Below, one piece after another: positions 1 to 64,000 of a stretch of 64,000 nt of DNA. This DNA is from Gammaproteobacteria bacterium (GTDB lineage: Bacteria > Gemmatimonadota > Gemmatimonadetes > Longimicrobiales > Gaopeijiaceae): contig JAPPMM010000017.1 in assembly GCA_028819075.1 (NCBI GenBank), positions 62,001 to 126,000 of the forward strand, read 5' to 3'. How positions within the stretch are numbered: the stretch's first letter is position 1; each line of letters opens with the position of its first letter. The notes below the pieces were generated by a model. That model was not told where the DNA came from. It saw nothing but the letters and a program-made list of their open reading frames with translations, and made no database searches. A program made the translations under genes and the position numbers.

Positions 1-21
1 CGCACCCGCGAGACCAGCGTC

Positions 22-996
22 ATGTCCCAGCGAAACATCCTCTACCTGTCGCGTGCCCACGTCGAGCAAGCCGGGGTTTCCATGGCGGAGATCATCGACG
101 CGCTCGAGTTCATGTTCCGGGAGAAGGCGGCGGGCCGGGTGGAAATGCCGCCCAAGCCGGGCATCCATCCGCGGCCGGACTCCTTCCTGCACGCGATGCC
201 GGCCTACGTCGAGCGTCAGAATGCCGCAGGGATCAAGTGGATCTCGGCCTATCCCAACAATCCCGCTCACGGACTGCCCTACATCAGCGGGCTGATCACG
301 CTGAACGACCCGCAGACGGGGCTGCCGCTCGCGGTGATGGACGCGACCTGGATCACGGCCATGCGCACGGGGGCCGCGTCGGCGCTGGCGGGCAAATACC
401 TCGCCCGTCCGGATGCGGCGAGCGTCGGCATCGTCGCCTGCGGCGTTCAGGGGCGCAGCAACCTCGAGGCCCTGTGCACCTTGTTCCCTGTGGAGCGGGT
501 GCACGCGTACGACATCGACCAGGCCGTGATGCACGCCTATGCCGAGGAGATGGGCGAGCGCATGGGCGTCGAGGTGCGGCCGGTGGGAACCGTTGCGGAG
601 GCGGTGCGGGGGATGGACATCGTCATCACCAGCGGCCCCATCCTGCTCGATCCCGACCCCGCCATCCCGCCCGGATGGCTTTCGCCCGGCGCCTTCGCCT
701 GCCCGCTGGACTTCGACTCCTACTGGCAGGCGGACGCGTTTCGCGAGGCGGATCTGCTGACCACCGACGACAGCGCGCAGTTTGCCTACTACCAGAGCGG
801 GAGCGGCTACTTCCGCGACACGCCGACGCCCCGCGCCGAGCTGAGCGACGTGATCGCGGGCAAGGTCGGACGGCGGGCGGCGGGCGATCGCATCATCGCC
901 ATCCATCTGGGGCTGGCGCTCGAGGACATGGCCACGGCAAGACTCGTCTACGACCGGGCGCGCGCCGCCGGGATCGGCGTCGAGCTGGACATCTAA
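22..996 (+). CDS. Ornithine cyclodeaminase / mu-crystallin family protein
   Basis: A 324-residue protein of the NAD(P)-dependent ornithine cyclodeaminase/alanine dehydrogenase/mu-crystallin family. The N-terminal half carries a family lysine in IKW (residue 72) and MRTGAAS (114-120). The Rossmann nucleotide-binding segment VGIVACGVQGRSN lies at about 135-147, with further family-like blocks after it. Length is normal for the family. The substrate cannot be fixed from sequence, because members act as ornithine cyclodeaminases, imine reductases or opine-type dehydrogenases. The next gene starts on the base after this stop codon, so the two are almost certainly cotranscribed. The ATG has only weak upstream ribosome-binding sequence, and the promoter lies outside or at the edge of the window. 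Confidence 0.88.
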   Translation: MSQRNILYLSRAHVEQAGVSMAEIIDALEFMFREKAAGRVEMPPKPGIHPRPDSFLHAMPAYVERQNAAGIKWISAYPNNPAHGLPYISGLITLNDPQTGLPLAVMDATWITAMRTGAASALAGKYLARPDAASVGIVACGVQGRSNLEALCTLFPVERVHAYDIDQAVMHAYAEEMGERMGVEVRPVGTVAEAVRGMDIVITSGPILLDPDPAIPPGWLSPGAFACPLDFDSYWQADAFREADLLTTDDSAQFAYYQSGSGYFRDTPTPRAELSDVIAGKVGRRAAGDRIIAIHLGLALEDMATARLVYDRARAAGIGVELDI

Positions 997-1560
997 GTGG
1001 CTGAACGGGGCAGGACCGAGATCCGCCGGCGTGACCGGGCCAGGGACGACGCCTGGACCCGCGACTTCATCCGGCAGGCACGCGTCGGGGTCCTCGCCAT
1101 GACCCGCGGCGAGCAGCCTCTCGTGAACAGCAACCTGTTCGTGTACGATCCCGCCCGGCACGCCGTCTACATCCATACCGCGCGCACGGGGCTGACCCGC
1201 GACACCCTGTCCCGTTCCGTGCCGGTGTGTTTTTCGGCCTTCGAGATGGGGCGCCTGCTGCCGGCGGACGAGGCGCTGGAGTTCAGCGTCGAATTCGCCA
1301 GCGTCACGGCGTTCGGGAACGGGAGCGTGGTGGAGGATCCCGTGGAGGAGCGCGAGGCGCTGCAGATGCTCCTCGACAAGTACGCGCCCGAGCTGCGGCC
1401 CGGCCGCGACTACCGCGCAATCACGGAGGGCGAGTTGAAGCGCACCGCCGTGTACCGCATCGACATCGAGGACTGGACCGGAAAGCTCAAGCTGGTGGAG
1501 GACGAGTTTCCCGGCGCCTTCCGCGTGCCTCCGCCGGAGATCTTCCCTCGGGCCCGCTGA
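997..1560 (+). CDS. Pyridoxamine 5'-phosphate oxidase-family FMN protein
   Basis: A 187-residue protein with the split-barrel flavin fold of the pyridoxamine 5'-phosphate oxidase (PPOX)-like family. The N-terminal strand RVGVLAMTRGEQPLVNSNLF and the following VYIHTARTGLTRDTL match the FMN/heme-utilising branch that includes NimA-like proteins. The family acts as cytoplasmic flavin oxidoreductases or flavin/heme-binding proteins; the reaction here is unknown. Translation starts at a GTG directly after the TAA of the cyclodeaminase-family gene, with no intergenic base, so I read them as a two-gene operon. The gene ends facing apt on the other strand with a 23-base gap and no clear terminator hairpin. 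Confidence 0.82.
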   Translation: MAERGRTEIRRRDRARDDAWTRDFIRQARVGVLAMTRGEQPLVNSNLFVYDPARHAVYIHTARTGLTRDTLSRSVPVCFSAFEMGRLLPADEALEFSVEFASVTAFGNGSVVEDPVEEREALQMLLDKYAPELRPGRDYRAITEGELKRTAVYRIDIEDWTGKLKLVEDEFPGAFRVPPPEIFPRAR

Positions 1561-1583
1561 GTTGGAGCCTTAAGCGGGACGGC

Positions 1584-2123
1584 TCAGGGATCGGCGTGGA
1601 GAAACGTGCACAGGGCGAAGACCTCGACGCCCATCGCCTCGAGGTGCTTCCGCCCGGGTAGCTCTGGCAGATCCACGACGAAGCCGGCCCCCACGACTTC
1701 ACCACCCATGCCGCGGATCAACTCGATCGCGGCGGCCGCGCTCCCGCCGGTCGCGACCAGATCGTCGATGAGCAGGACGCGCATTCCCTCGCGGATCGAG
1801 CCGGTCTGCATCTCCAGGCGCCCGGTGCCGTACTCGAGCGCGTAGTCGGCGCCCACCACCTCGCCGGGCAGCTTCCCGGCCTTCCGCACCGGCACGAAGC
1901 CGACCTCGAGCCGCTGCGCCACCGGGACGCCGAAGATGAAGCCTCGAGCCTCGATGCCGGCCACGGCGTCCGGCGTCTCCGGGGCGAACCGCCGCGCCAG
2001 GGCCCTGGTGGCCTGCTCGAAGCCCTCGGGGTTCTCGACTAGTCCCATGATGTCGCGGAAGCGGATACCGGGGGTGGGGAAGTCCGGGACCAGCCGGATG
2101 AGGGATTTAATGTGGTGTGTCAT
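1584..2123 (-). CDS. apt: Adenine phosphoribosyltransferase
   Basis: A 179-residue cytoplasmic purine-salvage enzyme that condenses adenine with PRPP to give AMP. It shows the N-terminal hood DFPTPGIRFRDIMGL (14-28), the flexible loop RKAGKLPGEVVGADYALEYG (80-99) and the PRPP-binding motif VLLIDDLVATGGS (116-128), all diagnostic of bacterial Apt. Length is typical. The ATG start sits at a weak GGAT ribosome-binding sequence. It follows the methyltransferase gene on the same strand after about 117 bases. That gap is unusually AT-rich for this window and holds a pair of near-identical direct repeats, so apt probably has its own controlled promoter. Confidence 0.96.
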   Translation of the reverse strand: MTHHIKSLIRLVPDFPTPGIRFRDIMGLVENPEGFEQATRALARRFAPETPDAVAGIEARGFIFGVPVAQRLEVGFVPVRKAGKLPGEVVGADYALEYGTGRLEMQTGSIREGMRVLLIDDLVATGGSAAAAIELIRGMGGEVVGAGFVVDLPELPGRKHLEAMGVEVFALCTFLHADP

Positions 2124-2167
2124 GGGTATCCGGGTTTCGAAGACATCCCGCGTCCATACTGGTGACT

Positions 2168-2200
2168 ACTGACGATATAACTGTTGAGAACTGACAATAT
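2168..2200. promoter_or_regulatory. Direct-repeat operator candidate upstream of apt
   Basis: Two 11-base direct repeats, ACTGACGATAT (2168-2178) and ACTGACAATAT (2190-2200), differ at one base and are spaced 22 bp apart, about two helical turns. They lie in an AT-rich island between the methyltransferase stop and the apt start. AT-rich hexamers such as TATATC on the apt-sense strand could be a -10 element, but the spacing to any -35 is poor. Function is inferred from spacing and position only. Confidence 0.35.
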
Positions 2201-2240
2201 TATGAGCGGCGAAGCGGGCTGGCAAGGCGACCTGCGAAGC

Positions 2241-3008
2241 TCAGGCTTCCCATTCCGCAAGCAGAATCGCGTTGGCGAAGGCGTAGGGGCTGCCGTAGCG
2301 GCAGCGGACCGCTTCGGATCGGGATACCTGGCGCCAGCGCCGGCGCGGGAACCGCTTGAACCAGGTCGCGCGATCCCACCCCAGCTCGCCGTTGGCGATC
2401 ATGGCGTCCAGGGCGGGGTTGTAGCCCAGGGGCACGGTGATGGCCAGGAGTCCGCCCGGCGCGAGCAGGCTGCGGCATCGCTTCAGGGCGGCGCTCACCT
2501 TGGCGGCGATCGCCTCGGAGGCCGGGGTCGCCCCGGGCTCGTCGAAGGCGATGTGCTCGAAGGTCGAGATCGAGAGGATCAGGTCGAAGCGCTCGGCGGG
2601 GGCGAAGTCCACGATGTCGACCTCCAGCGACCCCGGTTCGTACTTGTCCACGACCAGGTGGCCGCCCTGGAAGTAGTGCGGCGTGACGTGACCCACCTCC
2701 AGGAGCCGCTCGGACGGGATGCCCGTCATCAGCGCGCGGGCCAGCGCCAGCTCCACGCAGCGCTCATTGGCCCAGGTCACGTTGTGGCGGGCGTACACCA
2801 GGGGATGGGATGCGCCGCGGTATTCGACGGAGCGCTCCCGGAGCATGGGAAGGATCAGTGGGGCCAGTACCCGGCGTGCCGGCTTCAGGAAGAGCTGCGC
2901 GAAGCCGAAGCGCCGGATGAACCAGCGGATGCCGCCCGCGCGCCGCACCCAGCCCGAGACCGACGAGGTCGTCGACCGGGGTTGGGCCGGAGTGTTCGCG
3001 CGAGTCAA
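2241..3008 (-). CDS. SAM-dependent methyltransferase
   Basis: Class I methyltransferase-like protein of about 255 residues. Visible elements are a motif-I-like LLEVGHVTP (about 102-110), an acidic VDIVDF strand, the post-II segment FDLILSISTFEHIAFDE, and PGGLLAITVPLGYNP near the end. The open frame continues upstream into the neighbouring hydrolase gene, so the long version is wrong. I chose the TTG at 3006-3008 because AGGA sits a few bases before it and it clears the hydrolase stop. A GTG at 2946-2948 is an alternative. The substrate is unknown. The N-terminal region (about 20-60) is basic and hydrophobic, as in methyltransferases linked to cell-surface glycan or lipid loci. It follows the hydrolase by about 30 bases, so an operon is likely. 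Confidence 0.72.
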   Translation of the reverse strand: MTRANTPAQPRSTTSSVSGWVRRAGGIRWFIRRFGFAQLFLKPARRVLAPLILPMLRERSVEYRGASHPLVYARHNVTWANERCVELALARALMTGIPSERLLEVGHVTPHYFQGGHLVVDKYEPGSLEVDIVDFAPAERFDLILSISTFEHIAFDEPGATPASEAIAAKVSAALKRCRSLLAPGGLLAITVPLGYNPALDAMIANGELGWDRATWFKRFPRRRWRQVSRSEAVRCRYGSPYAFANAILLAEWEA

Positions 3009-3040
3009 GATCCTGACCGGGGTCGAGGGAAGCGGCCGGG

Positions 3041-4168
3041 CTACATCAGCCGGAAGATGCTGGCGAGCGCGTTCAGAAAGCGCAACGCCTCCGAAGCCGT
3101 GTGCAGGAGGGCGGTGCGCTCGCGCCCCGAGGCGTGAGCGAAGAGGCCGGTGACCGTGGTCGTGACGTCTGCGTCCGGCGGGAAGGCGCGTCCCAGTTTG
3201 ATGGTCTGGGTGTAGGGGAAGAGCTGGTCGGCGGTGCCGTGCACCAGCCGCACCGGGACGTCCACGCGCGGCAGATACGGGACGGGGTTCAATTCCCGGA
3301 TGCCCGCCATTACTTCGCCCAGCCCCTCGGCCACGAGTCCGCCGCGCATCGGGTCGGGCAGGTCGCCGGCGGGTGGGGCGAGCGTCTCGAAGACGGACCG
3401 CCCGCGGGATGCGAGGCTGGCGGCCAGGCGGCACCTCTCGGGCTCGATCCCGGGGTCGGTGGCGAGCACGTTGTTGTCGCCGGTGTAGGCGGCCAGTGCC
3501 CGCAAGGCCTCCGCTGCCTCTTGTGCGCCCTCGTACCCCGGGATGCGCGTGAGATAGTTCGCGCCCACCACCCAGCGCGCGTAAGGGTCGGGGGCAAGCG
3601 ACTCCTCCCGGCCATCGAGTTCGTGGGTGCCGGTAAACTGGAAACGGGACGACTCCTCTACGGAACAGTAGCCCCCGAACGCGACCACGCAGGCGATGCG
3701 CCCAGCGAGCGCCGGGTCGGTAGGAGCGATGATGGCCTGGGGGGCACCGAAGGAGAAGCCCACCAGCCCCACCTGGCGGGAGGCGAGGACCGGCTTACCT
3801 TCCAGCGCGCGCAAGCAGGCGGCGACCGTTGACGCCGTCGCCTCGGTGGAGAGCCGGATCTCCCGCCACTCCGGGATCTCCGGCACCAGCGCCGCCTGAC
3901 CGGTGGACGCAACTGCGCGTGCGAACCGCACCAGGTAGGGGTGGTCCCGTCCGGAGCGCGTGATCCCGTGGAGGACCACCCAGACGGGGATCGGCCGGCG
4001 CCGTTCCGCGCGGGCGCGGCGGACCACGGCGCGCGGCAGGAACAGCGAAGCCGGGAGTCGGTGCCCGCCGCGCTCGATGTGGATCTCCCGCTCCACCACC
4101 GGGGCCCAGCCCGTCATGAAGCTGCGTGCAAAGCGGAGTGCCGGCCCGTATCCCGAGGTCATGGCCAC
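3041..4168 (-). CDS. Alpha/beta hydrolase family protein
   Basis: A 375-residue alpha/beta hydrolase. The catalytic triad can be proposed directly: Ser139 in the nucleophile elbow GFSFG (137-141), Asp314 in HGTADQLFPY (310-319) and His345 in LFAHASG. LHGITRSG (66-73) is a good oxyanion-hole strand. No signal peptide is evident, so it is probably cytoplasmic. The substrate is unknown; the long inserted region between the nucleophile and the Asp could form a lid. The start is the first ATG; no ribosome-binding sequence precedes it, and an in-frame ATG follows at residue 3. It is the first gene of a leftward run with the methyltransferase, and is divergent from mtaB. Confidence 0.8.
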   Translation of the reverse strand: MAMTSGYGPALRFARSFMTGWAPVVEREIHIERGGHRLPASLFLPRAVVRRARAERRRPIPVWVVLHGITRSGRDHPYLVRFARAVASTGQAALVPEIPEWREIRLSTEATASTVAACLRALEGKPVLASRQVGLVGFSFGAPQAIIAPTDPALAGRIACVVAFGGYCSVEESSRFQFTGTHELDGREESLAPDPYARWVVGANYLTRIPGYEGAQEAAEALRALAAYTGDNNVLATDPGIEPERCRLAASLASRGRSVFETLAPPAGDLPDPMRGGLVAEGLGEVMAGIRELNPVPYLPRVDVPVRLVHGTADQLFPYTQTIKLGRAFPPDADVTTTVTGLFAHASGRERTALLHTASEALRFLNALASIFRLM

Positions 4169-4371
4169 AAGCTAGCTTATTCTCGCGCACACCCGCATCA
4201 TCCTGCGGCACGATGCTGCTACAGGGATCGGCCGGCGCGGGCCGGCACCGACCGGAACTCCGAGGCCAACCTCATGGGACAACACCACCTTCGGTCATCG
4301 TGTTTGCTGCGCGCACCAGGGGCCGTCCCAAGCGAACCCGCCCTGGCGGCCTTCTCCATCCCGGCGCATCC

Positions 4372-5676
4372 GTGATCCGACTCCCGGTCCGTTCGGAGGC
4401 CGCCAGCCGCGGCGGGCAGGCGAAACCCGCCGTCTGGTTCCACACCTTCGGGTGCCGGGCCAACCAGTACGACACCGAGCGCATGCGCCAGGAGCTGGAG
4501 GTCGGGGGCGCCCGCACCGTCGCTCGGCCCGGCGAGGCGGATGCGCTGGTGGTGAACACCTGCACGGTCACCAACCAGGCGGATGCCGAAGCCCGCCGTC
4601 TTGTGCGCCGGCTGAGGCGGGAGCACCCGGGCGCGCGCATCCTGGTGGCGGGCTGTTCGGCTGCCCTGCGCGAGGACGACTACCGGAGCATGCCGGAGGT
4701 GGACGGCGTGGTGCCGGGACAGGACGCGCTCGCGCTCGCGAGCCACCTGGCAGCGGTCGATCCGGCCTTCGGTCCGCCGTCGGCCGGGGAAGGGCCCCTG
4801 CTGCGCAACGCCAGAGGCACCCGGGCCTGGCTGAAGGTGCAGGACGGGTGCGACCGCAAGTGCTCGTTCTGCGCCACCCGGCTGGCCCGGGGCGCTTCCG
4901 TCTCGCGCCTGCCCGCCGACGTGGTCAAGGAAGCCCGGGCGCTCGCGCGCGTCCACCCCGAACTCGTGATCACCGGCATCCACATCGGGCACTACGGGAG
5001 GGATCTGGAGCCGCGTACCACGCTGGCGGAGCTCTGCGCCCTGCTGCTGGACGCCGTGCCGGTCCGCATCCGGCTCTCATCCATCGAGGCAACCGAGGTC
5101 GACGACGCCCTGCTGGCGTTGCTCGCCGATTCGGGGGGGCGCCTGGCCCCTCATCTGCATGTCCCCCTGCAGAGCGGTTCCGACAAGGTGTTGAGGCTCA
5201 TGCGGCGCTGGCACACGCGCGCGGCGTATCGCCGCCGGGTCCTTGAGATCGCCGGGAGAATGGGGCCGCTGGGGCTCGGCGCCGACATCATCGTGGGCTT
5301 CCCCGGCGAGGGCGAGGAAGAGTTCGAGGAGACCCGCGCGCTGGTCGAAGAGCTTCCGTACACCTACCTGCACGTGTTTCCGTTTTCCGTCCGCCCGGGA
5401 ACCGCGGCCGCCGAGCTGCCGGATCGGGTACCGGGCGATGTCGCTGCGGCGCGCTCACGTGTGCTCCGGGAGATGGCGCTGGCCAAGAACGAGCGCTACC
5501 GGCGTAGCCGGGCCGGAACCGTCGCGGACATCGTGGTGGAGGGCTCGCGGGAGCGGATTGCGGGCGTCACCGGCGACTACCTGCGCACCCGGATCGACGG
5601 GCACGCGAGCCCCGGCGACCGCTTCCGTTCCGTCCTCGAGCTTCGCGACGGAGAGCTGGTCGCCGCCGTGAACTGA
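4372..5676 (+). CDS. mtaB: tRNA (N6-threonylcarbamoyladenosine-C2)-methylthiotransferase
   Basis: MiaB-family radical-SAM enzyme, most like MtaB, which adds a methylthio group to t6A37 of tRNA. The N-terminal domain has the three cluster cysteines: Cys28 (TFGCRANQYD), Cys64 (VNTCTVTNQAD) and Cys95 (VAGCSA). The radical-SAM motif DGCDRKCSFC gives Cys160, Cys164 and Cys167. The C-terminal RAGTVADIVVEG region fits a TRAM RNA-binding domain. The FGCRANQYD variant supports MtaB over MiaB or RimO. The frame is open further upstream but would overlap the divergent hydrolase gene, so I chose the GTG at 4372. That gives 434 residues, the usual length, although no strong ribosome-binding site precedes it. 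Confidence 0.9.
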   Translation: MIRLPVRSEAASRGGQAKPAVWFHTFGCRANQYDTERMRQELEVGGARTVARPGEADALVVNTCTVTNQADAEARRLVRRLRREHPGARILVAGCSAALREDDYRSMPEVDGVVPGQDALALASHLAAVDPAFGPPSAGEGPLLRNARGTRAWLKVQDGCDRKCSFCATRLARGASVSRLPADVVKEARALARVHPELVITGIHIGHYGRDLEPRTTLAELCALLLDAVPVRIRLSSIEATEVDDALLALLADSGGRLAPHLHVPLQSGSDKVLRLMRRWHTRAAYRRRVLEIAGRMGPLGLGADIIVGFPGEGEEEFEETRALVEELPYTYLHVFPFSVRPGTAAAELPDRVPGDVAAARSRVLREMALAKNERYRRSRAGTVADIVVEGSRERIAGVTGDYLRTRIDGHASPGDRFRSVLELRDGELVAAVN

Positions 5677-5681
5677 TCCCC

Positions 5682-5702
5682 CCCCGGGCCCACCGTCCGG
5701 GG
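5682..5702 (+). terminator. Possible hairpin after mtaB
   Basis: Arms CCCCGG (5682-5687) and CCGGGG (5697-5702) can form a six-pair GC stem just after the mtaB stop. Only a short CCCTTTC follows, not a real T-run, so a rho-independent terminator is uncertain. Confidence 0.3.
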
Positions 5703-5772
5703 CAACCCTTTCGGACCCGCACATCGTCTCCCTCAACGGGAAGGGCAGTGGAACCGAGACGAGGAGGGGGGG

Positions 5773-8223
5773 ATGAGGTGGGGGAACGTCATACCGGCGA
5801 GCCTGCCGAAGACCGGGCTGTTCGGCCGCGCGCTGACTCTGATTGCGGCAAGCCTGGCGTGGGGCGCGAGTCCGGCCGCGGCGCAGGTCGACCTGGTCGG
5901 CACGGTACGGGACTCGGTCAGCAACGAAGTGTTGCCCAACGTGCTGGTGTCCGTGGACGACCACGCGTTCCGGGCATTCACCAACGAGTTCGGCCGCTTC
6001 GTCCTGATCGGTCTGCCCCAGGCGACCGACCGGGTCCTGCGGGTAGAGCACCTGGGCTACGAGACCCGGGAGGTCGCGCTCAGTACCGAGACGGGCCGCG
6101 AGCTCTCGGTCCTCCTCGTGCCGCGCGCCATCGAGATCGACGGCGTGACCGTGACCGCGACCACCGCGACCGACATCGTCGCGCAGGGAGAGGCGGCGGG
6201 ACAGATCGCGCTTTCCCCGCAGCGGCTGGGGACGCTTCCCTCGCTCGGGGAAACCGACGTCTTCCGAGCGCTCCAGCTTCTTCCGGGCGTGAGCGGCACC
6301 AACGACGCCACCTCCGGTCTCTTCGTCCGCGGAGGCACGCCCGACGAGAACCTGGTGCTTCTGGACGGCATGACCGTCTACCATGTGGACCACTTCTTCG
6401 GGGTGTTCAGCGCGTTCAATTCGGATGCCGTCCAGGACGTTCGCCTCTTCAAGGGGGGCTTTCCCGCGCAGTACGGAGGACGGACCTCCAGCGTCGTCGA
6501 GATGGTCGGCAAGTCGGGGAACCCGGAGGAATTCCGCATGTCGGGCGGGCTCAACCTCCTGAGCGCCCGCGCCGTGACCGAAGTCCCGCTCGGCGGGAAG
6601 GGGTCGTGGCTGGTCTCGGCGCGCCGGTCCTACACCGATCTGATGCGAACCGGCCTGTACAACGACATCTTCGGAACCCTGGAGGGAGCCGACGATGCGG
6701 ACGCGGGGCTGCCTGGGCCGGGTGCGGGCTTCGGGGACGGCTTCGGCCGCTTCGGCAACTTCCAGCAACAGACCTTCGAGCCCGACTTCTACTTCTACGA
6801 CCTGAACTCGAAGCTCACCGTCCTGCCCACGTCGAACGATGTCCTGACGCTCTCCGTCTACGGCGGCGAGGACCGCCTGGACAAGTCGACCCTCGGCCAG
6901 GAGATCACGACCCCCGCGGGTGACAGGCGGCTGACCCCGGACAGGGCGGACCTCTCCAACTGGGGCAACCGCGGCGTGAGCGGCCGCTGGGCCCGGCAGT
7001 GGGGCAGCCGGCTGGCGACGGACGCCCTGTTCGCGTACTCGCAGTATTTCTCCGAGGCGACCCTCGACGTGGCCTCCTCGCAGTTCGCGCGCGGGTTCGA
7101 CGAAGACAACCGCGTGAAGGACCTGACGGCCCGCCTGGACAACACCTGGCGGCCCTTCCCGTCCTCCGAGATCGGGTTCGGGGCCCAGTTCACCCGGAGC
7201 GACGTGGGGTACGCCCTGACGCGTTTGAGGGGCGATTCGGCGCAGACCCTGAACCTGGACGGCGAGAGCAACCTCACGGCCGGATATCTCCAGCATTCCT
7301 GGACGCCCTCCGCGCGCGCCGACCTGACGGCAGGGCTTCGGGTGACCAACTACGACGGGACGGGGCGGACCTACTGGGAACCGCGCGCGTCGGCGCGCTA
7401 TTCCCTCACCGATCAACTCTCCCTGACCGGCGCCTGGGGCCGCTACAACCAGTTCGTGAAGCGGGTGGAGAACGAAGACATCCTGGAGGGAAGCCGCGAC
7501 TTCTGGATCCTCGCCGGCGACAACATCGCGCCGTCCTCCGCCGAGCACTGGATCGCGGGCATCGGCTACGAAACCGACGACTATCTCTTCGACGTCGAAG
7601 CCTACGTGCGCGACCTGGGAGGCGTCGCACAGTTTTCGACCCGGTCGCGGCGGGCGCCCGGTCAGCAACTCGCCGAACTCTTTTTTGAGGGCACGGGCAC
7701 GGCCCGGGGGATCGAGCTGCTGGCGCAGAAGAAGCGCGGCGCGCTAACCGGCTGGATCGGCTATACCCTCGCGAACGTCGAGCACGAGCTGGACGGGTTC
7801 AACGACGGGTTCGCGTTTCCCGCCAGCCACGACCAGCGCCACGAGGTCAAGGCCGTCGGCAGCTACCAGCTTGGCCGTTGGACGCTGACCGGCGGATGGG
7901 TCTACGGGTCCGGCAAGCCGTACACGGTGCCCGAAGCCCAGTACCCGATCACGCTGCTGGACGGGCGCACCGTCAACTACATCCACGTCGGCCCGAAGAA
8001 CGGCGAGCGCCTGCCCGCCTATCACCGCCTCGATCTGGCCGCGAGCCGCCGCTTCGAGGTGCGCGAGTTCTTCTACGAGGTGAACCTGTCGGTCTTCAAC
8101 GTCTACGGCCGCAACAACGTGTGGTATCGCCAATTCGACCTGACGGACCTGCCCATGCTCGTCACGGACGTCACAACGCTCGGATTCACGCCCAGCATCG
8201 GCGTTCGCGCGGGCTTTCGGTAG
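5773..8223 (+). CDS. TonB-dependent outer-membrane receptor with N-terminal carboxypeptidase-regulatory-like domain
   Basis: An 816-residue outer-membrane transporter. A signal peptide ends near residue 38 (SPAAAQ). A carboxypeptidase-D regulatory-like beta domain follows (about 39-130, VDLVGTVRDSVSNEVLPNV onward), then the plug (about 140-250, with VFRALQLLPGVSGTND and FVRGGTPDENLVLLDG) and a predicted beta-barrel to the end. This SusC-like order is typical of TonB receptors in Bacteroidota and related phyla. The cargo is unknown; no SusD-like gene follows. The ATG has an excellent ribosome-binding site (AGGAGGGGGG). The next gene begins 12 bases after the stop and encodes a DUF4249-like lipoprotein, a known partner arrangement for such receptors. 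Confidence 0.92.
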   Translation: MRWGNVIPASLPKTGLFGRALTLIAASLAWGASPAAAQVDLVGTVRDSVSNEVLPNVLVSVDDHAFRAFTNEFGRFVLIGLPQATDRVLRVEHLGYETREVALSTETGRELSVLLVPRAIEIDGVTVTATTATDIVAQGEAAGQIALSPQRLGTLPSLGETDVFRALQLLPGVSGTNDATSGLFVRGGTPDENLVLLDGMTVYHVDHFFGVFSAFNSDAVQDVRLFKGGFPAQYGGRTSSVVEMVGKSGNPEEFRMSGGLNLLSARAVTEVPLGGKGSWLVSARRSYTDLMRTGLYNDIFGTLEGADDADAGLPGPGAGFGDGFGRFGNFQQQTFEPDFYFYDLNSKLTVLPTSNDVLTLSVYGGEDRLDKSTLGQEITTPAGDRRLTPDRADLSNWGNRGVSGRWARQWGSRLATDALFAYSQYFSEATLDVASSQFARGFDEDNRVKDLTARLDNTWRPFPSSEIGFGAQFTRSDVGYALTRLRGDSAQTLNLDGESNLTAGYLQHSWTPSARADLTAGLRVTNYDGTGRTYWEPRASARYSLTDQLSLTGAWGRYNQFVKRVENEDILEGSRDFWILAGDNIAPSSAEHWIAGIGYETDDYLFDVEAYVRDLGGVAQFSTRSRRAPGQQLAELFFEGTGTARGIELLAQKKRGALTGWIGYTLANVEHELDGFNDGFAFPASHDQRHEVKAVGSYQLGRWTLTGGWVYGSGKPYTVPEAQYPITLLDGRTVNYIHVGPKNGERLPAYHRLDLAASRRFEVREFFYEVNLSVFNVYGRNNVWYRQFDLTDLPMLVTDVTTLGFTPSIGVRAGFR

Positions 8224-8235
8224 AGGAGAACGATC

Positions 8236-9063
8236 ATGAGGAATGGAATTGCTTCGTTGTTCATCACGGTTATTGCGCTGGGCGTGGCCACCGCCTGCGA
8301 CGACGACCTGGCCTTCGCGCCCGAGATCCCGGACACTTTCGTCGTGCAGGCGTTTCTCTTCGCCGGAGAGCCCGTCACCGAGGTCACCGTGACGGGGGTG
8401 CTCCCCATCGACGCCGACTCCACCGCGGTCGCCGCCTCGATCGCGGACGCCCGCATCGCGATCTTCCGCGATGGGGAACGGTTCGACCTCAGTCCCACGG
8501 AGGGCGAGCCGGGCCGCTATCACTATCCCGGTGACGACCTTCTGGTCGAAGTCGGAGATGTGTTCACCCTGGAAGCCTCCCACGGCGGCCGCACGGCGAC
8601 CGCGGAGACGGTCGTTCCGGTCCCGCCGCGGGGGTTGTCGCTGTCGGCGACCGTCATGGCGCCCCCGCAGTTCGGCGTCCGGGGCGGCGGCTTCCAGCCG
8701 GGAGCGGAGGGCGCGCTGGTGGCGCGCTGGGAGAACTCCGCCAACGCGCTCCACTACGTTGTGGTCGACAACATCGAGGCGGATCCGGCGCCCTTTGCCG
8801 AGAGCCCGCTCGGGGGAGGATTCGCGCGGCGCTTCGTCCAGCGCCCGACCGCGGGTGACAGCGCGCTCGTCAGCGCCCGCTCGCTGTCCTGGTTCGGTCG
8901 TCATCGGGTGAAGCTCTATCGGGTCAACGAAGAGTACGCCGACCTCTACGAAGGCCTCAACCAGGATTCCCGGGATCTCAACGAACCCCCGTCGAACGTG
9001 CGCGGGGCGCTGGGCGTGTTCTCGGCGTTCAGCGCCGACAGCGCGTTCTTCGAGGTGCGGTGA
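8236..9063 (+). CDS. DUF4249-like lipoprotein
   Basis: A 275-residue secreted protein. The N-terminus has a short basic and hydrophobic signal ending in GVATAC, with Cys21 as the likely lipidated residue, although the lipobox is not perfect (Ala at -3). The mature part begins with a beta-rich segment (FVVQAFLFAGEPVTEVTVTG) resembling the DUF4249 family. In Bacteroidota that family is encoded directly downstream of TonB receptors and is thought to assist them at the cell surface. The gene follows the receptor by 12 bases with a good AGGAG site eight bases before the ATG. The family call rests on pattern and context; a profile search would settle it. Confidence 0.68.
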   Translation: MRNGIASLFITVIALGVATACDDDLAFAPEIPDTFVVQAFLFAGEPVTEVTVTGVLPIDADSTAVAASIADARIAIFRDGERFDLSPTEGEPGRYHYPGDDLLVEVGDVFTLEASHGGRTATAETVVPVPPRGLSLSATVMAPPQFGVRGGGFQPGAEGALVARWENSANALHYVVVDNIEADPAPFAESPLGGGFARRFVQRPTAGDSALVSARSLSWFGRHRVKLYRVNEEYADLYEGLNQDSRDLNEPPSNVRGALGVFSAFSADSAFFEVR

Positions 9064-9134
9064 CCGCGTCGTGAACGAATCGCGGACCGTGCCAGGGGCA
9101 GTCTCGCGGGGGCCCGTCACCGATTGTTGGCCAT

Positions 9135-10769
9135 GTGCCCAACCTTGTCCCACGCCATCGGACACGTCCATCATTAGGAATGAGGGGATGGATTCAACGT
9201 CGAGGATTGAAGAAGCGCGCCGCCGCCGCGACGTCTCGTGACCGGCGATGCGCGCGCCATCCGACACCTTTCGGCATCCTGCTGGTGCTCCTGACGTCTG
9301 CCGCGTCCACACCCGCGGCGCTTGCGGGCCAGGACGAAGCCGCGATCATCCGCCAGGTTCCGCGCTGGTCCGTGGAGGGCAGCCTGGGCTCGCGTTTGGT
9401 GGGCACCCTCTACGACGACTTCGTCACCCGGAAGACCCTCGCCGACCTCCCGAGCCAGACGCGCTGGAAGGAAACCGCCAGCCTGGGCCCGGAGGCGCGA
9501 GTGGTGCTGCGGCACAATCCCGTCGGGGGCGCGGGCCTCTACCTGACGCTGCTCGGCGGCCATTCGGGAACCGTCGCGCGCTACTCCGGTGCGCTCTCAC
9601 CGCCCGAGGACATTTCGCGCAGCACGAACTACTACGGCGTCGGCTTCGGCCTGGGCATGAAGCTGTCGGAGTGGGACCGCGGGCGGGGCCTGCTGTCGTA
9701 CAACCTGGGCACCGTCGCACTCACGCAGACCATCGATCTGTCGCCGGGACATCGCGATGCGTTCGCGCAGATGGATGCGCAACATCCCGGGGAGATCGAG
9801 TGGACCTCGCGCACGTCCACGTCGTGGGGACTGGATCTGGGGGCATCGCTGCGCGTCCCCATCGGGGAGAATTCGGCGCTCCGTTTCTCGTTCCGGGACC
9901 TGGTGATCCCGGTCAACACGGCCCAGCTCGCGGCCCAGGAGCGCGACGACGTCAAATCGGTCTCCAGCGAACGGGTCGCCTTCAGCCTGGCGCCGTTCAC
10001 CGCGCACCAGATGAGTCTGAGCGCCGGCTTCGAGTACGTCTTTTCCTGGGCCCCGCCGCGGCGGGACGTGGTGCGGGTGCTGCCGGAACGGGTCGATGTC
10101 GCGGTCGTCGACCCGGCGGTCGAGGCCGCGCTGGAAACCGCGGCGGCAGGGGATACGGCGCGCGCGGTCGCCTCCCTCGGGCAGCGTGTCGCGCTGGTGC
10201 CGCACGACGGTCTCGCATGGCGCGCACTGGCGCTGCTGCAGGCTCCGCGCGCCGAGTTCGATCCCACGGTGCGCGACCAGACGCTGGCCAATCTCGAACG
10301 TGCCCTCAACATGAATCCCGGAGACACGGAGCTGTTGCGGGCGTACGGCCGCATCCGCGGCATGGTGCAGCGGGAGGGACGGGTTCCGGAAGCCGTCGAG
10401 GTGCGCAGACTCGAGCTTTCCCGGCTCGCCGTCCAAAGCGGAAGCGACGGAAGCCTGCGGCTGTCCGGGGCCGCGCGCGGGCTCGGGGCCGACTCTCAGG
10501 GGACCTACCGCTACGCGATCACGGTAGAGGTGTTCGATGCCGATGGCGGCATGATGCGCGTCCGGCCCGGGCTGGACGAGGCCCGGGTGGACGCGGAAGG
10601 GCGTCTGGTTGTCGAGGGAGACGGGGATCGGCTTCCCCTGGCGCTCGCCCTGGACCTCTTCCTGGTTCAGCCCGAACCCGGCATCTATTCGCTCCGTCTG
10701 AGACTGACCGATCTGGAGTCGGGGGCCACCGTTGAGACCAGCGAAGGCTTCGAGGTGCCGGGGAGCTGA
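9135..10769 (+). CDS. Predicted secreted outer-membrane protein with TPR-like region
   Basis: I do not recognise this protein as a named family. Up to 544 residues: a basic N-terminus, a hydrophobic signal segment (FGILLVLLTSAASTPAALA, about 46-64), then a Gly/aromatic-rich region with alternating strands (about 75-315), which looks like an outer-membrane barrel or porin-like domain. A helical region follows (about 330-420) with TPR-like spacing (AWRALALLQAPRAEF, ANLERALNMNPGDTELLRAY), then a C-terminal beta sandwich-like segment. The start is uncertain: ATG 9135 has no strong ribosome-binding site, and ATG 9180 has AGGA too close. It follows the TonB receptor and DUF4249-like gene on the same strand after 71 bases, so it may belong to the same envelope locus. 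Confidence 0.65.
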   Translation: MPNLVPRHRTRPSLGMRGWIQRRGLKKRAAAATSRDRRCARHPTPFGILLVLLTSAASTPAALAGQDEAAIIRQVPRWSVEGSLGSRLVGTLYDDFVTRKTLADLPSQTRWKETASLGPEARVVLRHNPVGGAGLYLTLLGGHSGTVARYSGALSPPEDISRSTNYYGVGFGLGMKLSEWDRGRGLLSYNLGTVALTQTIDLSPGHRDAFAQMDAQHPGEIEWTSRTSTSWGLDLGASLRVPIGENSALRFSFRDLVIPVNTAQLAAQERDDVKSVSSERVAFSLAPFTAHQMSLSAGFEYVFSWAPPRRDVVRVLPERVDVAVVDPAVEAALETAAAGDTARAVASLGQRVALVPHDGLAWRALALLQAPRAEFDPTVRDQTLANLERALNMNPGDTELLRAYGRIRGMVQREGRVPEAVEVRRLELSRLAVQSGSDGSLRLSGAARGLGADSQGTYRYAITVEVFDADGGMMRVRPGLDEARVDAEGRLVVEGDGDRLPLALALDLFLVQPEPGIYSLRLRLTDLESGATVETSEGFEVPGS

Positions 10770-10792
10770 CCGCGGATTCCCGGCCCATTGAG

Positions 10793-13033
10793 ATGAACGA
10801 GCACCGCCCGCCCTACCTCGCCGCCGTCATCGCCGCCGCGGCGATCTTCCTCCTGTACGTCGTCACGCTGGCTCCCACCACGGCGTTCTGGGACACGAGC
10901 GAGTACATCGCGACCGGATACATCCTCGGGATCCCGCACCCGCCGGGAAACCCCCTCTTCGTGGTGCTGGCGAGAGTGTGGATCGTTCTGCTGTCGCCGC
11001 TGGGGCTGCCGGTCGCGGTGCGGGTGAACTTGCTGGCCGCGCTCACTTCCGCCGCGGCGAGCGGGTTCTTCTTCCTGGTGGCCCACCGCATCGCATGGGG
11101 GCTGCTGGGCGACCACCGGCGGGCGCTGGTGGGGGCGGCGGCAAGCGCGCTGCTGGGCGCCACGGCGTTCACCGTGTGGAACCAATCCGTGGTCAACGAG
11201 AAGGTCTACACGGTCAGCGTGCTGGTGATCGCCGCGGTGACCTGGCTGGCGGTGCGCTGGCGGGACCGGCGCGGCGAACCCGGGAGCGGGCGCCTCCTGC
11301 TGGTGGCGGGCTACCTGATGATCCTGGGCTGGTCCAACCACACCATGTCGCTCCTGCCCGTGCCGGCCCTGGGCCTGATGCTGCTCATGACGGCCCCGAG
11401 GGTGCTTCTGCGCCGCGACCTGTGGATCCGCGCGCTCCCGCTCGTCGTCGTCGGCCTGTCCTTCAACCTGTTCCTGCCCATTCGGGCCGCCCAGCGCCCG
11501 GTGATCAACGAGGGCGACCCGCTTTGCGAGTCCCCCGGGGGGGTCGCGGCCGCGGTGCTTACCGCCGGGAACGCGGGTTGCCCCAGGCTCGCCTCGGTTC
11601 TCCAGCGGGACCAGTACGCGCCGCCGCCTCTGACGCAGCGCCAGTCGCCCCTGTCCGCGCAGTTCCAGAACTATTTCCAGTACTTCGACTGGCAGTGGGC
11701 GCGCGGGCTGGATCCCTCTCCGGTACCGAGCGGCACGAGGGCTCCCGTCACCGGGGTCTTCCTGGCCCTGGGCCTGTTCGGCCTGCTCGTCATCCGGCGC
11801 ACCGACAGGCATCTGTTCGCCTACATGGCGACGTTGACGGTGACCGTGACGGTCGCGCTCGTGATCTACCTGAACTTCAAGTACGGCTATTCGCTGGCGC
11901 CCGAGATCGCCGACCCGGACCTGCACGAGGTGCGCGAGCGGGACTACTTCTACATCGCCGGGTTCATCGTGTGGGGCGTGCTGGCGGGGATCGGGCTCAC
12001 CGGCATCTGGCATATGGCCGCGCGTGGGCTGAGGCGGACGAGCCCGGTCACGGGCGGCCGGGTGCGCGTGGCAGGAGCACGGCTGGCGCTGGGGATCGTG
12101 ACGTTCCTGGCGGCGCTGATCGCGCTGACGCCGCTGGCGGCGAACTGGCGCTGGGCCAGCCGCGCCGGGGACTACGCGGCCCGCGACTGGGCGTACGATC
12201 TGCTTCAGAGCGTCGAGCCCTACAGCGTCCTGTTCACCAACGGAGACAACGACACCTTCCCGCTCTGGTATCTCCAGGAGGTGGAGGGAATCCGGAGGGA
12301 TGTCACCGTCATCGTGGGGCAGTACCTGTTCACGCAGTGGTATCCCCGGCAACTGCAGGAGTTGACCCGGCCGGACCGGCAACGGCCCTTCGAGCCCGAC
12401 GAGCGCGTGGCCGGCCTGTATCCTGCGCGTGCGATGCCCGGTCGTCCCGTGCTCTCTCTGGCGCCTGCGGACATCGACCAGATCCAGGGAGCCGCCACCC
12501 GGCAGGACGCCAACGTTCGCCTGGGACCCGTCGTGGTGCAGTACCCGCGCGGCACCTATCTCGACCGGGGGGACCAGGTGGCGCTGGCGATCATTCGCGA
12601 CAGCATCGCCGAGCGGCCCGTCTACTTCGCATGGACCGGGGGGATCATCCGCTCGCTGGGCCTGCACGAATTCGGGGTCCGGCAGGGACTCGCGACCCGG
12701 CTGGTTCTGCGGGACATCGAGACGGACGAGCGTTTCGTCAGGACCGACGCCGCCCTGGGCGGGGAATGGGTCGATCTGGAGCGCACGCGGCGGCTCTCAA
12801 GCGAGGTGATGATGGCCCGCAGCCTCCGCTATCGGGATATCTGGGCCGACCGCACCACTCTGAACATTCCCTACTACTACTTCCACTTCAGCCGCGTGCT
12901 GTTCGACCGGGGTTCGGCGGCCGGGCTGCCGGCGGACGAACTGGCTCGGTACCGCGCCGACATGGAAGCGTTCGGCGTCACCATGCAGGGCGGATACCGG
13001 GTGATTCCCGAATCGGAGCCCGGAGCCGGATGA
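10793..13033 (+). CDS. DUF2723 family integral membrane protein (GT-C glycosyltransferase-like)
   Basis: A 746-residue polytopic membrane protein. The first half has about ten hydrophobic segments starting at residue 8. It carries the family hallmark FWDTSEYIATGYILGIPHPPG, in which the acidic residues of the first periplasmic loop and the HPPG sequence match DUF2723 proteins. Those are relatives of protein O-mannosyltransferases and other lipid-linked-sugar GT-C enzymes. The C-terminal 300 residues are soluble, with VLFTNGDNDTFPLWYLQEVEG, another conserved block of this group. It probably acts in the inner membrane on an extracytoplasmic glycan or protein; donor and acceptor are unknown. It begins 23 bases after the preceding gene, and its TGA overlaps the ATG of the MoeB-like gene. 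Confidence 0.85.
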   Translation: MNEHRPPYLAAVIAAAAIFLLYVVTLAPTTAFWDTSEYIATGYILGIPHPPGNPLFVVLARVWIVLLSPLGLPVAVRVNLLAALTSAAASGFFFLVAHRIAWGLLGDHRRALVGAAASALLGATAFTVWNQSVVNEKVYTVSVLVIAAVTWLAVRWRDRRGEPGSGRLLLVAGYLMILGWSNHTMSLLPVPALGLMLLMTAPRVLLRRDLWIRALPLVVVGLSFNLFLPIRAAQRPVINEGDPLCESPGGVAAAVLTAGNAGCPRLASVLQRDQYAPPPLTQRQSPLSAQFQNYFQYFDWQWARGLDPSPVPSGTRAPVTGVFLALGLFGLLVIRRTDRHLFAYMATLTVTVTVALVIYLNFKYGYSLAPEIADPDLHEVRERDYFYIAGFIVWGVLAGIGLTGIWHMAARGLRRTSPVTGGRVRVAGARLALGIVTFLAALIALTPLAANWRWASRAGDYAARDWAYDLLQSVEPYSVLFTNGDNDTFPLWYLQEVEGIRRDVTVIVGQYLFTQWYPRQLQELTRPDRQRPFEPDERVAGLYPARAMPGRPVLSLAPADIDQIQGAATRQDANVRLGPVVVQYPRGTYLDRGDQVALAIIRDSIAERPVYFAWTGGIIRSLGLHEFGVRQGLATRLVLRDIETDERFVRTDAALGGEWVDLERTRRLSSEVMMARSLRYRDIWADRTTLNIPYYYFHFSRVLFDRGSAAGLPADELARYRADMEAFGVTMQGGYRVIPESEPGAG

Positions 13034-14265
13034 GGATGCACGTTTCCGAAGGACAGCGGGGCCGGAACGGTCCCCAGGCGGCGTCGAACCGCCTGTCGCC
13101 CCCCGAACTGCTCCGCTACGCCCGGCACCTGGTCCTGCCCGAGGTCGGCCTCTCCGGCCAGCGCAGGCTCAAGTCGGCCCGCGTGCTCGTGGTGGGGGCG
13201 GGAGGGCTCGGCTCGCCGGTGGCGCTCTATCTGGCCGCGGCGGGGGTGGGCACGCTCGGGCTCGTGGACTTCGACGAGGTCGACGCGACCAACCTGCAGC
13301 GTCAGATCCTGCACGGGGAATCCGACGTGGGGCGGCTGAAGCTCGACTCCGCCCGCGACCGGCTGGCCGAAACCAACCCCCATGTCCAGGTCGTCGCCCA
13401 TGACGCCAGGCTGAGCGGCGGGAACGCCCGGTCCGTGCTGGCCGACTACGACGTGGTCGTGGACGGCACCGACAACTTCCCGACCCGCTACCTGGTGAAC
13501 GACGCCTGCGTGATGCTCGGCAAGCCCAACGTGTACGGCTCGGTTCACCGCTGGGAGGGGCAGGTGTCGGTGTTCGCCACCGAGGGCGGTCCCTGCTACC
13601 GGTGCCTGTTCCGCGAGCCGCCCCCGCCGGGCCTGGTGCCCAACTGCGCCGAAGGCGGAGTTCTGGGGGTCGTCCCGGGAGTGGTGGGTTCGCTCCAGGC
13701 ACTCGAAACCGTGAAGCTGATCCTCGGGCAGGGAAGTCCGCTTGCGGGGCGGCTGCTCATCTTCGACGGGCTGGAACTGGAGTGGCGCGAGGTCTCCATC
13801 CGGCCCGATCCCGCCTGTCCGGTATGCAGCGACAGCCCCACACAGACCGAACTCATCGACTACGAACTCTTCTGCGGCGTCGAGCCGGAGGCTGAACCCA
13901 TGACCCATCCCGCGAACGACGAAGGCCGTGAACCGGCGGGACCCGGAGGCATCGACGTACTGGAGGCCAGCGCCCGCCTCGGGGGCGCGGCCCCGCCCTT
14001 CCTCCTGGATGTGCGCGAGACCTACGAATGGGACATCTCCAACCTCGCGCTGCAGGGCGCGGTGCTGATTCCCATGGGTGAAGTGGGGGCCCGTCTCGAA
14101 GAGATCCCGCGCCAGCGCCAGATCATCGTCCACTGCCGCACCGGCGTCCGCAGCGGGGACGTGGCGAATCAGCTCTGGCGGGCGGGGTACCGCGACGTGC
14201 TGAACATGGAGGGGGGGATCAACGCCTGGGCCCGGCAGGTCGATCCCGGGCTCCAGATCTACTGA
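13030..14265 (+). CDS. moeB: MoeB/ThiF-type adenylyltransferase fused to rhodanese domain
   Basis: A 411-residue E1-like enzyme that activates the C-terminus of a small ubiquitin-like sulfur carrier (MoaD or ThiS type) by adenylation and probably passes sulfur to it. The ThiF domain has the nucleotide-binding VVGAGGLGSP (54-63), the arginine motif NLQRQILH and zinc-binding pairs CYRC and CPVC. A rhodanese domain occupies about residues 310-411, with active-site loop HCRTGVRSG and Cys369 as the persulfide-carrying residue. This order matches MoeZ and MOCS3-type proteins, so it may serve molybdopterin, thiamine or tRNA thiolation. The start overlaps the DUF2723 stop as ATGA. No sulfur-carrier gene lies in the window. 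Confidence 0.92.
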   Translation: MRMHVSEGQRGRNGPQAASNRLSPPELLRYARHLVLPEVGLSGQRRLKSARVLVVGAGGLGSPVALYLAAAGVGTLGLVDFDEVDATNLQRQILHGESDVGRLKLDSARDRLAETNPHVQVVAHDARLSGGNARSVLADYDVVVDGTDNFPTRYLVNDACVMLGKPNVYGSVHRWEGQVSVFATEGGPCYRCLFREPPPPGLVPNCAEGGVLGVVPGVVGSLQALETVKLILGQGSPLAGRLLIFDGLELEWREVSIRPDPACPVCSDSPTQTELIDYELFCGVEPEAEPMTHPANDEGREPAGPGGIDVLEASARLGGAAPPFLLDVRETYEWDISNLALQGAVLIPMGEVGARLEEIPRQRQIIVHCRTGVRSGDVANQLWRAGYRDVLNMEGGINAWARQVDPGLQIY

Positions 14266-14313
14266 AGCAGTCGAACCGCGCCTCGTTCCGGGACCAGGTC
14301 TGCAGACGGAGCC

Positions 14314-16482
14314 TCAGAACGCCGCCAGCTCCCGGATCGCCGACACGACATCGGCCACCTGCGGGAGGATGACCTCCTCGAGCTGAGGCGCGTACGCGAC
14401 CCAGCAGTCCCTGGAGGCGATTCGCCGCACCGGTGCGTCCAGCCACTCGAAGAGTTCGTCGGCGACCCGGGCCGCGATCTCGGCGCCGTAGCCCCACGAG
14501 AGCCCGTCCTCGTAGGCCACCAGCACGCGGTTGGTCTTGCGCACCGACGTGGCGACGGCGTCCATGTCGAAGGGCGACAGGCTGCGCAGGTCCACGATCT
14601 CCGCCTCGATGCCGTCCCGTTCCGACGCCACGCGGGCCGCGTCCAGACTGCGCTTCACCAGCGCCCCGCAGGTCACGATGGTGAGGTCCGAACCCTCGCG
14701 CGCGACGCGCGCCTTCCCGAAGGGGATCATGAAGTCCCTTCCGGGCTCCGCACTCTTGTTGTACACCTGCCGGTACAGGTGCTTGTGCTCCAGGAAGATG
14801 ACCGGATCGTCGCACCGGATTGCGGTGCGCAGGAGCCCGCTGGCGTCGAGCGCGTTCGAGGGAAGCACGACCCGCAGCCCCGGCGTGTGCGTGAACAGGG
14901 AAGCCCCCGTCTGCGAGTGGTAGATGCCTCCGCCCGTGAGATAGCCGCCGAAGGGCACCCGGATGACCACTGGCGCATCGAACGCGCTGTTGGAGCGGTA
15001 TCGCACCGTGGCCAGCTCGTTGCGGATCTGCATGAACGCCGGCCAGATGTAGTCGAAAAACTGGATCTCGACGACGGGCCTCAGCCCGCGGGCCGCCATC
15101 CCGATCGCCCGCCCGACGATGTTGGCCTCGGCGAGCGGCGAGTTGAAGACGCGGTCGCTGCCGAAACGCTTCTGGAGCCCGTGGGTCACCTTGAAGACCC
15201 CGCCCTTGCCCGGCACCTGCTCGAGGGCTTCAGCGCGCGAAGCGTCGGCTATGTCCTGACCGAAGACGACGATGCGCGGGTCCCGCTCCATTTCGTCGCC
15301 GAGGCAGCGGTTGATGAGGTCGACCATGGTCAGCTTCTTGCTTCCACGGTCGAACTTCGCTGAAGCCTCGGTGTCGAATTCCGGCTTCGTGGGCGGCGCG
15401 GTCTCGGAGTACAGGTTCACGAGCGCCCGTTCCGGCGGAGGCTGGGGACGCTCCAGCGCCCGGGCGGCAGCCTCCCGAACCGCGGCATGCGCCTCGGTCT
15501 CGATGCGGTCCAGCTGCTCGGCTGTGGCGACCTTGAGGTCAAGCAGCAGTTGCCGGGTGCGGGTCAGGGGATCCTTTTCCTCTTCCGCGAAGCGCTCTTC
15601 CACCGTTCGATACGCGCGCTCGTCGTCGGACATCGAGTGCGAGTAGGGCCGGATCGTGAAGGCGTGCACGAGCGCCGGTCCGCGGCCCTGCCGGCAGTGG
15701 TGCACCGCGGCGCGGCTCGCCTTGTAGCTGTCGATGACATCGGTGCCGTCGCACTTGGCGATGAACAGATCCGGGAAGGACGATGCCAGCGCCGAGATGC
15801 TGCCCCCGGCGGTCTGCACCTCCACCGGCACCGAGATCGCGTAGCCGTTGTCCTCGATCAGAAAGATGACGGGCAGCTTGAGCGTGCAGGCGGTGTTGAG
15901 CGCTTCCCAGAACTCGCCTTCGGAGGTGGCGCCCTCTCCGGCCGAGACGAGCACGACTTCGTCCTCCTCCACCTGCCCCACGCGCTTCCGCATTTCCGGC
16001 AGTCCGGCGGCCCGGCGGCCGCCTTCGGCGCATCCCACGGCCTGAAGGAACTGCGTTCCGGTCGGAGACGACATGCTCGTGATGTTGAGGCGGGGGTCGC
16101 AGAAATGGCACGGCATCTGGCGCCCGCCGGATGCGGGATCGGCCTCGGCGGCCACGGCCTGCAGGAAGTGCTCGTACGGGGTCTGGCCCAGTGCCAGGGA
16201 GAGCGACCGGTCGCGGTAATACAGGTAGAACCAGTCGTGAGCGGGCCTCAGGTGGGCGGCCATGGCCACGCCAATGGCCTCGTGGCCGGCGCTCGAGATC
16301 TGGAAGAAGGTCTTGTTCTGCCGCTTGAGCGTGATCTCGCGGTCGTCGATGCCGCGCGAGGTCACCATGATGCGGTAGAACTCGATCAGTTGGGTCGAGG
16401 TAAGGGCGAGCCCGTCGCCGGGGACCTTTCTGCGGCCGCCGGCGGGTGCGTCGGGTCGTAGCGTTCGGGTGTCAGGCGCCAT
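14314..16482 (-). CDS. Fused 2-oxoacid dehydrogenase E1 alpha/beta subunit
   Basis: A 722-residue fusion of the two thiamine-diphosphate E1 subunits of a branched-chain-type 2-oxoacid dehydrogenase complex. The alpha half (about 25-370) has [15 protein letters not shown], the TPP/Mg motif from [16 protein letters not shown] to EDNGYAIS (181-217), and the [15 protein letters not shown] phosphoserine-loop-like block. The beta half (about 390-722) has [27 protein letters not shown] and [12 protein letters not shown]. It decarboxylates a 2-oxoacid and passes the acyl group to E2, which is not in this window. Branched-chain specificity is the usual annotation for this fusion, not proven here. I prefer ATG 16482 over a GTG 39 bases upstream; neither has a good ribosome-binding site. 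The stop faces the MoeB-like gene. Confidence 0.9.
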
Positions 16483-16540
16483 ACCGGAAGATAGCCGGAG
16501 CGGGCAACCGGGTCCAACCACCGGCGGCCCGCAACCTCCG

Positions 16541-18682
16541 TCAGCGCGCTCCCGCGGCGTCGAGCTGGTCGGCCAGCGTGTGGGGATCGGAGACCGGCTT
16601 CCGGCAGGTGTACTCGTGGCAGACGTGGGCGCGCGGCGCCCGGTCGCCCCGGTCGCCCGCCGCGAGCCGCCACGGCGCCCGCGGCGTCCTGCCCGCCTCG
16701 TCGCCGGTGACCAGCCGGTCGGGCAGGTAGCGGCCGTGCGCCGCCTGCAGCAGCGCTCGAGTGGCGTCGTCGTCGGGGTCGCCCTCGATGACCACTTCCA
16801 CGCCGGGCCGGTCGAAGGCGTCGGCCACCGTGAGCAGCCTCCCGTACGCGCTGGGGAAGCGCGCTATCGCAGCCGCCTCGCTGGCCAGGACCCGCGCCGC
16901 CAGGATGCGAAAGTCCTCGCGGTCCAGCAGGCGGCCCAGGCGCAGCAGCACCTCCGCAGCCAGGGAATTGCCGGCCGGGGTGGCGTTGTCGGTGGCGTCG
17001 CGGGGGCGTACCACCAGCGCCTGGTCGGCCCGGTGCGTGTCGAAGAGCAGGCCGCTCGCGCGGTCGAAGAATCCCTCTGCGAGGGCCTCGGCAAGCTCCG
17101 TGGCGCGATCGAGCCAGACGGCGCGCAGCGTCGCTTCATGCAGCGCCAGGAAGGCCCCCGCAAGCGACGCGTAGTCCTCCAGAAACCCGCCCACGGGGGA
17201 GGGGCGTTCCCTGTGGCTGCGCAGCAGGCGGCCGTCGCGCCGCAGTTCGGCGAGGATGAACTCTCCGGCCTGCTCGGCCGCGCGCACGTATTCGCGCCGT
17301 CCCAGGGCCGCGCCGGCTTCCGCCAGCACGCGCATCGCAAACCCGTTCCAGGCCACGATGATCTTCTCGTCGCGGAAGGGCGGTTCGCGCAGCGCCCGGG
17401 CTTCGAGCAGAACGGCCGACGCCCGCGCGAGCACGGTGTCGAGTTCGTCGGGCGCGAGCCCCTCCGCCCGCGCCACCGACTCCGGATCGTGGGGGATGTG
17501 AAGGATGTTGCGGCCCTCGAAGTTGCCGGCCGGGGTGACGTCGTAGCAGCGCCGGAACAGGCGCGCCGTGGATGGGTCGAGCAGGTCGTCGATCTCCTCC
17601 GCCGTCCAGAGATAGAACAGCCCCTCCTCGCCCTCGGAGTCCGCGTCGCGCGCGGAGTAGAAGCCGCCCTCCGGCGAACGCAGGTCGGTGAGCATGTACG
17701 CCAGCGTCTTCTCGGTGACCGCCAGGAATTCGGCGTCCCCCGTATACAGATGAGCCTGCAGATACGCACTCGCGAGCAGGGCGTTGTCGTAGAGCATCTT
17801 CTCGAAGTGCGGCACCAGCCAGCTCGAGTCGACCGTGTAGCGGTGGAACCCCCCGCCCAGCTGATCGTGGATGCCCCCGCGCGCCATCCTGCGCAGCGTG
17901 TGCGTCGCCATCGACAGCAACTGATCGTCCCCCGAACCGCGGTGAACCCGCAGCATGAGTTCCAGCACCAAGGGCTGAGGGAACTTGGGCGCCCGCCCGA
18001 AGCCTCCGTTGATCGTGTCGTAGCCGCGGGCGATGTTGCCGCAGGCGGCGCGCGCCAGCCCGGTTCGCGCCTCGAGGTCTTCGGGTGACGCCCGTCCCGC
18101 GTCCGGAGGGCTCATGGAGCGCTCCAGCAGCCCGCGCATCCGGCTCGCGGCCTCGCGGACTTCGGCCTTGCGCCCCGTGTAGGCCCGGCCGGCGGCCTCG
18201 AGCACCTGGCGGAACGACGGCATGCCGTGGCGGGGCTCCGGCGGGAAGTAGGTCCCCCCGTAGTAGGGCAGGCCCTGCGGGGTCAGGAAAGCGGTGAGCG
18301 GCCATCCCCCCTGCCCGGTGATGCTCTGAACCGCGCGCATGTAGATCGCGTCTAGGTCGGGCCGCTCCTCCCGGTCGACCTTGATGTTGACGAAGTGCTC
18401 GTTCATGAGCGCGGCCGTCCCGTCGTCCTCGAAGGACTCGCGCTCCATCACGTGGCACCAGTGGCAGGCCGAGTAGCCAATGGAGAGGAGGATGGGCCGG
18501 TCCTCGTCGCGCGCCCGGGCCAGCGCTTCGTCGCCCCACGGGTACCATTCCACCGGGTTTCCGGCGTGCTGCAGCAGGTAGGGGCTGGTCTCGCGCCCCA
18601 GGCGGTTGCGCGGGCGCCCGCCGGAAGCCGGCGGCGTGTGGTCGGAGGAATCGGGCCGCGCGGATGGTGGCGTGTCGGTCAT
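16541..18682 (-). CDS. Thioredoxin-domain protein of the DUF255 / YyaL (SPATA20-like) family
   Basis: A 713-residue protein with an N-terminal thioredoxin-like DUF255 domain (about 28-190) and an alpha/alpha barrel resembling N-acylglucosamine 2-epimerases over most of the rest. The signature [12 protein letters not shown] leads to [14 protein letters not shown], with the redox pair Cys73 and Cys76, then [17 protein letters not shown] and GGTYFPP. The family is widespread and its biochemical role is not settled. No signal peptide is visible, so a cytoplasmic location is likely. The ATG overlaps the stop-side ATGA of nothing upstream; rather its start codon overlaps the TGA of the exported amidohydrolase gene that precedes it on this strand. 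The two are therefore probably translationally coupled. Confidence 0.9.
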
Positions 18683-20103
18683 GGCCGCATCACCTCCAGA
18701 ACCTGCTCCCGGAAGGCGCGCGCGCGCTCCAGCACTTCCGGCTCACTCACCGTCAGCACCTCGCGGTCGCGCACCACCACGCGTCCGTTCACCAGCACCG
18801 TGGCGACATCGCTCCCGCGGGTCGCGTACACCAGGTGCGAGTAGACGTTGTAGAGCGGGGTGAGGCCGGCCCGGCGGGTGTCGATGAGCACCACGTCGGC
18901 GCGCTTCCCCGGCTCGAGCGACCCGATCTCGTCGTGCAGCCCGAGGACCCGGGCGCCGCCCATGGTGGCGAGGCGGAACACGGTCTCGGCCGGGAGCGCG
19001 GTGGGATCGGCTGCGGCGAACTTGTGGATCTTGGCGGCGGTGTCCATCTCGTCGAAGAGGTCCAGGTCGTTGTTGCTGACCGGCCCGTCGGTACCGATCC
19101 CGACCGGAATCCCCGCGGCCAGCGCCTCCACGATCGGAGCCGCCCGCGAAATCCCCAGCTTCATGTTGCTCTCGGGGTTGTGGGCGATGCCCGCCCCGCT
19201 GGCCGCGATGTGTCCGATGTCCTCCTCGGAGAGATAGATGGAGTGGGCGAGCACCGTTCCCGGCCGCAGGGCGCCGATGGACTCGAGCGCCTCCACCACC
19301 CCCATGCCGGTCAGGCTGCTCACGGTGGCGAACTCCCCCGCGTCCTCGGCGGTGTGGATCTGAAAGGGAGCGCCGTAGTTGTTGGCCAGCCGCACCGCGG
19401 CCGCCACGTCCTCGAGCGAGGTCGTATAGAGCGCGTGAGCAGCCACCCCGGGGGTCAATGTGGGATGGTCGCGATAGCGCTCCATGAACTCGGCGGCGTC
19501 CGCGAGGGATGCGGCGGGCGACGGAAAGTCCGGGGCGGGGAAGCCGATCACGCTCGGCCCGAGCACGGCGCGGATGCCGGCGTCGATGGTGGCCCTCGCC
19601 CCGTCGTCCCGGAAGTAGTACATGTCCGCGAAGGTGGTCGTCCCGCTCCTGAGCATCTCGATGCACGAGAGCAGCGTGCCCCAGTACACGAAGTCGGGGC
19701 TCACGAGGGCCGCTTCCGCCGGGAAGATGTGCTCTTCCAGCCAGGTCATCAGCGGCAGGTCGTCGGCGAGTCCCCTGAGGAGCGACATCGCCGCGTGCCC
19801 ATGCGTGTTCACCAGCCCCGGGATCACGAGGTGTCCGGTTGCGTCGAGCACGGCCACATCGGAGGGTCGGGGATCGCCCGGGGCCAGCAGGCCGGCGATG
19901 CGTTCTCCCTCCACGAGCACCGCGCCGCCCTCGAGCACGGTTCCGGCATCGTCCATGACCACCACCGTGCCACCGTCGATCAGAAGCCGCTCATCCGCCT
20001 GTGGCACAGAAGAGGCGGTACACGCTGCCGAAGGCACCACGAGCAGCGCCGTCAGGGCGCGAAAGCCGGGCCACCGGCTCCAGCGTTCAGGGGTGACCGT
20101 CAT
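18679..20103 (-). CDS. Exported amidohydrolase, S-adenosylhomocysteine/5-methylthioadenosine deaminase-like
   Basis: Amidohydrolase-superfamily protein of about 474 residues, most like the MtaD/SAH deaminase group. Metal-binding and fold motifs are visible: [19 protein letters not shown] with His101 and His103, the [11 protein letters not shown] strand, [12 protein letters not shown], and [19 protein letters not shown] with the catalytic Asp region. Unlike cytoplasmic relatives, it begins with an arginine-containing n-region and hydrophobic segment ending in VPSAAC, which suggests export and possibly lipidation, although the lipobox is atypical. The start is uncertain. ATG 20103 gives a compact signal, while ATG 20124, 21 bases upstream, is also in frame; the AGGA between them is about 14 bases before ATG 20103. 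The TGA overlaps the next gene's ATG. Confidence 0.8.
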
Positions 20104-20134
20104 TTTGCATTCCATCCTGTACATGTTCTTGTTG

Positions 20135-20148
20135 TCGCGTTTACGCGA
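20135..20148. promoter_or_regulatory. Short inverted repeat upstream of the exported amidohydrolase
   Basis: TCGCGT (20135-20140) and ACGCGA (20143-20148) form a six-base inverted repeat with a two-base centre. It lies about 32 bases before the preferred start of the leftward amidohydrolase gene, in the divergent region shared with acetoacetyl-CoA synthetase. It could be an operator half-site pair; a six-base dyad is not statistically strong. Confidence 0.2.
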
Positions 20149-20277
20149 TTGCGCATTGCGGTCCTCCGAATCCCGCTTGCCATCATCAGAACCTAAGATA
20201 TCCGGCAACGCCTCCCTCCGGACAACCACGCCGCACGCCCGCTTCCCTCACCCGGATACCCAGCCTTCACTTCGACG

Positions 20278-22248
20278 ATGACCTCTCCCATCTGGCAACC
20301 GACGCGGGAGCGGCGCGAGGCGGCGAACCTCACCGACTTCCGCGCGTTCCTGATCCGGCGAGGACACGATCCCGGCGCGGGCTACGAGGCTCTGTGGCGA
20401 TGGTCGCTCGCGGACCAGGCGGCCTTCTGGGACGCGTTCTGGGACTGGAGCGGGGTGGTGGGCGACAAGGGCGATGCGATTCTGGAGACGGGACCGGGGC
20501 CGATGGACGCCCGGTATTTTCCCGGCGCGCGGCTCAACTTCGCCGAGAACCTGCTTCAGCGCGCCGATGCCGCCCCCGCCGTCATCGCGTACTCGGAAGC
20601 CGGGCCGGGGCCGACCCTTTCCTGGGGGGAACTCCGGGATCTGGTGTCGCGCGTGGTCCAGGGGATGGAGGCCGCCGGCGTCCGCCGAGGCGACCGGGTG
20701 GCGCTGCTGCTCCCCAACGTGCCGGAGGCGATTGCGGCGGTGCTCGCGGCGGCGAGCCTGGGGGCGATCACCGCCAGCGCATCCCCCGACTTCGGAGTGG
20801 ACGGCGTGGTGGACCGCTTCGGCCAGATCGCGCCACGCCTACTGATCGGGGTCGACGGCTACCGGTATGGGGGAAAGTGGCATTCCACCCTGGACAGGCT
20901 CGCGGAAGTCACGGCCAAGCTTCCATCGGTGGAGCGCGTGGTGGTCGTGCGAGCCCGCCGCGCGAATGGGGCGACGCGTCCGGACCTCGGTCCGCTCCCC
21001 GATCTCCCCGGCGCCATCGATTTCCCGGCCTTCATCGCGCCCTTCGAGCCTCGCGAGATCCCCTTCGCGCGGCTCCCCTTCGAGCACCCGCTCTACATCC
21101 TGTTCTCCTCGGGGACCACGGGGCCGCCCAAGTGCATCGTCCACAGCGCCGGCGGGGTGCTGCTGCAGCACCTGAAGGAGCAGCGCCTGCACGCCGACGT
21201 GAAGGCGGGCGACCGGGTGTTCTACTTCACGACCCTGGGATGGATGATGTGGAACTGGCTCGTCTCCATCCTGGGATCGCGCGCGACGGTGCTCCTGTAC
21301 GACGGTTCGCCTTCGTTTCCCGGCCACGGCGTCCTCTTCGATTTCGCCGACTGGTCGCGGATGACGCACTTCGGGACCTCCGCGCGCTTCATCACCACGC
21401 TGCGCACCGCAGCGGCGCGCCCCCGCGCGAGTCACGGGCTGGACTCGCTTCGCACCGTGCTGTCCACCGGCTCGCCCCTGGATGCGGCTGGCTTTCGGTA
21501 CATCCACGAGCACGTCAAGCCCGACGTACACCTGGCTTCGGTGTCGGGCGGGACGGACCTGTGCGCCTGCTTCGTCGGCGGGCTGCCGACCCGTCCCGTC
21601 TTCGCCGGGGAAATCCAGGGGCCCGCGATGGGGATGGCCGTGGAGGTGTACGACGACGGCGGCCGTCCGCTGGACCGGGGCAAGGGGGAACTGGTGTGCA
21701 CCCGGCCCTTCCCCTCCATGCCCCTGGGCTTCTGGGGCGACGAAGGCGGCGAGCGCTACCGCGACACCTACTTCCGGCGCTTCCCCGGCGTCTGGCACCA
21801 CGGCGACTTCATCGAGAGGACCGCGAGCGGCGGATACGTGATTCACGGCCGCTCCGATGCGACCCTGATCGTTGCCGGCGTGCGCATCGGGACCGCGGAG
21901 GTGTACCGGGTCGTGGAGGCCTTGCCCGAGGTGCGCGAGGCCATCGCCATCGGCCAGCGCCGCGCGGAGGGCACGCGCATGGTCCTCTTCGTTCGCCTGC
22001 GCGCGGGGCACGCGCTCGACGAGGGTCTTCGCGACCGGATGCGAGCCCGGCTGCGCAAGCGCGCAAGCCCGCGCCACGTCCCGGCGGTGATCCTGGAGGT
22101 GCCCGACATTCCGCGCACCCGGAGCGGAAAGATCGTGGAGCTGGCCGTCAGAGCCGTGGTCCACGGCGAGGCGGTCCGCAATCGCCAGGCGCTGGCGAAC
22201 CCGGAGGCGCTGGAGCATTTCAGGGATCGGCCCGAGCTCACCGGCTGA
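20278..22248 (+). CDS. Acetoacetyl-CoA synthetase
   Basis: A 656-residue acyl-adenylate-forming ligase that activates acetoacetate, or a related acid, to its CoA thioester in the cytoplasm. The length and the family-specific blocks fit: [10 protein letters not shown] near residue 83, the AMP-binding loop [16 protein letters not shown] near 280, and [43 protein letters not shown] and the C-terminal catalytic-lysine segment [13 protein letters not shown] complete the domain order. Most relatives read [11 protein letters not shown] at the hinge; here it is [11 protein letters not shown], a small departure. It is the first rightward gene after a divergent, otherwise plain intergenic region of about 170 bases. 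Its place in ketone-body or polyhydroxybutyrate use is inferred from family knowledge. Confidence 0.93.
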
Positions 22249-22292
22249 AACGCCGGTGCGCGTCCGGCTCCCTCCGCCATCTGCGGTCTGTC

Positions 22293-22321
22293 GTCACAGC
22301 GGCGCGGCGATCGACTAGATT
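22293..22321 (+). promoter_or_regulatory. Candidate sigma70-type promoter
   Basis: GTCACA (22293-22298; four of six match TTGACA) is followed by 17 bases and TAGATT (22316-22321). It lies 45 bases upstream of the small TTG-start gene, in one of the few clean intergenic gaps. Confidence 0.4.
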
Positions 22322-22365
22322 GGAGTCGTGCGCCGACCAACCCGCCCGCGGAGAAGCGATACGCC

Positions 22366-22614
22366 TTGGGGATCTACCGGAGTTTCGTCATGCTGGCGCT
22401 GCGCCGCCCCTCCGTGATTCCCGCGCTTCTGGGAGCGGGTTGGGCCTTTCGGCGCCGCGGCTGGTACCGGAAGCCCCCGTTTCTTCCGCTTCCCTCGGCT
22501 TCGTTCCTGCGCTGGAGGCTGGATACGGCCTACGGCGATCCCGGGGCCCGTCCCCCGGCGGACGAGGCCGAGCGGTTCCTGCGCTGGGCGGCGCGCATGC
22601 GGCGAGGCCGGTGA
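22366..22614 (+). CDS. Small conserved-looking hypothetical protein
   Basis: An 82-residue basic protein of unknown function. It has a moderately hydrophobic N-terminal helix (FVMLALRRPSVIPALLGAGWAFRRRGW), a proline-rich turn (RKPPFLPLPS) and a charged C-terminal helix (PPADEAERFLRWAARMRR). A single N-terminal membrane association is possible but not certain. The TTG start is supported by GGAGAAG nine bases upstream and by a plausible promoter before that. Codon use looks like that of its neighbours. It precedes the VTT-domain membrane protein by 28 bases and is likely cotranscribed with it. Confidence 0.6.
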   Translation: MGIYRSFVMLALRRPSVIPALLGAGWAFRRRGWYRKPPFLPLPSASFLRWRLDTAYGDPGARPPADEAERFLRWAARMRRGR

Positions 22615-22642
22615 AGGCAGGCGGGCCGGCCTGGCGGGCGCC

Positions 22643-23179
22643 GTGAGCAAACGCGCGCGCATCCTGATCGCCGTGGTCACCGTGCTGATCGCGGTGGCGC
22701 TGGTTTCCTCCACGGTCGGACGGGCCATCTACGCCGGCCGCACCCCCGGGCTCGGCTCCTTCGCCGCCGTGCACTTCGCCGGGTATCTCTTCTTCCTGCT
22801 GATGCCGGTCGAGGCGCTCGTCCCCTACTATCAGACGGAGGGACACCCGGGCGGCGTGCTCGTCCTGCTGGCAGTCACGACCGCGCTGGCGGCCCAGGCC
22901 ATCGACTACGGCATCGGCCGCGCCGTCGGGACCGGGATCCTGGAGGATCTCCTGGGACGCAAGCGCTACGCGAAGTTCAGCGGCCTCATCGCCCGGTGGG
23001 GCGGCTGGGCGATTCTCACCTTCAACCTGTTTCCGCTCTCGTCTCCCAACATGCTCCTGGTAGCCGGCATGTCGCGCTTCGGCGCGATCCGCGCGCTCGC
23101 CCTGAGCGCCGCTGGCCTCGTCGCCAAGTACGTCGCCATCGTCTACCTGTTCGATGCCCTGGGGGGAGAAGCCGGGTGA
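22643..23179 (+). CDS. VTT/DedA-like small integral membrane protein
   Basis: A 178-residue membrane protein with about five hydrophobic segments. The order fits the VTT (SNARE-associated, DedA/TVP38) family: an N-terminal anchor, then FFLLMPVEALVPYYQ, a charged cytoplasmic stretch with LGRKRYAKFSGLIARWGGWAI, and the membrane-re-entrant-like LFPLSSPNMLLVAGMSRFG. The family contributes to lipid scrambling or flipping and membrane homeostasis; the specific role here is unknown. It starts with GTG. The assignment is by pattern only and a bit shorter than typical DedA proteins (about 200 residues). Confidence 0.62.
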   Translation: MSKRARILIAVVTVLIAVALVSSTVGRAIYAGRTPGLGSFAAVHFAGYLFFLLMPVEALVPYYQTEGHPGGVLVLLAVTTALAAQAIDYGIGRAVGTGILEDLLGRKRYAKFSGLIARWGGWAILTFNLFPLSSPNMLLVAGMSRFGAIRALALSAAGLVAKYVAIVYLFDALGGEAG

Positions 23180-23285
23180 GCGGATTTCTGCCGTCGCGCT
23201 GCGCGTGCGCGGATGCTCGCGCCTGGCCACACCCGACCATCGTCCCGAGTCGCTGCCGGGGGTTACGCCGACCCGAAGGGCGCCC

Positions 23286-23900
23286 GTGCTGAGCGTCGCG
23301 GTCACCGGAAACATCGCATCCGGCAAGTCGACCGTGTTGAGGGCCTGGGCGCGGGCGGGCGTGCCGGTGATCAGCGCGGACGATCTCGCGCGCGAGGTGG
23401 TGGAGGCGGGGACGGACGGGCTGCGGGAAGTCGTGCGCGTCTTCGGAGAGGAGGTGCTGGGGCCGGACGGACAACTGGACCGGGCCCGGCTGCGCGACCG
23501 GGTGTTCCGCGACGAAGATGCCCGGCGCAAGCTGGAATCGATCCTGCATCCCCGCATTCGGGAGTCGCATGAAGGATGGCTGCGCGAGCAGCGGCGCCAG
23601 GGGGTGGAACTGGTCGCGGCCGAAATCCCGCTGCTCTTCGAGACCGGCTATGCTCGTGGGGTGGACGTTGCTATCGTAGTCGCCGCGCCGCGGGCCGTTC
23701 GCCTCGAACGCCTTGGGCGCCTGCGGGGCCTCGACGCGGAGGAGGCGGCCAGAATCATGAGCACCCAGGCGGACGCGGCCGAGACAGGCGCGATGGCGGA
23801 TCACGTGATCCCCAACGACGGCACCCCGGCCGACCTCGAGTTGCGCGCGCTGGAGCTCCTGGCCCGGTTGAGGGCGCGGATTCGCCGGGAGCGCGGTTAG
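23286..23900 (+). CDS. coaE: Dephospho-CoA kinase
   Basis: A 204-residue kinase catalysing the last step of coenzyme A synthesis, phosphorylation of dephospho-CoA at the 3'-hydroxyl. The P-loop GNIASGKST is at 8-16, followed by VPVISADDLAREVVEAG, the LILHPRIRE-like segment SILHPRIRESHE and AEIPLLFETGY, all family hallmarks. The open frame extends upstream, but that part is unlike any CoaE N-terminus. The GTG at 23286 places the P-loop correctly and has AGGG seven bases before it. The PHP-domain gene begins two bases after its stop, so they are likely in one operon. Confidence 0.94.
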   Translation: MLSVAVTGNIASGKSTVLRAWARAGVPVISADDLAREVVEAGTDGLREVVRVFGEEVLGPDGQLDRARLRDRVFRDEDARRKLESILHPRIRESHEGWLREQRRQGVELVAAEIPLLFETGYARGVDVAIVVAAPRAVRLERLGRLRGLDAEEAARIMSTQADAAETGAMADHVIPNDGTPADLELRALELLARLRARIRRERG

Positions 23901-23902
23901 CA

Positions 23903-24601
23903 ATGCCGGTGAACGGCCTTCTTCGCATCGACATGCACCTGCACACGCACGCGTCCTGGGACTGCCTCAGCGACCCGGAGAAGGTGCTCGAGAAGGCTCT
24001 CGCCAGAGGCCTGGATCGCATAGCCATCACCGACCACGACCGAATCTGGGCCGCGCGCGAGATGGCGCGCCGCTACCCGGACCGGATCATCCCCGGCGAA
24101 GAGGTGAAGACCGCGGAGGGCATCGATGTGATCGGTCTCTATCTCGAGGAGGAAATCGCAGGGGGGACGCCCGCCAGGGAGGTGTGCGCACGCGTCCGGG
24201 AGCAGGGCGGACTCGTGTATCTGCCCCACCCGTACGCCCGCGGCAAGGGCGGCTCGGGGCGCTACGCGGAAGAGCTGGCCGACCACGCCGACATCATCGA
24301 GGTCTTCAACGCCCGTCTGCATGACCCGGCGCTCAACCAGGCCGCGGCCGATCTGGCGGATCGCCGCAGGCTGCCCGGTGGAGCCGGATCGGACGCCCAC
24401 ACCTTGTGGGAGGTGGGCAGAGCCCGCGTGGAGCTCCCGGCCCATCCCAACCGGCCCGACGCCTTCCTGGAGGCGCTGGGTTCCGCCCGCGTCTCCGGGG
24501 CCGCCTCTCCGCACGTTGTGCACCTGGCTTCAACGTTCGCCAAGGTCGCCAGGCGGGTGGCGAGACCCGGAAGACCCGCAACAGGCGCCCGCGCCGACTG
24601 A
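23903..24601 (+). CDS. PHP-domain metal-dependent phosphoesterase
   Basis: A 232-residue PHP-domain hydrolase. Metal-binding histidines and aspartates are visible in IDMHLHTHASWDC (8-20), IAITDHDRIWAA, PGEEVKTAEGIDVIGLYL, VYLPHPYARGKGG and GGAGSDAHTLWEVG. Such proteins hydrolyse small phosphoesters such as nucleotides or 3',5'-bisphosphates; the substrate is not determined here. Its place just before an nrnA homologue, whose product degrades short RNAs and 3'-phosphoadenosine 5'-phosphate, suggests a shared role in nucleotide turnover, but this is inference. The ATG starts two bases after the coaE stop. Confidence 0.85.
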   Translation: MPVNGLLRIDMHLHTHASWDCLSDPEKVLEKALARGLDRIAITDHDRIWAAREMARRYPDRIIPGEEVKTAEGIDVIGLYLEEEIAGGTPAREVCARVREQGGLVYLPHPYARGKGGSGRYAEELADHADIIEVFNARLHDPALNQAAADLADRRRLPGGAGSDAHTLWEVGRARVELPAHPNRPDAFLEALGSARVSGAASPHVVHLASTFAKVARRVARPGRPATGARAD

Positions 24602-24633
24602 CAGGCTTTCAGCGACCAGTTCCCCGACCCGGC

Positions 24634-25638
24634 ATGCGATACCACACCCCTTCCCATCGGCAGGAACAGGCCCGGCGAATGGCGTCCCGCCTGGCCCGCG
24701 CGAACAGCATCGTGCTCACGACCCACATGAACCCGGATGCCGACGGAGCCGGATCGGCAGTCGCGCTGCTCGCGTGGTTGCGCGACCGGGGCGCCGAAGG
24801 CTGGTTCGTGCCGCCGACGCCGCTTCCGGAGCGCTACCGATTCCTGCTTCCCGAGCAGGATTGGCACCTCCCCGCGAGGTCCGCCGACGCCGCGCGGGCG
24901 TGCGCGGCTGCGGACCTGGTCGTGGTGGTGGACGCCGGAGACCTGCGCCGCCTGGGCCGGGTGAAGCCGATGGTCGAAGGGCGGCCCACGGTGGTGATCG
25001 ACCACCACACCACGCCCGTCCGCCCCATCCCCGGCGACCGCCTGGTCGACACCGGAGCATGCGCAACCGCGGAACTGGTGTACGACATCCTGATGGCCGC
25101 GGGAGCGCGCTGGACGCCGGCCATCGACAACGCGCTCTACACCGCCATCGTCGACGACACGGGGTCCTTCGCCTACAGCAACGTCACCCCCGACACCCAT
25201 CTGCTGGCGGCCGAACTGGTGCAGCGGGGCGTCGATGTGGTCGGGATCCACCGGCAGCTCTTCGAGTCGATGGACGTGCGGCGGCTCAAGCTGCTGCGGG
25301 AGTGCCTGGGAGAGTTGCGGGCCGAGGACGGCCTGTCCTGGATCACGGTGCCCGACCAGGCCTATCGTGACCTGAAGGCCACAGGCGACGACCTGGAGGG
25401 GCTCGTGAACTATCCCCGGGCCATCAAGGGGGTGGAGGTCGCGATGTTGTTCCGCACTACGAACGACGGCGCGACCAAGGTGTCGTTCCGTTCCAACGGG
25501 GCGGTCGACGTGGACGGGATCGCCCGCAGCTTCGGGGGTGGCGGCCACGCCAAGGCGGCAGGGGCGCTGGTGTCACGCCCCCTGGAGGAAGTGCGCGCCG
25601 ACGTCGTGAACGCCGCCCGCGCCCTGGTGCGGGAATGA
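24634..25638 (+). CDS. nrnA: DHH-family phosphoesterase, NrnA-like (oligoribonuclease/PAP phosphatase)
   Basis: A 334-residue DHH/DHHA1 protein that probably degrades nanoRNA and 3'-phosphoadenosine 5'-phosphate. The catalytic metal motifs are THMNPDADGAGSAVAL (30-45), VVVVDAGDLRRL and the DHH signature VVIDHHTTP, with VDDTGSFAYSN further on. The C-terminal DHHA1 domain ends with the substrate loop GGGGHAKAAGA. Length and order are normal for the NrnA/RecJ-like branch. The TGA overlaps the next gene's ATG (ATGA), beginning a chain of overlapped genes. Confidence 0.9.
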   Translation: MRYHTPSHRQEQARRMASRLARANSIVLTTHMNPDADGAGSAVALLAWLRDRGAEGWFVPPTPLPERYRFLLPEQDWHLPARSADAARACAAADLVVVVDAGDLRRLGRVKPMVEGRPTVVIDHHTTPVRPIPGDRLVDTGACATAELVYDILMAAGARWTPAIDNALYTAIVDDTGSFAYSNVTPDTHLLAAELVQRGVDVVGIHRQLFESMDVRRLKLLRECLGELRAEDGLSWITVPDQAYRDLKATGDDLEGLVNYPRAIKGVEVAMLFRTTNDGATKVSFRSNGAVDVDGIARSFGGGGHAKAAGALVSRPLEEVRADVVNAARALVRE

Positions 25639-26042
25639 GCGACCCGGGGGTCCCCGAAGGGCTGGCCACGACCCTCGCCCTGGTGCGCAGCCGCCTCGGC
25701 GCGGACTCCATCGATCGTCTCTGGATCTTCCCCCCGATGACCCGGGGGCGGCGCGAGCGCGGGCTGGTTGCGATAAGTTGCTTTGCTGGAGAGGAGCGTC
25801 GCCGATTGTTCACGGCCGCCTACCAGGCCAGGAGGCGTGGCCTCGACCTCGGCGTGGACCCCGAGTTCGTCGAGCAGGGCCTGGCTCCCGTGGATTCGCT
25901 TGCGCGCGTGATGGCCGGGGTCGTCCGGCGCGAATCGCTCCAGCTCGGAGATCCGCGCGAGATCGTTATCGGGGGCGACGCTGCGGCGCTGGACGGTCTT
26001 GTGGCTGAACTTGAGGAGCGCGTCAGGGTCCAAGGATTATGA
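25635..26042 (+). CDS. Hypothetical protein between nrnA and the Fur-family gene
   Basis: I do not recognise this 135-residue protein. It looks globular and cytoplasmic, without signal or membrane segments. Features are RLWIFPPMTRGRRERGLVAISCFAG (strand-rich), a central basic stretch EERRRLFTAAYQARRRG, and an acidic C-terminus DGLVAELEERVRVQ. The gene is probably real: it is coupled by ATGA at both ends, to nrnA upstream and the Fur-family gene downstream, and its composition matches the neighbours. Its fixed place between an RNA/nucleotide phosphoesterase and a metal-responsive regulator gives no firm clue to function. Confidence 0.65.
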   Translation: MSDPGVPEGLATTLALVRSRLGADSIDRLWIFPPMTRGRRERGLVAISCFAGEERRRLFTAAYQARRRGLDLGVDPEFVEQGLAPVDSLARVMAGVVRRESLQLGDPREIVIGGDAAALDGLVAELEERVRVQGL

Positions 26043-26536
26043 AGACGACGGCAGCCCACCCCTTCGTTCGCCTGTTTGGCCGTTATCTGCGCGACCAGGG
26101 TTTCCCAATGACCCAGCAGCGCGCGTCCGTCGCCGACGTGGTGTTCGGTTCCGACGAGCACCTCTCGGTGGAGGAGATCGAAGGCTGTCTGCGCGCTCGG
26201 GGCGAGCGCATCGGCAAGGCCACCATCTATCGCACGCTCGATCTGTTGGTGCGCTCCAAGCTGGTCGACGAGCACGACTTCGGGGAAGGCTTCAAGCGCT
26301 ACGAACATCGCCTGTCGCGCCAGCCGGTGCACGAGCATCTCATCTGCCTGTCGTGCGGCAAGGTCACCGAGTTCCACTCGCGCGAGATCGTGCGGCTGGA
26401 GGCGCGGGTGGCGCGCGAGCACGGCTTTCGGCCCTCCCGCCACAAGCTCGAGATCTACGGCCTGTGCGCCGATTGCCGGCAGTCGGGAGCGAGGCTCGAC
26501 GATGAAGGGCTGACCTGCCCCATCGAGACCATCTGA
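26039..26536 (+). CDS. Fur-family transcriptional regulator
   Basis: A 165-residue Fur-superfamily repressor. The N-terminal winged helix contains MTQQRASVADVVFGSDEHLSVEEI and the recognition segment GKATIYRTLDLLVRSKLV. The C-terminal dimerisation domain has the metal-site region YEHRLSRQPVHEHLICLSCGKV and two CxxC pairs (CLSC and CADC), which form the structural zinc site. Whether it senses iron, zinc, manganese or peroxide cannot be decided by eye. Its AAGGA ribosome-binding site lies inside the upstream gene and its ATG overlaps that gene's stop. Possible targets nearby include its own operon; I did not find a clear Fur box. Confidence 0.92.
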   Translation: MKTTAAHPFVRLFGRYLRDQGFPMTQQRASVADVVFGSDEHLSVEEIEGCLRARGERIGKATIYRTLDLLVRSKLVDEHDFGEGFKRYEHRLSRQPVHEHLICLSCGKVTEFHSREIVRLEARVAREHGFRPSRHKLEIYGLCADCRQSGARLDDEGLTCPIETI

Positions 26537-26550
26537 ACGGGCACCGTACG

Positions 26551-27528
26551 ATGCCGAATCTGAGGTCGCCGGGCACGGGCCGGGGCACGGTCGTCGACGA
26601 AGCGGCGACCGGGTCCCTTCCGGCAGCCTTGACGGGACTGAGCTGGGGGCTTCCGCGCACGTTTCTCGGCCTCGACGAGGCGACCAGCGCCTTCGCGTCC
26701 GCGCGCTCTCTCATCCTTCCCGTCCCCTACGAGGCCACGACCTCGTGGGGCACGGGAACCCGCTACGGGCCGCGCGCCATCCTGGATGCGTCCCAGTACG
26801 TCGAACTCTACGACAACGAGCTGGATGCCGTGCCGTGCCGTGCCGGCATCCACACGCTGCCCGCCCTGGAGCTTACCCGCGACGGGCCCGCCGCCGCCCT
26901 GGCGGAGCTGGAGGAAGCCTGGGGAGCCGTTTACGATGCAGCCGACGGCCGCTTCCTGACGATGCTGGGCGGCGAGCATTCCATCTCCTCCGCGGCCATC
27001 CGCGCGGCTGCGGCGCGGCATCCGGAACGCCTCTCCGTGCTTCAGCTCGACGCCCACGCCGATCTGCGCGCCTCACACGACGGCTCTCCCTTCTCGCACG
27101 CGTGCGCGATGACCCGGGTCGTGGACCGGGCCGACATCGTCGCGGTCGGACTGCGCGGGGTCAGCCTCGAGGAGGTGGAGGCGGCGCGCCGCGAGCCCGG
27201 CGTCACGTTCATCTTCGCGGACGAGATGGAGCGGGACGAAGCCTGGATGGACCGCGCCCTGGACGCGCTCGGGCCGCTGGTGTACCTCACCTTCGACATC
27301 GACTACTTCGACCCGTCGCTGGTTCCGAGCACTGGAGCGCCCGAGCCGGGAGGCGGCGCATGGTACCCGACGCTGCGATTCCTGCGCCGGGTCTTCGCCG
27401 AGCGCCGGGTGGTGGCCGCCGACGTGGTGGAGCTGGCGCCCATTCCGGGCCTGCGGGCGCCGGACTTTCTGGTCGCCCGACTGGTCTACAAGCTGATCGC
27501 GTACGCGACCGCGGACGGCGCATCGTGA
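26551..27528 (+). CDS. speB: Agmatinase (ureohydrolase family)
   Basis: A 325-residue binuclear-manganese ureohydrolase, predicted to convert agmatine to putrescine and urea. Metal ligands are visible in LGGEHSISSA, LDAHADLRAS, FSHACAMTRV and FDIDYFDPSLVP, and the N-terminal LPVPYEATTSWGTGTRYGPRAI block is typical of agmatinases. Specificity among agmatinase, arginase and guanidinobutyrase is inferred from overall similarity. It follows the Fur-family gene after 14 bases, and its TGA overlaps the GTG of the phospholipase D-type gene. No arginine decarboxylase gene lies in the window. Confidence 0.88.
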   Translation: MPNLRSPGTGRGTVVDEAATGSLPAALTGLSWGLPRTFLGLDEATSAFASARSLILPVPYEATTSWGTGTRYGPRAILDASQYVELYDNELDAVPCRAGIHTLPALELTRDGPAAALAELEEAWGAVYDAADGRFLTMLGGEHSISSAAIRAAAARHPERLSVLQLDAHADLRASHDGSPFSHACAMTRVVDRADIVAVGLRGVSLEEVEAARREPGVTFIFADEMERDEAWMDRALDALGPLVYLTFDIDYFDPSLVPSTGAPEPGGGAWYPTLRFLRRVFAERRVVAADVVELAPIPGLRAPDFLVARLVYKLIAYATADGAS

Positions 27529-29192
27529 GCGCTTCCGCCCGCCCCCAGCCGGTAGACACGCCGGGCGCCGTTCAGCCCTCGGACCGGCCGCGCGCCCCGG
27601 CCGGCCCCGCAGACCTCGGCCTCGCGCGCGCACCACAGCGGACATCCACTCTGTCCTTCGGCCTGGAAGTCACGCCCTACGACGTTCTGGCGAAGGCCAT
27701 GGATCGCTCCGCGGGCGCCCCGCGCATCGACGACAACGAAATCCGGCTGAACTTCGATGGACCGCATACCTTCGAGAGCTGGATCGACGCCATCGAGAGC
27801 GCCCGCCGTTTCGTCCATTTCGAGAACTATGTCGTTCGCGACGACAGGACCGGCCGCGCCTTCCGCGATATCCTGGTGGCCAAGGCGGAGCAGGGCGTGG
27901 AGGTACGGGTCCTCTACGACTGGGTGGGATGCTGGGCGACGCCCGCCCGCTACTGGAAGCCGTTCCGCGAGAAGGGCGTCCAGGTGCGCGCCTTCAACCG
28001 GCCCGCCCTGCGCGATCCCTTCGGCGTGCTTCAGCGCGACCACCGCAAGCTGGTGTGCGTAGACGGCGAAGTGGCTTTCGTCGGGGGGTTCTGCATCGGC
28101 GACGAGTGGGCGGGCACCGAGGATCGCGCGCCCTGGCGCGACACCGGCGCCGAACTGCGGGGTCCGGCGGCGCTGGCGGCGGCGCGCGCGTTCGGACGGC
28201 TGTGGGACGAGATCGGCGACCCCGTGCCCGCGGAACTGCTGGACGAGGTCGTGCCGGAGGCGGCGGGCCAGACCCCGGTCTGGGTCATCGAGGGCAGACC
28301 CTGGAGGGCCCGGGTCTACCGGGTGACCCAGTTGGCCGCCGCCAGCGTGCGCCGGCGACTCTGGATCACCGATCCCTACTTCATCGCGCCTCGCCCGGTC
28401 GCCGAAGCGCTGGCCGCCGCCGCCCGGGACGGAGTGGATGTGCGCATCCTGGTGCCCGCCCACAACAACTGGCCTCTGGTAGGAAGCCTGGCGCGGGGGG
28501 GATACCGGGATCTCCTGAAGGCGGGCGTGCGGCTGTTCGAGTGGCAGGGGCCGATGATTCACGCCAAGACGGCGGTCGCCGACGGGGTCTGGAGCCGCAT
28601 CGGATCGAGCAACCTCAACGCGGCCAGCCTGCTCGGCAACTGGGAGATCGACATCGGCGTGCTCGACCGCAAGCTGGCCCGGCAGCTGGAAGGCCTCTTC
28701 CTGGCCGACTTGGCCTCGTCGATCGAGATCGTCCTGCCCTCCGGACGGCACGGACGTGCGGCGCGACCTCCCGCCAGGGAGCCCGAGCAGCGCCCCATCG
28801 AGCCTCCGGAGCGCCTCCTTGAGCGGCTGGAGCACTGGCGCCAGTCCCCCGACCGCGGTGGCTGGCGCATCAGCGACCTGGTGCGCGCGGGCTCGACCCT
28901 GGGCGACGCCATCGCCGGCCGCCGCCTGCTGGAGCGGGAGGCGCGCACCGTGCTGGGCACCACGGCCGGCATACTCATCGGGCTCGCGCTGCTGTCCGCC
29001 TTCTTCCCCCGAACCGTGGCCTGGACCTTCGCGGCCATTCTGGGGTGGCTGGGGGTCACGGCCGGTGCCCGCGCCTGGGCGGAGGCCAGACGCGCCCGCT
29101 CGGGCCCGGCATCCGAGGAAACCGCGCAGACGGACATCCGGCCTCCACCGACATCCGCAGCTCGTCCCCAGCCCCGGAAAAGCAATCCGTGA
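27525..29192 (+). CDS. Phospholipase D-superfamily protein, cardiolipin synthase-like
   Basis: A 555-residue protein with two HKD motifs: DHRKLVCVDGEVAFVGG near residue 175 and HAKTAVADGVWSRIGSSNLN near 345. These fit bacterial cardiolipin synthases (ClsB-like), which join phosphatidylglycerol molecules in the inner membrane. Unlike most cardiolipin synthases it lacks N-terminal membrane helices. Instead a hydrophobic hairpin (TAGILIGLALLSAFF and AWTFAAILGWLGVTAG) sits near the C-terminus at about 483-525. The N-terminus is proline-rich and probably disordered. I chose the GTG that overlaps the speB TGA. The frame runs open far upstream inside speB, but that part is a shadow. Confidence 0.85.
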   Translation: MSASARPQPVDTPGAVQPSDRPRAPAGPADLGLARAPQRTSTLSFGLEVTPYDVLAKAMDRSAGAPRIDDNEIRLNFDGPHTFESWIDAIESARRFVHFENYVVRDDRTGRAFRDILVAKAEQGVEVRVLYDWVGCWATPARYWKPFREKGVQVRAFNRPALRDPFGVLQRDHRKLVCVDGEVAFVGGFCIGDEWAGTEDRAPWRDTGAELRGPAALAAARAFGRLWDEIGDPVPAELLDEVVPEAAGQTPVWVIEGRPWRARVYRVTQLAAASVRRRLWITDPYFIAPRPVAEALAAAARDGVDVRILVPAHNNWPLVGSLARGGYRDLLKAGVRLFEWQGPMIHAKTAVADGVWSRIGSSNLNAASLLGNWEIDIGVLDRKLARQLEGLFLADLASSIEIVLPSGRHGRAARPPAREPEQRPIEPPERLLERLEHWRQSPDRGGWRISDLVRAGSTLGDAIAGRRLLEREARTVLGTTAGILIGLALLSAFFPRTVAWTFAAILGWLGVTAGARAWAEARRARSGPASEETAQTDIRPPPTSAARPQPRKSNP

Positions 29193-29917
29193 CCGATTCG
29201 ATACCCTTGGCGGGCGTCTTCCTGGCGGGAACGATTTCCTTCCTCTCCCCCTGCGTGCTTCCTCTGGTGCCCGGCTACCTCTCGTTCATCACGGGCATGA
29301 GCCTGGAGGACCTGCAGGCAGGCGTGGACCGGCGCGCCGCGGTGATCCATTCGCTCCTGTTCGTCTCCGGGTTCACGCTGATCTTCGTCCTGATGGGCGC
29401 GTCGGCCTCCTTCCTGGGCCAGTTCTTCCGCGCCTACGACCTGTGGATCGCGCGCATCGGCGGTGTGATCATCATCGTCCTGGGGCTGTACCTGGCCGGC
29501 GTGCTGCGGCTGACCCCGCTGGACCGGGAACGGCGCGTGCATCTGAACGACAAGCCCGTCGGCCACCTGGGAACCCTGGGCGTGGGGGCAGCCTTCGCGG
29601 CGGGATGGACGCCGTGCATCGGGCCCATGCTGGGGACGGCGCTCACCCTGGCCGCAACGGCCGAATACATGTGGGCGGGCGTGGGATACCTCTTCGTCTA
29701 CTCGATGGGGCTCGCGGTGCCGTTTCTTCTGTCCACGCTCGCAGTGGATGCCTTCCTGCGCGGCTTTCAGCGCTTCCGGCACCTGCTTCCCGCGCTTCAG
29801 GTCTCGGCGGGCGTTCTCCTGATCGTCCTCGGCGTGATGCTGGTCAGCGGCTCGTTCACCGTGCTCAGCACGTACCTGATCCGCTTCACGCCCGACTTTA
29901 TTCTGGAGATGCTCTGA
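29189..29917 (+). CDS. ccdA: Cytochrome c biogenesis protein CcdA
   Basis: A 242-residue inner-membrane protein with six hydrophobic segments that relays reducing power from cytoplasmic thioredoxin across the membrane for cytochrome c maturation and related thiol chemistry. The redox cysteines Cys22 (SPCVLPLVPGY) and Cys143 (GWTPCIGPMLG) lie in the expected membrane positions. Length fits the short CcdA type rather than DsbD. The GTG start overlaps the preceding TGA, with GGAAA about eight bases upstream. Its 3' end overlaps that of the convergent aldo/keto reductase-Rid gene by 20 bases. No thioredoxin-like partner is adjacent. Confidence 0.93.
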   Translation: MTDSIPLAGVFLAGTISFLSPCVLPLVPGYLSFITGMSLEDLQAGVDRRAAVIHSLLFVSGFTLIFVLMGASASFLGQFFRAYDLWIARIGGVIIIVLGLYLAGVLRLTPLDRERRVHLNDKPVGHLGTLGVGAAFAAGWTPCIGPMLGTALTLAATAEYMWAGVGYLFVYSMGLAVPFLLSTLAVDAFLRGFQRFRHLLPALQVSAGVLLIVLGVMLVSGSFTVLSTYLIRFTPDFILEML

Positions 29918-31352
29918 CCTCCGCCTCGGCTTCGATCTCCACCCGGTAGCCCTCGCCGACCAGCCCCGTGCGGATGAGGGTGTTGGCGGGCAGCACCTCG
30001 CGAAAGCGGTGTCCGTGCGCGCGCGCCACGGCCTCCCAGTCGGCGGCGTCCCGGATGTAGAGCCGGGTGCGCACGACGTCGGCGAGCCCGGCGCCCAGCG
30101 AGTTCAGCGCGCCCTCCACCTTGTCGATGGCGAAGTGGGTCTGGGCGCCGGCGTCGTCGCCCCCGATGAGGCGGCTGCCGTGGGTCGCGGTGGTGCCCGC
30201 GACCCAGATGCGGTTGCCGGACCTCACGGCGCGGCTGAAGCCGGCCACGTCCTCCCACATGGTCCCGGACGAGACCCGCGCGCGTCCGTCGCTCCGGTGT
30301 CGCACCGGATATGGTGAAGGGAAGCGGGTGACGTGGTGGCGCAGATCGCCCGCCGCGGTCAGGTAGGGCGGGCGCCGGTACTCGTCACCGCAGTCCCCCG
30401 GGATGGGATCCAGGCGCGCAGCCGCCCCATCCAGCTCGGCGAGCGCATCGCCGTCCAGCGAGAAGTCGAAGAGCCGCAGGTTGTCTTCGAGGTAGCTCCG
30501 CCCGCCCGGCCGCGCACCCACGATCACCCCGGCCACCCCGGGCTGCTCGAGCACGTAGCGTCCGGCCACGTTGGCCACCGACACGCCCAGCCGGTCCGCG
30601 ACCCGCCGCGCCGCCCGCAGCACCTCCTGAAAGCGGTCCCACCCCCCCGCCTGGTCCACGAAGCGGCGGTACTTCATCTGCGACCAGGTGAGCGCGTCGT
30701 CGATCGGAGGCGCCGGACGGCCCAGCCAGCGGTCGCTCAGCAGCCCCCCGGCGAGGGTCCCGTAGGCCAGCAACTGCACGCCGTGGGTCCGGCACACCTC
30801 GGCCATGGCGGTGGCCGGGCGCCGGTCCAGCAGCGAGTAGCACACCTGGTTGCAGACGATGGGGATGCCGCTGTGGAGCGCCATGTCCAGATGCACCGCA
30901 TCCAGGTTGGTCACCCCCAGGTGCAGGATCTGTCCGTCGGCCTTCAGGTCGGTCAGGTGGAACAGGCAGTCCAGCCAGCTCGGGTCGGCGTAGTTCCAGG
31001 CGTGGAACTGGAGCAGATCGATGCGCTCCACGCCGATCCTCCGGAGCGCGCGGTCGACCGCCGCCTCCACCTCGGCCCGCGACGACGCGCCCGGGGACGG
31101 CACCCACTTGGTGAGCACGCGCACCCCCTCACGGCGCCGGGCCAGGGTCCCCGCGATGATCTCGGCGGAGCCGTAGTGATCCGCGGCGTCGAAGGTGTCG
31201 AACCCCGCCTCCACATGGGCCTCCAGCGCGCGCGCCGCCGCCTTCGGGTCGAGTTCGGTTCCGCCGCGTTCCGCGTCCGCGACCTGCCAGAGCCCGTTCA
31301 GCACGCGGGACACGCGCAGTCCCGGAGCCAGCAGCCGGCGTTCTACGCTCAT
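29898..31352 (-). CDS. Aldo/keto reductase fused to a Rid (YjgF/UK114) domain
   Basis: A 484-residue two-domain protein. Residues 1-330 are an NADP-dependent aldo/keto reductase with the tetrad Asp55 and Tyr60 (FDAADHYGSAE), Lys82 (LTKW) and His (LLQFHAWNY), plus IVGARPGGRSYLEDN near the coenzyme site. Residues about 345-484 are a Rid domain from SSGTMWEDVAGFSRAV to YRVEIEAEAEV. In deaminating RidA proteins the motif reads PARS, and that arginine binds the substrate carboxylate; here it is PANT, so the arginine is replaced by asparagine. The fusion may couple carbonyl reduction to handling of reactive imines or enamines, but this is inference. It is coupled by ATGA to the APC permease. Confidence 0.88.
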   Translation of the reverse strand: MSVERRLLAPGLRVSRVLNGLWQVADAERGGTELDPKAAARALEAHVEAGFDTFDAADHYGSAEIIAGTLARRREGVRVLTKWVPSPGASSRAEVEAAVDRALRRIGVERIDLLQFHAWNYADPSWLDCLFHLTDLKADGQILHLGVTNLDAVHLDMALHSGIPIVCNQVCYSLLDRRPATAMAEVCRTHGVQLLAYGTLAGGLLSDRWLGRPAPPIDDALTWSQMKYRRFVDQAGGWDRFQEVLRAARRVADRLGVSVANVAGRYVLEQPGVAGVIVGARPGGRSYLEDNLRLFDFSLDGDALAELDGAAARLDPIPGDCGDEYRRPPYLTAAGDLRHHVTRFPSPYPVRHRSDGRARVSSGTMWEDVAGFSRAVRSGNRIWVAGTTATHGSRLIGGDDAGAQTHFAIDKVEGALNSLGAGLADVVRTRLYIRDAADWEAVARAHGHRFREVLPANTLIRTGLVGEGYRVEIEAEAEVRASPE

Positions 31353-32857
31353 TCAGGCGGGAGTTCGCGGAAGATGCGCTCCACATCCGCGCCGGAGGTC
31401 CTGAGCGCGGCCATCTCGCGCCAGTAGACGCCGGAGGCGACGGCCATCACCAGCAGCCACACCCACGTGGGATGGAAGTACCACGCCGCAACTTCACTGG
31501 TGAGGTCCCGCATCACCTGGACCACCAGGAAGGTCCCCAGCACGACCACGCCCGCGCCGCCCACCAGAGTCCGCGCGGTGCGCCCGGTGAGCACGGACAC
31601 GCGCGCCGCCAGGTCGGGGTTGCGCCGCGGCAGCGTGAGCAACGCCAGGCACATCAGTCCGAAGTTCACCAGCATTGAGATGACGAGGATGTCGATACCC
31701 AGGAAGAAGTCGCCCGCGAGATGACTTCCTACGATCCCTACCGAGGCCATGACGCCGCTGGCGATGATGGCGATGTGGGGTGTGCGCCGGCGCGGGTGCA
31801 CCGCGGCGGCCCTCTTCGGGAAGATGCCGTCCTCCGCCCACGCGAACATCATGCGCGAGACCGCCAGCAGCATCGCCGGGAGGTCGTTGATGAGCGCCAC
31901 CGCGGCCCCGCCGACGATGACCACCGTCCATCCCGCGGGGAGCAGATACCCGAGCAGTCCGGGCGCGGTAAGATCCCGCACCTGCGCCTCGGCGGCGATG
32001 AAGCTCCAGGGAACCGCGTGGTACACCGCCGCAGTGAACAGGAAGTAGAAGCCCCCCACGATCGTGATCGCGAGCCCGATCGCGAGCGGCAGGTTGCGCC
32101 CCGGGTTCTTCGCCTCGCCCCCGGCCTGGGCGATGGAGTCGAAGCCGATGAAGGTGGCGAAGAGCAACACGGATGCCGCCAGCAGGGTGCGAGGTTCGAG
32201 CGCCGGCGCGGCCACCTCCGGGACGGACCGGCCCTCCGACGCCGAGAGCGCGGCTGCGAAGTCCCCGTGGTCGAAGGCGAACCCGGCCACGATCACCACC
32301 GCGCCCAGCGCGAACATCAGGAACATCATCGGGACGAGAGTCCGCTCGTAGAGCTCGAGCCCGCGCACGTTCACCAGCACGAAGGTCCACAGGAACGCGA
32401 GCGCCAGCCCCACCCGCACCGCACCGGTGTCGAGGGCGTCCGCGAGGGCGACCAACTCGAGCGCACCCGCGATGTCGCGCAGGAAGGGAATCAGGATGTA
32501 GGAGACCACCCCGATCGCGATGGACAGCCCGAACCACTGCGAGAAGCTGGCCACGAAGCCCCAGTACGGACTCAAGCCCCGGCTCGCATAGATGTAGCTG
32601 CCCCCGGCCCGCGGCATCGCCGAGCCCAGGCTGGCGTAGGCCAGCGCGGCCAGGACCGCGGGCACGGCCGCGAAGAGGTACGCGGGCAGCACCCAGGGCC
32701 CGATCCCGGGCACGCTGCGCTGGATCATGAAGGGCATCACGTTGATGGCGGCGCCGAGCATCGCACAGATGCCGGTCGCCACCAGCCCCATGAGCCCGAG
32801 TTCCCGGGCGAGCCCGGTTGCGGGCCGGGATCCGGCGGACGCCTCTCGATCGTTCAT
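31349..32857 (-). CDS. APC-superfamily amino-acid permease
   Basis: A 502-residue inner-membrane transporter with about 12 hydrophobic segments, typical of amino acid-polyamine-organocation permeases. Early landmarks are GLMGLVATGICAMLGAAINVMPF (helix 1, with the small-residue unwound region), a GGSYIYASRGLSPYWGF block after helix 2, and GFDSIAQAGGEAKNPGRNLP in the middle, which is characteristic of the family. The substrate is probably an amino acid or amine. Because it is the upstream partner of the reductase-Rid gene (ATGA overlap), the imported compound may be what that fusion processes; this is inference. Confidence 0.9.
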   Translation of the reverse strand: MNDREASAGSRPATGLARELGLMGLVATGICAMLGAAINVMPFMIQRSVPGIGPWVLPAYLFAAVPAVLAALAYASLGSAMPRAGGSYIYASRGLSPYWGFVASFSQWFGLSIAIGVVSYILIPFLRDIAGALELVALADALDTGAVRVGLALAFLWTFVLVNVRGLELYERTLVPMMFLMFALGAVVIVAGFAFDHGDFAAALSASEGRSVPEVAAPALEPRTLLAASVLLFATFIGFDSIAQAGGEAKNPGRNLPLAIGLAITIVGGFYFLFTAAVYHAVPWSFIAAEAQVRDLTAPGLLGYLLPAGWTVVIVGGAAVALINDLPAMLLAVSRMMFAWAEDGIFPKRAAAVHPRRRTPHIAIIASGVMASVGIVGSHLAGDFFLGIDILVISMLVNFGLMCLALLTLPRRNPDLAARVSVLTGRTARTLVGGAGVVVLGTFLVVQVMRDLTSEVAAWYFHPTWVWLLVMAVASGVYWREMAALRTSGADVERIFRELPPE

Positions 32858-32913
32858 CGGTCGCGCTCTCCTCCTTCGCTGGCAGTCCGGGGGGAGTTCG
32901 TAATCGCGGGCCG

Positions 32914-33975
32914 TCAGAACCAGCGCCGCATCAGCCGCGGCTCGATTTCGACGACTTCACCCTTCACCGCGTCCAGCACCACCCGGACCCAGCCTATGTC
33001 CGGGGATCCCCAGGTCTCGAGACGCGTGAAGTTGGCGAGTCCGCGTCCCTTCCCGTCGGTCAGGGGCTGGTCCATCCGGAAGGTGTGCGTGTCCCCGTGG
33101 ATGAAGAGGACATCCCCGGGAAAGGCGGCCACATGATCCCGCAGAGCGGCGACCAGGGCTCCGTAGCCGTCCCCGCCCCCGCTCTCGAGGCGGACGTTGG
33201 CGTGCGCTGCGAGCACGATCGTGGAAGCCTCGATGGCGCGCGCTTCCTGGAAGACCGCATCAACCCACGCGAGCGCTGCCTCGTTTCGCCGGGCCACCTC
33301 CTGGTCATGGCGGTGGTCGCGTCCCGGGAACTGCGCCGTCGCGTCGAACGACCCGACCACGTGGAGGGTGGCGAAGACGAAGCCGCCCCGGGTCCAGCGC
33401 ACGTTCTCGGGAAACTCGGAGAACCCGGCATCCCTCGCCTGCGATGCGACGGGCATCGGGACTGCGCCGAGACTGGATGAGGGATCGTCGAAGTAGATCT
33501 CCCGAAGCCGTTCCAGCCGCTCGAGCGGATCGTACCCGCCCGCATTTGGCGCATGGCAGTCCGCCCACTCGTTGTCCCCCGGAGTGTACACGACCGGAAG
33601 CGGCACCTCGTCCAGCCGCCTGCGTATGTCGTGCAGCTTCTCGTCCGCGCACGATCCGCCCAGGATATCCCCGATGTGGATGAGGAAGTCCACCCCCGCC
33701 GACTCGGCGTCCGCCAGCAGCCGCTGGGCGCGTGGCTCCTCCCATGGGTAGTAGGGCCCGTCCCCGTAGACGCCGAAGGCGATGGCGCCGGGCGGGGGAG
33801 GATCGGCGGGAGGCGGGTCGGAGCAACCGACGAGAATCAGGGCCGACGCCAGCCAGAGCAGCGAGGTCGCGACAGGCCCCCGGCCCGCGCGCATCGGCGG
33901 GTGAAGTGCGGGCAGCGCCTGACCGACCTCGCCCGCAACCCGGCCCCGCCCGTCGCCTTCTGGCTCCGTTTCCAT
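32914..33975 (-). CDS. Metallophosphoesterase lipoprotein
   Basis: Calcineurin-like phosphoesterase of about 353 residues. Metal motifs are FGVYGDGPYYPW, LIHIGDILGGS, YTPGDNEWADC, LAAHANVRLES and FIHGDTHTFRM. A strong lipobox, LILVGC, gives lipidated Cys51 (counting from ATG 33975), so the enzyme faces the periplasm or surface. The start is ambiguous. ATG 33975 has an excellent AGGGGAG site five bases upstream but gives a long n-region, whereas an internal ATG at 33894 gives a compact signal but has no ribosome-binding site. The substrate is unknown. It is the leading gene of the leftward permease and reductase-Rid run, though a gap of about 56 bases separates it from the permease. Confidence 0.82.
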   Translation of the reverse strand: METEPEGDGRGRVAGEVGQALPALHPPMRAGRGPVATSLLWLASALILVGCSDPPPADPPPPGAIAFGVYGDGPYYPWEEPRAQRLLADAESAGVDFLIHIGDILGGSCADEKLHDIRRRLDEVPLPVVYTPGDNEWADCHAPNAGGYDPLERLERLREIYFDDPSSSLGAVPMPVASQARDAGFSEFPENVRWTRGGFVFATLHVVGSFDATAQFPGRDHRHDQEVARRNEAALAWVDAVFQEARAIEASTIVLAAHANVRLESGGGDGYGALVAALRDHVAAFPGDVLFIHGDTHTFRMDQPLTDGKGRGLANFTRLETWGSPDIGWVRVVLDAVKGEVVEIEPRLMRRWF

Positions 33976-34158
33976 GGGACTCCCCTGGCATGGCCGCGAC
34001 GGGAGTACGCTCTGTCCCGCCCCGGTTTCTCGCCGGCCTTCCGAGCAGGCGCCGGAAAGCGGACAGGCGTCACGCCTCGATGGCGTGGGGAACCGGAGCC
34101 GCGTTTTCCGGGGCGCGAAGATTAGCGCGCAAGCGCTTGCCGTGCCAGATGTTTCCCA

Positions 34159-34181
34159 AACCCTGACGTAACGTAAGGGTT
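34159..34181. promoter_or_regulatory. 23-bp near-perfect palindrome (operator candidate)
   Basis: AACCCT (34159-34164) and AGGGTT (34176-34181) flank two ACGT cores (34166-34169 and 34171-34174) around a central A. Ten of 11 symmetric base pairs match. It lies in the 246-base gap upstream of the leftward metallophosphoesterase gene and past the end of the second LRR gene. The ACGT-N-ACGT core resembles operators of MerR-family regulators, but no recognisable -35/-10 pair with a long spacer frames it, so the regulator is unknown. Confidence 0.4.
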
Positions 34182-34221
34182 GGCATGGGAGGCCTGTGGA
34201 ACGAGAATCCCGGCCCTGGCG

Positions 34222-37200
34222 TCACCTCCGCAGCCGCACCGCCTCCCTGAGCCCGCGCGTCATGCTCACCTCCAGGTCGGCCTCGTCCCTGAGCGCGTCC
34301 GGCAGCGCCCCTTCCCAGTCCCGCAGAATCGCGCGCAGGCGTCCGGTCCCGGGCTCGGTGACGACGGTGATGCGGCGCTCGTCGGTGTGGTCCACGTACG
34401 CCTCGCCTTCAGGCCCCGTCAGGGTGACGCGTTTGAGCGCGTCCTCCCACTCGGCCTCGATCGGCACCGTGAAGAAGAAGTGTCTGCCCCCGTGCTCGTC
34501 CTCCGTGGGCGTGAAGTCCAGCGAGAAGAGCGTCCGACCGTCCAAGCTCATCCCCCGAACGCGGTACGGACCCCGGGCCTCGGGCAGTCTCGCCGCCGCC
34601 TTCATCGACAACACCGGCTCGATCCACAGCTCGCCATCCACGGCCCCGCCCCACAGGACGAGCATGTCGGACCGCGAGGCCGATGCAGCCAGGGCTGTGC
34701 TCGCGGGGCCCGCGGCCAGCTCCGCGCGATGGTCGATCACCTTTTCGAAGTAGAAATCGCTGAGCCAGGGGAACGACCGGCAGTAGCTCATGAGGTCCCG
34801 GCCGCCGTCCGGAGGTACCACCGATCCGCTGCGGAAGTCGTATCCCCACACGCCAACGTTTCCGTCCGGGTAGGGGAACGCCGGATCGGGGCCGAAGGCA
34901 CCCCCGCAGGGCGCGTGCCTGAGCGAGAGGTTGTGTCCTACTTCGTGCGCCAGCGTGAATGGACTCATGATCCCGATGCTCAACCAACCGGGCAGCTGTC
35001 CCCGACCGCGGATGGACCCGAGGTCGGCGGCAACCCCGTAGTAGTGACCCACACCGCCTTCCGATGCTCGCAGCATCGCCAGCTCTCCGAAGAGCGCCGC
35101 CTGCCCCATTACAGTGGTGAGATCCAGAGACGTGACATAGGCGGCGTGCTGCCTGACGCTGAACCCGGCAAACGGGAAAGCGTGCCTCAGCAACGCTACC
35201 TCGGGGCTGTCGGCGGAGATGCGGCGGACCCACTCCACAGCCGACGAATCAGGCTCCGCGGCTTCCACGACCGGCACCAGATTAAGCAGCGTCGGGGGCA
35301 CTTCCACGACGTTCAGCAGCCGGGCACCCGAGGGCGGGAAACGGGTTTCGCTCGCGGCGGTGAGAGGGAGTGTGCCCCCGGGGTCGACCTCCACGACCAT
35401 CTCGACGCCCGGGACGATGACCTCCGCGGGAATGACGGCGTTGTACGACGTGCCCAGATCGCCCTCTTCGGCAACTGCAGGGACCTGGTTGCCGTCGCGC
35501 GTCATGACCACGCGGTGAACTTCGTCCCCTTCCGGTCCCGTAAAGACCGCAACGACCTCGGGCTCGAAGAACCCTCTCGGTTCATCAGCCGTCACGAATG
35601 CCCTCAGCAAGGCGTCCCGGTTGGCGACCAGACGCACGGTCCCCGGCGGAGTCTGGACCGACTGAATGAGGTAGACCGTTGGCAGGGCCACCGTGACCTC
35701 ATCCGGGTTGTCGCAGATCGTGCCCGCCGTCTGCTCGATCGCGGTGTACCATGCCTGAAAGTCCGGCGCGGGGGACGCGCACAGGCCGGTGTCATCGTGT
35801 AGAAGCGTGCGAACCCGTTCCAACTGCCGAAGAGCGAACGGCAGCGCGCCCTCGAGCCTCGGATTCCGGCCCAGCCGCAACTCGGCGAGTTCCCGCAACC
35901 CACCGATGGCGCTCGGAACCGCACCGGACAGGTCGTTTTCGGCCAGGTCGACCGCCGTGAGCTCGGTAAGGTTCGCAATCTCCGCGGGGATGGCACCGGA
36001 CAGGCCGTTGGCGGGCAGCGCCACCTCCACGACGCGTCCCTCCTCGGTGGCCACGCCATGCCAGTCCTCAAGGGGAGCCTCCGTCGCCCATGCCCCGCGG
36101 TTCGTCCAGGACGGGCCGCCGGTCATGTCGTGGAAGCCGATGAGCGCAAGTCGTTCGACCCGCGCGACATCACAACCCGACCTGTCGCCATCCGGTATCG
36201 CGCGCAGCCACGCCTGGAACTCCTCGTCGATCTGGGCGCAGAGATCGGTGCCCGCGTACGACAAACCCCGCATGGACTTCAGCTTGAGCATGCTTCGCGG
36301 GAGCAGGCCAGCAAGGTCATGGTTCCCCTGCAGCCAAAGCCCGTTAAGCGAGCGCATGCCGCCAATGGCGAACGGGAGCTGCCCGCTCAACGCGTTGCCC
36401 TGGAGATCGAGTCGCGCCAGGACCTGGAGGTTGCCCAGACTGCGGGGCAACTCGCCGCTCAACCCGTTGTTTGCCGCATGCAGGTCGTGAAGCGCCGAAA
36501 GGTTGCCGAGTTCCTCGGGCAGAGCTCCGGAGAGCTCGTTTTCATGAATCCAGAGCGTTTCCAGGTTCGACAGATTCCCCAGCGAGGCGGGGATTTCACC
36601 GGTGAGCTGGTTCTCGTAGAGATACAGCCCTTTCAGTGCGGCCAGGTTTCCCAGTTCGGCCGGAATCGCACCCGTGAGGTTGTTCCGCGACGCCGACAGG
36701 ATCTGAATCGCCCACAGGTTCCCCATTTCCGGCGGAATCGGGCCAGTCAATTCGTTACGGCTGACGGTCAGACGCACGAGGCTGCCGAGGTTGCCAAGTT
36801 CCGGCGGCAGGGCACCCGAAAGCTGATTGAACCCCAGGCGCAGCCTTCGAAGAGAACGCAGATTCCCCAACTCACCCGGAATCGAGCCGGAAAGCCGGTT
36901 ATTCGAGAGCAGCAGGGTGTCGAGGCGCGACAGTGCCCCGAGTTCGACCGGAATCGTCCCGTTCAACCTGTTGTGTCTCAGATCGAGCCTGGTGAGCTCG
37001 CTCAACCTCCCCAACTCCGCCGGGATCGGGCCCGTCAACTGGTTGCCGTAAAGAGTCAGCCGTCGCAGGTGCGCCAGGTCCCCGAGCTCGGGTGGGAGGG
37101 TTCCCGAGAGGTTGTTGCCCGACAGCGACAGCGCGGTGACGAAGCCGGCCGAGTTGGTCGATACCCCCCTCCAGTTCCTGATGCTCTCCGGGGTGTGCCA

Positions 37201-37386
37201 GTTCGTCCTGTCGTGCCAGTTCGGCCCCCCGGTCGCGCCGTACAAGCCGATGAGCGTGGCCCGATCGGGGGTATCGGTCTGCTCAACCTCGCGCAGGGCT
37301 GTGATTGCCGGGTCTTCGTCCGAGCAGGCGGAGAGCAGGAGCGTGCAGAAGCCCACTGCCCAGACGCGCGATCCTCGACGAGTCAT
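34222..37386 (-). CDS. LRR-metalloprotease lipoprotein, copy 1
   Basis: A 1,054-residue secreted protein. The signal ends in the lipobox LLSAC, so Cys21 should be lipidated. An LRR N-cap (YGATGGPNWHDRTNW, 49-63) is followed by 12 plant-type leucine-rich repeats of 24 residues (about 80-370, consensus LxxLxLxxNxLxGxIPxELGN). A Cys-bearing cap follows, then a second cap (FHDMTGGPSWTNRGAW) and three more repeats (about 437-515). A beta-rich region (about 530-720) precedes a zinc-protease-like domain with HEVGHNLSLRH (814-824) and a possible Met-turn DLMSYC (Met866), then a beta-rich C-terminus. ACGGAGG sits five bases before the ATG. It starts 16 bases after the end of the paralogue upstream. 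Substrate and partner are unknown. Confidence 0.85.
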   Translation of the reverse strand: MTRRGSRVWAVGFCTLLLSACSDEDPAITALREVEQTDTPDRATLIGLYGATGGPNWHDRTNWHTPESIRNWRGVSTNSAGFVTALSLSGNNLSGTLPPELGDLAHLRRLTLYGNQLTGPIPAELGRLSELTRLDLRHNRLNGTIPVELGALSRLDTLLLSNNRLSGSIPGELGNLRSLRRLRLGFNQLSGALPPELGNLGSLVRLTVSRNELTGPIPPEMGNLWAIQILSASRNNLTGAIPAELGNLAALKGLYLYENQLTGEIPASLGNLSNLETLWIHENELSGALPEELGNLSALHDLHAANNGLSGELPRSLGNLQVLARLDLQGNALSGQLPFAIGGMRSLNGLWLQGNHDLAGLLPRSMLKLKSMRGLSYAGTDLCAQIDEEFQAWLRAIPDGDRSGCDVARVERLALIGFHDMTGGPSWTNRGAWATEAPLEDWHGVATEEGRVVEVALPANGLSGAIPAEIANLTELTAVDLAENDLSGAVPSAIGGLRELAELRLGRNPRLEGALPFALRQLERVRTLLHDDTGLCASPAPDFQAWYTAIEQTAGTICDNPDEVTVALPTVYLIQSVQTPPGTVRLVANRDALLRAFVTADEPRGFFEPEVVAVFTGPEGDEVHRVVMTRDGNQVPAVAEEGDLGTSYNAVIPAEVIVPGVEMVVEVDPGGTLPLTAASETRFPPSGARLLNVVEVPPTLLNLVPVVEAAEPDSSAVEWVRRISADSPEVALLRHAFPFAGFSVRQHAAYVTSLDLTTVMGQAALFGELAMLRASEGGVGHYYGVAADLGSIRGRGQLPGWLSIGIMSPFTLAHEVGHNLSLRHAPCGGAFGPDPAFPYPDGNVGVWGYDFRSGSVVPPDGGRDLMSYCRSFPWLSDFYFEKVIDHRAELAAGPASTALAASASRSDMLVLWGGAVDGELWIEPVLSMKAAARLPEARGPYRVRGMSLDGRTLFSLDFTPTEDEHGGRHFFFTVPIEAEWEDALKRVTLTGPEGEAYVDHTDERRITVVTEPGTGRLRAILRDWEGALPDALRDEADLEVSMTRGLREAVRLRR

Positions 37387-37402
37387 GCCGCCTCCGTGAG
37401 GG

Positions 37403-40400
37403 TCACCTCCGCAGCCGCACCGCTTCCCTGAGCCCGCGCGTCATGCTGACTTCCAGGTCGGCCTTGTCCCTGAGCGCGTCCGGCAGCGCCCCTTCCCAGT
37501 CCCGCAGAATCGCGCGCAGGCGTCCCGTTCCGGGCTCGGAGACCACGGTGATCCGGCGCTCGTCGGCCTGGTCCACGTACGCCTCGCCTTCCGGCCCGGT
37601 CAGGGTGATGCGTTCGAGCGCGTCCTCCCAATCGGCCCCGATCGGCACCGTGAAGAAGAAGTGCCTGCCGCCGTGCCCATCCCCGGTGGGCGTGAAGTCC
37701 AGGGAGAACAGCGTCTCGCCGTCGTCGTCGGTCCCGCGAATGTGGTATGGGCCCCGCGCATCGGGCGGCCTTGCCGCCGCGCGCATCGAGAACGTCGGAT
37801 CGATCCACAGCTCTCCATCCACCATGCCACCCCGGAGCACGAGCATGTCGGAGGCGGGGCCTGCCGCGGCCAGCCCTGCGCTCGCGGTGTCCGCCGCCAG
37901 TCGCCCGCGATGGTCGATCACTTTCTCGAAGTAGTAGTCGCTGAGCCACGGCAACGTGCGGCAGTAGGTCATGATGTCCTGGCCGCGGTCGGGAGGCACC
38001 ATCGATCCGTTGCGGAAGTCGTACCCCCACACGCCGATGCTTCCGTCCGGGTAGGGGAAGTTCGGATCGACGCCGCTGGGATCGCCGCAAGGCGCGTGCC
38101 TGAGCGAGAGATTGTGGCCTACTTCGTGCGCCAGCGTGGTCGATCTCGGCACGCCGACGCTCACCCAGCCGGGGAGCTGCCCCCGACCGGCGATGGATCC
38201 CAGGTTGGCGGTGACCCCGTAGTAGTAGCCCGTGCCGCCTTCCGATGCCCGCAGCGCCTCGAGTTCCCCGAACAGCGACACCTGCCCGGCCGAGGTGGTG
38301 AGATCCAGCGAGGTGTGATAGGCCTCGTGCGGCCTGACGTCGAACTCGGCGAACGGGAACGCGTGTCTCAGCAGTCCCACCTCGGGACTGTCGGCGGAGA
38401 TGCCGCGGACCCACGCCAGAACCGACGTGTCGGGCTCCGCGGCCGCGATGACCGGAACCAGCGTGAGCTGCATCGGAGGCACCTCCACCACGTTCAGCGA
38501 GTCGGATCCCTCGTCCGGGAATCGGGCTTCGCTTTCGGCGGTGAGGGGCAGGGTTTCCTCCGGATCGACCTCGACGACCATCTCGACGCCCGGGATGACT
38601 GCCTCGGCGGGGATCACCGCGTTGTACGAGAGTCCGAGATCGCCCTCGTCCGCTTGCGCCGGGATCTGGTTGGCGTCGCGGGTCATGACCGCGCGGTGGA
38701 CCTCGTCCCCTTGCGGATCCGTGAAGACCGCGACGACCTCGGGCTCGAAGAACCCGCGCGGCTCCTCGGCCGTGACGAACGCCCTCAGAAGCGCGTTGCG
38801 GTCGGCCACCAGACGCACGCTCCCGGACGGGGCCTGCACCGACTGGGTGAGATAGACCATGGGCAGGGATACCGTGACCTGATCCGGATTGTCGCAGACC
38901 GCGCCGGCGGTCTGCTCGATCGCCCCGTACCACGCCTGGAAGTCCGGCGCGGGAGAGGCGCACAGGCCGGTGTCGTCGTGTAGCAGCACGCGAACCCGTT
39001 CCAACCCCCGAAGCGCGAACGGCAGGGCGCCCTCCAGCCCCGGATTCCGGCCCAGGCGCAATTCCGCGAGTTCGTGCAAACCGGCGAAGGAGCCCGGGAA
39101 CGCGCCGAACAGGTCGTTTTCGGCCAGGTCCAACACCCTCAGTTCGCCGAGGTTGGCGATCTCCGCGGGGAGCGGACCGGACAGGGCGTTGGCGGGCAGG
39201 GCAACTTCAACGACACGTCCGTCTTCCGTGGACACGCCATGCCAGTCTCCCAGGGGAGCATCCGTCCCCCATGCCGCCCGGTTCGGCCAGGATGATCCCC
39301 CGGTCACGTCGTGCAGGTCGGTGAGAGCGAGTCGTTCGACCTGCGCGACATCGCAATCCGCCCGGCTGCCGTCCGGTATCTTCCGCAGCCACTCCTGGAA
39401 CTCGTCATCGATCTGGGCGCACAGGTCGGTGTCCCCGTAGGACAGCACCTGCAGGAACTCGAGGCCGATCATGCTCCGCGGCAGCAGACCGGTCAGGCCT
39501 TCGTTTCCTTCGAGCTCGACTCGGGCGAAGGCCCGGGGTCTGCCCAGATTGCGCGGCAGCGCGCCGCTCAACTCGTTGTCCGCGGCTCGCAGATCCTCGA
39601 GCGCCGCGAGGTCGGCAAGCTCCTCGATCAACGGGCCCGTCAGGCCGTTGTCGTGAATCCAGAGCGTCTCCAGTTCCGACAGGTTGCCCAGCGAGACGGG
39701 GATGGGGCCGGTGAGCTGGTTCTGGTAGAGATAGAGTCCTTCCAGGGTGGCCAGATTGCCCAGCTCGGGCGGAATCGTCCCCGTGAGGCTGTTGCGCGAA
39801 ACCGACAGAATCCGGATCGAGCTCAGCTTCGCCAGCTCGGGCGGGATCGTGCCCGTCAACTGGTTACGGCTCAGGCTCATGTAGGTGAGATTCGCCAGGT
39901 TGCCCAGTTCCGGCGGCACGGGACCCGTTAACTGATTCAACGCCAGCAGCAGCCTCCGCAGCGAGGCCAGGTTGCCGAGCTCGACGGGTATGGGGCCGGT
40001 CAGTTCGTTGCGGTGAACCAGTAGGGAATCGAGGCGCGGCAGCGATCCGAGTTCGGAAGGGATCGTCCCGTTCAGGCTGTTGTTGCCCAGATCGAGCATG
40101 GTCAGTTGGCTCAGCCTGCCCAACTCGGCCGGGATCGTGCCCGTCAGTTCGTTGGTGCCCAGAACCAGACGTCTCAGTTGGGGCAGATCTCCGAGTTGCG
40201 GCGGGATCGAACCGGTCAACTCGTTGTCCTCGAGATCCAGTTGTCTCAGTTGGGTCAGATTCCGGAGTTCGGGCGGGAGCGCGCCGGACAGGTTGTTGTC
40301 CCGAAGCAACAGTTCGGTGACGAAGCCGGACGAGTTGGTGGACACCCCCTGCCAGTCCCGGATGCTCCCGGCGGTGGTCCAGTTCCTCTGCCGATGCCAG

Positions 40401-40585
40401 TGCGTCCCGTCCGTCGCGTTGTAGAGGGCCATGAGCGCCGCGCGCTCGGCCGCATAGGGCTCCAGCGGGGGAGGGGCAGGGGGAGGGATGGTCGGCGGGG
40501 CCGTGGTCGCCGGATCGTCCGAGCAGACGGTTACGAGGATCGCGCAAAGGCCCGCTGTCCAGACGCGTGGTCTCCGACGTGGCAT
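37403..40585 (-). CDS. LRR-metalloprotease lipoprotein, copy 2 (upstream paralogue)
   Basis: A 1,060-residue paralogue with the same domain order as copy 1: signal, N-cap (YNATDGTHWHRQRNW), 12 plant-type LRRs, a Cys cap, a second cap plus three LRRs, a beta-rich region, and a protease-like domain with HEVGHNLSLRH (820-830) and DIMTYC (Met872). The lipobox is weaker (LVTVC, Val at -1), so lipidation at Cys21 is less certain. I chose the ATG at 40585, which has ACGGAGG five bases upstream exactly like copy 1; the frame stays open 51 codons further without support. It is first in the operon, divergent from murQ. The last 45 residues differ from copy 1 at only two positions. Confidence 0.85.
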   Translation of the reverse strand: MPRRRPRVWTAGLCAILVTVCSDDPATTAPPTIPPPAPPPLEPYAAERAALMALYNATDGTHWHRQRNWTTAGSIRDWQGVSTNSSGFVTELLLRDNNLSGALPPELRNLTQLRQLDLEDNELTGSIPPQLGDLPQLRRLVLGTNELTGTIPAELGRLSQLTMLDLGNNSLNGTIPSELGSLPRLDSLLVHRNELTGPIPVELGNLASLRRLLLALNQLTGPVPPELGNLANLTYMSLSRNQLTGTIPPELAKLSSIRILSVSRNSLTGTIPPELGNLATLEGLYLYQNQLTGPIPVSLGNLSELETLWIHDNGLTGPLIEELADLAALEDLRAADNELSGALPRNLGRPRAFARVELEGNEGLTGLLPRSMIGLEFLQVLSYGDTDLCAQIDDEFQEWLRKIPDGSRADCDVAQVERLALTDLHDVTGGSSWPNRAAWGTDAPLGDWHGVSTEDGRVVEVALPANALSGPLPAEIANLGELRVLDLAENDLFGAFPGSFAGLHELAELRLGRNPGLEGALPFALRGLERVRVLLHDDTGLCASPAPDFQAWYGAIEQTAGAVCDNPDQVTVSLPMVYLTQSVQAPSGSVRLVADRNALLRAFVTAEEPRGFFEPEVVAVFTDPQGDEVHRAVMTRDANQIPAQADEGDLGLSYNAVIPAEAVIPGVEMVVEVDPEETLPLTAESEARFPDEGSDSLNVVEVPPMQLTLVPVIAAAEPDTSVLAWVRGISADSPEVGLLRHAFPFAEFDVRPHEAYHTSLDLTTSAGQVSLFGELEALRASEGGTGYYYGVTANLGSIAGRGQLPGWVSVGVPRSTTLAHEVGHNLSLRHAPCGDPSGVDPNFPYPDGSIGVWGYDFRNGSMVPPDRGQDIMTYCRTLPWLSDYYFEKVIDHRGRLAADTASAGLAAAGPASDMLVLRGGMVDGELWIDPTFSMRAAARPPDARGPYHIRGTDDDGETLFSLDFTPTGDGHGGRHFFFTVPIGADWEDALERITLTGPEGEAYVDQADERRITVVSEPGTGRLRAILRDWEGALPDALRDKADLEVSMTRGLREAVRLRR

Positions 40586-40804
40586 GCCGCCTCCGTTAGG
40601 GCCGGGTCCATTGCCCGAATGATGAAGAGGATCCGCCGGTCGTGCTACACCGCTTGCGATCTCGGGATCGCTGGACGTTCGAGGCACCGCGCCAGCCCGG
40701 CGTCTCGCCGCTCCGGGTTCTCGCGCGGATTCATCCACGGGCTGCTAGCTTTGCGTGGTTGAGTCGGAGAGGAGTCACGTCTGTCCCGGGTCCGGACGCG
40801 CAGC

Positions 40805-41704
40805 ATGCTCGATGATCGTCTGACCGAACAGCGCAATCCACGCTCGCGTGGCGTCGACCGGCTGTCGCCGGCCGAGATCGTTGCGCTCATCAATGACGAG
40901 GACCGCACCGTGGCCGCGGCCGTCGGGGAGGAGGCTGCCGGCATCGCCCGCGCAATGGAGCTGGCGCGCGACGCGTTCTGCCGCGGCGGCCGGCTGATCT
41001 ACGTGGGCGCGGGCACGTCCGGCCGGCTGGGGGTGCTCGACGCGGCGGAGATGCCCCCGACCTACCGGACCGACCCGTCGATGGTGGTCGGCGTGATCGC
41101 GGGGGGCTACGACGCGCTGGTGCGGGCGCGCGAGGGAGCCGAGGACGACCCGCGCGACGGCGCCCGCGAGATGGACCGCCTCTCGGTGGGCGCCGACGAT
41201 TTCGTGCTCGGCATCGCCACCTCAGGCACCACGCCCTTCGTGCACGGGGCATTGCGGCAAGCCCGTGAGCGGGGCGCCCGCACCGGCTTTCTGCTTTGCA
41301 CGCCTCCGTCCGCCGAGCTCCTCGCCGCCCACGATGTCGTCATCGCCCCCCTGGTCGGTCCCGAGGTGATCACGGGCTCGACGCGCATGAAGGCGGGCAC
41401 GGCTACCAAGCTGGTCCTGAACACCATCACCACCGGCGCCATGGTCCTGATGGGCAAGGTGTACGGCAACCTCATGGTCGATCTGCAGGTCACCTGCCGG
41501 AAGCTCCAGGACCGGGGTGAGCGCATCGTGATGTCGACCCTTGGGCTGGAGCGGGAGCTCGCCCGAGCCCTGCTGCAGGAGGCCGGCGGCCACGTCAAGA
41601 CGGCCATCGTGATGGCTCGCCGCGGGATCGACGCGGAGGCGGCGCGCGTCCTGCTCGAGGAGAGCAGGGGCCGGGTGGCGGATGTCCCCGGTGCCGCCGG
41701 ATGA
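40805..41704 (+). CDS. murQ: N-acetylmuramic acid 6-phosphate etherase
   Basis: A 299-residue SIS-domain enzyme of cell-wall recycling that removes the lactyl ether from N-acetylmuramic acid 6-phosphate to give GlcNAc 6-phosphate. Diagnostic blocks are VDRLSPAEIVALINDEDRTV, LIYVGAGTSGRLGVLDAAEM (the sugar-phosphate loop), GIATSGTTPFVHGAL and GPEVITGSTRMKAGTATKLV. Length is normal. The ATG gives a standard N-terminus (MLDDRLTEQRNP) but has no ribosome-binding site. AGGAG lies about 30 bases upstream, ahead of an in-frame CTG at 40781, a less likely start. anmK follows after 72 bases, and together they feed recovered anhydro-MurNAc into amino-sugar metabolism. Confidence 0.95.
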   Translation: MLDDRLTEQRNPRSRGVDRLSPAEIVALINDEDRTVAAAVGEEAAGIARAMELARDAFCRGGRLIYVGAGTSGRLGVLDAAEMPPTYRTDPSMVVGVIAGGYDALVRAREGAEDDPRDGAREMDRLSVGADDFVLGIATSGTTPFVHGALRQARERGARTGFLLCTPPSAELLAAHDVVIAPLVGPEVITGSTRMKAGTATKLVLNTITTGAMVLMGKVYGNLMVDLQVTCRKLQDRGERIVMSTLGLERELARALLQEAGGHVKTAIVMARRGIDAEAARVLLEESRGRVADVPGAAG

Positions 41705-41776
41705 CCGCGGCGGCATCCCGAAACGGGTGCGGCCGGACGCGCGGCGGACCGCCCTTTTCCACGTGACGCCCGGGCC

Positions 41777-42925
41777 ATGAAGGTTCTCGGAATGATGTCG
41801 GGTACGTCGCTCGACGGTGTCGACGCCGCCCTGCTGGAGGTGGGCGGGACCACCCCGGCAACGTTCTCGTGGCGATTGCTGGGATTCCACAGCGAGAGCT
41901 ACCTGCCGGAGGAGCGGGACTCGATCCGCCGCGCGATCGAGGGGGGCGGGCCGGCCGATCTGGCCCGCCTGCACGCGGTCCTGGGTGAGCGCTTCGCGCG
42001 CTGTGCCCTCGCCGGGTGCGCGCGCGCCGGGGTGGATCCGGGATCGGTCGCGGCGATCGGTTCGCACGGACAGACGGTGTGGCACGATCCACCGTCCGGG
42101 GACGGCCGCGGCGCCACCCTCCAGCTGGGCGATCCCGCGACCATCGCGGAGATCACCGGCATACCGGTGGTGAGCGACTTCCGGACCCGCGACGTGGCGG
42201 CTGGCGGGCACGGCGCGCCCCTCGTTCCCTGGCCGGACCGCCTGCTCTTCTCCGCACCAGACCGGCCGCGTGCCCTCCAGAACCTCGGAGGGATGGCCAA
42301 CGTCACCTGGCTGCCGGCGGCTTCGGAAGGCGAACCCGTCCTGGCCTTCGATACGGGCCCCGGGGTCGCGCTCATCGACACCGCCGCGGAACTCGCCACG
42401 GATGGCCGTCGGACGTTCGACGCCGACGGTGAGCTCGCGGCGGCCGGCGAGGTCGATGAAGGCCTGCTGCAACAGCTTCTGCAGCACCCGTTCCTGCATC
42501 GCCCGCCGCCAAAGTCGACCGGCCGCGAAGTGTTCGGCAGCGCGTTCGTCCAAGGGCTGGTGGAACGCCGGGCGCCGCGTACCAGCCGCGACTGGGCCTG
42601 CCTGGTCGCAACGCTTACGGCCTTCACCGCCGCCTCCGTCGCGGAAGCCTGTCGCTGCTGGGTGCTTCCCCGGGGCGTGAGCGAGGTCCTGCTGGCGGGC
42701 GGCGGCGCGCTGAACCCGGTCCTGGCGGCGATGATCTCCGACCGGCTCGCCCCGGTCCCGGTGCGCGACCTGTCCGTGCTGGGTCTCGACCCGGAAGCGC
42801 GCGAAGCCGCCTGCTTCGCGGTGCTGGCGTGGGCGCACCTGCGGGGTCTGCCGGCCAATTCGCCAGCCTCCACGGGGGCTTCGGGGCGCCGGGTTCTGGG
42901 GTCCCTCACGCCCGGTGGAGCGTGA
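41777..42925 (+). CDS. anmK: Anhydro-N-acetylmuramic acid kinase
   Basis: A 382-residue kinase that opens and phosphorylates 1,6-anhydro-MurNAc to MurNAc 6-phosphate, the substrate of MurQ. The N-terminal ATP-binding block GMMSGTSLDGVDAALLEV (5-22), AIGSHGQTVWHDPP, GDPATIAEITGIPVVSDFRTRDVAAGG, LAFDTGPGVALID and the C-terminal LLAGGGALNPVL are all family signatures. Pairing with murQ is a common operon arrangement. The ATG follows a short gap of 72 bases. An orphan gene on the opposite strand ends 30 bases downstream. Confidence 0.95.
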   Translation: MKVLGMMSGTSLDGVDAALLEVGGTTPATFSWRLLGFHSESYLPEERDSIRRAIEGGGPADLARLHAVLGERFARCALAGCARAGVDPGSVAAIGSHGQTVWHDPPSGDGRGATLQLGDPATIAEITGIPVVSDFRTRDVAAGGHGAPLVPWPDRLLFSAPDRPRALQNLGGMANVTWLPAASEGEPVLAFDTGPGVALIDTAAELATDGRRTFDADGELAAAGEVDEGLLQQLLQHPFLHRPPPKSTGREVFGSAFVQGLVERRAPRTSRDWACLVATLTAFTAASVAEACRCWVLPRGVSEVLLAGGGALNPVLAAMISDRLAPVPVRDLSVLGLDPEAREAACFAVLAWAHLRGLPANSPASTGASGRRVLGSLTPGGA

Positions 42926-42955
42926 AGGCACCGCGTGCTCGCAGCGCTTCGTCTG

Positions 42956-43597
42956 CTAGGCGGATCCGGGAGTTCCGCGCCGGTAGAGCAGCACGAACGC
43001 GGTCGCGAACGCCGCGTGTTCGAGCAATCCGCCATTGCGGCCGCGCTCGGGGGCCAGGGCGGAGAGGGTGCGGATCGTCCCCGGTGCGATGGGACGGATG
43101 ACGCGCGGGAGCCCTCCCCGGGTAGCCGCGGCATGCCTCGCCACGCTGCACAACCCGATCTGCACCAGGCGGCCAGCGGGCAGATGGCGGCTCAGGACCG
43201 CCAGGGCCAACCCCTCGACCGCGCCCTGCGCCAACTCGAGCCCAAGCCCGGCCTCATCCCCGGATGACGCATCGGGAGCGAGCAGCCTTGCGAGCGAGCG
43301 CGCTGCGAGCGCCGCTCCAGCACCCGCCAGAGCCGCGCGCGGAAAGTCCTCACGTGGCGACGAGCGATCGGCCCGCGCGACCACGACCCGCCGGGCCAGC
43401 CCGCCGGCCTGGTCGAGCAGGTTTCTCCAGAGGAGCGAAGGGGCGATCTTGCGTGTGGCGGAGGGCGCGCTCCCATTTCCGGACCGGAGGGGCGGACGGC
43501 GCCGGCCGGATGCCCCGCCGCTCCCGGCCGCCTGGCCCAGGCGCGCGGTCTCCCATGCGTAGCCCAGCCGGTACCAGATACTTGCCCTGGTCTGCAT
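42956..43597 (-). CDS. Hypothetical protein convergent with anmK
   Basis: I do not recognise this protein of about 213 residues. It is Ala/Arg-rich, with a small-residue helix in the middle (FPRAALAGAGAALAARSLARLL) and a second moderately hydrophobic C-terminal helix (GLLEHAAFATAFVLLYRR), which might be membrane-associated. An N-terminal IWYRLGYAWETARLG segment looks like an amphipathic helix. I chose ATG 43597, because upstream codons run into the beginning of the divergent gene and look like non-coding sequence. The existence of the gene is moderately supported by its length and by the absence of a competing frame; the start has no ribosome-binding site. Confidence 0.5.
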   Translation of the reverse strand: MQTRASIWYRLGYAWETARLGQAAGSGGASGRRRPPLRSGNGSAPSATRKIAPSLLWRNLLDQAGGLARRVVVARADRSSPREDFPRAALAGAGAALAARSLARLLAPDASSGDEAGLGLELAQGAVEGLALAVLSRHLPAGRLVQIGLCSVARHAAATRGGLPRVIRPIAPGTIRTLSALAPERGRNGGLLEHAAFATAFVLLYRRGTPGSA

Positions 43598-43603
43598 GAT
43601 TTG

Positions 43604-46600
43604 ATGACAACCCTCGTCTGCTTTGGCCCCGACAACATTGACGGGCGCGGCAGCCCCCTGACAAGGCTGCTGCTCCTGCCGATGCTCCTCGCGGGCGCGC
43701 TCTCGGCCACCGTCCCCGCCTACGGCCAGGTGCCCCCCGACGAGGACTGGCGCACGCTCGACACCGAGCATTTCCGGATCACCTTTCCCGAAGCCCTCCA
43801 TCCCCTGGCGACGCGCCTCGCCGACCGGGCGGAGCGCGCCTACGGGCAACTGGCTTCATCCTTCAGCGCGCCACCGCCGGGCGCCATCGACATCGTGCTC
43901 ACCGACCACGCCGACTACTCCAACGGGTTCGCCAACGTGGTCCCCGGCAACCGCATCACGCTCTTTGCCCGCCCGCCCGCGGACGCGGGATCCCTCAACT
44001 ATTTCGACGAGTGGATCGAGCTGGTGGTCACGCACGAGCTGGTGCACATCTTCCACCTGGATCCCGCGGGCGGTCTGGGCGGCATCCTGCGCGCGGTCCT
44101 GGGCCGCTACCCCGCCACCTGGCCCTTCTTTCCCGGACGCGCCACGCCCACCTGGCTCACCGAAGGGATCGCCACCTACTACGAGTCGACGCTGACGGAC
44201 GCCGGCCGTGTCCACGGCACCTGGCAGGACATGGTGCTGCGCACCGGCGTTCTCGAGGAGGACCTCGAGTCGCTGTCCGTGGTCTCCGGCAGGAGCCCCG
44301 TGTGGCCGGCTGGACTTCGCCCTTACGTCTACGGCTCCGAGTTCTTCCACTATCTGATGGAACGCACCGACACCACGGGCATGCGGCAGCTCGTGGAAGA
44401 GGTGGCGGGCCAGTTGGTTCCCTATCGGATCGACGCCGCGGCGCGTTCGGCCTTCGGCATCTCGTTCTCTCAGGCGTGGGACGAGTGGCGCGCGTCGCTC
44501 TCCTTCAGGTACAGCGGCCTCGCCGGCTCCCTCGCCGCACTGCAGCCGGTCACCACCGGCGAAGCGCTCACCCGCGGGGCGCGCCAGGCCCTCTACCCGC
44601 AGGTGTCTCCGGCCGGCCGGCGCCTCGCCTTCGCGCTCTCGGACGGGCGCTCCGATGCGCATCTGCGCCTGCTCGACCTGGATGGTGGCGCAGGGCGCCG
44701 GTTCACCCGCACCAACGGCCTGTCCAGCTTCTCGTGGACGCCCGACGGCGGGATGGTCTTCGCCCAGTTCGAGCTGGCGGACCGCTACCGCCTCTACAAC
44801 GATCTCTACCGGGTCGATGCGGACGGCCACGTCACCCGCATCACCAGCGGCGGCCGGCTCGCCTTCCCGGACGTGCATCCGGACGGCGAACACGTCGTGG
44901 CGGTGCAGGAGGGAGAGGGCACCAACCGGCTGGTTCTGGTGGACCTGGCCACCGGGGACATCACGGCGTTGACCGAGGCGGCTCCCGCCGTCCACTGGGG
45001 CTTTCCGCGCTGGTCGCCGGACGGGTCCCGGATCGCCGTATCGCAGTGGCGTACCGGCGGCCGCTTCGATGTCGTGATCCTCGATGCCGCCGGCGCGCTG
45101 ATCGCAAGAGTGACCGACGACCGCGCCGTCGACGCGAGTCCTGCCTGGTCCCCCGACGGGCGCACCCTGCTGTGGTCTTCCGACCGCACCGGCATCCCCA
45201 ATCTCTTCGCGGCTTCCATCGACGGGGACGGACGGGCCGGGCCGGTGCGCCAGGTTACCAACATGCTCACCGGGGCCGCCCATCCGGCCATCGATCCGGA
45301 GGGCGAGTGGATCTACTACTCCGCCTACCACCACGACGGCTGGGACATCGAGCGCATCCCCTACGCTCCGGGCGAGTGGTTCGAACCCTTCGCGGACGAC
45401 CCCCGCTTCCTGCTGGGCGCGGATCGTTCCCCGGACCGCTTTCAGGCCGCGATCGAGGCCGAGAGCAGGCCGTACCGGGCCTTCCGCTCGCTCCTCCCGA
45501 CCTACTGGCAGCCGCTCTACTCCGCGCCTCGAAGGATCCGGGAGCGCGATGTCATCGGCCCGGGCTTCGGATTCTCGACCTCCGGCCGGGATCTGGTCGA
45601 CCGGCACGCCTTCCGGGCCTGGGGCCGCCTGATTCCCGAGAAGCGTCGCGGGGAGGGCCGCTTCGGCTACACCGCCCGAGGGTTGGGGAACCCGGTGGTG
45701 ACCTTCTCGCTGGGCCAGCTCTACGATCCCGCGGGTCTCACCCTGGGAGAGCGCCAGAACGGGGACGTGGACACTCTCTACGTGGTGGACCGGGAACGAC
45801 GCGTGCAGGTGAGCCTGGACCTTCAGCGTGCCCGCTTTCGCAACCGCATCGGCCTCACCCTGGAGGCCAGCCACAACTGGGTGTCCTCCGAGCTCCTGGA
45901 CGCGACGCTGGAACCCTCCACCCTCTTCCGGCTCAACCGTCCCACGCGGCGCGTCGGGGAGGTAGCCGCAACGCTGGGGTTCAACACCGCTCGCTCGCAC
46001 GCCATGTCCATGACCCTGGCAGACGGCGTCTCGGGAGCCGTTCGGGGCCGGGTCTCGCGCGTGCTCGATCTCCCCGAGGAACTCGCCGGAGACCGCGCGG
46101 CCGACAGGGGGTTCGAGGAGGTCACCGGCCGCCTTTCGCTCTACCGTGCGCTCGGCAACGTCGGATTCGCCCAGCAGGTGTTCGCCCTGCGGGCGAGCGG
46201 CGGGATCGCGCGCGGACCGGGCGCCGACGGCTTTCACTTCGAGGTGGGCAACGCCGCGGGCACGCGCGAGCGGCTCACCGGCTTCGGTCTCTTCGGGGGC
46301 TCGCCGCTCCTGTTTCCCGTGCGAGGCTATTCCGCCGCTTCCCGGCGCGGGCGCATCGCCTGGTCGGCATCCGCCGAGTACCGGCTTCCGCTCTCCATCA
46401 TTCGCCGGGGCCTCGGGGCCTGGCCCCTGTACTTCGACCGGGCCGGCGCAAGCCTGTTTGCCGACGCAGGCAACGCCTGGGGCCCGGAAGGCGAGCGGGA
46501 TCCCACCGCGAGCCCGAAGCGCGCCGCCCTCGCCTCCTTCGGCCTGGAGGTGACGGTGAACACGCTGCCCTTCTGGACGCTCTCCACCGACGTGCGGGCC

Positions 46601-46699
46601 GGTTTGGCGTTTCCGCTCAGGGGTGTAGACGATCCGCCCGGGGCAGGGTTCCGCCTGCGCGCGGGGCGGCTCTACCTCCGTCTGGGATCGGCGTTCTAG
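43604..46699 (+). CDS. Predicted outer-membrane protein: gluzincin-like domain, beta-propeller and C-terminal barrel
   Basis: A 1,031-residue envelope protein. The N-terminus has a hydrophobic signal (LLLLPMLLAGALSATVPAYG), preceded by an unusually long leader if the ATG at 43604 is correct. A peptidase-MA-like domain follows, with HELVH (144-148) and a likely third ligand Glu187 in WLTEGIATYYES. Next come six WD40/TolB-like propeller blades, such as SPAGRRLAFALSDGRSD, HPDGEHVVAVQEGEG, SPDGSRIAVSQWRTGG and SPDGRTLLWSSDRTGIPNLF (about 315-600). The last 380 residues have alternating strands, ending in an aromatic residue (LRLGSAF), like a surface-antigen/BamA-type barrel. A TTG at 43601 is a possible start. 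It is divergent from the orphan gene by six bases. Function is unknown. Confidence 0.8.
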   Translation: MTTLVCFGPDNIDGRGSPLTRLLLLPMLLAGALSATVPAYGQVPPDEDWRTLDTEHFRITFPEALHPLATRLADRAERAYGQLASSFSAPPPGAIDIVLTDHADYSNGFANVVPGNRITLFARPPADAGSLNYFDEWIELVVTHELVHIFHLDPAGGLGGILRAVLGRYPATWPFFPGRATPTWLTEGIATYYESTLTDAGRVHGTWQDMVLRTGVLEEDLESLSVVSGRSPVWPAGLRPYVYGSEFFHYLMERTDTTGMRQLVEEVAGQLVPYRIDAAARSAFGISFSQAWDEWRASLSFRYSGLAGSLAALQPVTTGEALTRGARQALYPQVSPAGRRLAFALSDGRSDAHLRLLDLDGGAGRRFTRTNGLSSFSWTPDGGMVFAQFELADRYRLYNDLYRVDADGHVTRITSGGRLAFPDVHPDGEHVVAVQEGEGTNRLVLVDLATGDITALTEAAPAVHWGFPRWSPDGSRIAVSQWRTGGRFDVVILDAAGALIARVTDDRAVDASPAWSPDGRTLLWSSDRTGIPNLFAASIDGDGRAGPVRQVTNMLTGAAHPAIDPEGEWIYYSAYHHDGWDIERIPYAPGEWFEPFADDPRFLLGADRSPDRFQAAIEAESRPYRAFRSLLPTYWQPLYSAPRRIRERDVIGPGFGFSTSGRDLVDRHAFRAWGRLIPEKRRGEGRFGYTARGLGNPVVTFSLGQLYDPAGLTLGERQNGDVDTLYVVDRERRVQVSLDLQRARFRNRIGLTLEASHNWVSSELLDATLEPSTLFRLNRPTRRVGEVAATLGFNTARSHAMSMTLADGVSGAVRGRVSRVLDLPEELAGDRAADRGFEEVTGRLSLYRALGNVGFAQQVFALRASGGIARGPGADGFHFEVGNAAGTRERLTGFGLFGGSPLLFPVRGYSAASRRGRIAWSASAEYRLPLSIIRRGLGAWPLYFDRAGASLFADAGNAWGPEGERDPTASPKRAALASFGLEVTVNTLPFWTLSTDVRAGLAFPLRGVDDPPGAGFRLRAGRLYLRLGSAF

Positions 46700-46719
46700 A
46701 AGAGACTTGCGGCGCGCAA

Positions 46720-46766
46720 CCGGGGCACCTATGGTGTAGGTCGCACCGCGACATACGGTGCCCCGG
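46720..46766 (+). other. GC-rich hairpin upstream of nrdJ
   Basis: CCGGGGCACC (46720-46729) and GGTGCCCCGG (46757-46766) pair perfectly over ten bases, around a 27-base loop that contains a smaller GGTG/CACC dyad. No T-run follows. It lies 21 bases after the stop of the barrel gene and 10 bases before the first NrdR-like box. It could be a terminator-like structure or part of the nrdJ leader. Confidence 0.5.
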
Positions 46767-46776
46767 AGACATCGAC

Positions 46777-46792
46777 CCACAAGATGTGGTGT
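46777..46792. promoter_or_regulatory. NrdR-like box 1
   Basis: CCACAAGATGTGGTGT, read on the other strand as ACACCACATCTTGTGG, resembles the known NrdR repressor box of high-GC bacteria and is itself dyad-symmetric (CCACA and TGTGG). It lies about 120 bases before the nrdJ start. Its centre is 31 bp from box 2. Confidence 0.6.
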
Positions 46793-46807
46793 CGAGCAGT
46801 TTCAACA

Positions 46808-46823
46808 AGCCCACACCTTGGCT
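46808..46823. promoter_or_regulatory. NrdR-like box 2
   Basis: AGCCCACACCTTGGCT matches box 1, read on the opposite strand, at about ten of 13 positions across the ACACCACATCTTG core. NrdR usually binds pairs of boxes about three helical turns apart, and the 31-bp centre spacing fits. The weaker match makes this box less certain alone than as a pair. Confidence 0.5.
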
Positions 46824-46913
46824 GGCGTGCTTTCCGTTTGTTTTGCACGGAGGTGGGGGCTGTTTCCACTCATTTTTCCACATCTCTCGGCAAAACAGCA
46901 AACGGAAAACAGC

Positions 46914-49454
46914 ATGTCCGCCCAACGACCCGCATCTCCAGACGCTCCGCCGGCGCACGACGTGCCGCCCGCAGACCTCCCGCGCGCGACGCTTTCCGAC
47001 AACGCGCGCATCGTTCTCGGGCTCCGCTATCTCAAGAAAAACGAAGAAGGCGAGCCTGTCGAAGAGCCCGAGACCATGTTCTGGCGGGTCGCGCGCGTGA
47101 TCGCGGAGGAAGACCGCCGCCATGGCGCAACGGATGCGGCGATCGACGAGGTCGCGCGCCAGTTCTACGACCTCATGGCGACGGGCACGTTCGAGCCCAA
47201 CTCCCCCACGCTGATGAACGCGGGGCGGCCGCTCGGGCAGCTCTCCGCGTGCTTCGTGCTTCCCGTCGACGATGCCCTCTCCAACGGCGAGTGCGGCATT
47301 TACGACACCCTCAAGAGCATGGCGCTGGTCCACCAGTCCGGGGGGGGCACGGGGTTTTCCTTCTCCCGGCTTCGCACCGAGGGCGACACGGTGCGCTCCA
47401 CCATGGGGGTGGCTTCGGGCCCGGTGTCCTTCATGCGCCTCTACGACTCCTCCACCGAGGTCGTGAAGCAGGGGGGCACGCGCCGGGGCGCCAACATGGG
47501 CATCCTGCGGGTCGACCATCCCGACATCCGCTCCTTCATCACCTGCAAGGACGACACCTCCCAGATCACCAACTTCAACATTTCGGTCGCCATCACCGAC
47601 GCCTTCATGCAGGCGGTGGCGAAGGGCGAGGACTACGACCTCGTCAGCCCGCGCACCGGCGATGTCGTAGGCCGCGAGAACTCGACCGAGATCTTCGACA
47701 TGATCGTGCAGGGCGCGTGGAAGACCGGCGAGCCGGGCGTCTTCTTCATCGACCGGGCCAACGAATTCAACCCGGTGCCGAAGCTGGGCGAATACGAGGC
47801 CACCAATCCGTGCGGAGAACAGCCGCTCCTGCCGTACGACGTGTGCAACCTGGGGAGCCTCAACCTCGGCCCGTTCGTGCGCAAAGGGTTCTCGTGGAGC
47901 GTGGATCCGCAGGATGCAATCGACTGGGACGGGCTCCGCCGGGTCGTCCACCTGTCGGTGCACTTCCTGGACAACGTGATCGACGCCAACCGCTATCCGC
48001 TGCCCCAGATCACCGAACTGGCCGAGAACATCCGGCGCATCGGGCTTGGTGTGATGGGCTGGGCGGACATGCTGGTGCGGCTGGGAATCCCGTACAACTC
48101 CGACGCCGCCGTGGCGGTCGCCGAGGCCGTCATGCGCTTCATCGACGAGGAAGCCAAGGTCGCGTCCGCGAAGCTGGCGGAAAGCCGGGGCGTGTTCCCG
48201 GCCTGGGCGCAGTCCATCTGGGGTCCGGAGGAAAGCTGCGCCCGCCGTCCCGACGGGAGCCGCATTCGCCCGATGCGTCCGCTGCGCAACTGCAATCTCG
48301 ACACGGTCGCCCCGACGGGCACCATCTCGATCTTCGCCGGCTGCTCGGGCGGCATCGAGCCCCTGTTTGCGGTGGCGTTCATGCGCAACCAGGCCGGCGT
48401 GTTGATGCCGGACGTCAACGAGGACTTCGTGCGCGTCGCAAAGGAGGGCGGCTGGTATTCGAAGGAACTCATGGAGCGGGTCGCGGAGAGCGGCCACATC
48501 CACCACGACGAGGTGCCCGCGAAGGTGCAGCGGGTGTTCGTGACCGCGCACGACATCACCCCGGAGTGGCATGTGCGCATGCAGGCCGCCTTCCAGAAGT
48601 ACACCGACGCCGCCATTTCCAAGACCACCAACTTCCCCCACGAGGCGACGCCGGAGGATGTCCGCGAGATCTACGAGCTGGCCTTCTCCCTGGGGTGCAA
48701 GGGCGTGACCGTGTACCGCGACGGGTCCCGCCCCATGCAGGTGCTCTCGACCGGCAAGACCGAGCAAAAGCCGGAAACAACCGGCGAGAAGGCGCCATCG
48801 GCCGGCGAGATCGAGCAGAAGCTCGCGGATGCGCGCGAGGAGTGTCACCGGCTGCGCGGCGAGATCGAAAAGTACCGGCAGCGCGAAAGCGACCGCGACC
48901 GCCTCGCCGGCGCGGGCCGCCACAAGCGCAAGCGTCCCGCGCTGCTGAAGGGACGCACCGTGAAGATGGACTGCCCGCTCGGCGATCTCTACGTCACCAT
49001 CAACGAAGACGAGACCGGCCGACCCTTCGAGGTCTTCTGTACGCTGGGCAAAGCCGGCGGCGCCGCCATGGCCGATGCGGAGGCGATCGGGCGGCTGATC
49101 TCCCTCGCGCTGCGGTCGGGAATCCCCATCACCGCGGTCCGCGATCAGCTTCGCGGCATCTCCTGCGATCGCGCGGTCGGGTTCGGGCTGCGCAAGGTCC
49201 TTTCCGCCCCCGACGCCATCGGCCAGGCGATCGAGTACTACCTCCAGGAAAAGGACGGCATCCAGGAGGAACTCATCCTCACCGCTCCGGTGACCTCGGC
49301 CGCGGGTGCGTCCGCCCCCAGCCGTGCGCCATCGGGTGGCGGTTCCTCCGGGTTGGGCTATCTGGGCACTTGTCCGGACTGCGGCACCGGCCAGCTCTCC
49401 TTCGAGGAGGGGTGCGTGAAGTGCCATGTGTGCGGCTTCAGCGAGTGCAGTTGA
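46914..49454 (+). CDS. nrdJ: Class II (adenosylcobalamin-dependent) ribonucleotide reductase
   Basis: An 846-residue enzyme that reduces ribonucleotides to deoxyribonucleotides using a cobalamin-derived radical, active with or without oxygen. Core motifs are ANSPTLMNAGRPLGQLSACF-like PNSPTLMNAG, SGGGTGFSFSRLR, NPCGEQPLLPYDVCNLGS with the active-site cysteine region, and DTVAPTGTISIFAGCSGGIEP. A TSCPD domain follows at about 680-770 (KMDCPLGDLYVTIN), and a C-terminal zinc ribbon carries CPDC and CVKCHVCGFSEC. A Lys/Glu-rich stretch at about 604-680, partly coiled coil, links catalytic and TSCPD domains. The ATG has a GGAA about seven bases upstream. Two NrdR-like boxes precede it; no cobalamin riboswitch is visible. 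Confidence 0.95.
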   Translation: MSAQRPASPDAPPAHDVPPADLPRATLSDNARIVLGLRYLKKNEEGEPVEEPETMFWRVARVIAEEDRRHGATDAAIDEVARQFYDLMATGTFEPNSPTLMNAGRPLGQLSACFVLPVDDALSNGECGIYDTLKSMALVHQSGGGTGFSFSRLRTEGDTVRSTMGVASGPVSFMRLYDSSTEVVKQGGTRRGANMGILRVDHPDIRSFITCKDDTSQITNFNISVAITDAFMQAVAKGEDYDLVSPRTGDVVGRENSTEIFDMIVQGAWKTGEPGVFFIDRANEFNPVPKLGEYEATNPCGEQPLLPYDVCNLGSLNLGPFVRKGFSWSVDPQDAIDWDGLRRVVHLSVHFLDNVIDANRYPLPQITELAENIRRIGLGVMGWADMLVRLGIPYNSDAAVAVAEAVMRFIDEEAKVASAKLAESRGVFPAWAQSIWGPEESCARRPDGSRIRPMRPLRNCNLDTVAPTGTISIFAGCSGGIEPLFAVAFMRNQAGVLMPDVNEDFVRVAKEGGWYSKELMERVAESGHIHHDEVPAKVQRVFVTAHDITPEWHVRMQAAFQKYTDAAISKTTNFPHEATPEDVREIYELAFSLGCKGVTVYRDGSRPMQVLSTGKTEQKPETTGEKAPSAGEIEQKLADAREECHRLRGEIEKYRQRESDRDRLAGAGRHKRKRPALLKGRTVKMDCPLGDLYVTINEDETGRPFEVFCTLGKAGGAAMADAEAIGRLISLALRSGIPITAVRDQLRGISCDRAVGFGLRKVLSAPDAIGQAIEYYLQEKDGIQEELILTAPVTSAAGASAPSRAPSGGGSSGLGYLGTCPDCGTGQLSFEEGCVKCHVCGFSECS

Positions 49455-49475
49455 CCCCGCTTCCGGGATGCCGGG

Positions 49476-50408
49476 ATGAAACGCGTTGTCGGGTACTCGG
49501 CGTTTCTGCTCGCGGCGACGCTGGCGTGCGGAGGGGAGCCGGGTAGCGAGCCTGCCGAGCGCGTCGAACGCCCGGCCTTCCCGGGCGCGCGTGCCTTCGA
49601 ACTGATCGAAGCCCAGCTCGCGTTCGGGCCCCGGGTGCCCGGCACGCCCGGCCACGCGGCACAGCTGGAGTGGATGGCCGGGCAGCTGGCGGCGCACGCC
49701 GACACGGTCATCGTCGACCGCTTCCGGTACACCACCACCACCGGAGACACCCTGCCGCTGGCCAACGTCCTGGCCCGCTTCAACGCCGCCAACCCTGACC
49801 GGCTCCTGTTCCTGGCCCACTGGGACACCCGGCCCATCTCCGACCAGAGCACCAATCCGGAGGACCGCGACACCCCCGTCCCGGGCGCCAACGACGGCGC
49901 CTCCGGCGTGGCCGTGCTCATGGCGCTGGGCGAACTCTTTTCCGTCCAGCCGCCGCCGGTCGGCATCGATCTGCTCATGGTGGACGGCGAGGACTACGGC
50001 CCGACCACGGCGGACATGTTCATCGGCTCCGAGCGCTATGCCGAGCAGCCCCTGGGCGGCCAGCCCCGCTATGCGGTCCTCCTCGACATGGTCGGGGACC
50101 GCGATCCCGGCTTCCCCGTGGAAGGGTATTCCTCCCGCTACGCCCCCCGCGTGGTGCAGCGCGTCTGGGGGATTGCGCGCGACCTGGGATACGGGCGCCT
50201 CTTCCCCATGACGGTGCGTCCTCCCATCCAGGACGACCACGTGCCGCTGAACGAAGCCGGCATCCCCACCGTGAACATCATCGACTTCGAGTACGGGCCG
50301 GGGAACTCGCTCTGGCACACGCCCAACGACGTCGCCGCCAACGTGAGCCCGGCAACGCTGGAGGTCGTGGGCGAGGTGGTTGCGGAGATCGCGTATCGAG
50401 GAGGCTGA
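49476..50408 (+). CDS. M28-family zinc peptidase / glutaminyl cyclase-like lipoprotein
   Basis: A 310-residue secreted protein with an N-terminal signal ending at LAATLAC (Cys18, lipobox imperfect). The zinc-site residues of the M28 fold are in place: His in FLAHWDTRP, Asp in PGANDGASGVAV, Glu-Asp in VDGEDYG, Asp in LLDMVGD and His in LWHTPNDVAANV. The family includes aminopeptidases and glutaminyl-peptide cyclotransferases; the DGEDYG motif leans toward the cyclase-like branch, but this is uncertain. It starts 21 bases after nrdJ and may be cotranscribed, with no obvious functional link. Confidence 0.87.
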   Translation: MKRVVGYSAFLLAATLACGGEPGSEPAERVERPAFPGARAFELIEAQLAFGPRVPGTPGHAAQLEWMAGQLAAHADTVIVDRFRYTTTTGDTLPLANVLARFNAANPDRLLFLAHWDTRPISDQSTNPEDRDTPVPGANDGASGVAVLMALGELFSVQPPPVGIDLLMVDGEDYGPTTADMFIGSERYAEQPLGGQPRYAVLLDMVGDRDPGFPVEGYSSRYAPRVVQRVWGIARDLGYGRLFPMTVRPPIQDDHVPLNEAGIPTVNIIDFEYGPGNSLWHTPNDVAANVSPATLEVVGEVVAEIAYRGG

Positions 50409-50548
50409 CGCGATGGCGGGCCCTGTCGCGCGAAGCATATGCTTGATGCATTATTCCACGCAGGGAGACGGAATCCACCGGCGAGAAGCGTGACCGTGCG
50501 GAAGACGTCTCCGGAGTTCCCGAACCAGAGCACTGGACCAGAACCTGG

Positions 50549-51520
50549 ATGAACGACAACGAGGGCATCGGGGTCGCGGTGGTACAGGGGGCCGGGGTCC
50601 CCTTCGACCTGGAGGCGGCGATCGGGAAGGTGCACGCGCTCACCGCCGAAGCCGCCGCGCAGGGAGCCCAGCTGGTTCTCTTCCCTGAAGCCTATGTCGG
50701 CGGGTATCCCTGGGGCCTGGCGTTCGGCACGTCGGTGGGCGGCCGCTCGCCGGCGGGCCGCAGGACATGGGACCGATACCTGAAGGGGGCGGTCGAAGTC
50801 CCCGGGCCGGCCACCGATCGCATCGGCGAAGCCGCCGCGGCTCACCGGGTCTACCTGGCCGTCGGGGTCGTGGAGCGGGATGCCGACTACAGCGGAGGCA
50901 CGCTCTTCTGCACGCTTCTCTACTTCGGTCCCGACGGCGCGCTCCTGGGCAAGCATCGAAAGCTCAAGCCCACAGCGGCCGAACGCTTCATCTGGGGTGA
51001 GGGCGACGGCAGCACGCTGACGGTTGTGGACACGCCCCTCGGCCGGGTCGGCGGCCTCATCTGCTGGGAGAACTACATGCCGCTGGCCCGCACCGCGATG
51101 TACGCGAAGGGCGTTGAGATCTACCTCGCCCCGACCGCCGACGGGCGCGAGCGCTGGCAGGCCACGCTCCGGCACATCGCCCTCGAGGGACGATGCTTCG
51201 TCCTCGGCTGCAACCAGTACGCCACCCGCGCCCAGTACCCGGCCGACCTGGAGATCGCCGGTGAACTGGAGGGCTGGCCGGAACGCCTGTGCGCCGGCGG
51301 AAGCGCGATCTATTCGCCGTCGGGGGCGTGCCTGGCGGGACCCCTCTGGGACCAGGAAGGGATTCTTTTCGCCCGCCTCGATCCCGACGCGGTCACGCGC
51401 GGGAAGTTCGACTTCGACGTGGTGGGCCACTATGCCCGCCCCGACGTATTTCAGCTCAGCGTCAACGAAAACCCGTTTCCGCCCGTGACCTTTCGGGGCG
51501 GCGCCGCATCGACAAGCTGA
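50549..51520 (+). CDS. Nitrilase-family carbon-nitrogen hydrolase
   Basis: A 323-residue member of the nitrilase superfamily, closest to aliphatic/arylaliphatic nitrilases. The Glu-Lys-Cys triad is visible in LVLFPEAYVGGYPWG, GKHRKLKPTAAERFIWGEGDG (the lysine before LKPT) and VGGLICWENYMPLAR, with EGRCFVLGCNQYA later. The enzyme converts a nitrile to acid and ammonia; the natural substrate is unknown. The long insertions typical of oligomerising nitrilases seem present. The ATG has a weak upstream site. The 140-base gap before it holds no obvious element. The ornithine aminotransferase gene starts 38 bases after its stop, so the two probably form an operon. Confidence 0.86.
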   Translation: MNDNEGIGVAVVQGAGVPFDLEAAIGKVHALTAEAAAQGAQLVLFPEAYVGGYPWGLAFGTSVGGRSPAGRRTWDRYLKGAVEVPGPATDRIGEAAAAHRVYLAVGVVERDADYSGGTLFCTLLYFGPDGALLGKHRKLKPTAAERFIWGEGDGSTLTVVDTPLGRVGGLICWENYMPLARTAMYAKGVEIYLAPTADGRERWQATLRHIALEGRCFVLGCNQYATRAQYPADLEIAGELEGWPERLCAGGSAIYSPSGACLAGPLWDQEGILFARLDPDAVTRGKFDFDVVGHYARPDVFQLSVNENPFPPVTFRGGAASTS

Positions 51521-51558
51521 CGCGACCCCCGCGGGATCCGCGTCGGGAGGCCGACACC

Positions 51559-52779
51559 ATGCAAGACACCGCAACGCAGGCGATCACGTCATCCTACCTC
51601 GATGAAGCCGACCGCTTCGGCGCCCACAACTACCATCCGCTCCCGGTCGTGATCGAACGGGGCGAGGGCGTCTGGGTCTGGGATGTGGAGGGGCGTCGCT
51701 ATCTCGACATGCTGAGCGCCTACTCCGCCCTCAACCAGGGGCACCTGCATCCGCGCATCATCGGCGCCGCCCGGAGCCAGATGCAGCGCCTGACGCTCAC
51801 CTCGCGCGCGTTCCACAACGACCAGATGGGCCCCTTCCTGCGCGAGCTGTGCGAACTCACCGGCTTCGAGCGCGCGCTGCTCATGAACACCGGGGCGGAG
51901 GGCGTCGAAACCGCGATCAAGACGGTCCGCAAGTGGGGCTACCAGGTGAAGGGCATCCCGGACGACAAGGCGGAGATCATCGTCTGCGACAACAACTTCC
52001 ATGGCAGAACGACCACCATCGTGGGCTTTTCCTCCGAGTTCGAGTACCGGAGGGGATTCGGCCCGTTCACGCCCGGCTTCCGCAGGATCCCCTACGGGGA
52101 CATCGACGCCCTGCGCGACGCCATCAACAAGCGCACCGCGGGCTTCATGGTCGAGCCCATCCAGGGCGAGGGAGGGGTCATCGTGCCGCCGGACGGCTAC
52201 CTGCGCGCCGCCCGCGACCTGTGCTCGCGGCACCGGGTGGCGCTGGTCGCGGACGAGATCCAGACCGGGCTGGGGCGCACCGGACGGCTCCTGTGCTGCG
52301 ACTGGGAGGATGTGCGCCCCGACGTGCTGATTCTCGGGAAGGCCCTCGGCGGCGGCGTCTACCCGGTCTCGGCCGCGATCGCGGACTCGGAGTTCATGGA
52401 CGTGTTCCGGCCCGGCGACCACGGATCCACTTTCGGCGGCAATCCGCTGGCGGCCGCGGTCGCGCGCGCATCGCTGAAGGTCATCGTCGAGGAAGGGCTG
52501 ATCGAGCGCTCCGCCCGGCTCGGCGAATGGTTCATGCGGAGGCTGCGCGCCATCGACTCGCCGCACGTCGAAGAAGTGCGGGGCCGCGGGCTGATGATCG
52601 GCCTGGTCATCCGGAAGTCGTCGGGTCCGGCCCGGCCCTTCTGCGAAGCCCTGTGGCACAGGGGGATCCTGGCCAAGGAGACGCACCAGCAGGTCATTCG
52701 CTTCGCGCCCCCCCTGGTGATCGGGCGCGAGGAACTCGAAGAGGCTCTGGCTCAGGTGGAGGCGGTCCTCTCGACCTGA
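51559..52779 (+). CDS. rocD: Ornithine--oxo-acid aminotransferase
   Basis: A 406-residue class III PLP aminotransferase converting ornithine and 2-oxoglutarate to glutamate semialdehyde and glutamate. The order fits OAT: YHPLPVVIERGEGVWVWDVEG, MNTGAEGVETAIKTVRKWGY, the FHGRTTTIVGFSS segment, VADEIQTGLGRTGRLLCCDW and ILGKALGGGVYPVSA with the PLP lysine. GDHGSTFGGNPLAAAVA completes it. GGGAGG lies nine bases before the ATG. It follows the nitrilase and ends convergent with the YggX-like gene. With the cyclodeaminase-family gene and agmatinase it is one of three genes here touching arginine/ornithine metabolism. Confidence 0.93.
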   Translation: MQDTATQAITSSYLDEADRFGAHNYHPLPVVIERGEGVWVWDVEGRRYLDMLSAYSALNQGHLHPRIIGAARSQMQRLTLTSRAFHNDQMGPFLRELCELTGFERALLMNTGAEGVETAIKTVRKWGYQVKGIPDDKAEIIVCDNNFHGRTTTIVGFSSEFEYRRGFGPFTPGFRRIPYGDIDALRDAINKRTAGFMVEPIQGEGGVIVPPDGYLRAARDLCSRHRVALVADEIQTGLGRTGRLLCCDWEDVRPDVLILGKALGGGVYPVSAAIADSEFMDVFRPGDHGSTFGGNPLAAAVARASLKVIVEEGLIERSARLGEWFMRRLRAIDSPHVEEVRGRGLMIGLVIRKSSGPARPFCEALWHRGILAKETHQQVIRFAPPLVIGREELEEALAQVEAVLST

Positions 52780-52825
52780 ACCGGGTCGAGTTGCGCGTCA
52801 GGCCGGGCGTGCAGCCCCCGCCCGC

Positions 52826-53104
52826 TCACCAGTCGATTTCGCCCTTCCGGGACGTGTCCACCTGCTCGGCCTCGCCGTCGCCGAGCAGCACCTGCTCGAT
52901 CTGCTCGTAGAGGAACTTCCTCGAGCTGGCTTCGCGTGGATCCAGCCCGTAGTGGTTGATCAGCAGCGTCTGGTGCTGAAGCCAGTCGGACCAGCAAAGC
53001 CGGCAGATCCGGCGCAGCAGCCGTTCGCCCAGCTCCGTGCGGAATGGGGCCTTCTCCATTGAGGACGATTCCTTGCCGCAGCGTCTACAGTCGATCGTGT
53101 TCAC
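52826..53104 (-). CDS. YggX-like Fe(II)-trafficking protein with four cysteines
   Basis: A 92-residue cytoplasmic protein related to YggX, which protects iron-sulfur proteins against oxidative damage. Conserved features are TIDC at the N-terminus, RTELGERLLRRI, the LQHQTLLINHYGLDP segment and a short acidic C-terminal helix. Canonical YggX has a single cysteine near the start. Here Cys6 and Cys9 (CRRC) plus Cys34 and Cys37 (CRLC) form a likely zinc- or iron-binding knuckle. I chose the GTG at 53104 because it includes TIDCRRC, which aligns with the family start; a shorter ATG start at 53059 would drop the first pair. It is convergent with rocD. Confidence 0.72.
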   Translation of the reverse strand: MNTIDCRRCGKESSSMEKAPFRTELGERLLRRICRLCWSDWLQHQTLLINHYGLDPREASSRKFLYEQIEQVLLGDGEAEQVDTSRKGEIDW

Positions 53105-53308
53105 GGAACTCGTCGTTTGGAGGACGGAGAGCCTGAGGCCCAAGTGTGAGGGAGATGCCCCAACCGGCGGCGGAGGCCGGGTCAGGAAAGCGCGGCACGT
53201 TGGAAACCCCGTCGGATTATTGTAATTTCCTCGCGCACGGCCGAAGGCGCCCCGGTGCCGGCACCCCGGTAGCGACAGCCCGCACAACCGTCTACCAAGG
53301 TACAGAAC

Positions 53309-53698
53309 GTGGCGATTCTCACCAAGGAGCAACTGGCCCACATCCAGAGCCGCCTCCTGGAGGAGCGTGCTCGCTCGCTGAGGTCGCTGGGCCTCTTCGA
53401 CCGGATGGCGAAGGAGGACCGGGAGTCGGGCGACTCCAATCTGGCCGCCTACACCGACCACATGGCGGACCAGGGCACCGAGGCGATGGAGCGCGAGAAG
53501 GCCGCGCTGTTCGCAACCAAGGAAGGCCGCTATCTCTACCGGATCGAGGACGCGCTTCGCCGACTCTACTCGGATCCGGAGAATTTCGGTCGCTGTCAGG
53601 CCACGGGAAAGCCGATCAACTTCCGGCGGCTGGACGCACTGCCGCACGCCCGGTACTGCATCGAGTACAAGCGCGAACTGGAGGCCCGGGGCGAATAG
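53309..53698 (+). CDS. DksA/TraR-family regulator with a two-cysteine C-terminus
   Basis: A 129-residue DksA-like protein that probably binds RNA polymerase through its secondary channel and tunes transcription with ppGpp. The coiled-coil region (about 5-90) has DHMADQGTEAMEREKAA, including acidic tip-like residues. The C-terminal part reads FGRCQATGKPINFRRL and ARYCIEYKREL, so of the usual four zinc cysteines only Cys96 and Cys117 remain; the partner positions are Thr99 and Tyr120. Such two-cysteine forms are known and are zinc-independent (DksA2-type). A GTG start is supported by AAGG nine bases before it. It is divergent from the YggX-like gene across about 200 plain bases. Confidence 0.85.
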   Translation: MAILTKEQLAHIQSRLLEERARSLRSLGLFDRMAKEDRESGDSNLAAYTDHMADQGTEAMEREKAALFATKEGRYLYRIEDALRRLYSDPENFGRCQATGKPINFRRLDALPHARYCIEYKRELEARGE

Positions 53699-53725
53699 CG
53701 AACGCCGGATCCCGGCCGTTCGCCC

Positions 53726-54097
53726 TCAGGAGGATTCCTCTTCCTCGTCCGTGTCGTGTATCGGGCTGGTGATGCGCCAGAGCCGCTCGATCTCGCTCCG
53801 GATCTCCCGAATGCGCCCTTCCAGGGGCTGGTCACTCAAGTGATATCTGGCTGCGCTGAGAGACCGGTAACAGCGCCATAGAGCGGACGATGCGGGAGTC
53901 TGCTCGTGGCTGCGACGCCTCTTCCCCTTGAGACGCGCCAGAAGCCATTCCGTCATGTTCTCGTCGAGGAGCATGAGGTTGCCCTCGCCGGACGATTCCT
54001 CGCTCAGGTATTTGGCGAGTTTCTTCTTGAAGCTCTTGGGTACTCCGGCGACCACGTAGACGGAGAGATCGTCTCTTTCGAGTAGTTCCGACGTCAT
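53726..54097 (-). CDS. Hypothetical protein convergent with the DksA-like gene
   Basis: I do not recognise this protein of about 123 residues. Reading from ATG 54097, it has a beta-like strand DDLSVYVVAGVPKSFKKKLAKYL, a basic helix (WLLARLKGKRRRSHEQ), a Tyr-rich middle (ALWRCYRSLSAARYHLSDQP) and a strongly acidic end (DTDEEEESS). No signal or membrane segment is visible. GGGGA sits five bases before the chosen ATG; a start eight codons upstream is less well supported. Its base composition is a little less GC-rich than its neighbours, which could hint at a different origin, but the gene is short and this is weak. Confidence 0.55.
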   Translation of the reverse strand: MTSELLERDDLSVYVVAGVPKSFKKKLAKYLSEESSGEGNLMLLDENMTEWLLARLKGKRRRSHEQTPASSALWRCYRSLSAARYHLSDQPLEGRIREIRSEIERLWRITSPIHDTDEEEESS

Positions 54098-54222
54098 CAC
54101 ATCCCCGGCAGAACGAAGCAAGCGTTGGGAAGCACCTGCGCCTCCGGAATCTTGCGATTGTCAGCCATCATTATAGCCGAAATCAGGCGCTTTTCGCCAG
54201 TGCGGTCCCACAGACTGGATGC

Positions 54223-55359
54223 TCAGGCACGCAGAATATCGAGGGCCAGCTGGCCGAGCACCTCGACTTGCCAGGCGCGCACCTGGGGCACCCGGGCGAG
54301 CTCCTCCGGTGAAGCCGGATTGGCGCGCACGATCTCCACGATGGTCTTGTTGGGAAGCAGGAGACCCGGGTCCAGTCCGAGTTCGCGGGCCCTTCGGACA
54401 CGGGCGGCGCGCAGCTCCCGGGCCCGTTCTTCGCCTTCCGGCGCAAGCCGCGGGAGGGATCCTTCACGGCGTCTCCGCCCCGGGGCGATGCGCGCCTCCG
54501 GGATGGATTCCGCCCGATCCAGGTGCTCGAAGAGTCTCCCGCCGTCGGCGCGGGCCAGGATGGGCGACACACCGGGCCGGCGAGCGAGTTCCCGGGTCGA
54601 GCGGGGCGGGGCCTCGGCCAGCTTCAGCAGGACATCATCGGCGGCCACCCGGAAGGGCGCCCTGTCCTTGCGGCGGGCGACCTCGTCCCTCCAGGTCCAC
54701 AGCGCACGCAGCCGCTGCAGCGCACGCGGGGCCAGATGGCGCGCGTTCTTCAGTTTCGTCGCCGGATCGGGGTCGGGATCTTCCGGATTGGAGGCGGCTC
54801 GCTCGAGCCAGCGGAACTCCTCGCTTGCCCACGCGAGGCGCTCCCTTTCCTCCAGCCGGGCTCGCAGGATGTCCGCGAGGGTCGCCAGGTAGCGCGTGTC
54901 GGCAGCGGCGTACTCGAGCATTTCCGCGGGAAGCGGCCGCATCGCCCAGTCGGCCCGCTGGTATTTCTTGGGCAGGCGCACGCCAAGGAAGCGTTCGAGC
55001 AGCGGGGACAGTCCCAGCGCGGCTTCCCCGAGCAGCGCGGCCGCTACCTGCGTGTCGAAGATGCCCCGCACCCGGATGCCCAGATCCCGCGACAGCAGGC
55101 GCAGATCGAAGCTGGCTCCATGCATGACGATCTCGCGACCCGGATCTTCCAGCGGCGACCTGAGCATCCCGCTTGCGTCGAGGGCCAGGGTATCGATGAG
55201 CCAGGTATCCCCTGGTGCGGAGAGCTGCACAAGGCAGAGCCGGTCGGAATAGCGGTGATAGCCGGCCGCCTCGCAGTCGAGGGCAAGCGGCGAGCGGGAA
55301 TCCAGCTTCTCCGCCACGGAGCGTGCTGCATGCGCGTCGGCGATGTGGTGTAGCTTCAT
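54223..55359 (-). CDS. rnd: Ribonuclease D
   Basis: A 378-residue 3'-5' exonuclease of the DEDD family, involved in RNA processing such as tRNA 3'-end trimming. The nuclease domain has motif I LDCEAAGYHRYSDRLCLVQ (usually DTE; here DCE, with both acidic residues kept), then MHGASFDLRLL, FDTQVAAALLG and YAAADTRYLATL with the DEDDy tyrosine. An HRDC domain follows at about 215-290 (RALQRLRALWTWRDEVARRKDRAP). The C-terminus looks like a second HRDC-like region. The start ATG has no strong ribosome-binding site. Gene context: divergent from pyk across about 210 bases. Confidence 0.9.
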   Translation of the reverse strand: MKLHHIADAHAARSVAEKLDSRSPLALDCEAAGYHRYSDRLCLVQLSAPGDTWLIDTLALDASGMLRSPLEDPGREIVMHGASFDLRLLSRDLGIRVRGIFDTQVAAALLGEAALGLSPLLERFLGVRLPKKYQRADWAMRPLPAEMLEYAAADTRYLATLADILRARLEERERLAWASEEFRWLERAASNPEDPDPDPATKLKNARHLAPRALQRLRALWTWRDEVARRKDRAPFRVAADDVLLKLAEAPPRSTRELARRPGVSPILARADGGRLFEHLDRAESIPEARIAPGRRRREGSLPRLAPEGEERARELRAARVRRARELGLDPGLLLPNKTIVEIVRANPASPEELARVPQVRAWQVEVLGQLALDILRA

Positions 55360-55462
55360 GGGCGCGAAAGGTGGCCCATCTTCCGGTCCTGCGCGAGAGC
55401 CCGGCGGTCTGAGGGCCCGGACGCCCCCGCGGCGTGCGCGGACCCCGGATGGGGACCGGTCA

Positions 55463-55491
55463 CTGTGATTTCGGGCGAACCAGACTAGAAT
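55463..55491 (+). promoter_or_regulatory. Candidate pyk promoter
   Basis: TAGAAT (55486-55491) is a good -10 hexamer, with a weak -35, CTGTGA, 17 bases upstream. It is about 75 bases before the pyk start, in the divergent region shared with rnd. The weak -35 keeps confidence low. Confidence 0.3.
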
Positions 55492-55568
55492 AACGGCGCT
55501 CCATACATCGAGAACGGCTAATTGGGCGCCGGCCTGCCGGTGCTACAGCGGGGGGAAGTGGGAATCCG

Positions 55569-56987
55569 ATGCTGAGAACCAAGTTGGTGTGCACGATGGG
55601 CCCGGCCACGTTTTCGGCCGGGGTGGTCCGCGATCTGGTCGATTCGGGCATGACCATGGCGCGCCTGAACATGTCCCACGGCCTCCGTGAGGATCACCTG
55701 GAGGCGGTAGCCCTGATCCGGCGCGCGGCCGAGGAGGCGGGCACGCCGGTATCGATTCTCGTGGACCTGGGGGGCCCCAAGATCCGCGTGGGCAGGCTTG
55801 AGTCGCCACTCTTTCTGGCGGAGGGCCAGGAGGTGGTCATCGCCCCGGAGGAGACGGTAGAGGCCGGGGAGATCCCGACGACCTACCGGCACCTTGCCGA
55901 CGACGTGGTGATCGGCGACCGGGTTCTTCTGGACGATGGCCTGCTTGAGATGCGGTGCGTAGGCAAGGAGGGCGGCAAGGCCCGCTTCGTGGTGGAAACC
56001 GGCGGCCAGCTGAAGAGCTTCAAGGGCATGAACGTGCCCGGCGCCAACCTCAGTACTCCCTCGCTCACCGAGCGGGATCTGGACGACCTCGACTTTGCCC
56101 TGGAGGCCGGCGTCGAATACGTGGGCCTGTCGTTCGTCCGGGGAAGCGCGGACATCGAGGAGTTGAAGGAGAGGGTCGCGGGCCGCGCGCTCGTGGTGGC
56201 CAAGGTCGAACTGGTGCGCGCCCTGGCGTCGATCGAGGAGATCGTGAAGGCAACGGACGCGGTCATGGTCGCGCGCGGAGACCTCGGGGTGGAGGTGCCC
56301 TTCGAGCAGGTGCCGCTCGCACAGAAGCGCATCGTCCAGCTGGCCAACTACTCGGGCCGGCCGGTCATCATCGCGACCCAGATGCTCGATTCGATGATCC
56401 AGAGCCCGCGGCCGACGCGCGCCGAAGCCTCCGACGTCGCCAACGCGGTGCTGGACGGCACCGACGCCGTGATGCTGTCCGGCGAAACCGCGGTCGGAGA
56501 GTACCCGCTTCACGCCGCGCGGGCGATGGTGCGCATCATCCGCGAGATCGAGGGTTCCGGCGTGCTGGCCCAGGGTCCGCGCTACCTCCCGCGCCCCGAC
56601 AACTGGCAGCGGGGGGGCGCGACCCGCCGCGAACACGCGGTCGCGTCTTGTACGGTGGACGCCGTGCGACAGCTGGATGCTCCCGCGCTGATCGTGATCA
56701 CCAGCAGCGGCTTCTCCGCGCGCCTGGTCTCATCATACCGCCCCCCGGTCCCGATCTTCGCCGTGTGCACCGAGCCGCGCACCTTCCGCCAGCTCGCGCC
56801 TGTCTGGGGCGTGTGGCCCACGCTCGCCACCGACGTGCCGGTCAGCTACTCCGCGCTCTCCGCCTACGGCAAGGAAGCGGTTGTGCGCGCGGGAGTCGGG
56901 AGGCCGGGAGATTCGGTCGTGGTGACCGCGGGATATCCCTTCCATGAGAGGGGGTCGACCAACACCATGCTCGTGGAGCAGCTCTAG
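55569..56987 (+). CDS. pyk: Pyruvate kinase
   Basis: A 472-residue glycolytic enzyme converting phosphoenolpyruvate and ADP to pyruvate and ATP. It has TKLVCTMGPAT at the start, MARLNMSHG, LVDLGGPKIRVG, KSFKGMNVPGANLS and the catalytic-lysine strand VVAKVELVRALASIEEI. MVARGDLGVEVPFEQVP, VIIATQMLDSMIQSPRPTRAEASDVANAV and MLSGETAVGEYP complete the pattern. The catalytic strand reads AKVELVRAL where most relatives read AKIEKPEAV, a modest change that keeps the Lys and Glu. Length is normal. GGGAA lies five bases before the ATG. It is followed by the metallo-beta-lactamase gene after seven bases and by pgi, so a carbon-metabolism operon is likely. Confidence 0.95.
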   Translation: MLRTKLVCTMGPATFSAGVVRDLVDSGMTMARLNMSHGLREDHLEAVALIRRAAEEAGTPVSILVDLGGPKIRVGRLESPLFLAEGQEVVIAPEETVEAGEIPTTYRHLADDVVIGDRVLLDDGLLEMRCVGKEGGKARFVVETGGQLKSFKGMNVPGANLSTPSLTERDLDDLDFALEAGVEYVGLSFVRGSADIEELKERVAGRALVVAKVELVRALASIEEIVKATDAVMVARGDLGVEVPFEQVPLAQKRIVQLANYSGRPVIIATQMLDSMIQSPRPTRAEASDVANAVLDGTDAVMLSGETAVGEYPLHAARAMVRIIREIEGSGVLAQGPRYLPRPDNWQRGGATRREHAVASCTVDAVRQLDAPALIVITSSGFSARLVSSYRPPVPIFAVCTEPRTFRQLAPVWGVWPTLATDVPVSYSALSAYGKEAVVRAGVGRPGDSVVVTAGYPFHERGSTNTMLVEQL

Positions 56988-56994
56988 GAGCCCC

Positions 56995-57828
56995 ATGTCG
57001 TTCTCGCTGACCTTCCTGGGCACCGGCACCTCCTACGGCGTGCCGGTCATCGGATGTCGATGCGACACCTGTACCTCGAGCGATCCCCGCGACAAGCGCA
57101 CGCGGCACGGAGCCCTGCTTCGCTTCGGGAACCGCCGTCTGCTCGTCGACACACCCCCGGAGCTCAGACTCCAGCTTCTCCGCGAGGACGTATCCTCCGT
57201 GGACGCGGTGTGGTTCACGCACGCGCACGCCGATCACATCCACGGCATCGACGATCTGCGGGTGTTCACGGCGCTCCACGGTGCGAGGATCAGCGCCTGG
57301 ATGCACCGGTCGGTCGCCCGCCAGCTGCGGCGCCGCTTTCCGTACATCTTCGACGCGCGACCCCGGGCCTCGGACGGGGTGTTCCTCCCGGAACTCGATG
57401 TCTTCACCTTCCGGGAGGGACGGCCGGTAGACATCCTGGACCGCGTGTTTCTCCCGCTCGGAGTACCCCACGGCGGGGTCCGCTCCTACGGCTTCCGCGT
57501 CGGGGGCCTCGGGTATGTGACCGATGCCAAACAACTTCCGCGGGCGACGCTGGAAGGGCTCAGGGGCGCGGATCTGCTGGTGCTCAACGCGCTGTGGTAC
57601 GGGGATCCCCATCCCACCCATTTCAACATCGAGGAAGCCGTCGCCGCGGCGCGGGCGGTCGGCGCCCGGAGGACCTATCTCACCCATCTCACTCACCGCG
57701 TGCGGCACGACGACCTGTGCAGGCGCCTCCCGGAGGACATCCGGCCCGCCTTCGACGGCCTCACCCTGAAGGTGGAAGACGGATGTGCGGAGCCCCGGCG
57801 GTCTCCGTCGTCGGCGGAACGCGCATGA
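56995..57828 (+). CDS. Metallo-beta-lactamase-fold phosphodiesterase-like hydrolase
   Basis: A 277-residue MBL-fold enzyme resembling PhnP-type cyclic-phosphodiesterases. Near the N-terminus, GCRCDTCTSSDPRDKRTRHG (20-39) is a cysteine-rich block found in this subgroup. The metal motif THAHADHIHGIDDLR (about 75-89) is the HxHxDH signature; LPLGVPHGG and LGYVTDAKQLP provide further ligands, and YLTHLTHRV sits near the end. The substrate is unknown; cyclic phosphoesters are a family-based guess. The ATG is seven bases after the pyk stop and its TGA overlaps the pgi ATG, tying it to glycolytic genes without explaining why. Confidence 0.85.
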   Translation: MSFSLTFLGTGTSYGVPVIGCRCDTCTSSDPRDKRTRHGALLRFGNRRLLVDTPPELRLQLLREDVSSVDAVWFTHAHADHIHGIDDLRVFTALHGARISAWMHRSVARQLRRRFPYIFDARPRASDGVFLPELDVFTFREGRPVDILDRVFLPLGVPHGGVRSYGFRVGGLGYVTDAKQLPRATLEGLRGADLLVLNALWYGDPHPTHFNIEEAVAAARAVGARRTYLTHLTHRVRHDDLCRRLPEDIRPAFDGLTLKVEDGCAEPRRSPSSAERA

Positions 57829-59216
57829 GCGCTCTCACCGTCGACTACCGGAACCTCCTCGCCATCGACGAAGACGAGGATGGCGTCGATCCCGAACGGC
57901 TCACCGGCGACCTGGGTTCGCGCTTCCGCGTGGCGCACCGGGATGTCGAGCGGGCGCGCCGGAGCGGGAGCATGGGCTTCCTCGACCTGCCGCGCGCCGC
58001 GCAGTCCGCGGCCCACATCCGTCGCGTGGCAGCCGGGCTGCGGGGACGCTTCGACGACTTCGTGGTCCTCGGCATCGGCGGGTCGGCGCTGGGGACCCGC
58101 ACCCTGCGGGACGCACTCGCCGCCGGGGACCCCAACAGCGGTGCGAGTGGCGCCGGAGGGCCCCACCCGCGTCTCCACGTGGCGGACAACATCGATCCGC
58201 ACTCGATCGGCTCCTTGCTGGACCGCCTCGACATGCGCAGGACGTTCTTCAACGTGGTCAGCAAATCGGGCTCGACGACCGAGACGCTGGCCCAGTATCT
58301 GGTGGTGGCCGAGCGACTCGCGCGCGAAGTCGGCCAGGATCGGACGCGGGAGCATCTTCTCTTCACCACGGATCCCGGGCGGGGGCCGCTCCGCGCTCTG
58401 GCAGAGGCCGCAGGCATCCCCACCCTTCCGGTCCCGGGCAACGTGGGGGGCCGTTTTTCGGTGCTGTCGGCCGTCGGCCTGTTCCCCGCCGCGGCGGCCG
58501 GCCTGGACGTGACGGCGGTGCTTCGGGGCGCCGCGCGCATGGAGAGACGCTGCCGGACGGATGAGCTGACCCGGAATCCGGCGGGCGTGGTCGCGACCCT
58601 TCTGTACCGCGCCGATGTCGAGTGCGGGCAGCGCGTGCACGTGTTCATGCCCTACTGCGATAGGCTCCGCTCCTTCGCCCTCTGGGTGCAGCAGCTGTGG
58701 GGCGAGTCGCTCGGCAAGGCCGCGGGACTCGACGGCGGGCCCGCGGGCACCGGCCCCACCCCGCTCCCGGCAGCCGGGGCAACCGACCAGCACTCGCTCC
58801 TGCAGCTCTTCATGGAGGGGCCTGCGGACAAGGTGGTGTGCTTCGTCACCGTCGGCGCGGCCGCGGGTCCGCTTCCGATCGGCAAGGCGTCCGCTTCGCT
58901 GCCCGCCCTCGAGTTCCCCGAGGGTCACACGCTCAACCATCTGATCGCCGTCGAGCACGCCGCGACGGCGGCCGCGCTTCGAATGGCCGGGCGGCCCAAC
59001 CTGACCGTGCGGCTGGCGAGGCTCGACGCCGACGCGCTGGGTGAACTCATCCTGCTCTTCCAGGCCGCGACCGTGTACGCCGGATACCTCTACGGCGTGG
59101 ACCCACTCACCCAGCCGGGCGTGGAGTTGGGCAAACGGTATGTGAACGGGCTTCTGGGCCGTCCGGGCTACCATCCTCCCCGCATGGAGGAAGCCAATCA
59201 CCCCTGGCAGGTGTAG
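57825..59216 (+). CDS. pgi: Glucose-6-phosphate isomerase
   Basis: A 463-residue SIS-domain isomerase interconverting glucose 6-phosphate and fructose 6-phosphate. Family blocks are FVVLGIGGSALGTRTLRDAL, VSKSGSTTETLAQYLVV, LPVPGNVGGRFSVLSAVGLFP, QQLWGESLGKAAGL and ATDQHSLLQLFMEGPADKVV, with the catalytic His region at LNHLIAVEHAATAAAL. Length is that of the shorter bacterial/archaeal-like class. The ATG overlaps the preceding TGA. It ends the pyk - hydrolase - pgi run, followed by a 129-base gap with a possible promoter for ytxH. Confidence 0.94.
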   Translation: MSALTVDYRNLLAIDEDEDGVDPERLTGDLGSRFRVAHRDVERARRSGSMGFLDLPRAAQSAAHIRRVAAGLRGRFDDFVVLGIGGSALGTRTLRDALAAGDPNSGASGAGGPHPRLHVADNIDPHSIGSLLDRLDMRRTFFNVVSKSGSTTETLAQYLVVAERLAREVGQDRTREHLLFTTDPGRGPLRALAEAAGIPTLPVPGNVGGRFSVLSAVGLFPAAAAGLDVTAVLRGAARMERRCRTDELTRNPAGVVATLLYRADVECGQRVHVFMPYCDRLRSFALWVQQLWGESLGKAAGLDGGPAGTGPTPLPAAGATDQHSLLQLFMEGPADKVVCFVTVGAAAGPLPIGKASASLPALEFPEGHTLNHLIAVEHAATAAALRMAGRPNLTVRLARLDADALGELILLFQAATVYAGYLYGVDPLTQPGVELGKRYVNGLLGRPGYHPPRMEEANHPWQV

Positions 59217-59299
59217 AAAGACAGGGGACCGGGGCGGGGACGCCGGTGCAGGGTAGGCATCCCCCCCGGGAAACCCTAGTTTGTATCAGGATGGAACAG

Positions 59300-59332
59300 T
59301 TGCAGCCGGCTGCGGCGGCTGCCGCGTATATC
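59300..59332 (+). promoter_or_regulatory. Possible long-spacer promoter with internal dyad before ytxH
   Basis: TTGCAG (59300-59305) and TATATC (59327-59332) are separated by 21 bases. In and around that spacer lies a perfect inverted repeat, GCAGCCG (59302-59308) and CGGCTGC (59316-59322). A dyad in a stretched spacer is the layout of MerR-type activator promoters. GC-rich dyads are common here, so this is tentative. Confidence 0.25.
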
Positions 59333-59345
59333 ATGGGGGAGCGGG

Positions 59346-59807
59346 ATGGCTCAGGGAGAAGACGGACCGCTCGTCGTAATCGAGCGCGACGGCGGATCGA
59401 ACACGGGTGCCTTTCTGCTCGGTGCCGTCGTCGGTGCCGGACTCGCGCTGCTGTTAGCGCCCCGCTCCGGCAAGGAGACCCAGGAGCAGCTGAAGGCCCG
59501 GGCGCTTGAGTTCAGGGATGTCGCACAGGAGCGGGTGCGCGCGGCCCAGGAGGGCCTCGAGGAGAGGCTCGGGCGAGCCGGCGAACAAGTCCGGGAGCAG
59601 ATCGAGTCGGTGAAGGGGGCGGTGGACGCGGGTCGGCAGGCGGCGCTGGACGCGCGCGCGGAGTTGCAGGACAGGATCGAGACCTCCAAGGCTGCCTATC
59701 GGGCTGCGAGCGATGCCGCTCGGCAAGTCGTCCACGACGCCGGAGCGCAGGAAAACGGGGAACACGATGACGATGCCCGGGACGAGCTGGCGCCACCCTT
59801 GGACTGA
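59346..59807 (+). CDS. YtxH-family envelope protein
   Basis: A 153-residue protein with one N-terminal membrane segment (GAFLLGAVVGAGLALLLAPRSG, 22-43), the glycine-rich helix that defines YtxH-type proteins. A long amphipathic, probably coiled-coil region follows (about 45-130: EQLKARALEFRDVAQERVRA, EGLEERLGRAGEQVREQIES and later blocks), then an acidic tail. YtxH proteins are stress-associated in Firmicutes; the function here is unknown. GGGGGAG lies five bases before the ATG. Its 3' end overlaps the L,D-transpeptidase start by 41 bases. Confidence 0.85.
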   Translation: MAQGEDGPLVVIERDGGSNTGAFLLGAVVGAGLALLLAPRSGKETQEQLKARALEFRDVAQERVRAAQEGLEERLGRAGEQVREQIESVKGAVDAGRQAALDARAELQDRIETSKAAYRAASDAARQVVHDAGAQENGEHDDDARDELAPPLD

Positions 59808-60423
59808 CAGCGCCGCCGCGGCGTGGCTGCGGGGCGCGGTGCTGCTGATCGGTGTCCTCGCGCCCGCGGCGGCGCGGGGCCAGGCACTCGACGGCTACCC
59901 GCTGGTTACGGACCGTTCGAGGATGCTGGCGCGCGACGTGGCCGTGGGAACGTCGTTCCTTCCCTCCCATGAGCGCTACGTCGTCGTTCACCTTGTCGAG
60001 AATCGGCTCTTCGTCATGGAGGGGGAGCGCGCGATCTGGTCGGCGCCCGTCGGCACCGGGACCGGGTTCAACCTGAACGCCGCCGGCCAGAAGTGGCACT
60101 TCTCCACGCCCCGCGGGATCATGAGGGTCCGGTACAAGGAAAAGAACCCGGTCTGGATCGCTCCCGACTGGCACTTCGTCGAGAGGGGAGTTCCGGTTCC
60201 CCCGCGGCAGCATCCTTCCCGTTCCATCCCGGGGGCGCTGGGCACCACTGCCATCTACCTGGGTGACGGCATTGCGATTCACGGCACCCACCGGCCCGAG
60301 CTGGTGCTCGACCCCGACCCGGAGCGGCGGCGCATCTCCCACGGGTGCATTCGCCTGACCAACGAGGCGGCCCGCGAACTCTACTACCTGATCGACGTTG
60401 GCACGCCGGTCCTTATCTACTAG
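59767..60423 (+). CDS. L,D-transpeptidase (YkuD domain)
   Basis: A 218-residue secreted cell-wall enzyme that cross-links peptidoglycan or attaches proteins to it, bypassing penicillin-binding proteins. A signal segment (AAWLRGAVLLIGVLAPAAARG) is followed by the YkuD domain. The active site is complete: IAIHGTH and RISHGCIRLTN, with the Cys in SHGC and the Arg two residues later. I chose ATG 59767 with GGGGA five bases upstream. The frame stays open for 18 more codons, all inside ytxH. It overlaps ytxH by 41 bases. The smpB start lies 15 bases downstream. Confidence 0.9.
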   Translation: MTMPGTSWRHPWTDSAAAAWLRGAVLLIGVLAPAAARGQALDGYPLVTDRSRMLARDVAVGTSFLPSHERYVVVHLVENRLFVMEGERAIWSAPVGTGTGFNLNAAGQKWHFSTPRGIMRVRYKEKNPVWIAPDWHFVERGVPVPPRQHPSRSIPGALGTTAIYLGDGIAIHGTHRPELVLDPDPERRRISHGCIRLTNEAARELYYLIDVGTPVLIY

Positions 60424-60438
60424 CCTGGCGCGCGATAC

Positions 60439-60918
60439 GTGGTGGGGGCAGGCGACGCGGGGCCTCCGGGCCGACTCCTGATCTCCCGCAACCGAAAGGC
60501 CCGGCACGAATACGAGGTGATCGAGACGCTCGAAGCCGGGCTGGTGCTCAAGGGACCGGAAGTCAAATCCGTGCGCGCCGGAAAGGTGGGGTTCAAGGAC
60601 GCCTTTGCCCGTCTGGAGGGCACCGAAGTGTGGCTCCACAACCTGCACATCAGCCCCTACGAGCCGGCGACTCACTGGAATGCCGACCCGGAGCGCCCAC
60701 GCAAGCTCCTCCTGAAGCGCGCGGAGATCCGGCGTCTGATCGGCAGGGTCGAGGAGAAGGGGCTGACGCTGATTCCCCTGGACCTCTACATGCGCCGGGG
60801 GTACGCGAAGTTGACGCTGGCCCTCGCGCGGGGCCGCAAGCTCTACGACAAGAGGGAAAAGCTGCGGCGCCGGACCCAGGAGCGGGAGGCCCGGCGAGCG
60901 ATGAGGAGGGGCCGGTGA
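60439..60918 (+). CDS. smpB: SsrA-binding protein (trans-translation)
   Basis: A 159-residue RNA-binding protein that delivers tmRNA to stalled ribosomes. It has the diagnostic N-terminal half ISRNRKARHEYEVIETLEAG, VLKGPEVKSVRAGKVGFKDAF, LHNLHISPYE, and the basic C-terminal tail KLYDKREKLRRRTQEREARR needed for ribosome entry. Length is normal. The GTG start is the best available; the ribosome-binding site is weak. I found no tmRNA gene nearby. Its TGA overlaps the GTG of the next gene. Confidence 0.95.
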   Translation: MVGAGDAGPPGRLLISRNRKARHEYEVIETLEAGLVLKGPEVKSVRAGKVGFKDAFARLEGTEVWLHNLHISPYEPATHWNADPERPRKLLLKRAEIRRLIGRVEEKGLTLIPLDLYMRRGYAKLTLALARGRKLYDKREKLRRRTQEREARRAMRRGR

Positions 60919-62645
60919 GGGGGAGCGCGCCCCGGACGACGCCGGCTGCCGGGGCCGCGATTCTGTGCGTGTCCCTGTTGGTCGGCTGTGCGTATTTCAA
61001 CGCGCTCTACAATGCGCGGCGCGCCTTCGAGGATGCCCAGGCCGCCCGCCTGCGTGACCAGCCGCTCGAGGCTGCTTCGTCGTATCAGGAGGCCATCGAC
61101 AAGGCCGCTCGCAGCTATCGGTCGGACGAATCCGGACGCTGGGCCGACGACGCCCTCTACATCATGGGCCGCGCCTACTTCCACAGCGGGGACTGGGCAC
61201 GTTCGCGGGCGGCACTGGAGCGCCTGCTGGCGACTTCGAGCGACTCGAGCCTGCACGCGGGTGCCCGCGTGTACCTCGGCGGCGTGGCGCTGGCCACGGG
61301 ACGGCGCGACCTCGGAATGCGCCTTCTCGACGAAGCCCTCGAAGAGGTGCCGGACGCGATGCTGCGCGCGGAGGCGCATCTCTGGCGGGCCCGGGCCGCA
61401 TTCGACGCCGGACGGGCGCAGGAGGGATGGGCGGGCCTGGACCGGTCCGAGGCAGCCTCACGGGAACTGAGGGTCCCGGTTGCTCTGGAGCGCCTGGTGC
61501 GCGGGCTGGACAGCGACCACTTCGAGCACGCTCGGGCGGGTGCGACGACTGTGCTCGAGCAGGCGTCCGGAGAGGCTTGGGCCGATACCGTTCTCGCTGC
61601 TGCGGAGCGAGCCTCCATGCTCTGGGGGGCGGGATCCGCGGCCGCCATGCTGGCCGCGGCCGAACGCAGCGAGTGGGCGCCTGTGGCGCGTGGCCGGGTC
61701 CGCCTCGAGCGGGCACGCCTGCTCGCGCGCGCCGGCGATTCGGTCGCGGCCGGTGAAATGGCCGGGGAATTGGCCCGCGGTGACGACAGAACCGCGCGCG
61801 AGGCGCGCATCGCCCTCGCCCGCTGGCGGCTGAACTCCGTCGATCGTCTCGAGCAGCTCGAGGAAGTCCGGGCGATCCTGCTCCCGGCCATCGCCCTCGC
61901 CGAAGCAGTGCGGCTGATCGACTACATGGAGTACGTTGGGCTCTTCGTCGAAAGAGCGGCGCTGGCGGCGGACCACCTCGCGCTCTTCGCCGGGGCCGAG
62001 CTGGCGCGCGACAGCCTCGGATCACCGCGCCTGGCCCTTCAGCTCTTTACCCTGTACGCCGACCGGGACCGCGGCTCGGCCTGGGAGGCCAAGGCGTTGA
62101 TGGCGGCGCTCGAGCTGACCGGCGATGCGGAGGAGCGGCAACCGCTCGCCGCCCGCCTGAATCAGCTGGACGACAACATCTACGTCCGGGCGTCCGCCGG
62201 AACGGAGGCGCGGCCGTCGGACTACGCCATGGTGGAGGGCCGCCTCGGCACTTCTCTGGCGATCCTGCATCAGCGCGTCGCCGTGGAGGCCGCCAACCGG
62301 GACGTCGCGGTACGGGAAGCCGCGCGCACGCTCGACAGCATCCGGGCCGCCGAGGAGCTGGTGCGGCGAATCGCCGCGGGGGACTCGCTGCTGCTCGACT
62401 CGCTGAGGCTGGACTCGCTCAGGCTCGACTCGCTGAGGACCGACTCGCTTCGCAGGGACGCCCCGGGCGCGACCTCGACCGACGCATTCTTCGCCCCCGA
62501 CACCGTCCCGCGGACCGACTCGATCCTCCCGGCCGACTCCGTCCTCCGCAGGGACACGATCCCCCGCAGGGACACTCTGGGACGCGCCCAACCATCGCGT
62601 GGACCGAGGCGGCCCGCATCGGAGAGCGAAGCCGGTGCAGCTTGA
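60915..62645 (+). CDS. TPR-like lipoprotein with Asp-Ser-Leu repeat tail
   Basis: A 576-residue lipoprotein. A good lipobox (SLLVGC, Cys25) follows a short signal. Just after it, AYFNALYNARRAFEDAQAARL is a helical signature shared with other TPR-type envelope proteins in GC-rich phyla. The middle (about 50-470) is helical, with TPR-like pairs (EAASSYQEAIDKAARSY, DDALYIMGRAYFHSGDWARS and SALERL-type units). The C-terminus is low-complexity with a tandem DSLRL-type repeat at about 490-514. It may scaffold an outer-membrane complex; the partner is unknown. The GTG start overlaps the smpB TGA, and the 3' end overlaps pyrD by 11 bases. Confidence 0.75.
   Translation: MRGSAPRTTPAAGAAILCVSLLVGCAYFNALYNARRAFEDAQAARLRDQPLEAASSYQEAIDKAARSYRSDESGRWADDALYIMGRAYFHSGDWARSRAALERLLATSSDSSLHAGARVYLGGVALATGRRDLGMRLLDEALEEVPDAMLRAEAHLWRARAAFDAGRAQEGWAGLDRSEAASRELRVPVALERLVRGLDSDHFEHARAGATTVLEQASGEAWADTVLAAAERASMLWGAGSAAAMLAAAERSEWAPVARGRVRLERARLLARAGDSVAAGEMAGELARGDDRTAREARIALARWRLNSVDRLEQLEEVRAILLPAIALAEAVRLIDYMEYVGLFVERAALAADHLALFAGAELARDSLGSPRLALQLFTLYADRDRGSAWEAKALMAALELTGDAEERQPLAARLNQLDDNIYVRASAGTEARPSDYAMVEGRLGTSLAILHQRVAVEAANRDVAVREAARTLDSIRAAEELVRRIAAGDSLLLDSLRLDSLRLDSLRTDSLRRDAPGATSTDAFFAPDTVPRTDSILPADSVLRRDTIPRRDTLGRAQPSRGPRRPASESEAGAA
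62382..62456 (+). repeat. Five tandem 15-base repeats in the lipoprotein tail
   Basis: Five consecutive 15-base units begin with GACTCGCT at 62382, 62397, 62412, 62427 and 62442. They encode DSLLL, DSLRL, DSLRL, DSLRT and DSLRR. Units differ at the last six or so bases. Such in-frame repeats can change length by slippage without breaking the reading frame. Confidence 0.85.
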
Positions 62646-63594
62646 ACAGGAGCTGTTCGGGGCGAGGTTCCAGAATCCGGTGTTGCTCGCGTCCGGCACC
62701 TGCGGCTTCGGCAGGGAGCTGGCGGGAGTCATGGAACTCGACCGGCTGGGCGGACTGGTCACCAAGTCCGTGACCCTGGAACCGCGCGCCGGAAACCCGA
62801 GACCCAGGGTCAGCGAGGGCGCTGGCCTGATGGTCAACTCGATCGGACTCGCCAATCCCGGGGTGGAGCGGGTCAAGGCCGAGAAGCTGCCCTGGCTTGC
62901 GTCGCGGCTGCGGCGCGCGCAGGTCTTCGTCAGCGTGGCGGGACATGCGGTCGATGACTACTGCGAGATCGTCGAACATCTTGAACCGGAGGGCGGATTC
63001 CTGGGATTCGAACTGAATCTCTCATGTCCCAACGTCCCGCTGGGCGGCGTGCCGTTCGCGCTCGACACCGGGATGCTGGCCAAGGTGGTTGGCCGCGTGC
63101 GCGGGATCACCGGCCGGCCGCTCCTGGTAAAGCTGGCTCCCAATTCGCCCGATGTCGGCGCGGCCGCTGAAGCCGCGGTGGCTGCCGGCGGCGACGGAGT
63201 CACCCTGGTGAACACCATGCCCGGAATGGTGATCGATCCGGAGACGCGGCGCCCCCGGCTGGGGGCCGGCGGCGGTGGGCTCAGCGGTCCGGCCCTGCTC
63301 CCGGTCGGCGTACACGCCGTGTGGCAGGCGAGCCGTCGGGTCCGGGCCCCGCTGGTCGGCGTCGGAGGTGTCCGCGGGCACCGCGATTGCCTACAGTATC
63401 TGCTCGCCGGGGCGTCGCTGGTTCAGGTGGGCACCGCCACCTTCGCCGATCCTCGGAGCGCGGAGCGCGTCGTGCACGGACTGAGTGCCTACGGCCGCCG
63501 GAGAAACATCGGCGCGGTCGCGGAGCTGGTGGGCGCGGTCAGGTCGCCCGAGGGACCGGTTCCCTTCGCGAGGCGGGAGGCGTGCGTGTTGTGA
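62635..63594 (+). CDS. pyrD: Dihydroorotate dehydrogenase (class 1B-like)
   Basis: A 319-residue enzyme of pyrimidine synthesis oxidising dihydroorotate to orotate with FMN. The order is LFGARFQNPVLLASGTCGFG, GGLVTKSVTLEPRAGNPRPR, NSIGLANPGVE, FELNLSCPNVPLGG with the catalytic cysteine, LVKLAPN, VTLVNTMPGMVID and the FMN-phosphate loop VGVGGVRGHRDCLQYLLAGASLVQVG. The SCPN cysteine supports a class 1 enzyme; 1B enzymes normally pair with PyrK, which is not seen here. I chose the GTG at 62635 because GGAGAG lies about eight bases before it; longer frames upstream are unsupported. It overlaps the lipoprotein gene by 11 bases and pyrF by ATGA-type GTGA. Confidence 0.93.
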   Translation: MQLEQELFGARFQNPVLLASGTCGFGRELAGVMELDRLGGLVTKSVTLEPRAGNPRPRVSEGAGLMVNSIGLANPGVERVKAEKLPWLASRLRRAQVFVSVAGHAVDDYCEIVEHLEPEGGFLGFELNLSCPNVPLGGVPFALDTGMLAKVVGRVRGITGRPLLVKLAPNSPDVGAAAEAAVAAGGDGVTLVNTMPGMVIDPETRRPRLGAGGGGLSGPALLPVGVHAVWQASRRVRAPLVGVGGVRGHRDCLQYLLAGASLVQVGTATFADPRSAERVVHGLSAYGRRRNIGAVAELVGAVRSPEGPVPFARREACVL

Positions 63595-64000
63595 GCGGCA
63601 TCATCCTTGCCTTGGACTATCCCTCGGCCGGCCGGGCGCTCGAACTGGTCGATCTGCTGGCGGGGCGAGTCAACTTCTACAAGGTCGGGCTGGAACTCTT
63701 CGCACGCGAGGGTCCCGCGGTCGTCCATCATCTCCGGAACCGCAAGAAACGGGTGTTCCTTGACCTCAAGCTGCACGACATTCCGCGCACCGTGGCGGGC
63801 GCCGTGGCCGCCGCCTCGGACATCGGGGCGCGCCTGGTGACCGTGCACACTGCGGGAGGAGCGCACATGATGGAGGCCGCGGCCGAGGCCGCGAAGGACG
63901 GGACCCGGCTTCTGGGGGTGACGATGCTTACCTCCCTGGGGACATCGTCGCTTCCGCGCCGCGCCGATGGCGCGCGCGTGACGCTCGAGGACCACGTCCT
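63591..64000 (+). CDS. pyrF: Orotidine 5'-phosphate decarboxylase (partial, cut by window end)
   Basis: The first 136 residues of PyrF, which decarboxylates OMP to UMP. It begins at a GTG overlapping the pyrD TGA. The N-terminal IILALDYPSAGRALELVDLL and VNFYKVGLELFAREG segments and the signature FLDLKLHDIPRT (DxKxxDIPxT catalytic motif) are clear, followed by VTVHTAGGAHMMEAAAE and GVTMLTSL. The 3' part lies beyond position 64000. pyrD and pyrF lie together as a pyrimidine operon fragment. Confidence 0.95.
   Translation, partial: MSGIILALDYPSAGRALELVDLLAGRVNFYKVGLELFAREGPAVVHHLRNRKKRVFLDLKLHDIPRTVAGAVAAASDIGARLVTVHTAGGAHMMEAAAEAAKDGTRLLGVTMLTSLGTSSLPRRADGARVTLEDHV

What the first reader, a model, noticed from the sequence alone, without database searches (positions are those of the whole stretch)
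34222..40585. Tandem LRR-zinc-protease lipoproteins as a candidate uncharacterised secreted system
Two adjacent genes encode about 1,055-residue lipoprotein-type proteins. Each joins about 15 plant-type leucine-rich repeats in two blocks, a beta-rich linker and a metzincin-like protease domain with a possible Met-turn. LRR recognition fused to an exported protease suggests targeted cleavage of a specific surface or extracellular protein, perhaps from competitors, hosts or the producer's own envelope. Sequence shows the architecture; substrate and targeting role are inference.
Basis: partly seen in the sequence, partly recalled or inferred. Interest (0 to 1): 0.78.

Follow-up and report, generated by a model that had tools for sequence, protein, structure and literature searches.

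The report
LRR-guided StcE-like proteases of sponge symbionts
The two neighbouring genes encode exported zinc proteases, related in fold to the mucin-cutting enzyme StcE and fused to plant-type leucine-rich repeats; they belong to an apparently undescribed family present in up to about 40 copies per genome in sponge- and coral-associated bacteria, probably used to cut particular extracellular proteins of the animal host.

Summary
P0001 (34222-37386, -) and P0002 (37403-40585, -) are tandem 1,054/1,060-aa proteins: export signal, about 12+3 plant-type LRRs in two Cys-capped blocks, and a C-terminal ~490-aa module with HEVGHNLSLRH and a D-[LI]-M-[ST]-Y-C Met-turn. AlphaFold (pLDDT 92) gives a metzincin whose best PDB match by a wide margin is StcE (M66 glycoprotease); Pfam M66 matches all 73 relatives tested. 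The pair belongs to a large paralogous family: 19 intact modules in 18 genes here, up to 43 matches per genome in relatives. The closest 79 loci, in about 46 MAGs, nearly all bear names of sponge or coral data sets and span Gemmatimonadota, Acidobacteriota, Latescibacterota and Rhodothermales. LRR-free, low-copy homologues occur in other families of the phylum. Zinc ligands and Met are invariant and dN/dS is 0.14-0.50, so they are selected as enzymes. Most likely: surface lipoproteins whose LRRs direct an StcE-like protease to specific host extracellular (perhaps O-glycosylated) proteins. Folds are supported by models; activity, substrate, surface display and host targeting are inference. New variant of a known kind.

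The parts
37403..40585 (-). P0002: 1,060-aa exported LRR + M66-like metzincin protein (first gene of the tandem pair, next to divergent murQ-anmK)
34222..37386 (-). P0001: 1,054-aa paralogue, 16 bp downstream of P0002; 77% identical to it in the protease module, 65% in LRR block 1
37324..37386 (-). P0001 signal peptide with canonical lipobox LSA|C21
   Evidence: sequence
40523..40585 (-). P0002 signal peptide; lipobox-like VTV|C21 with atypical Val at -1, Cys kept in orthologues
36172..37269 (-). P0001 N-cap and LRR block 1 (about 12 plant-type 24-residue repeats), closed by Cys383/Cys405
35707..36171 (-). P0001 LRR block 2 (3-4 repeats), closed by Cys536/Cys558
39353..40447 (-). P0002 N-cap and LRR block 1, closed by Cys389/Cys411
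38885..39352 (-). P0002 LRR block 2, closed by Cys542/Cys564
   Evidence: alignment A3
35314..35703 (-).
   Evidence: StcE alignment
34696..35310 (-). P0001 metzincin catalytic domain
34915..34947 (-). P0001 zinc site HEVGHNLSLRH (residues 814-824)
34780..34797 (-). P0001 Met-turn DLMSYC (residues 864-869); Cys869 probably pairs with Cys827
   Evidence: disulphide inferred
34225..34671 (-). P0001 C-terminal beta domain of the module
38495..38884 (-). P0002 Ig-like domain of the protease module
37877..38491 (-). P0002 metzincin catalytic domain (zinc site 38096-38128, Met-turn 37961-37978)
37406..37852 (-). P0002 C-terminal beta domain
40805..42925 (+). murQ-like and anmK-like neighbours (named from their sequence by eye); adjacent to the P0002 orthologue in eight genus loci, used as synteny anchor, not part of the protease

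Best explanation
These are exported, probably outer-membrane-anchored zinc metalloproteases. The C-terminal module is a compact StcE (M66)-like enzyme: an Ig-like domain that may hold the (glyco)protein substrate, a metzincin catalytic domain using His814/His818/His824, Glu815 and the Met866 turn, and a C-terminal beta domain. The N-terminal plant-type LRR solenoid is a replaceable address that binds one particular partner and brings the protease to it. A symbiont of this clade carries about 10-40 such enzymes with different LRR arms and uses them to trim particular host extracellular proteins (mesohyl matrix, mucin-like or immune-surface glycoproteins) for attachment, nutrition or tolerance. 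Shown by computation: architecture, folds, intact active site, purifying selection, expansion, occurrence in sponge/coral data sets. Inferred: surface exposure, proteolytic activity, glycoprotein preference, LRR as targeting arm, host proteins as substrates.
For: Module model pLDDT 91.8, pTM 0.91. Foldseek best hit StcE 3ujz E 3.7e-13, next hit 2.3e-5; VIA-align StcE Z 13.7 over 343 residues spanning model 5-453, others at most 9.9 and mostly over the catalytic domain. Pfam M66 matches 73 of 73 members, best 8.4e-11. H/E/H/H/Met invariant in 73 sequences. dN/dS 0.14-0.50 between orthologues and near paralogues. LRR-fold match to plant ligand-binding ectodomains. Modularity: the same protease occurs with plant-type LRRs, BspA/animal-type LRRs, Big_2 domains, two units in one protein, or without LRRs. 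Copy number 21 matches here, 4-31 in the genus, 5-43 in related genera, against 1-4 of an LRR-free form in other families. The 79 nearest loci carry isolate names that fit sponge or coral data sets (hosts of RHO/IRC/CAR/APA as in PMC8163846; jk18x assigned to PMC9531527 from my own knowledge). StcE, TagA and CpaA are metzincin O-glycoproteases (PMC7542363).
Against: No activity data. The Gly of HExxHxxGxxH is Ser in both window proteins (Gly in other paralogues). Sequence similarity to M66 is weak and confined to the active-site stretch; full-length P0001 scores 19.5 against a cut-off of 20.6. LRR-protease orientation is unresolved (pTM 0.58). The LRR concave face is not hypervariable among orthologues, so there is no sign of an arms race. 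No T2SS secretin above cut-off in the genome, so how they reach the cell surface is unknown; a periplasmic location is not excluded. The host source of several data sets is read from isolate names, not from metadata.
Confidence: 0.55

Rival explanations
1. Same enzyme type, but aimed at other microbes: LRR arms recognise surface proteins of competing or prey bacteria, or phage, in the dense sponge community.
For: Large repertoire of different N-terminal arms in one genome; family found across several phyla that share one habitat.
Against: No immunity or toxin-delivery gene was recognised beside the pair (neighbours look like murQ, anmK, a permease and a phosphoesterase); the StcE/CpaA fold class is known for animal glycoproteins.
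Confidence: 0.15
2. General nutrient-scavenging surface proteases: LRRs only adhere to matrix or cell envelope, with little specificity; the expansion reflects a protein-rich diet.
For: Other families of the phylum hold an LRR-free form of the protease at 1-4 copies, so the basic job may be nutritional.
Against: Orthologues keep their own LRR arm at 85-92% identity while paralogues differ, which suggests that each arm has a defined ligand.
Confidence: 0.15
3. Maturation or turnover proteases of the producer's own envelope (periplasmic or surface).
For: Lipoprotein-type anchoring; conserved position beside the apparent cell-wall recycling genes murQ-anmK in the genus.
Against: About 20 paralogues scattered over many contigs; no match in many relatives of the same family; copy number concentrated in lineages from host-associated data sets.
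Confidence: 0.1
4. Adhesins: the metzincin fold is a binding scaffold without catalysis (pseudoenzyme).
For: Gly-to-Ser/Asn/Asp change in the zinc motif of most members.
Against: Three His, Glu and Met-turn Met are invariant in 73 divergent sequences.
Confidence: 0.05

Closest known systems
StcE / TagA (MEROPS M66, secreted mucin-type O-glycoproteases)
   Same: Metzincin with beta domains before and after it; best fold match, Z 13.7; Pfam M66 hit in all members.
   Different: About 14-15% identity; lipoprotein-type export instead of T2SS (no T2SS secretin above cut-off here); LRR fusion; large paralogous family; Gly of the zinc motif often Ser/Asn/Asp; activity untested.
CpaA of Acinetobacter (M72 metzincin glycoprotease)
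   Same: Ig-like domains plus metzincin; fold match Z 8.4.
   Different: Four tandem Ig-like repeats, T2SS export with chaperone CpaB, no LRRs (PMC7542363).
M60-like/PF13402 mucinases of host-associated microbes (BT4244)
   Same: Works-like analogue: surface lipoprotein metallopeptidases joined to binding modules in animal-associated microbes (PMC3267712).
   Different: Gluzincin, not metzincin; carbohydrate-binding modules instead of LRRs; described from vertebrate mucosa and invertebrate gut.
LRR 'eukaryote-like repeat proteins' of sponge symbionts
   Same: LRR proteins are enriched in sponge MAGs (PMC8163846).
   Different: The text of that paper contains neither 'protease' nor 'peptidase'; here many LRRs are the N-terminal arm of a zinc protease.
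Plant LRR receptor kinases (FLS2, MIK2, ERL)
   Same: Same LRR class, 24-residue LxxLxLxxNxLxGxIP repeats; top fold hits.
   Different: No transmembrane or kinase domain; bacterial; the output domain is a protease.

Membership tests
Peptidase M66 (StcE-like) | Zinc motif HExxHxxGxxH | tested here: inconclusive
   All three His and Glu invariant in 73 sequences; Gly is Ser in the window proteins, Gly in some own-genome paralogues and in most LRR-free homologues.
Peptidase M66 (StcE-like) | Pfam PF10462 score over the gathering cut-off | tested here: met
   P0002 23.4 bits and isolated P0001 module 21.0 against 20.6; full-length P0001 19.5, just below. 73 of 73 relatives match at E <= 0.01.
Peptidase M66 (StcE-like) | StcE fold over more than the catalytic domain | tested here: met
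   Foldseek E 3.7e-13; Z 13.7, 343 residues, model 5-453; rmsd 6.7 shows domain shifts.
Peptidase M66 (StcE-like) | Cleavage of O-glycosylated proteins | not testable with these tools
   No assay.
Metzincins, clan MA(M) | Met-turn below the zinc site | tested here: met
   D-x-M-x-Y-C, Met invariant in 73 sequences; metzincin fold hits include ADAM, adamalysin, archaemetzincin and fragilysin.
M12B adamalysin/reprolysin | Pfam Reprolysin score over cut-off | tested here: not met
   Reprolysin_3 16.3 and 21.7 bits against 22.4 for the window proteins.
M72 (CpaA) | Fold match over catalytic and Ig-like domains | tested here: inconclusive
   Z 8.4 over 168 residues, model 91-337.
Plant-type LRR proteins | 24-residue repeats with xLxGxIP consensus forming a solenoid | tested here: met
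Bacterial lipoproteins | Lipobox [LVI][ASTVI][GAS]C at the end of the signal peptide | tested here: inconclusive
   P0001 LSAC meets it; P0002 VTVC has Val at -1.
T2SS-secreted proteases | Type II secretion system in the genome | tested here: inconclusive
   gspD model TIGR02517: one match below cut-off, 173 of 351 bits, in a 97.6% complete genome.

The most novel reading that the evidence does not exclude
An addressable protease repertoire: animal symbionts of several phyla share and amplify one StcE-like protease module and vary the LRR arm in front of it, so that each of 10-40 enzymes per cell cuts a different sponge or coral extracellular glycoprotein; this would give a concrete biochemical role for much of the unexplained LRR abundance in sponge symbionts.
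Probability: 0.3. Interest if true: 0.78.

Novelty: new variant of a known kind. Interest (0 to 1): 0.6.

Why it matters
LRR and other eukaryote-like repeat proteins are among the strongest genomic marks of sponge symbionts, but what most of them do is unknown. Here many LRRs are joined to an intact, strictly conserved StcE-like zinc protease, in a family amplified up to about 40-fold and found in several unrelated symbiont phyla. That turns a vague class ('LRR eukaryote-like proteins') into testable enzymes with predictable active-site mutants and candidate substrates, and offers a large untapped set of StcE-like proteases with natural targeting domains.

Tried and rejected
M12B/adamalysin membership: below Pfam cut-off. 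Type III effector or internalin identity suggested by NCBIfam hits XopAE, XopAC, internalin: scores far under their cut-offs and LRR only. Fast-evolving LRR recognition face (arms race): not seen; concave-face entropy is not above other exposed LRR positions in P0002 orthologues, and only slightly above in the P0001 set, which mixes paralogues; dN/dS < 1 everywhere. T2SS route as for StcE: no secretin over cut-off. The label 'Gammaproteobacteria' for the nearest record: rejected, because by matching hit coordinates L051's genome (G302) equals G009, the same species as the window; L056's genome (G303, BD2-11 clade) equals G001, same genus; L066's (G305, Palauibacter, Gemmatimonadota) equals G052, same class. 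Clean single origin per phylum in the protease tree: Acidobacteriota are scattered among Gemmatimonadota (6 changes for 6 rows); Latescibacterota need one change; transfer is likely, but misbinning and paralogy also contribute. Promoter/terminator scan of the pair: nothing above chance. Literature searches for an LRR-M66 or sponge-M66 family found none, in an open-access library only.
Full report
OBSERVATION. Two minus-strand ORFs lie exactly where stated: P0002 (37403-40585, 1,060 aa) and P0001 (34222-37386, 1,054 aa), 16 bp apart. Each starts with a signal peptide; P0001 has the lipobox LSA|C21, P0002 the atypical VTV|C21 whose Cys is kept in orthologues. Each has exactly eight Cys: two in the signal region, two pairs closing the two LRR blocks, and one pair (827/869 in P0001) beside the zinc helix and in the Met-turn, nearly invariant in the family. 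Pfam finds LRR_1 at 1e-36 and 1e-32. In the full-length model the LRR part is mostly at pLDDT above 90 with about 12 + 3-4 repeats; the relative orientation of LRR and protease is not resolved, pTM 0.58. Foldseek's best matches are plant LRR receptor ectodomains, so the 'plant-type' call is right.

PROTEASE MODULE. With 73 sequences the module (P0001 562-1054) folds at pLDDT 91.8 and pTM 0.91. StcE (3ujz) is the best PDB match by about eight orders of magnitude in E (3.7e-13; next 2.3e-5). VIA-align gives StcE Z 13.7 over 343 residues across the module, against at most 9.9 for ADAM and snake-venom enzymes, mostly over the catalytic domain. Pfam M66 is the most frequent family and matches 73 of 73 members; NCBIfam has no model for it. 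His814, Glu815, His818, His824 and Met866 are invariant in all 73 (numbering). The glycine of HExxHxxGxxH is Ser in the window proteins, Gly/Ser/Asn/Asp in paralogues, and mostly Gly in LRR-free homologues.

FAMILY. The window lies in a 4.4-Mb, 97.6%-complete genome in which the module profile matches 21 times; I count 19 intact modules in 18 genes, one gene carrying two LRR-protease units (L046). All 10 other genomes of the genus have it, 4-31 matches; related genera of the family and Palauibacter 5-43. Several copies sit at contig ends, so counts are probably lower bounds. In a sample of 298 genomes of the phylum 137 have at least one match (at most five candidates were scored per genome there). 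In 20 relatives outside the amplified genera there were 1-4 copies, and the loci read are without LRRs (none or one chance regex hit each), many with Ig-like or fibronectin-type N-termini and the classic HExGHxxGRxH. In a quick tree 18 of these LRR-free sequences separate from the rest with 100% SH-aLRT; three further LRR-free single-copy sequences (L130-L132) fall inside the amplified side. The simplest history is a low-copy, LRR-free lipoprotein protease that was amplified and joined to LRRs in particular lineages; the root is not established, so the direction is inference.

WHERE IT OCCURS. RHO, IRC, CAR and APA fit the hosts of PMC8163846; the assignment of jk18x to the Ircinia study PMC9531527, and of SB06xx, bin43/bin94 and the OX/CAT assemblies to sponge projects, rests on my own knowledge; PL23a is unsure. 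Labelled phyla: Gemmatimonadota, Acidobacteriota (including L096 and L103 on 94-171 kb contigs), Latescibacterota (one on a 2.5-Mb contig), Rhodothermales and one other Bacteroidota. Acidobacteriota are scattered among Gemmatimonadota in the tree, which suggests transfer between symbionts; misbinning cannot be excluded for short contigs. The nearest record's 'Gammaproteobacteria' label is very probably a submitter error: by matching hit lists it is the same species as the window, and the window shares genus with the BD2-11 clade bin43 and class with Palauibacter.

SELECTION. P0002 orthologues, next to murQ-anmK in eight genus loci, are 82-92% identical in LRR and protease alike with dN/dS 0.14-0.34; the P0001 set is 0.15-0.50. 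Between the two window paralogues LRR block 1 has diverged more (65% identity) than the protease (77%). The LRR concave face is not hypervariable among orthologues. So each arm is conserved within an orthologue group and differs between paralogues: consistent with one stable ligand per enzyme, not with an arms race.

MECHANISM. The best reading is a surface-anchored StcE-like zinc protease with an LRR address. That it is a metzincin is strongly supported by fold and active site; that it is an active protease is very likely from invariance; that the LRRs choose the target follows from general knowledge of LRRs and from modularity (the same protease with plant-type LRRs, with BspA-type LRRs in L042, with Big_2 domains, or with none; and the same LRR/Big_2 front joined to a leishmanolysin-like protease in L175); that targets are sponge extracellular glycoproteins is inference from habitat and from the behaviour of StcE, TagA and CpaA (PMC7542363). 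How the proteins cross the outer membrane is unknown; a T2SS secretin was not found above cut-off.

KNOWN OR NEW. The parts are known: M66/StcE, plant-type LRRs, LRR enrichment in sponge symbionts (PMC8163846). By function the nearest analogue is the M60-like mucinase family, with carbohydrate-binding modules as address (PMC3267712). I found no report of the LRR-M66 fusion or of its amplification, within an open-access library only. I file it as M66-like, a new variant, and not as a proven M66 enzyme, because the Gly of the motif is replaced and activity is untested.

Noticed in passing
L049:3703-6249 (-) and L175:2564-5572 (+), same genome (C45, C12): LRR lipoproteins with Big_9 or Big_2 domains fused to a different HExxH protease, leishmanolysin-like (Pfam M8 E 0.009 in L175, below cut-off; L049 by eye): apparently a second LRR-metalloprotease family using the same front modules.
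   Followed up: partly
L177:2255-2920 (+), G000 contig C51: A 222-aa exported protein that is only the C-terminal beta domain of the M66-like module; similar stand-alone matches (profile about 330-477) occur in G302, G304, G305 and G310, so the domain also exists without the protease.
   Followed up: partly
L046:397-6390 (-): One 1,998-aa ORF carrying two complete LRR + protease units in tandem.
   Followed up: no
L042:4329-7958 (+), G000 contig C24: The same protease module behind BspA/animal-type LRRs and a Big_2 domain instead of plant-type LRRs.
   Followed up: no
L051, L053, L054, L056 (records JAPPJO, VXNP, VYDD, MPMR): MAGs labelled Gammaproteobacteria or ranked under Pseudomonadota at NCBI whose genes group with the window; at least RHO2_bin_50 and bin43 belong to the window's own species and genus in Gemmatimonadota.
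   Followed up: partly
window 34222-40585: NCBIfam's fibronectin-binding LIC_11051 model gives sub-cut-off hits to the LRR part; the 'fibronectin-binding protein' enrichment reported for sponge Gemmatimonadota (PMC8163846) could partly be such LRR matches.
   Followed up: no
window 43601-46699 (+): 1,032-aa ORF near the pair with an HELVH metallopeptidase-like N-terminal part, TolB-like repeats and an outer-membrane-like C-terminus (by eye); not examined.
   Followed up: no
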